16,858 nt of DNA from assembly GCA_023267515.1 (NCBI GenBank), contig JAHFNF010000008.1:1-16858 (forward strand). The letters are read 5' to 3'. Below are positions 1-16,858 of this stretch, in pieces. Each line of letters opens with the position of its first letter. Position 1 is the first letter of the stretch. The notes under the pieces were generated by a model that made no database searches, was not told where the DNA came from, and was given only the letters and a program-made list of their open reading frames with translations. This stretch comes from Candidatus Nomurabacteria bacterium. GTDB taxonomy: Bacteria > Patescibacteriota > Minisyncoccia > Phycocordibacterales > UBA9973. The position numbers and the translations under genes were made by a program.

Positions 1-378
1 ATTGCCAAAGCCTCCTCGCCCGCCATGGAGCAACATAAACTTCTGCCCTTCTTCAAGAAGCGACCATTTTTCATCAGTTACAAGATTCGTGATAATAGAA
101 CCGACAGGTAAGTCTAAAACATAGTCATCACCATTTTTACCGTGCAAGCTTTTACTGCCGCCATCTTCACCTTTTTGTGCAGCAAAAGCTTTTTTGGCTT
201 TATATTTTGAAAGTATTTGAATATCACGCACGGCACGGACAAAGAAATCTCCGCCTCGCCCGCCGTCACCCCCAGCCGGCCCGCCACGCGGGATAAATTT
301 CTCTTGGCGCCAACGCACTACACCATTGCCCCCGTCTCCCGCTTTGGCTCTAATTTTTATTTCATCAATGAATGCCAT
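1..378 (-). CDS. obg: GTPase Obg/CgtA, N-terminal part (cut by window edge)
   Basis: The first 126 codons of Obg, a ribosome-associated GTPase acting in 50S assembly and stress control. The visible part is the glycine-rich Obg fold: MAFIDEIKIRAKAGDGGNG at the start, then EKFIPRGGPAGGDGGRGGDF at about residues 26-45, and a later HGGRGGFGN run, all family signatures. The G domain lies beyond the left edge. The start at 378 is chosen because MAFIDE aligns with the usual Obg N-terminus. Only 1 nt separates it from the stop of the MYG1-family gene, so it is the last visible gene of the yqeY-dedA-MYG1-obg operon. No clear Shine-Dalgarno sequence precedes it. The reading frame is open to base 1. Confidence 0.94.
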   Translation of the reverse strand, partial: MAFIDEIKIRAKAGDGGNGVVRWRQEKFIPRGGPAGGDGGRGGDFFVRAVRDIQILSKYKAKKAFAAQKGEDGGSKSLHGKNGDDYVLDLPVGSIITNLVTDEKWSLLEEGQKFMLLHGGRGGFGN

Positions 379-379
379 A

Positions 380-1297
380 TTAATTTTCTAGAGCCTTTTG
401 AGCTAGCTTTATTGCACTTTCATACGATTTTACCGAAATCAAAAAGCCATTTCTATGACAAAATATCACATCAGAAACTTCTGTTACTTCTGCTAGCTTT
501 TCAACTTGATAAATACCCCGCCAAGATTCTGGAAATAATTTTCTGCTTTCCATAGTTTCTGGGGATTTTCTGATTGCCTCAATTTTCCAATTTTGGCTGT
601 GATTACTTTGAAATACTACATAAATAGGCTCAGGAAGTTCCGAGAGTGTTGTCTGATATAGGTATCTAGGAAATTCATTTGGCAATTCTATGATTTTTTT
701 ATCAGCTGATTTTTTATAGGCATCTCTAATTAAACTTTTACCGACACTGTCTGCCTTTGCTACTTCAATTTCGCGCTTTAATACTCGTGATGCGTTTTTC
801 ACCTCTTGGAGAAATATATCATCAATTTTTGATTCGTCTTCTTGCCAGGTAGGTGAAAAAATAAGAAAAGGCTGTTCGCCACCATACGACGTAATGCCCT
901 CTATCTTTGGCGCAACAACATCAATGCCGTTATCAATTGCATCAATTGGGCAGGCAATTTTTTTGTCTATTAGCTCCCAGGAGTCTTTATCATTTAAACA
1001 CAGCTCCATACCAAAGTTTTTCCAAACCAAACCAAAAGCGGCATACTCTATACCATTCTCTCTTTTTCCTGCCCCGCCTTTTTGATGATGATCAAAGCGA
1101 TTTGTGGCTGGATCATACACCCCACCAACATCAAATACGTAATCGCCGTTTTTTATTATTTCTTCATCCCGTGTCCGTATAATTTCAAAACTCTCGCCAT
1201 TTTTTTCTAATAAAATTGAAAGCGTAGCGGCTGCAAAAACGTCATCTGCATGAAATGAGCCATTGTGCGTTATTAATTTTTTAGTGTGCGTTGTCAT
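380..1297 (-). CDS. MYG1 family (UPF0160) DHH-like phosphoesterase/exonuclease
   Basis: About 305 residues. Near the N-terminus are THNGSFHADDVFAA and then DVGG.YDP...RFDHHQKGG, the metal-binding His/Asp motifs of the MYG1 family, which is related to DHH phosphoesterases. The human member is known as a 3'-5' RNA exonuclease; the bacterial role is uncertain, so RNA or nucleotide turnover is inference. I choose the start MTTHTKKL because the family begins just before the THNGSFHADD motif; in-frame ATGs at 1309 and 1315 would add a few residues. With this start the gene overlaps the end of the DedA-family gene by 17 nt, which suggests translational coupling. obg follows after 1 nt. Confidence 0.9.
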   Translation of the reverse strand: MTTHTKKLITHNGSFHADDVFAAATLSILLEKNGESFEIIRTRDEEIIKNGDYVFDVGGVYDPATNRFDHHQKGGAGKRENGIEYAAFGLVWKNFGMELCLNDKDSWELIDKKIACPIDAIDNGIDVVAPKIEGITSYGGEQPFLIFSPTWQEDESKIDDIFLQEVKNASRVLKREIEVAKADSVGKSLIRDAYKKSADKKIIELPNEFPRYLYQTTLSELPEPIYVVFQSNHSQNWKIEAIRKSPETMESRKLFPESWRGIYQVEKLAEVTEVSDVIFCHRNGFLISVKSYESAIKLAQKALEN

Positions 1298-1910
1298 TAT
1301 TGTTTCCATTACCATTGCTATAAAACTCTTCTGTGACTTCGTAAAGCCAAGCGACCAGCTTATCAAAAGCAAAGAAAGCTATCAAGAGGAGCAGAACGAT
1401 GAGGGAAAATCTTGTAATTTCCCGGCTAATATGAAGAGCGGTGTAGCTGAAAAAATACCCAAGTGAAAGAAGACCAGAGGCCCACAGAGCAGTAGATATT
1501 ATTTCAGCTCTTAAATATATTTTTAATGATATTTCTTCGTATCCGGAAAAAAGCATAACTAGGTAGTTTGTGCCGATAATAAACTTGGAAATAAAGATAG
1601 ACCAAAAGGGTCTTTGTTTAAAGTGTGGCATAAGACGAGCCATTTTTTTTGAAAGGTATTTTAAAAATTTATGTGTGCTCCATTTTTTATTAATCATTCG
1701 GCCAAGATAGTAAAAAGAGAATGTCTTAAAGAATCCGCCTACCACGATGAAAACTACTGTTGAAACCAAGCTTAGGGCTCCAAGATGAATCAAAATACCC
1801 GAACAAATAAGCACAAACTCTCCCTCAAATACCAGACCAAGAAAAATTACGACATAGGCCAGAAATTGATGATCTTCCACTAAATTTTTTAGGAGCTGAA
1901 CTGTATGCAT
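1281..1910 (-). CDS. DedA/VTT family membrane protein
   Basis: A 209-residue integral membrane protein with about five hydrophobic segments. The N-terminal half has the re-entrant-type stretch around FEGEFVLICSG (residues 28-38), the usual place of the DedA acidic pair. The central SKFIIGTNYLVMLFSG stretch matches the position of the family's F-x-P-G-x-R motif, but proline and arginine are not kept (IGTN). DedA proteins are inner-membrane transporters, several of them undecaprenyl-phosphate or phospholipid flippases. A link to wall lipid recycling here is inference. It starts 12 nt after the yqeY stop and overlaps the next gene. The tail is Asn/Gly-rich and polar. No Shine-Dalgarno sequence is evident. 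Confidence 0.85.
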   Translation of the reverse strand: MHTVQLLKNLVEDHQFLAYVVIFLGLVFEGEFVLICSGILIHLGALSLVSTVVFIVVGGFFKTFSFYYLGRMINKKWSTHKFLKYLSKKMARLMPHFKQRPFWSIFISKFIIGTNYLVMLFSGYEEISLKIYLRAEIISTALWASGLLSLGYFFSYTALHISREITRFSLIVLLLLIAFFAFDKLVAWLYEVTEEFYSNGNGNNNDNAH

Positions 1911-1922
1911 ATAAGTAGATTG

Positions 1923-2372
1923 TTAGAACAAAGCATCCACGACTTCTTTGACAATTGCCCCGTCTGCTTTGCCTTTTAGATCTTTCATCACTGCCGACAT
2001 TAGCATTCCTTTTTTTACTACGTCACTAATGCCGAGTTCGGACTGCTTTGCTTTTACGACTTTTTCTACTTCATTTTTATCCATCATTTTCGGCAAATAA
2101 GTTTCAAGTATTTTTAGCTGGGCTTCCTCTTCGGCCACTAAATCCATCCTATTCCCCTTTTTGAATTGCTCAACAGAATCCTTGCGCTGTTTGGACATAC
2201 GAGTAATGACGGCAACTGCCTCTTCATCAGTAAGCATTTCCTGGGGTTTCTTGCCCTTTGCCACGAGCTCGTTCATAAAAGCGGCCACCATACCGCGCAT
2301 CGTTTCTAGACGGACAGTGTCTTTTGCCATCATTGCCTCTTTTATATTGTTTTTTATTTGCTCGTGCAACAT
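1923..2372 (-). CDS. yqeY: YqeY/GatB-like (Yqey domain) protein
   Basis: A 149-residue protein covering the whole family: N-terminal LHEQIKNNIKEAMMAKD and RLETMRGMVAAF, central EAVAVITRMSKQRKDSVEQF, then AQLKILETYLPKMM and C-terminal GMLMSAVMKDLKGKADG. This is the tail-like domain shared with the GatB subunit of Glu-tRNA(Gln) amidotransferase. Free-standing YqeY is thought to bind tRNA or assist amidotransfer, but its exact job is not settled. The start at 2372 is chosen because an extended -10 box ends 7 nt upstream and because the longer reading would run into the divergent gene. It is the first gene of the leftward operon. Confidence 0.92.
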   Translation of the reverse strand: MLHEQIKNNIKEAMMAKDTVRLETMRGMVAAFMNELVAKGKKPQEMLTDEEAVAVITRMSKQRKDSVEQFKKGNRMDLVAEEEAQLKILETYLPKMMDKNEVEKVVKAKQSELGISDVVKKGMLMSAVMKDLKGKADGAIVKEVVDALF

Positions 2373-2387
2373 AGTAATATTATAGCA
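2373..2387 (-). promoter_or_regulatory. yqeY operon promoter, extended -10, probably leaderless
   Basis: On the minus strand TGC TATAAT lies at 2387-2379, followed by six bases and the yqeY ATG at 2372. A start site about 7 nt after the -10 box would fall on the ATG itself. No good -35 hexamer is seen, but the TGn extension compensates for this in sigma-70 promoters. Confidence 0.65.
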
Positions 2388-2393
2388 AAAATA

Positions 2394-2410
2394 TGTTAAA
2401 ATTACCACAT
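2394..2410 (+). promoter_or_regulatory. Exonuclease gene promoter, extended -10, near-leaderless
   Basis: TGT TAAAAT at 2394-2402 is followed by eight bases and the ATG at 2411, giving a predicted 5' leader of about 2 nt. It lies back to back with the yqeY promoter: the -35 positions of each fall at or in the -10 region and start of the other. Confidence 0.55.
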
Positions 2411-3124
2411 ATGAAAACAATATTTTTTGACACAGAAACGACTGGAAACACAGAAAAAGATTTTCTTTGCCAGATTGCCTACAAGGCAGGAAATGAAAGT
2501 TTCACAGAAATGTATAAGCCACCGATGAAAATTCCACCGGAAGCTTCTGCGGTGCATCATATTTCAAACAGAATGATAGAGGACAAGCCATCCTTTGCTG
2601 AAAGCGGAGATTTAACAAAAATTAAAAAACTTTTTGAGGATACTGATTCGGTCGTAGTCGCCCACAACGCCCCTTTTGACCTGATGATGATAAAAAAAGA
2701 AAGCATAGTGCCAAAACAATTCATCTGCACTTTACGACTAGCCAGATATTTAGACCCAGATGAAAAAATTGAAAGATACAACCTGCAATACTTGCGCTAT
2801 TTGCTTGATTTGGATGATACTGCCCAAGCGCATGATGCTATGGGAGACGTAGTAGTGTTGGAAAAACTGTTTGAGCGCTTGAAGAAAAAAGTAATGGAGG
2901 AAGAAAATTTAGGTGAAGCCGAAGCAATTGAAAAAATGATAGAAATATCCTCACACCCTTCCCTCTTAAAATCATTTAAATTTGGCAAGCACAACGGCAA
3001 GCAAATTGAAGAAGTCGCCCGGATTGACCGCGGATATTTAGAATGGCTGCTATCACAGAAGCTTGATGGAGATGAAATAGATGAGGATTGGATTTACACT
3101 CTGCGACATTACCTGGGAAAATAA
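2411..3124 (+). CDS. DEDDh 3'-5' exonuclease with ExoX-like C-terminal domain
   Basis: 237 residues. The DnaQ-type core carries FFDTETTG (D7, E9), HNAPFD (D90) and the closing H141-D146 pair in AHDAMGD, the five metal-ligand/catalytic positions of DEDDh exonucleases. Residues about 190-213 (FGKHNGK...RGYLEWLL) resemble the small C-terminal domain of exodeoxyribonuclease X and related DUF3820-type domains. The likely role is trimming of DNA 3' ends in repair, or proofreading; the substrate is not deducible. The start at 2411 fits the DTETTG motif at residue 7 and the promoter position. The in-frame ATG at 2393 lies upstream of the predicted start site. It converges on the gene ending at 3177. 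Confidence 0.9.
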   Translation: MKTIFFDTETTGNTEKDFLCQIAYKAGNESFTEMYKPPMKIPPEASAVHHISNRMIEDKPSFAESGDLTKIKKLFEDTDSVVVAHNAPFDLMMIKKESIVPKQFICTLRLARYLDPDEKIERYNLQYLRYLLDLDDTAQAHDAMGDVVVLEKLFERLKKKVMEEENLGEAEAIEKMIEISSHPSLLKSFKFGKHNGKQIEEVARIDRGYLEWLLSQKLDGDEIDEDWIYTLRHYLGK

Positions 3125-3162
3125 AAATGTCCCCATTAAAGCCTTTTGGCCCTAATGGGGAC
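3118..3162 (-). terminator. Intrinsic terminator of the 3177-3707 gene
   Basis: A perfect 10-bp stem, GTCCCCATTA at 3129-3138 with TAATGGGGAC at 3153-3162, and an inner GCC/GGC pairing. Read on the minus strand it is followed by ATTTTTATTTT (3128-3118). On the plus strand no T-run follows, so it mainly serves the minus-strand gene, although the stem may also slow the convergent exonuclease transcript. Confidence 0.8.
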
Positions 3163-3176
3163 GGTGTTGAAAACTG

Positions 3177-3707
3177 CTACTCTTTGTTTTGGTAGGGAGC
3201 GATTCGCTCAGAGATGAAAGCTGCCACATTGCTGTTTATATCGTAGATAGTACTACAAAACAAACCTGGCATACAATCCCAATCTGATGACACCTCCAAT
3301 GAGTGAAATTTCTGCTCATTATGCACTATTTCGTATTGCATAACGGCATACTGTTTCAGAAGCACGCTTCCTTGGAGCTCTTCAATGAAATCAATCTGCC
3401 CGATAATGTTGTCAAAGGCATAATTGATTAGAGCAACCCGAAGGACTGTATTCGGAGTTCCTGTATTGACCGGGGCCAGCAACGCTTCAAGGTCAACTTT
3501 ACCAAATCCGAGGGTGAGCATCTGGTCAAACTTTTGACGCCAGTTGATTTCTACAGCCCTGATGCCATAACGGTCAAAACGCGAGTGCGCACTGAGACCG
3601 GCTTGTTTTGTTTCAACAATACCTAAGGAGATCATCCTTGGCTGAAATTTCGCGAGATTTGCCTTCAAGGTATTCTCGATTGTTTTAAAAAAGATTGTGT
3701 CTGTCAT
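3177..3707 (-). CDS. Unrecognised 176-residue soluble protein, singly transcribed
   Basis: I do not recognise this protein. It is a 176-residue, apparently soluble, mixed alpha/beta sequence without a signal peptide or membrane segment. Two cysteines, C145 and C151 in SDWDCMPGLFCS, could form a pair or bind a metal. The middle (VNTGTPNTVLRVALINYAF) and the end (NVAAFISERIAPYQ) look well structured. It is transcribed alone from a strong promoter with a palindrome in its spacer, through a roughly 95-nt leader, and ends at a strong terminator. The ATG at 3707 has no Shine-Dalgarno sequence; the preceding bases are ATCCT. In-frame stops lie upstream, so a longer start is excluded. By eye its base composition seems somewhat richer in GC than its neighbours. 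Confidence 0.72.
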   Translation of the reverse strand: MTDTIFFKTIENTLKANLAKFQPRMISLGIVETKQAGLSAHSRFDRYGIRAVEINWRQKFDQMLTLGFGKVDLEALLAPVNTGTPNTVLRVALINYAFDNIIGQIDFIEELQGSVLLKQYAVMQYEIVHNEQKFHSLEVSSDWDCMPGLFCSTIYDINSNVAAFISERIAPYQNKE

Positions 3708-3738
3708 AGGATTTAAATTTTAAGGTTAGTGTTTAAAA

Positions 3739-3784
3739 GTTGGTTATTTTAGGGCCCAAGCATTTGGGCACAAAAATAACCAAC
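3739..3784 (-). promoter_or_regulatory. Long hairpin in the leader of the 3177-3707 gene
   Basis: A perfect 12-bp inverted repeat, GTTGGTTATTTT at 3739-3750 with AAAATAACCAAC at 3773-3784, encloses a second stem GCCCAA/TTGGGC (3754-3759 with 3764-3769) around a 4-nt loop. Weaker pairing (GTTAG with CTAAC, GTTT with AAAC) continues outward on both sides. The whole leader could therefore fold on itself. Only TTTTAAA follows on the minus strand, so it is a poor terminator by itself. Confidence 0.7.
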
Positions 3785-3800
3785 CAAACCTAACTAACAT
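3744..3800 (-). CDS. Possible 18-residue leader peptide (uORF)
   Basis: An ATG at 3800 lies 9 nt after the -10 box of the following gene's promoter, the same near-leaderless spacing seen at real genes in this window. It opens MLVRFGWLFLCPNAWALK and stops with TAA at 3746-3744. The ORF covers one arm and the loop of the leader hairpin, and its stop lies in the other arm, so translating ribosomes would open the hairpin. It is in frame with the main gene but separated from it by three stops. Two Trp among 18 residues is suggestive but could be chance. The peptide has no recognisable homology. Confidence 0.35.
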   Translation of the reverse strand: MLVRFGWLFLCPNAWALK

Positions 3801-3809
3801 ATTTGAAGT

Positions 3810-3839
3810 ATTATATCACATTTAATGTGTTTAAGTCAA
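3810..3839 (-). promoter_or_regulatory. Promoter with palindromic operator candidate
   Basis: On the minus strand TTGACT (3839-3834), an 18-bp spacer, then TATAAT (3815-3810) form a near-consensus sigma-70 promoter, one of the two best -35/-10 pairs in the window. The spacer contains a perfect 6-1-6 palindrome, CACATT-T-AATGTG at 3817-3829 (plus strand), where a dimeric repressor would block RNA polymerase. The predicted start is near 3803. Confidence 0.75.
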
Positions 3840-3863
3840 GCACTATTTTATTCTTATAAATCT

Positions 3864-3878
3864 TGCTAAAATGTAGAT
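3864..3878 (+). promoter_or_regulatory. rmuC promoter, extended -10, probably leaderless
   Basis: TGC TAAAAT at 3864-3872 is followed by six bases and the rmuC ATG at 3879. The predicted start site coincides with the ATG. No -35 box is evident. The layout is nearly identical to that before yqeY. Confidence 0.62.
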
Positions 3879-4961
3879 ATGGAAAATCTGGGTTTTATTG
3901 TGGTGATAATTTTGGTAGCGGTTATATTTTTTTTGATTTTTCGGCTAAACAAAAAAACGTCAGCGGGAGGCAATGATCAGTCTTTTTCTCTACTTCAGCA
4001 ACAAATGTCCGACTTGGCAAAAGTGCTTGATTCAAAACTCACCGAATCCCGCCGAGATATGCAAGACGCCGTCCGCAACCAGTTTTCTGATTCACAAAAA
4101 CTAATCAAAGATATAAACGAACAGGTCAGTAAAAGCCTGATAGATGTAGCTCGCGAGCAAACAAAGACAAACGAAGCTACAAGTAGATTTATGACTATTG
4201 CGGAAAAACTTGGCGATCTGGAAAAAACTTTGAAGCATCAAAAACAACGTGGAAATTGGGGCGAGGCCTCACTTGAACTAATCCTTTCAAATACCTTGGC
4301 TCCTGGACAGTATAAGATGCAATATGAATTTAGGAACAAGGAAACGGTGGACGCTGTGATAATTACAAAAGAAGGCATAATTCCAATTGATGCAAAATTC
4401 TCATTGGACAATTATGACCGTGTCGTGCACGCAATGGACGAAAAGCAACGCGAAGAATTGGAAAAAGAATTCAAGAATGATTTGAAAAAACGTATTGATG
4501 AAACAGCGAAATATGTCCGGCCTGACGAAGGCACGCTCCCTTTCGCCTTTATGTATATTCCGGCGGAAGCGATTTATTATGACCTACTTGTAAACGAAGT
4601 CGGCTCTATTAAAGTAAATACAAGAAACCTGATTGACTACGCTTATAATGAAAAAAAGGTCATCGTTATTTCTCCGACGACTTTTATGGCCTATCTGCAA
4701 TCGGTACTATACGGCTTCAAAGCTTTTAAGATTGAGGAATCTGCCAAGGAAATAATTAAAAAAGTGGATGACCTGGGTAGACACTTGAATGCTTACTCGG
4801 AATACCACACCAAGCTCGGCAACGCAATCGGCACAGTTTCCAATCACTATATTGCCTCCAATAAAGAACTTAAAAAAATAGATAAGGATGTTTTGCGCAT
4901 CTCTGGCTCTTCTCCGGAACTTGCCACGCTTGAATTAGATAAACCTAAATTTGAAGAGTAG
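3879..4961 (+). CDS. rmuC: DNA recombination protein RmuC
   Basis: 360 residues. An N-terminal membrane helix (about residues 5-22) is followed by a Gln/Lys/Glu-rich coiled-coil region (35-120). The RmuC nuclease-like core contains RGNWGEASLE (124-133), D158 in ETVDAVI, and IPIDAKF (168-174), the PD-(D/E)xK-type acidic and lysine positions, followed by FMYIPAEAIYYDLL. RmuC limits DNA inversions and is thought to cut DNA structures. The membrane anchor and coiled coil are typical of the family. The start at 3879 agrees with the promoter and places the membrane helix at the very N-terminus. It is monocistronic or reads towards the tRNA gene. Confidence 0.94.
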   Translation: MENLGFIVVIILVAVIFFLIFRLNKKTSAGGNDQSFSLLQQQMSDLAKVLDSKLTESRRDMQDAVRNQFSDSQKLIKDINEQVSKSLIDVAREQTKTNEATSRFMTIAEKLGDLEKTLKHQKQRGNWGEASLELILSNTLAPGQYKMQYEFRNKETVDAVIITKEGIIPIDAKFSLDNYDRVVHAMDEKQREELEKEFKNDLKKRIDETAKYVRPDEGTLPFAFMYIPAEAIYYDLLVNEVGSIKVNTRNLIDYAYNEKKVIVISPTTFMAYLQSVLYGFKAFKIEESAKEIIKKVDDLGRHLNAYSEYHTKLGNAIGTVSNHYIASNKELKKIDKDVLRISGSSPELATLELDKPKFEE

Positions 4962-4981
4962 TTTTGCTTTTTTACGAAAAA

Positions 4982-4990
4982 TGCTATATT
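4982..4990 (+). promoter_or_regulatory. Candidate tRNA-Glu promoter
   Basis: TGC TATATT lies about 31 nt before the mature tRNA 5' end, which would leave a roughly 25-nt precursor leader for RNase P to remove. No convincing -35 box is seen. Readthrough from rmuC, which ends 20 nt upstream, is the alternative. Confidence 0.3.
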
Positions 4991-5021
4991 TTTCAATGCA
5001 GGACTAGTAGTAATAGGTCAT

Positions 5022-5093
5022 GGCCTCATCGTCTAACGGTTAGGACAGCGGGTTCTCAATCCGCTAATCGGAGTTCGATTCTCCGTGAGGTCA
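5022..5093 (+). tRNA. tRNA-Glu, anticodon CTC
   Basis: A complete cloverleaf. The acceptor stem is GGCCTCA with TGAGGTC (one G-T pair at 2-71). The D arm contains TAACGGTTAGGAC. The anticodon stem GCGGG/TCCGC surrounds the loop TTCTCAA, giving anticodon CTC. A 4-base variable loop and the T arm CGGAG-TTCGATT-CTCCG complete it. The discriminator base is A73 and CCA is not encoded (CAG follows), so the end must be added by CCA-adding enzyme. The tRNA reads GAG codons. Confidence 0.97.
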
Positions 5094-5098
5094 CAGTG

Positions 5099-5107
5099 TG
5101 CTATAAT
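5099..5107 (+). promoter_or_regulatory. Promoter of the small secreted-protein gene
   Basis: TGC TATAAT begins 6 nt after the tRNA discriminator base and is followed by nine bases and the ATG at 5117, so the predicted leader is only about 3 nt long. The -35 position falls inside the tRNA T arm and is not conserved. Confidence 0.6.
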
Positions 5108-5116
5108 TAAACCATT

Positions 5117-5431
5117 ATGAAATACTTAATACTTTTAGCAATTTTAGTTTTGGGTTGGTGTCCTTGGTTTAAAGCAGACGAAGCAATGCAAATAGTAGAT
5201 ACTCGCATCGCGGAGTTACAAGTTCAGCATGCTGATTTATGCGCGATGAATGTTTTCAAAGACACAATAAAAAAAGTGCCTTTCGGATACACTGAAGAAG
5301 TATCTTATGATTGCCGAGTTACCGACTCTATATATGGAGTACCAGAATCACACAACATAGTCTTTATTACCTTTTTTAAAGGACTAGTCGGTATGCCAGA
5401 AAAAACTATCTCTAATACAGTTTTTCACTAA
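5117..5431 (+). CDS. Small secreted protein of unknown function
   Basis: 104 residues, not recognised. MKYLILLAILVLGW forms a signal peptide or single membrane anchor, with a possible cleavage site after WFKA at residue 20. The rest is soluble and contains C42 and C66, which could form a disulfide outside the membrane; C15 lies in the hydrophobic segment and does not sit in a proper lipobox. The gene has its own extended -10 promoter directly after tRNA-Glu and ends overlapping the convergent murF stop by 4 bp. The reading frame is supported by the promoter position, the signal peptide and the lack of any other gene here, but the product could be lineage-specific. Confidence 0.62.
   Translation: MKYLILLAILVLGWCPWFKADEAMQIVDTRIAELQVQHADLCAMNVFKDTIKKVPFGYTEEVSYDCRVTDSIYGVPESHNIVFITFFKGLVGMPEKTISNTVFH
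5399..5426. terminator. Weak bidirectional terminator between convergent genes
   Basis: AAAAACT at 5401-5407 can pair with AGTTTTT at 5419-5425 over an 11-base loop, at the meeting point of the small plus-strand gene and murF. The stem is only A/T-rich 7 bp, with a T-run in each direction. It lies inside the end of the small gene. Confidence 0.3.
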
Positions 5432-6726
5432 TCCTTCCTTAGCCACTCCTTATCCTGTCGGACTAAGAGCTCCCCTTTTTTTCCCTTATCTTCTAGGATT
5501 GATTCTACTGCTCTTTCCAATCGTACGCCTTGTGAACCCTTTATTAATAACAAATCCCCATTTTTCACAAAGTCTTTAAGAAAATCTCCTGTCTCTCTGG
5601 AATTTGAAAATGAAAAAATCTTATCAGCCGGCAAACCTGCCCGCAAGGCACCTTCTTTAAAGAACTGAGCTCGGGGACCGCAAGTGATTAAAATATCTGC
5701 GATTTTTTCTACGAGCTCTCCTATTTTTTTATGGGTCTCTTCTGTATGCCGGCCAAGTTCCAGCATATCACCTAGGACAGCCACCTTTCTACCTTTTCTA
5801 GATTTTATTTCTCCGAGAGTATTTAAAGCTGCTTCGCAAGCAAAAGGAGAAGAATTATAGGTATCGTCTATAATGACAGAATTTTTAATACCGTGCAGTA
5901 AACGCATACGCCCAGGGGGGAAATCGTAGCTTCTTAGCGCGCTCACTGCGGTAATCATATTTAATTTTTCGCTATGGGCTAGGGCTAAGGCTGCAAGCGC
6001 AGCATAAATATGGTTTTTCCCAAACACATCTTCAATAGACACAGGTAAACTGTTGCCTTCTGTATCTACGCGGAAAATTATACCTTTTGGCTCACTGTCC
6101 TCACTATAAAAAATTTGCTCTCCTGAGCCTGCCACGTCTGCCCCCCCCTGAAAACCAAAAGTGACAGAACGCCTTTTTGACTTTTGGAGCAAATCACGGA
6201 GCACTTCATCATCTGTATTTAAAATTAGAGTACCTTCCTTTTTTAAGGTATTTATAAGGATACTTTTCTCCGCCACCAGATGTTCTCGCGAATTAAAAAA
6301 TTCAATATGCGCCGGAGTATGGCCTATCATTGTCATTATCACCGCGTCTGTCCGTAGCCACGAAGCAGTGCGCTTCATATCCCCCGGTTTACCCACCCCA
6401 ACCTCCAATACAAGGAAACTCGGATACTTGTGCGGCCAAAGAAAGAGCCAGAGACCCTTAAAAATGTTCTTGATCCATACATACGGATCAGTCCACCCAT
6501 TGGGAACCCCTAAAATAGTTAGCGGCAACCCAATTTCACTGTTGTAACTTTTTTCACTTTTACGAACAAAGTAAAATTTAGAGAGCATAGCGTAGGCCGC
6601 GTCCTTCGTAGAGGTTTTACCCACTGTACCGGTAATAGCCACGATCCTTGGCTTATATTTCCAAAGCACTAGGCGTGATTCTAGTTTTAAAATTAGTGCT
6701 ACTATTGATTTAAAATTTTCTTTCAT
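5428..6726 (-). CDS. murF: UDP-MurNAc-tripeptide--D-Ala-D-Ala ligase (MurF) lacking the N-terminal domain
   Basis: 432 residues. MurF adds D-Ala-D-Ala to the UDP-MurNAc tripeptide with ATP in the cytoplasm. The P-loop GTVGKTST is at 33-40, EVGVGKPGDM at 108-117, DFPPGRMR at 278-285, DDTYNSSP at 297-304, LGDMLELG at 328-335 and KGSQGVRLE near 396. These are the Mur-ligase central and C-terminal domains with MurF-type signatures. The family usually has about 90-110 residues of UDP-substrate-binding domain before the P-loop; here there are only 32. No frameshift explains this, since ftsI ends 2 nt upstream. An 8-G run (plus-strand C at 6141-6148) encodes QGGA and keeps the frame. It is the last gene of the dcw-type operon. 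Confidence 0.92.
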   Translation of the reverse strand: MKENFKSIVALILKLESRLVLWKYKPRIVAITGTVGKTSTKDAAYAMLSKFYFVRKSEKSYNSEIGLPLTILGVPNGWTDPYVWIKNIFKGLWLFLWPHKYPSFLVLEVGVGKPGDMKRTASWLRTDAVIMTMIGHTPAHIEFFNSREHLVAEKSILINTLKKEGTLILNTDDEVLRDLLQKSKRRSVTFGFQGGADVAGSGEQIFYSEDSEPKGIIFRVDTEGNSLPVSIEDVFGKNHIYAALAALALAHSEKLNMITAVSALRSYDFPPGRMRLLHGIKNSVIIDDTYNSSPFACEAALNTLGEIKSRKGRKVAVLGDMLELGRHTEETHKKIGELVEKIADILITCGPRAQFFKEGALRAGLPADKIFSFSNSRETGDFLKDFVKNGDLLLIKGSQGVRLERAVESILEDKGKKGELLVRQDKEWLRKD

Positions 6727-6728
6727 AT

Positions 6729-8459
6729 TTATCTATCTGGTTGAACTTCGTAGTAATTTAATAAGAATTTGGTAATGTCCAAAAACGGGTCGGCCCAGGT
6801 CTGCGAGGCATATGGCACACCCTTTGGGTTTATTGCATAAAGAAAAACAATAAACCTTGGATCGTACGCTGGAAAATAGCCGAAAAAGGAATGCGTATGC
6901 CTATCATCATAATATCCTCCGCCGCCTGGCTTGGCAACTTGCGCTGTTCCAGTTTTTACTGCCACAGAATAATGAGGTAGCTTTGCGAGACCTCCCTTGA
7001 GCGATTTATCCATCACCGTCACAAGCATTCTAGTAATTTCCTCGGAGGTTTTTTCTGAAATTTTCACGCGGGTTGTAGGGTAAGATAAATCTTTTTTTAG
7101 CCCGTCGTTATATTTTATCTCCTTCACGATATGGGGCACAACCAAATTGCCTCCGTTGCCGAGTGATGCAAGGGCACGAGTTATCTCAAGAGGCGTGAGC
7201 GCTATTCCTTGTCCAAAAGCTGCATTCGCATACTCAATTTCTCGGGTATTTTTTAGGTTGGAGGTGAGCCCACTTATTAAACCACTCGTTTCATTTGGTA
7301 GATCAATCCCTGTCTTTTCATTAATACCATAGGAGAGCATATAATCATACATACTTTGCTTTCCTAGTTTGTGAAAAACAAACACCATACCGGTATTGAG
7401 AGACTGATTTAAAACCTCTTGCATAGTAGTGCCAGGTCCACGGCCTTTTTTATCAAAATTATTTATTTGCTTATTGCCATCCACTATCACATATCCCTTA
7501 TCTTCATAGGTAGTATTGGCGGTGAGCACTCCTTTATCCAAGGCACTGGCCATAACCAAGGGCTTTACAATGGACCCAAATTCAAAAACATTCTCAGCCA
7601 AAGGGTTGGTAAATACATTAATATTTTTTACCAGAGAATACTCATTTGGGTTGAAGGAGGGTTTTGCATCAAGGGCATATATAGAGCCATCCTGTGGATT
7701 CATAATTATTCCACCTATAGAATCAGTATTATATTTTGTAGCAACCTCACTAAGTTTTTGACTTAAAAAGTCTTGAACCTCAGGCTCAATGGTCGTAACA
7801 ATATCTCCTGAACGAGCTTCATCTTCACTTGATAAGTTTGCCCGAATATTGGAGAACACCTCCGCAAAGAAGTTTACATACGGAGTGTCTCCTCCTTTTG
7901 CTAGAATATTGTTGTACTGTCTCTCCAATCCGTATCTGCCTGAGAGTTCATTTCCCTGAAATCCCACAAAACCAAGGGTATGCGCAGCCATAGATCCCCC
8001 AGGATAAAAACGCCATTTTTGTTTGTAGATGTGAACGCCCGGTACTTTGAGAGCGATGACCTTATCGGCAGTTTCCTTAGTCATCCTATTGGCAATCTCT
8101 TCATAGGGATCGTTACTTTTTGATGCCTTTAAAAGAAAAGAGTCGTGGTCAAAGTCTAGGATTGTAGCAAGAGATTCATATGCCTTTTCTGGATCAATTA
8201 TTTCTCTAGGGGAAATAGCTATTTTAAACCCCGATGCTTGAGTAGCTCCTGAAACTTGCACCCCGTCGCGACGGGTAAAGAAAATATTACCTCGCTCAAA
8301 AATATCTGATGAAGGTGTAAAATACTGCCTATCTGCCCGATCTGCATAAGATGCGCTACGCACTACCTGCACTATAAAAAGCTTGCCTACTAATATAACC
8401 GCAAAAAAAACTATAAAAAAAGACAGTACTTTTATTCTGCTCAGAAAACTATAAGTCAT
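6729..8459 (-). CDS. ftsI: Class B penicillin-binding protein (FtsI/PBP2-type transpeptidase)
   Basis: 576 residues with the chosen start. A single membrane helix (about 8-30) is followed by the class B dimerisation region and a transpeptidase domain containing SIVK (S296, the acyl-enzyme serine), SLN (353-355) and KTGT (502-505), then HSFFGYFPAYDPRFIV. It crosslinks septal peptidoglycan outside the membrane. No PASTA domain is present. I start at 8459 (MTYSFLSRIK) because it gives a short basic cytoplasmic tail before the helix and an 11-nt overlap with the FtsL-like gene; the in-frame ATGs at 8489 and 8543 would add unusual N-terminal tails. Its place after mraZ-rsmH-ftsL and before murF is the conserved dcw order. 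Confidence 0.95.
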   Translation of the reverse strand: MTYSFLSRIKVLSFFIVFFAVILVGKLFIVQVVRSASYADRADRQYFTPSSDIFERGNIFFTRRDGVQVSGATQASGFKIAISPREIIDPEKAYESLATILDFDHDSFLLKASKSNDPYEEIANRMTKETADKVIALKVPGVHIYKQKWRFYPGGSMAAHTLGFVGFQGNELSGRYGLERQYNNILAKGGDTPYVNFFAEVFSNIRANLSSEDEARSGDIVTTIEPEVQDFLSQKLSEVATKYNTDSIGGIIMNPQDGSIYALDAKPSFNPNEYSLVKNINVFTNPLAENVFEFGSIVKPLVMASALDKGVLTANTTYEDKGYVIVDGNKQINNFDKKGRGPGTTMQEVLNQSLNTGMVFVFHKLGKQSMYDYMLSYGINEKTGIDLPNETSGLISGLTSNLKNTREIEYANAAFGQGIALTPLEITRALASLGNGGNLVVPHIVKEIKYNDGLKKDLSYPTTRVKISEKTSEEITRMLVTVMDKSLKGGLAKLPHYSVAVKTGTAQVAKPGGGGYYDDRHTHSFFGYFPAYDPRFIVFLYAINPKGVPYASQTWADPFLDITKFLLNYYEVQPDR

Positions 8460-8808
8460 TTTGCCGAAGTGGGAGACTACCAAAAGCATCCCGAGTGGTG
8501 AATTCTTTTTCTGAAGTTTCCTTAAACCCCATAGAATAGGCAAGATTTAAATCAATATTTTTTGAAAGAGAAAGATACTGCAATTCAAGAGAATTTACGT
8601 TGTTGCTTAAAATTCTTGTTTCCGATTCAATGCTTTTGCGCGCCAATATATTCCAAACCATATTTGAAAGCAATAACAAATAACAAAGGATTAGAAAAGC
8701 GCTGCAAAATAGCATAACATTAAAAACTCTGCGTCTCAGATCGCTGTTGTTGATGACTACTGCTCTCTTTTTTGGATAAATATTGAATTTTATTGTTTCG
8801 GTTGTCAT
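8449..8808 (-). CDS. ftsL: FtsL-like cell-division membrane protein
   Basis: 119 residues with FtsL architecture: a basic cytoplasmic tail (1-28), one membrane helix (about 29-52), then a coiled coil (55-88) with LSNNVNSLELQYLSLSKNID, ending in an AYSMGFKE motif typical of the post-coil region. FtsL pairs with DivIC/FtsB and helps activate FtsI and FtsW at the septum. Sequence identity in this family is low, so the name rests on topology plus position between rsmH (4 nt upstream) and ftsI (11-nt overlap). The overlap suggests coupled translation of partners. Confidence 0.72.
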   Translation of the reverse strand: MTTETIKFNIYPKKRAVVINNSDLRRRVFNVMLFCSAFLILCYLLLLSNMVWNILARKSIESETRILSNNVNSLELQYLSLSKNIDLNLAYSMGFKETSEKEFTTRDAFGSLPLRQNDL

Positions 8809-8812
8809 TTTC

Positions 8813-9709
8813 TTATATTTTTTCCATAAGCCTTAGCTTTGCACTACGACTTCTTGGATTTTCTTTCAACTCTTGGCTTCCTGTAATAATCGGCTTTTTG
8901 TTTATTAAAATTACTTCTTTGTTTTTTGACTTATCTTTGAAAAATTTTTTAACTATTCTATCTTCTAAACTATGAAAGCTAATCACTGCCATTCGCCTAT
9001 CTTTTTTTAAAAAATTATACCCGTTCGCCAATCCACTTTCTAAGCCTCTCAACTCATCATTTACTGCAATGCGGAGAGCTTGGAACGTCCTCGTGGCATA
9101 GTGTAGTCTTCCCCTTCTATAAACCCTTGGCACTGAACCCTCAATGATTTTTACCAATTCCCCCGTCGTCTCAATTGGTTTTATCTTTCTCTTCTCAACT
9201 ATCCCCTTTGCAATGCGTCTGGAAAATCTTTCTTCGCCGTAACCATAAATGATATCTGCTAAGCTTTCCTCGCTCCAACCGTTTACAATGTCCTTTGCGG
9301 TCAGGTCTTCTTCGGTCGGATTATCTTTCATTGTCATTAGAAGTGGTTCGTTGTTCTGGAATGAGAACCCACGACCGGCATTTTCTAATTGATCAGAAGA
9401 CAACCCTAAATCTAAAATAATTCCGTCCACTTCACCCACCCCCTCTTTATTTAAAATCTCTTCTAAATCTTTAAAGTCAGCATTATGAAAATTAATTTGG
9501 CAATTAAGATTTGTAAACTTACTCATTGCTCTCTCCCAAGCAGTCTTATCTTTATCAATAGCGATGATTCTAGCTCCAGGGAATCTTTTACAAATCTCAA
9601 GGCTATGTCCGCCTCCACCAAATGTACCGTCTATAACTGTGGGCTTCACAGGCAAATTTAGACCATCTATTGTTTCATTTAAAAGAACACTCTTATGCAC
9701 GCTTATCAT
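8813..9709 (-). CDS. rsmH: 16S rRNA (cytosine1402-N4)-methyltransferase RsmH
   Basis: 298 residues, full length. RsmH methylates N4 of C1402 in the 16S rRNA decoding centre using S-adenosylmethionine. The SAM-binding motif is VIDGTFGGGGHS, followed by DLGLSSDQLENAGRGFSF, RRGRLHYATRTFQALRIAVN, ISFHSLEDRIVKKFF and the C-terminal NPRSRSAKLR, all diagnostic. The ATG overlaps the mraZ stop as ATGA, and the preceding GGAAAGGA inside mraZ is one of the few good Shine-Dalgarno sequences in the window, consistent with reinitiation in the operon. Confidence 0.98.
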   Translation of the reverse strand: MISVHKSVLLNETIDGLNLPVKPTVIDGTFGGGGHSLEICKRFPGARIIAIDKDKTAWERAMSKFTNLNCQINFHNADFKDLEEILNKEGVGEVDGIILDLGLSSDQLENAGRGFSFQNNEPLLMTMKDNPTEEDLTAKDIVNGWSEESLADIIYGYGEERFSRRIAKGIVEKRKIKPIETTGELVKIIEGSVPRVYRRGRLHYATRTFQALRIAVNDELRGLESGLANGYNFLKKDRRMAVISFHSLEDRIVKKFFKDKSKNKEVILINKKPIITGSQELKENPRSRSAKLRLMEKI

Positions 9710-10149
9710 TTCCTTTCTCCACCCAATTTCTCTGCTAAAACTTCCGCAGACTTCTCGGCATTCTCTTTATATTTTGCCCAAGTCTTATCGTTCCAGATTT
9801 CCATCCTGTCCCCCACTCCAATCAATGCTGCTTTGTCCTTGAGCCCAATTCTATCTTTTAAAAACTCTGGTATTAAAATGCGTCCGATAGAATCCACCTC
9901 CGCATCCGAGGCACGGCCGAGCATAAAACGATTGAAGCTTCTCACATCCGCTTTTAAAAAAGAAAGCTCGTTTCCGCCGCCAGTCAGATATTTGGAAACT
10001 TTATCCCACTCTTTCATTGTGAAAATGAACAAGCATTGATCGGGGGCGGGGGCGACGACTACACGTTTGCCTAATTCTTTTCTAAACTTTGCCGGCAAAG
10101 AAATTCGGTTCTTGATATCAATTGTGTGAATGTATTCGCCAATTAGCAT
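9706..10149 (-). CDS. mraZ: Transcriptional regulator MraZ
   Basis: 147 residues made of two SpoVT-AbrB-type DNA-binding repeats: DIKNRISLPAKFRKEL near the N-terminus and DSIGRILIPEFLKDRIGL in the second half. MraZ forms ring oligomers that bind repeated TGGG-type boxes in front of its own operon. The start MLIGEYIHTID matches the family N-terminus; the longer in-frame ATGs lie in or upstream of the promoter. It heads mraZ-rsmH-ftsL-ftsI-murF and presumably controls it itself, as four matching boxes lie upstream. Confidence 0.97.
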   Translation of the reverse strand: MLIGEYIHTIDIKNRISLPAKFRKELGKRVVVAPAPDQCLFIFTMKEWDKVSKYLTGGGNELSFLKADVRSFNRFMLGRASDAEVDSIGRILIPEFLKDRIGLKDKAALIGVGDRMEIWNDKTWAKYKENAEKSAEVLAEKLGGERK

Positions 10150-10161
10150 AAAATTTAGATT

Positions 10162-10207
10162 TCCCACCTTTTCCCACTTGGTATACATTATAAACCACTT
10201 CTTCCCA
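10162..10207 (-). promoter_or_regulatory. mraZ promoter with four phased MraZ-type boxes
   Basis: On the minus strand a TATAAT lies at 10192-10187. TGGGA boxes at 10207-10203, 10176-10172 and 10166-10162, and a variant TGGTT at 10197-10193, flank it two on each side. Within each pair the boxes are separated by exactly 5 nt, as in the E. coli MraZ operator. The offsets 10, 21 and 10 bp put all four on one face of the helix. The -35 region is poor. The 5' leader is about 31 nt and contains AAAGGTGGG, which may also serve in ribosome binding. Confidence 0.78.
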
Positions 10208-10243
10208 CCTCTCCTAATGCCACCTGTGGATAACTCTAACAAC

Positions 10244-10265
10244 AAAAAAAGCCCTCTCGGGCTTT
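10244..10265 (-). terminator. Intrinsic terminator after lysS
   Basis: On the minus strand AAAGCCC-GAGA-GGGCTTT forms a 7-bp stem with a tetraloop, followed by further T residues (7 T in all). It lies 22 nt after the lysS stop and separates the lysS transcription unit from the mraZ operon. Confidence 0.88.
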
Positions 10266-10287
10266 GTAATTTAAGCTTTATTTACTA

Positions 10288-11751
10288 TTATTCAGAGTAC
10301 TTCGGCTTCATTAGCGGAAAGATCTGCGTTTCGCGAATGGGTTTATCCGCAAGCATAGCGAAAAGCATTTCGCCAAAGCCGAATCCACAAGTGGGTGGCA
10401 TACCGTGCTCCAACATTTCCACAAATTCTAAATCAGGCATCATTGCTTCCTTATCCCCGGCTTTAAGTAGTTCTTGCTGGGCTTCAAATCTTTTCGCTTG
10501 ATCTACCGGATCATTGAGCTCTGAAAATCCATTGCCTACTTCCGAACCAGCGATAATTATTTGGAATCTTTCTGTGAGTTCCGCATTATCCGGCATAGAC
10601 TTGGAAAGCGGAGAAATAATTTTGGGATGCCCAGTCAAAAACACCGGCCCGGAAATTTGTTTTCGGCAGTGTTTCCAAAGCGCATCTATTAGGCGTTCAA
10701 GGGTACTCCCATCATAAACGACATTGAGTTTTTCAAGAGTTTTTTTTACATCTTCAAAAGAAGTACTCAGCACATCAATACCTGTTTCTTTTTTCACTGT
10801 CGCTCGGTAATCAATTCTCTTCCACTTGCCAGCAAAATCAAATTTATGCCCGCGGCTCTCAAATTCCATTTTGCCAAAAACATCCTGGGCGATTTTTTTA
10901 TAAAGTTCCTCTACTAAATCCATCCCGTCATTATAATTCGCATAAGCCCAGTAAAACTCCAAATTTGTAAATTCCTGCAGGTGGTTTGCATCTGTACCTT
11001 CATTCCTATATGCCCGTCCTATTTCAAAAGTTTTTGGAAATCCTGCGGCCATTAAGCGCTTCTGCCAAAGCTCACCAATTGAAATGCGTAAATATAATGG
11101 AAGCTTGAAATCTTCATTGTAAGTTTTGAAAGGAGTCGCCTCTGCCCCACCAGTCGTCACTTCCAGACTCGGAGTCTCCACTTCTAAAAATCCTTTATCT
11201 TTCATAAAGGTCCTCGCTGTGTCCCAAAACTTTGTTTTCTTTAATAGTAAGTCACGAGATTCGGGGCTCATTAAAATATCTAAATACCTCTTTCGAAAAC
11301 GCTCTTCAATGTCCTGCAACCCATGCCACTTTTCTGGCAGTGGCATCAAAGTCTTGGTAAGCATCCGCCAATCTTTCGCTTCTATTGTATTTTCACCTCT
11401 TTTTGTAGTAAAAAAAATACCTTGCACCTCTACGAAATCCCCGACATCTGTTGTGGTATTAAATAAATCAAATTTTTCACTTCCAATAGAATCTTTTTTC
11501 AGTAATGCTTGGAAGTTTCCTGTGCCATCGTAAAGGGTGATAAAAATAATTGCTCCCTGACCGCGGATAGACATAATGCGTCCAGCGATCCACTTTGCCT
11601 CACCAGACTTTTCTAAGGACAAAAAGGTGTTTATCGCATCACTAATAGAGAGCTCTCTCTTAGAGTCCGCAGGATAAGGAACAATCCCCTTCTCTTTTAA
11701 GAGTTCAAGTTTTTTTATTCTAGCATTTTTTATTTCGTCTATTGCAGACAT
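10288..11751 (-). CDS. lysS: Lysyl-tRNA synthetase, class II
   Basis: 487 residues. An N-terminal OB fold for the anticodon (about 55-130) precedes the class II catalytic core. Motif 2 is FEIGRAYRNEGTD with R249, followed by LQEFTNLEFYWAY. SELNDPVDQAKRFEAQ (from about 410) is typical of LysRS. Motif 3 reads GFGFGEMLFAML (456-467): the arginine expected after the acidic residue, which contacts ATP in class II synthetases, appears as M462. The enzyme charges tRNA-Lys in the cytoplasm. GGGGTGAG about 5 nt before the ATG is a good ribosome site. It follows greA by 21 nt and is terminated by the hairpin at 10244-10265. Confidence 0.97.
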   Translation of the reverse strand: MSAIDEIKNARIKKLELLKEKGIVPYPADSKRELSISDAINTFLSLEKSGEAKWIAGRIMSIRGQGAIIFITLYDGTGNFQALLKKDSIGSEKFDLFNTTTDVGDFVEVQGIFFTTKRGENTIEAKDWRMLTKTLMPLPEKWHGLQDIEERFRKRYLDILMSPESRDLLLKKTKFWDTARTFMKDKGFLEVETPSLEVTTGGAEATPFKTYNEDFKLPLYLRISIGELWQKRLMAAGFPKTFEIGRAYRNEGTDANHLQEFTNLEFYWAYANYNDGMDLVEELYKKIAQDVFGKMEFESRGHKFDFAGKWKRIDYRATVKKETGIDVLSTSFEDVKKTLEKLNVVYDGSTLERLIDALWKHCRKQISGPVFLTGHPKIISPLSKSMPDNAELTERFQIIIAGSEVGNGFSELNDPVDQAKRFEAQQELLKAGDKEAMMPDLEFVEMLEHGMPPTCGFGFGEMLFAMLADKPIRETQIFPLMKPKYSE

Positions 11752-11772
11752 TTTATCTCACCCCAATGGTGG

Positions 11773-12240
11773 TTAAGATACCTCAATAATTTTATAAATA
11801 ACTTCACCGTTTGGGGTCTTAAAGGAAACAACGTCATTTTTCTTTTTGCCATAAAGAGCTTCTCCAAAAGGAGAGTGGTTTGAAATTTTACCCAGGGCTG
11901 AATCTGCCTCTTCTGAGCCAACTATTTGATAGTTTTTGATATCCTTACTTCCCTCTTTTTTCACTGTAATGTTGGAGCCTACTTGGATAGTATCGCTTTG
12001 GTTCTTAGAAACAATCTCAGAAGACCTTAAAATATGCTCAATTTTTGTAATTCTCTCTTCAAGCTTACCCTGCTCCTCGCGTGCTTGATGATATTCAGCG
12101 TTTTCTGACAAATCTCCCAAGGACTTGGCAAATTCTAATGCCTCTATTACTTCTTTTCTTTTAGGCCCTTTAAGCTCTGAGAGCTCCGCTTCTAATTTCT
12201 TTTTCTTTTCTTCTGTAATGTAATCTCCGCCTTTTTGCAT
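11773..12240 (-). CDS. greA: Transcription elongation factor GreA
   Basis: 155 residues, full length. GreA rescues backtracked RNA polymerase by stimulating cleavage of the 3' end of the nascent RNA. The N-terminal coiled coil contains the acidic tip LGDLSENAEYHQAREEQ, which reaches the polymerase active site; the C-terminal FKBP-like domain ends in SPFGEALYGKKKNDVVSFKTP and YKIIEVS. The start at 12240 fits an immediately preceding promoter. lysS follows 21 nt downstream, so the two are cotranscribed. Confidence 0.96.
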   Translation of the reverse strand: MQKGGDYITEEKKKKLEAELSELKGPKRKEVIEALEFAKSLGDLSENAEYHQAREEQGKLEERITKIEHILRSSEIVSKNQSDTIQVGSNITVKKEGSKDIKNYQIVGSEEADSALGKISNHSPFGEALYGKKKNDVVSFKTPNGEVIYKIIEVS

Positions 12241-12246
12241 CTTGTT

Positions 12247-12275
12247 ATTGTATATTTTTTAGGCCAAAAAGTCAA
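12247..12275 (-). promoter_or_regulatory. greA-lysS promoter, leaderless spacing
   Basis: On the minus strand TTGACT (12275-12270), a 17-bp spacer and TACAAT (12252-12247) are followed by six bases (AACAAG) and the greA ATG. The predicted transcription start coincides with the ATG. The -35 lies 7 nt after the mnmA stop. Confidence 0.72.
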
Positions 12276-12282
12276 AAAATAT

Positions 12283-13470
12283 TTATATAATAACGCCTCC
12301 ACCCAAAACAAGGCTACCGTCGTAAATGACAGCGGACTGACCCGGAGCGGCTAGAATTGGCCTGTCTAAAACCAGCTCAGCTCTATTTGATTTCAATATT
12401 TTAATCTTGCAAGATGGAAATTCTCCGTGATAACGGATTTGCGCTTGGTATTCTTTATTTTCTGTTGGAATTTCTGAAGTCCAGTTGGTGTTTTTTAACA
12501 CTAAACAAAAATCTTGTTTTGGAGAGTCTTGCGCAGTGCGACTGGCGCGAGCAGAGAAATTTCCTAGCAAGGAAATATTCGTGCTCCCCAAGGCAAGGTT
12601 TTTGTGTTGAGAAACAATTAATATATTCTTTTTTATATCTTTGCCGACAACATAATACGGTTTATCGATAGGGCTTTTTTTTGTAATGGTAAAACCGTGC
12701 CGCTCGCCTAGGGTAAAAAATACAACTCCATCGTGGAATCCAATTTTCTCTCCTTTCTCATTTTGCACTACTCCTTTTTTAGATTTAATGTAGTGCTTTA
12801 AAAATTCTTTAAGATCTACTGCCCCGAGAAAACATATACCCTGACTGTCTTTCTTCTCTGCCACTGGCAGTTTAAATTTCCTAGCCAACACTCGCACCTC
12901 ACTTTTCTTCAAATGTCCCACAGGAAATAAAATTTTAGAAAGTTCTTTTTGTGTTAACGTCCAAAGGAAATAACTTTGATCTTTAGATAGATCAACGCCT
13001 TTCAAAAGCAAAGTCTGTGAAGGAGAATTTTTGACGTGTCGGAGCCCCCGCAGAGAGGGTAAAGCGGAGAAAATTCCCTTCTCAGACTTTGTAATTGCAT
13101 AATGCCCTGTCGCCACATAATCTGCTCCCATAGAAATAGATTTTTTGAAAAAGGCGCCAAATTTTACTTCCCTATTGCACATCACATCCGGGTTCGGCGT
13201 CCTGCCCGCTTTGTATTCAGCAATCATATAATCTGCCACATGCTTCTTATATTCTTTTTCAAGGTCAAAGGTGAGAAATGGAATATCTAAATGTGCGGCC
13301 ACACGCATAGCATCCAGCCGTTCTGCCTCTTCATTGCACTCCAAAAAATCCGGATGCCAAGTCTTCATAAAGACCCCTACCACCTCATATCCTTGCTGTT
13401 TGAGCAACGCAGCCGATACCGAGCTATCCACCCCGCCGGACATACCCACAAATACTATCTTTTTCTTCAT
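12283..13470 (-). CDS. mnmA: tRNA-specific 2-thiouridylase MnmA with two inserted segments
   Basis: 395 residues. MnmA thiolates U34 at position 2 in tRNA-Lys, -Glu and -Gln. The PP-loop SGGVDSS is at 11-17, the catalytic cysteines are C98 in NPDVMCNREVKF and C213 in DSQGICFLG, and ATGHYA and LSKDQSYFLW are conserved. The enzyme is usually about 350-370 residues. The excess comes from two stretches absent in typical MnmA: 134-153 (FSALPSLRGLRHVKNSPSQT), between ATGHYA and the LLKG.D..KDQSYFL motif, and about 304-320 (NFSARASRTAQDSPKQD), before the C-terminal beta domain. Both resemble each other and are palindromic in DNA. All catalytic motifs are intact, so the enzyme is probably active. It follows the exonuclease gene by 10 nt. 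Confidence 0.97.
   Translation of the reverse strand: MKKKIVFVGMSGGVDSSVSAALLKQQGYEVVGVFMKTWHPDFLECNEEAERLDAMRVAAHLDIPFLTFDLEKEYKKHVADYMIAEYKAGRTPNPDVMCNREVKFGAFFKKSISMGADYVATGHYAITKSEKGIFSALPSLRGLRHVKNSPSQTLLLKGVDLSKDQSYFLWTLTQKELSKILFPVGHLKKSEVRVLARKFKLPVAEKKDSQGICFLGAVDLKEFLKHYIKSKKGVVQNEKGEKIGFHDGVVFFTLGERHGFTITKKSPIDKPYYVVGKDIKKNILIVSQHKNLALGSTNISLLGNFSARASRTAQDSPKQDFCLVLKNTNWTSEIPTENKEYQAQIRYHGEFPSCKIKILKSNRAELVLDRPILAAPGQSAVIYDGSLVLGGGVII
12511..12566 (-). repeat. In-frame palindrome-rich insertion in mnmA, copy 2
   Basis: Encodes about residues 303-320 of MnmA. It contains a hairpin, CTTGCGCAGT (12528-12537) with ACTGGCGCGAG (12541-12551) around GCG, with one bulge and one mismatch. 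Its entry (GGAAATTTCTCTGCT) and exit (CTCTCC..AACAAGAT) resemble those of copy 1, and the peptides share FSA...R...SP.Q. Confidence 0.45.
13009..13091 (-). repeat. In-frame palindromic insertion in mnmA, copy 1
   Basis: An imperfect inverted repeat with arms of about 22 bp. CAAAGTCTG at 13009-13017 pairs perfectly with CAGACTTTG at 13083-13091, and GAAGGAGAATTTT (13019-13031) pairs with AAAATTCCCTTC (13070-13081) with one bulged base. The centre is GC-rich. The inner part encodes MnmA residues 134-153, an extra loop compared with usual MnmA. The frame is kept. Confidence 0.65.
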
Positions 13471-13480
13471 TAAATTGAGC

Positions 13481-14038
13481 TTACAAACTCATCAGCTTTT
13501 TGTAAAGCTCGAAGGTGGCGCGAGAGTCTGAGAGAGCAGTATGAGCGTTTTTGTTTTCTATCCCAAAATGCTCGCAGAGATTGCGAAGAGAAAAGCGATC
13601 AATATCCTTATCAGTATGAAGTTTGGCAAAGGCGATAGAAATAGTGTCTAACTTGTGATAATGCATTTTATTTGGAATACCGGTAATGTGAAATGCCTTA
13701 TCAATAAATAAATAATCAAAGGCGACATTATGGCCGACCATTATCATATCTACGGTCTTTTCCGCAAAAATCTTCATCGCCTCCATAAGATTATAGCCAA
13801 ACACCCAGTCCGCCTCGTTATACCCATTCACGCGCAGTGCAACTTTATCAGCATTTTCAATTTTTTCAGGTTTAATTTTTAATTCAAACTCTTCTATCGT
13901 TTCAAATGAGGGTTTATCCCCGCTCCAATCTTGCGAAACCAAAACACAGCCGATAGAGATAATCTCGTGGCGGTCTGGGTCAAGGCCGGTGGATTCAATG
14001 TCCACAAAAGCTAAATTTTGTTTTTTCATTTGGGCCAT
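13481..14038 (-). CDS. DnaQ-like DEDDh 3'-5' exonuclease
   Basis: 185 residues comprising a single exonuclease domain: FVDIESTGLDP (D13, E15), VGHNVAFDYLF (D108) and the closing H166-D171 in NAHTALSDSRAT. These are the five DEDDh positions. It could act as polymerase proofreading subunit (epsilon-like), oligoribonuclease-like or tRNA-trimming enzyme; the sequence does not decide. Unlike the exonuclease at 2411, it has no C-terminal extra domain. It lies 1 nt after the mltG stop and 10 nt before mnmA, thus within an operon. The in-frame ATG at 14029 is an alternative start. Confidence 0.9.
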   Translation of the reverse strand: MAQMKKQNLAFVDIESTGLDPDRHEIISIGCVLVSQDWSGDKPSFETIEEFELKIKPEKIENADKVALRVNGYNEADWVFGYNLMEAMKIFAEKTVDMIMVGHNVAFDYLFIDKAFHITGIPNKMHYHKLDTISIAFAKLHTDKDIDRFSLRNLCEHFGIENKNAHTALSDSRATFELYKKLMSL

Positions 14039-14039
14039 T

Positions 14040-14924
14040 CTATTTCAAATACTTCGCAATATTTATTTTATGCTCAGCAAAAGTTTTTGCATAGTGAATT
14101 GTACCACTCTTGTCGTGAATATAATAAAGATAAGATGAACTAACCGGGTGAATGGCTGCTTTTATCGCTTCCAGTCCTGGATTACAAATGGGACTTTTGG
14201 GCAACCCTTTATTTTTATAAGTCTCCGGCGCAGCGTCAGCCTGCAATGGCATTCCTTTCGCAATCCTATTCCATAATATTCCTGAGATTGTGTTCCGGTC
14301 CGCATCGCCTTTCGCTTCACGTTCAATGATTGAAGCCATCACGATAATATCGCTCTCTGATTTTCCTGATATTAAAATGTCACTCTCCAAGCTTTTTATT
14401 TTTTTTGAAAAATTTTCAGACATTGCTTTTATGACTTGATCCGCATCGGTTGCTGGAAATAAAAAATAGGTATCTGGAAAAAGGTACCCCTCTTTATTGA
14501 TTGTTTTCTGCGCAAAATCCTCTGCGTTAAAATTATGAAGCAATGGTGTCGCCACTTTGGCTATCTCATCTAAGTCATACCCTTCGGGAATAGTGAATTT
14601 TACTAGATCCATACCATACTCCCCAGTGGTTATTCTAAAAGCTAATTCAAAAACCGAAATCTTACTTTTAAAAAGATAATCACCTGGCACCATATGGTGT
14701 TCTCCACCATAAAGAATGGCAAAAGTTTCAAAGGCGACCCTAGAACGAATTATTTTTGAGTCTTTTAAACCTTTGGAGATAGACCGTAAACTTGAACCTT
14801 TTTGAATACTTATGACCTCTCCAGAGGGAAATTCACGCGGTGGTGATAAAAAAAAGTACGCTACACCAAATATTAAAAATAAAATAACCGGAATTATAAA
14901 ACTACGACTCAAAAAAATAGGCAT
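14040..14924 (-). CDS. mltG: Endolytic murein transglycosylase MltG (YceG-like), compact form
   Basis: 294 residues. An N-terminal membrane helix (about 8-26) is followed by a LysM-like region (EVISIQKGSSLRSISKGL) and the YceG domain with FTIPEGYDLDEIA, EGYLFPDTYFL, the catalytic motif ASIIEREA (E201 by alignment with E. coli E218), LWNRIAKGMPLQADA and SPICNPGLEAIKAAIHPVSSSYLYYI. MltG cuts nascent glycan strands at the membrane and limits their length. Between LQADA and YKNKGLP the protein has only 4 residues, whereas typical MltG carries some 20-30 with a SPYNTY-like segment, so this loop seems deleted in frame. It starts 3 nt after the preceding gene. Confidence 0.94.
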   Translation of the reverse strand: MPIFLSRSFIIPVILFLIFGVAYFFLSPPREFPSGEVISIQKGSSLRSISKGLKDSKIIRSRVAFETFAILYGGEHHMVPGDYLFKSKISVFELAFRITTGEYGMDLVKFTIPEGYDLDEIAKVATPLLHNFNAEDFAQKTINKEGYLFPDTYFLFPATDADQVIKAMSENFSKKIKSLESDILISGKSESDIIVMASIIEREAKGDADRNTISGILWNRIAKGMPLQADAAPETYKNKGLPKSPICNPGLEAIKAAIHPVSSSYLYYIHDKSGTIHYAKTFAEHKINIAKYLK

Positions 14925-14927
14925 AGA

Positions 14928-16235
14928 TTATGTAGGTAAATTGGTAGGAGGAGAAGCTTCCTTGGATTCTACCCGTTCCAAACCTGGAACTTTTAGTATC
15001 TGACCTGGGAAGTGCCAAATAGTAGCTAGTTCCTCAGTGTTTAAAATAAAGGTGTCGTGATGGGAAAAATTGGGAAAAAATAATGGTGAGATTGGCCAAG
15101 GTAAAAAGTATGGTTGATGGGAAAATATATGATGTCTCATTGGCACATGAAAAAAAGCCCGTTCCCTGTACTCGTGGAGCATCCTGTTTCTTAAGGTATC
15201 AACCTTTTTTTCCGACATTAAGGCAGTGGCCCATGGATAAGCATCCATTTGAGTGCCATTAAAACGCACGAACTGATTTGAATTGGGCATAGCATATTGA
15301 CGAAAGATCAGGCGGCTATCACGACGTCTATTCTGGCTAAAAATTTCTCTTTTGGCCACGTAGCAAAGCCTGATGCCTGTCTCAAAACCAAGCTTGGTAG
15401 TTTTTAGAGTCATCGCCTCCAATACAGGCTTCAGCCAATCAGGCGCGCGAACTTCATGGGAAAAACCTCCTGTATCTTTTCTCTGACCAACCTTGGTGTA
15501 AGGTTCAGATATTTTTTCCATATCTTTTTGTGATTCTGTTACCCAATCATGGTGCCCAAACCAAGTACCATGAGTATGAAATTTTTTCTCGTGATCCGCG
15601 CGTATGACTATCTGCAACCAAAACTGTTCTCCTTTGCCAATGGAACTGAAAAACTCTATCACAGGAGAGAGCGGGTCAATCTTGTATTCCTCTTTTGGAT
15701 CATCGTCTAACCCAAATTCCACATAAGTTTTTATCGGAAATGCTTCTGGCCTATCCAATTTAAATTCAGCGCCCCATAGATTCCAGTCGCTTCCTTTTTT
15801 AATTTCCGGCACTGCCAAAGTATAGTCTTCCACTTCTTTCACTTGCGCCTGCGGGTACTGAGCGTACATCTGGGTTTCTATCAGACTTTTCAAACGCGAA
15901 GGGCAACGAACATAGAAATGCACTTGCCCATCAATAGAAACAATTTCAAGCGAATACCAAAACCACACCGCTCCTTGCCAATATTCTTCCATCCCCCCTT
16001 TACTGCTCTTGTGGTAAAGAGCGTTTGTAAAAAATAGCTCCATCGCTTTTGGAGACCGAAGCACATCTCTTGGCGGCACGACTTCAAGAATGACCCAAGT
16101 AATGCCAGAGATAAAATTCTGCTGAATGTAATGCACCCAAAAAGTCCAAGCGACATAGAATAAAAGCGCCGTCCCGACGAGAGGTAAAAGTCCTAAAATA
16201 AAATGACCAATAGCTCCTAATATCGAATTAATCAT
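14928..16235 (-). CDS. Membrane protein resembling the N-terminal part of CPR VirB4/TraC-type T4SS ATPases
   Basis: 435 residues. One or two membrane segments (about 5-34) precede a large soluble domain with QGAVWFWYSLEIVSIDGQVHFYVRCPS and QMYAQYPQAQVKEVEDYT, and a C-terminal NTEELATIWHFPG...PGLERVESKEASPP.NLP. From memory, this pattern is the N-terminal half of large CPR proteins that continue into a VirB4/VirD4-like ATPase. Here the protein stops right after the PP.NLP motif and no Walker motif is present; the next gene is mltG. It may be a stand-alone platform of a secretion or pilus system whose ATPase is elsewhere. AAGGA lies directly before the ATG. The name is tentative; the reading frame itself is certain. 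Confidence 0.72.
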   Translation of the reverse strand: MINSILGAIGHFILGLLPLVGTALLFYVAWTFWVHYIQQNFISGITWVILEVVPPRDVLRSPKAMELFFTNALYHKSSKGGMEEYWQGAVWFWYSLEIVSIDGQVHFYVRCPSRLKSLIETQMYAQYPQAQVKEVEDYTLAVPEIKKGSDWNLWGAEFKLDRPEAFPIKTYVEFGLDDDPKEEYKIDPLSPVIEFFSSIGKGEQFWLQIVIRADHEKKFHTHGTWFGHHDWVTESQKDMEKISEPYTKVGQRKDTGGFSHEVRAPDWLKPVLEAMTLKTTKLGFETGIRLCYVAKREIFSQNRRRDSRLIFRQYAMPNSNQFVRFNGTQMDAYPWATALMSEKKVDTLRNRMLHEYRERAFFHVPMRHHIFSHQPYFLPWPISPLFFPNFSHHDTFILNTEELATIWHFPGQILKVPGLERVESKEASPPTNLPT

Positions 16236-16242
16236 TCCTTAT

Positions 16243-16248
16243 ATTGTA
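16243..16248 (-). promoter_or_regulatory. Candidate -10 box before the 435-residue gene
   Basis: TACAAT on the minus strand ends 7 nt before the ATG at 16235, again leaderless spacing. The -35 region is poor, and AAGGA lies just before the ATG, so normal operon translation is also possible. Confidence 0.35.
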
Positions 16249-16273
16249 ATATAAAAAACTACAAAATAAAAGA

Positions 16274-16369
16274 CTAGTGCGAAGTGGAGAAATAGCCTAA
16301 AAGCACCGCCACTATTAGAAGGCCTATAATGATAACGAGAATATGAATTATTCCTCTATTTGTTTTCAT
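16274..16369 (-). CDS. 31-residue single-pass membrane peptide
   Basis: A short ORF: MKTNRGIIHILVIIIGLL followed by further hydrophobic residues and ending GYFSTSH. A basic, polar start of five residues precedes a membrane helix of about 19-20 residues, resembling the beginning of type IV prepilins (basic stretch, Gly, hydrophobic helix) but without Glu at +5. Its ATG overlaps the end of the upstream HTH gene by 14 nt, which fits coupled translation. It precedes the T4SS-like gene by 38 nt. Function unknown. The ORF may be chance, but it fills the only otherwise empty gap in this part. Confidence 0.5.
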   Translation of the reverse strand: MKTNRGIIHILVIIIGLLIVAVLLGYFSTSH

Positions 16370-16858
16370 ACAGCCCGTTTTTATTCTTCTTGAAATACTT
16401 CGGGTTCTGTAAATTTACTAGGATTGTGTTCTTTTTGAAATACCTTTCCTTCATCACACGCTCTACTACCTCTTCCTTTGGAAGTGGTCCATCTTTTTTC
16501 AAGATATCCCGAATAACTTCGCGAGCAATACCGGTCTTGTATCCCCATTCTGCGAGGGCGTACATTCCACGACCGACTAACACAAAGCGGGTGTCTTTAA
16601 TGAGCTCGTTGTGACAAGTGGCATAGTGGGTCTTTTTATGAAATGTGCGGGTAATAGCATCTGCCACTTCGCGGAAATGCATTGGGCTTCCATGCTTCCT
16701 CATAACTAAAAAAGCATAATCTTTTACTCCACGCGTACGTACATTTGGACTGGAAGCTTTGCCCCATTCGCCGAGAGGATTCTTGCCGATTTTTTTTGAT
16801 AGAGAAAGCCAGCGACGAGCGACTTCCTCATTTCTATATTCCTCAGAAACATCCTTTA
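16356..16858 (-). CDS. HARE-HTH-type transcription protein, C-terminal part (cut by window edge)
   Basis: 166 visible residues, open to the right edge. A segment RRWLSLSKKIGKNPLGEWG is followed by RTRGVKDYAFLVMRKHGSPMHFREVADAI, typical of winged-helix HARE-HTH domains, known from RNA polymerase delta and from sigma-like proteins in CPR genomes. After a second winged-helix-like unit (GIAREVIRDILKKDGPLPKEEVVERV) the protein ends at LYENK. I do not place a start at 16703 because the frame continues without a stop through conserved sequence to the edge. It may be the C-terminal region of a sigma-70-like factor; the sigma regions would lie outside the window. It probably acts with RNA polymerase. 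Confidence 0.8.
   Translation of the reverse strand, partial: KDVSEEYRNEEVARRWLSLSKKIGKNPLGEWGKASSPNVRTRGVKDYAFLVMRKHGSPMHFREVADAITRTFHKKTHYATCHNELIKDTRFVLVGRGMYALAEWGYKTGIAREVIRDILKKDGPLPKEEVVERVMKERYFKKNTILVNLQNPKYFKKNKNGLYENK

Follow-up and report, generated by a model that had tools for sequence, protein, structure and literature searches.

Leaderless short upstream ORFs of mycobacteria are the closest described case to the locus reported here; one example is a cysteine-rich candidate upstream of cysA2 (PMC4633059). In mycobacteria, a short ORF that begins at the transcript's 5′ end stops ahead of a longer gene and is its proposed regulator; the ORF described here, predicted to begin at or near the 5′ end, may be placed in the same way. 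Unlike the mycobacterial ORFs, ours is a prediction from sequence, and its amino acids show no signature that would link it to a known product. It is also covered by a strong hairpin, and relatives of the host have no recognisable anti-Shine–Dalgarno (anti-SD) sequence. For Corynebacterium glutamicum, PMC10367133 presents a leaderless bicistronic design in which a leaderless promoter drives a two-cistron cassette; our locus would share the leaderless promoter and the two cistrons with it, but that design is synthetic. In Escherichia coli, according to PMC4965119, 5′-terminal AUGs occur upstream of genes led by a Shine–Dalgarno (SD) sequence. At our locus, too, an AUG upstream of a gene is predicted at or near the 5′ end of the mRNA; the E. 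coli genes have an SD, whereas the gene studied here has no visible one.

The locus lies in a window of 16,858 nucleotides, the whole stretch of DNA analysed, which makes up an entire contig; the assembly measures 644 kb. Among the 120 best matches listed for the RmuC protein of the window, entries under the names Candidatus Nomurabacteria, Pacebacteria, Paceibacterota and Patescibacteria share 70–87% identity with it, indicating that the source is a patescibacterium of Nomurabacteria/Paceibacterota-like type. The gene of interest, an orphan, has an ExoX-like exonuclease gene on one side and rmuC on the other. A first-pass annotation of this DNA had described a promoter with a palindrome, a leader with an ORF and a hairpin, the gene and its terminator, and every element of that anatomy is present (Table 1). 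The promoter, the position of the ORF, the hairpin, the terminator and the leaderless pattern of the genome sample are all read directly from the DNA. In trp-type and erm-type attenuators, too, a leader peptide overlaps a leader hairpin. The present locus differs from these in having no leader terminator, competing fold or hidden start.

Table 1. Features of the orphan gene locus, in order of transcription
Feature	Position	Strand	Basis
Promoter P1: −35 TTGACT (3839–3834), 18-nt spacer, TG-extended −10 TATAAT (3815–3810)	3810..3839	−	11/12 consensus bases
Palindrome CACATTAAATGTG, 13 bp, in P1 spacer; possible operator	3817..3829	.	one exact genome copy
Leader ORF MLVRFGWLFLCPNAWALK, 18 codons, ATG 9 nt after −10, stop within 3′ arm	3744..3800	−	sequence; predicted translation
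Leader hairpin over leader ORF codons 3–18 and stop	3725..3794	−	MFE −31.7 kcal/mol, z −4.92
P2, weak −10-like box TAAAAT, 9 nt before orphan gene ATG	3717..3722	−	score 4.87
Orphan gene, 176 aa, function unassigned	3177..3707	−	codon score 0.275
Intrinsic terminator of orphan gene	3129..3162	−	15-pair stem with T-run

Results

Promoter and spacer palindrome

P1 had been described as a near-consensus promoter, and its two hexamers, its spacer and the TG before the −10 box bear this out. The −10 box scores 12.32 in a −10 model whose training set did not contain P1, and the −35 box matches at five of six positions. A simple promoter scan returns 3 promoter-like sites in 1 kb, compared with 2.7 in shuffled sequence, so that only the near-perfect match sets P1 apart. 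The genome sample (41 contigs, 290,943 bases, ~291 kb) has seven intergenic sites that agree with the consensus at 11 or all 12 positions. Assuming a transcription start site (TSS) 7 nt after the −10 box, transcription is predicted to begin at ~3803 and to yield a leader of ~96 nt, in agreement with the ~95 nt proposed earlier.

The palindrome in the spacer had been put forward as an operator. Its presence stands, and two more places in the genome carry it with one mismatch. Its role as an operator is less well founded, as its frequency equals that of chance: comparable palindromes (arms ≥ 6, centre ≤ 3) are found in 364 of 11,097 intergenic 30-mers (3.3%) and in 2 of 61 strong promoters. The P1 promoter string has no copy in viral contigs.

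Translation initiation in the genome and genus

Gene starts were analysed across the ~291-kb sample, where ORFs of at least 100 codons, with the first ATG within 90 nt taken as the start, gave 246 starts. A TANNAT box lies exactly 6 nt before 46 of them. At each of the other distances from 0 to 29, the box is found before 0–7 starts, except at gap 7 (12 starts) and gap 9 (13, partly overlapping boxes counted twice). As a control, internal ATGs show 8 gap-6 boxes among 1,969. The 46 gap-6 sites have the form of a TATAAT box extended by TGC, and their −35 is weak. The majority of starts, 200 of 246, have no box at exactly gap 6.

SD-like tetramers form no peak before the 246 starts of the sample. 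In its first 167 kb, they occur in the SD region of 10 of 136 starts, compared with 7 of 136 in the control region. The 16S rRNA of the organism itself has no match in the assembly. A 16S match was obtained in four of the six relatives searched, and all four tails (L094–L097) read GGAATAATTCAATTTG, without CCUCC. Together, the gap-6 peak, the flat SD signal and the 16S tails lacking CCUCC make the genus look SD-less, with many leaderless genes. Among the matches listed from the open-licence PMC literature, none dealt with patescibacterial initiation that is leaderless or SD-less. In PMC6107228, which surveys 16S tails without an anti-SD, Bacteroidetes, Mycoplasma and Carsonella are named, and the words Parcubacteria and Saccharibacteria are absent.

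Elsewhere in the window (5102–5431, plus strand), a small ORF at 5117–5431 follows the tRNA-Glu gene and falls below Pfam cut-offs. This ORF stands behind the top-listed −10 box of the sample, GTGCTATAAT, at gap 9 and with a score of 13.5, tied with one other box.

The 18-codon leader ORF

The upstream ORF of the earlier annotation, placed at near-leaderless distance from the −10 box and ending within the distal arm of the stem, is present as described. Since leaderless starts seem to be frequent in this genome, the case for the ORF becomes stronger. With a TSS 7 nt past the −10 box, the leader ORF would have a 3-nt leader; the dominant gap of 6 implies none. Two of its codons specify Trp. It is in frame with the orphan gene, 93 nt apart, and three in-frame TAA codons, its own stop included, lie between the two starts. 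Its codon score of 0.129 is at the level of non-coding frames, although 18 codons say little.

An ATG at gap 6–9 follows 12 of the 18 intergenic boxes that score at least 12 (gap 9 in four, P1 included), an excess that at gap 6 is partly circular, since gap-6 starts from this very sample served to train the −10 model. At scores of at least 4.8, the same arrangement is seen for 103 of 730 intergenic boxes, 73 of 957 same-strand intragenic boxes and 41 of 953 antisense control boxes (4.3%). Stricter scores leave a small antisense set, with 1 of 23 boxes at scores of at least 10 and 0 of 1 at scores of at least 12. Lowering the intergenic threshold to 8 gives 54 boxes with an ATG at gap 6–9, 14 of which open ORFs of fewer than 100 codons. 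Judged by eye, several of these 14 look like genuine, known small proteins (L32, SecG and an HTH type). Of the five such ORFs shorter than 25 codons, the leader ORF is the only one followed, within 250 nt, by a gene on the same strand. In L046, an ORF of 45 codons stops 1 nt short of a gene.

The hairpin lowers the accessibility of the leader ORF start to 0.297, a value below that of every one of the 72 leaderless starts used for comparison (minimum 0.302, median 0.589). This poor accessibility, barely below that of the least accessible gene, could equally be compatible with a leader ORF that is not translated.

The leader hairpin

The long leader hairpin of the earlier annotation is more stable than expected by chance. 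Shuffled sequences fold at −15.94 kcal/mol (s.d. 3.2), and 0 of 200 reached the stability of the native leader. By raw energy the hairpin is not rare, as 255 of 27,522 folding windows reach the same value, and ranking by raw energy was replaced by ranking by z. Values of z at or below −4.5 occur in 59 of 4,820 mostly non-coding folding windows of a 167-kb sample, counted after shuffling of the folding windows at −18 kcal/mol or stronger; many of those listed are, by eye, 3′-end terminators or tRNA genes. When the 100 nt following each of the seven intergenic promoters with 11–12 matches are compared, the P1 leader is the most structured. The other six fold at −3.6, −4.9, −7.4, −9.8, −13.1 and −15.9 kcal/mol.

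Folding of truncated transcripts leaves the first 18 nt unpaired up to a length of 68 nt, and by 84 nt the stem, which lies 9 nt from the predicted 5′ end, has fully formed. A loading ribosome and the stem should therefore be mutually exclusive. The layout of the leader supports the earlier idea that ribosomes on the ORF would open the stem, since the hairpin overlaps the ORF start so closely that translating ribosomes and a closed stem would be incompatible.

The leader has no Rfam match at the gathering score, the sole match in the window being the tRNA at 5022–5093. Allowing one mismatch, the hairpin arm occurs only once in the genome, and it has no exact copy in the genome contigs. At E ≤ 1, the leader DNA matches 134 of 147 family genomes, in every case over a short length, and these matches are taken as chance; the best foreign ones are one of 32 nt, upstream of the −35 (E 7e-5), and one of 38 nt, over the 3′ arm (E 2e-4). 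A separate long palindrome was noted between two genes at L052:1741–1848, with the form CCTCACCC...GGTGAGG, an inner stem CCCCTCTCC/GGAGAGGGG and z of −7 to −8.

The orphan gene and its genomic slot

Codon use in the orphan gene is coding-like, its score exceeding that of its other five frames (at most 0.129); for the genes of the sample, the median score is 0.36 and the 5% quantile 0.21. Its GC3 is 0.48, compared with 0.39 for the sample's genes. The gene is followed by a terminator of its own, as had been stated (Table 1). A structure model built from the single sequence has a mean pLDDT of 38.3.

The product had been called unknown, and our searches agree. The orphan protein belongs to no Pfam, NCBIfam or PADLOC family, its best PHROGs match has an E of 0.054, and it has no convincing homologue. 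A search against 5.8 billion proteins, with 48 candidates scored, returned only the protein itself, and no match was found in genome contigs, viral contigs, plasmids or phages. Among the 397 genomes that represent the order, it again matched only itself at E 0.001. Two overlapping sets of genomes (overlapping also with that of the order) gave further candidates that we set aside as chance: one match at E 0.06 inside a 608-aa frame among 147 family genomes, and four at E 0.0037–0.0068 inside 319–1037-aa frames among 379 phylum genomes, in each case alongside the protein itself. In these searches the orphan protein is a singleton, which leaves its leader with no counterpart for conservation or covariation.

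Of the flanking genes, rmuC was found in 72 of 80 genus genomes, and 28 of the 30 rmuC loci fetched also carry the exonuclease gene. The gap between the two exceeds 300 bp in 12 of these 28 loci, the window included (gap lengths are approximate), and tblastn with the orphan protein found it absent from the other 29 rmuC loci. With gap lengths that differ and relatives' loci that do not hold the orphan protein, the exo–rmuC slot is variable. Hairpins with z below −3.5 occur in 7 of the 11 other gaps longer than 300 bp, which makes strong hairpins common in the slot rather than a mark of the orphan gene. In one relative, L021, the slot holds another orphan ORF, whose promoter is canonical and whose leader contains a hairpin of 16 bp. 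We claim no homology of the promoters to P1, as the alignments of L021 and L032 to P1 were equalled by 11 of 200 and 5 of 200 shuffles, respectively, among 11 loci tested.

In the window (3125–3860) and in L006, L008, L021, L026, L030 and L033, the exo–rmuC gap is a variable cargo slot with differing ORFs, and the cargo of L026 includes an NYN-domain gene. Similar GC-rich palindromes of the GCCGCC...GGCGGC type lie inside the gap in four relatives, L015, L030, L033 and L034.

Discussion

A regulatory reading of the leader is plausible. The mechanism that we favour, and hold only tentatively, is early ribosome loading at the 5′ AUG of the growing transcript, ahead of hairpin closure, followed by reinitiation at the orphan gene. 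The strong σ70-type promoter P1 would express this accessory gene from a transcript that, given the inferred TSS, begins ~3 nt before the AUG of the leader ORF. Ribosomes would load at this 5′ AUG, the SD/anti-SD pair apparently having been lost in the genus. Loading on a transcript that has so far grown to only ~70 nt would keep the stem from closing. The ribosome would then terminate at 3744, and the ribosome or its subunits would reinitiate at the AUG of the gene 36 nt downstream. Late loading would instead allow the stem to close over the first codons, and expression would be low. Translation of the leader ORF, the timing gate, the reinitiation and any signal that may use the gate are, like the TSS, what we infer from this layout. 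Reinitiation over 36 nt without an SD, which the favoured model needs, is assumed.

Against early loading with reinitiation, the weak box P2 could serve the orphan gene directly. We regard this as unlikely. Here, the near-leaderless P2 would drive the gene, P1 would yield either a short message of its own or a longer one in minor amounts, and the gene would not be regulated by the hairpin. P2 stands at gap 9 before the ATG, and promoters directly before ATGs are common in this genome, with a gap-6 box in 25 of the 115 genes downstream of a same-strand gene. However, the score of P2 is below the 10% quantile of the training set (5.71; median 10.44), it has no TG and its best −35 match is 3/6. 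P1 is much the stronger of the two promoters, which have no terminator-like element between them.

It also seems improbable that the hairpin works on the RNA itself, by protecting the 5′ end or by serving as a site of double-strand ribonuclease cleavage, with the leader ORF incidental. A long stem with a strong z so close to the predicted 5′ end would suit such a role, and RNase J and RNase III are both discussed in the available review-type text on patescibacterial ribosome biogenesis. This explanation, however, leaves the ATG at near-leaderless distance unaccounted for.

We likewise give little credence to the absence of any regulation, in which a recently acquired orphan sits in a variable slot, the inverted repeat is incidental and the ATG and the palindrome arose by chance. 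The slots of relatives do hold other DNA, and strong hairpins occur in them too. The palindrome is as frequent as expected by chance, the antisense boxes give the rate at which an ATG falls at gap 6–9 by chance, and the GC3 of the orphan departs from that of the sample's genes. What chance would have to produce, however, is a hairpin whose stability was matched by none of the shuffles, sited between a strong promoter and a gene.

Classical leader-peptide attenuation, raised in the first-pass annotation and acting through a terminator/antiterminator or a hidden ribosome-binding site, is very improbable: the leader ORF overlaps the hairpin and has its two Trp codons, but the stem is not terminator-like and is followed by UUUUAAAC, no terminator lies between the leader ORF and the orphan gene, the MFE folds of truncated transcripts contain no competing fold and all lead to one dominant hairpin, neither the gene start nor an SD is sequestered (the start is 18 nt below the stem, in a region of accessibility 0.775), and SD sequences are not enriched in the sample.

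If early loading with reinitiation is true, the locus would show how a cell that lacks SD/anti-SD pairing can equip a leaderless message with a second cistron, or with a switch that depends on translation. That it represents a natural leaderless bicistronic switch in a lineage that has lost the anti-SD and relies on leaderless mRNAs, in which loading competes with closure of a hairpin made from the peptide's own codons, is rather doubtful. The wider point of the finding is the apparent SD-less, leaderless state of the genus, and the sample makes a broader question testable, namely whether leaderless initiation, in combination with a degenerate 16S tail, predominates in this patescibacterial genus.
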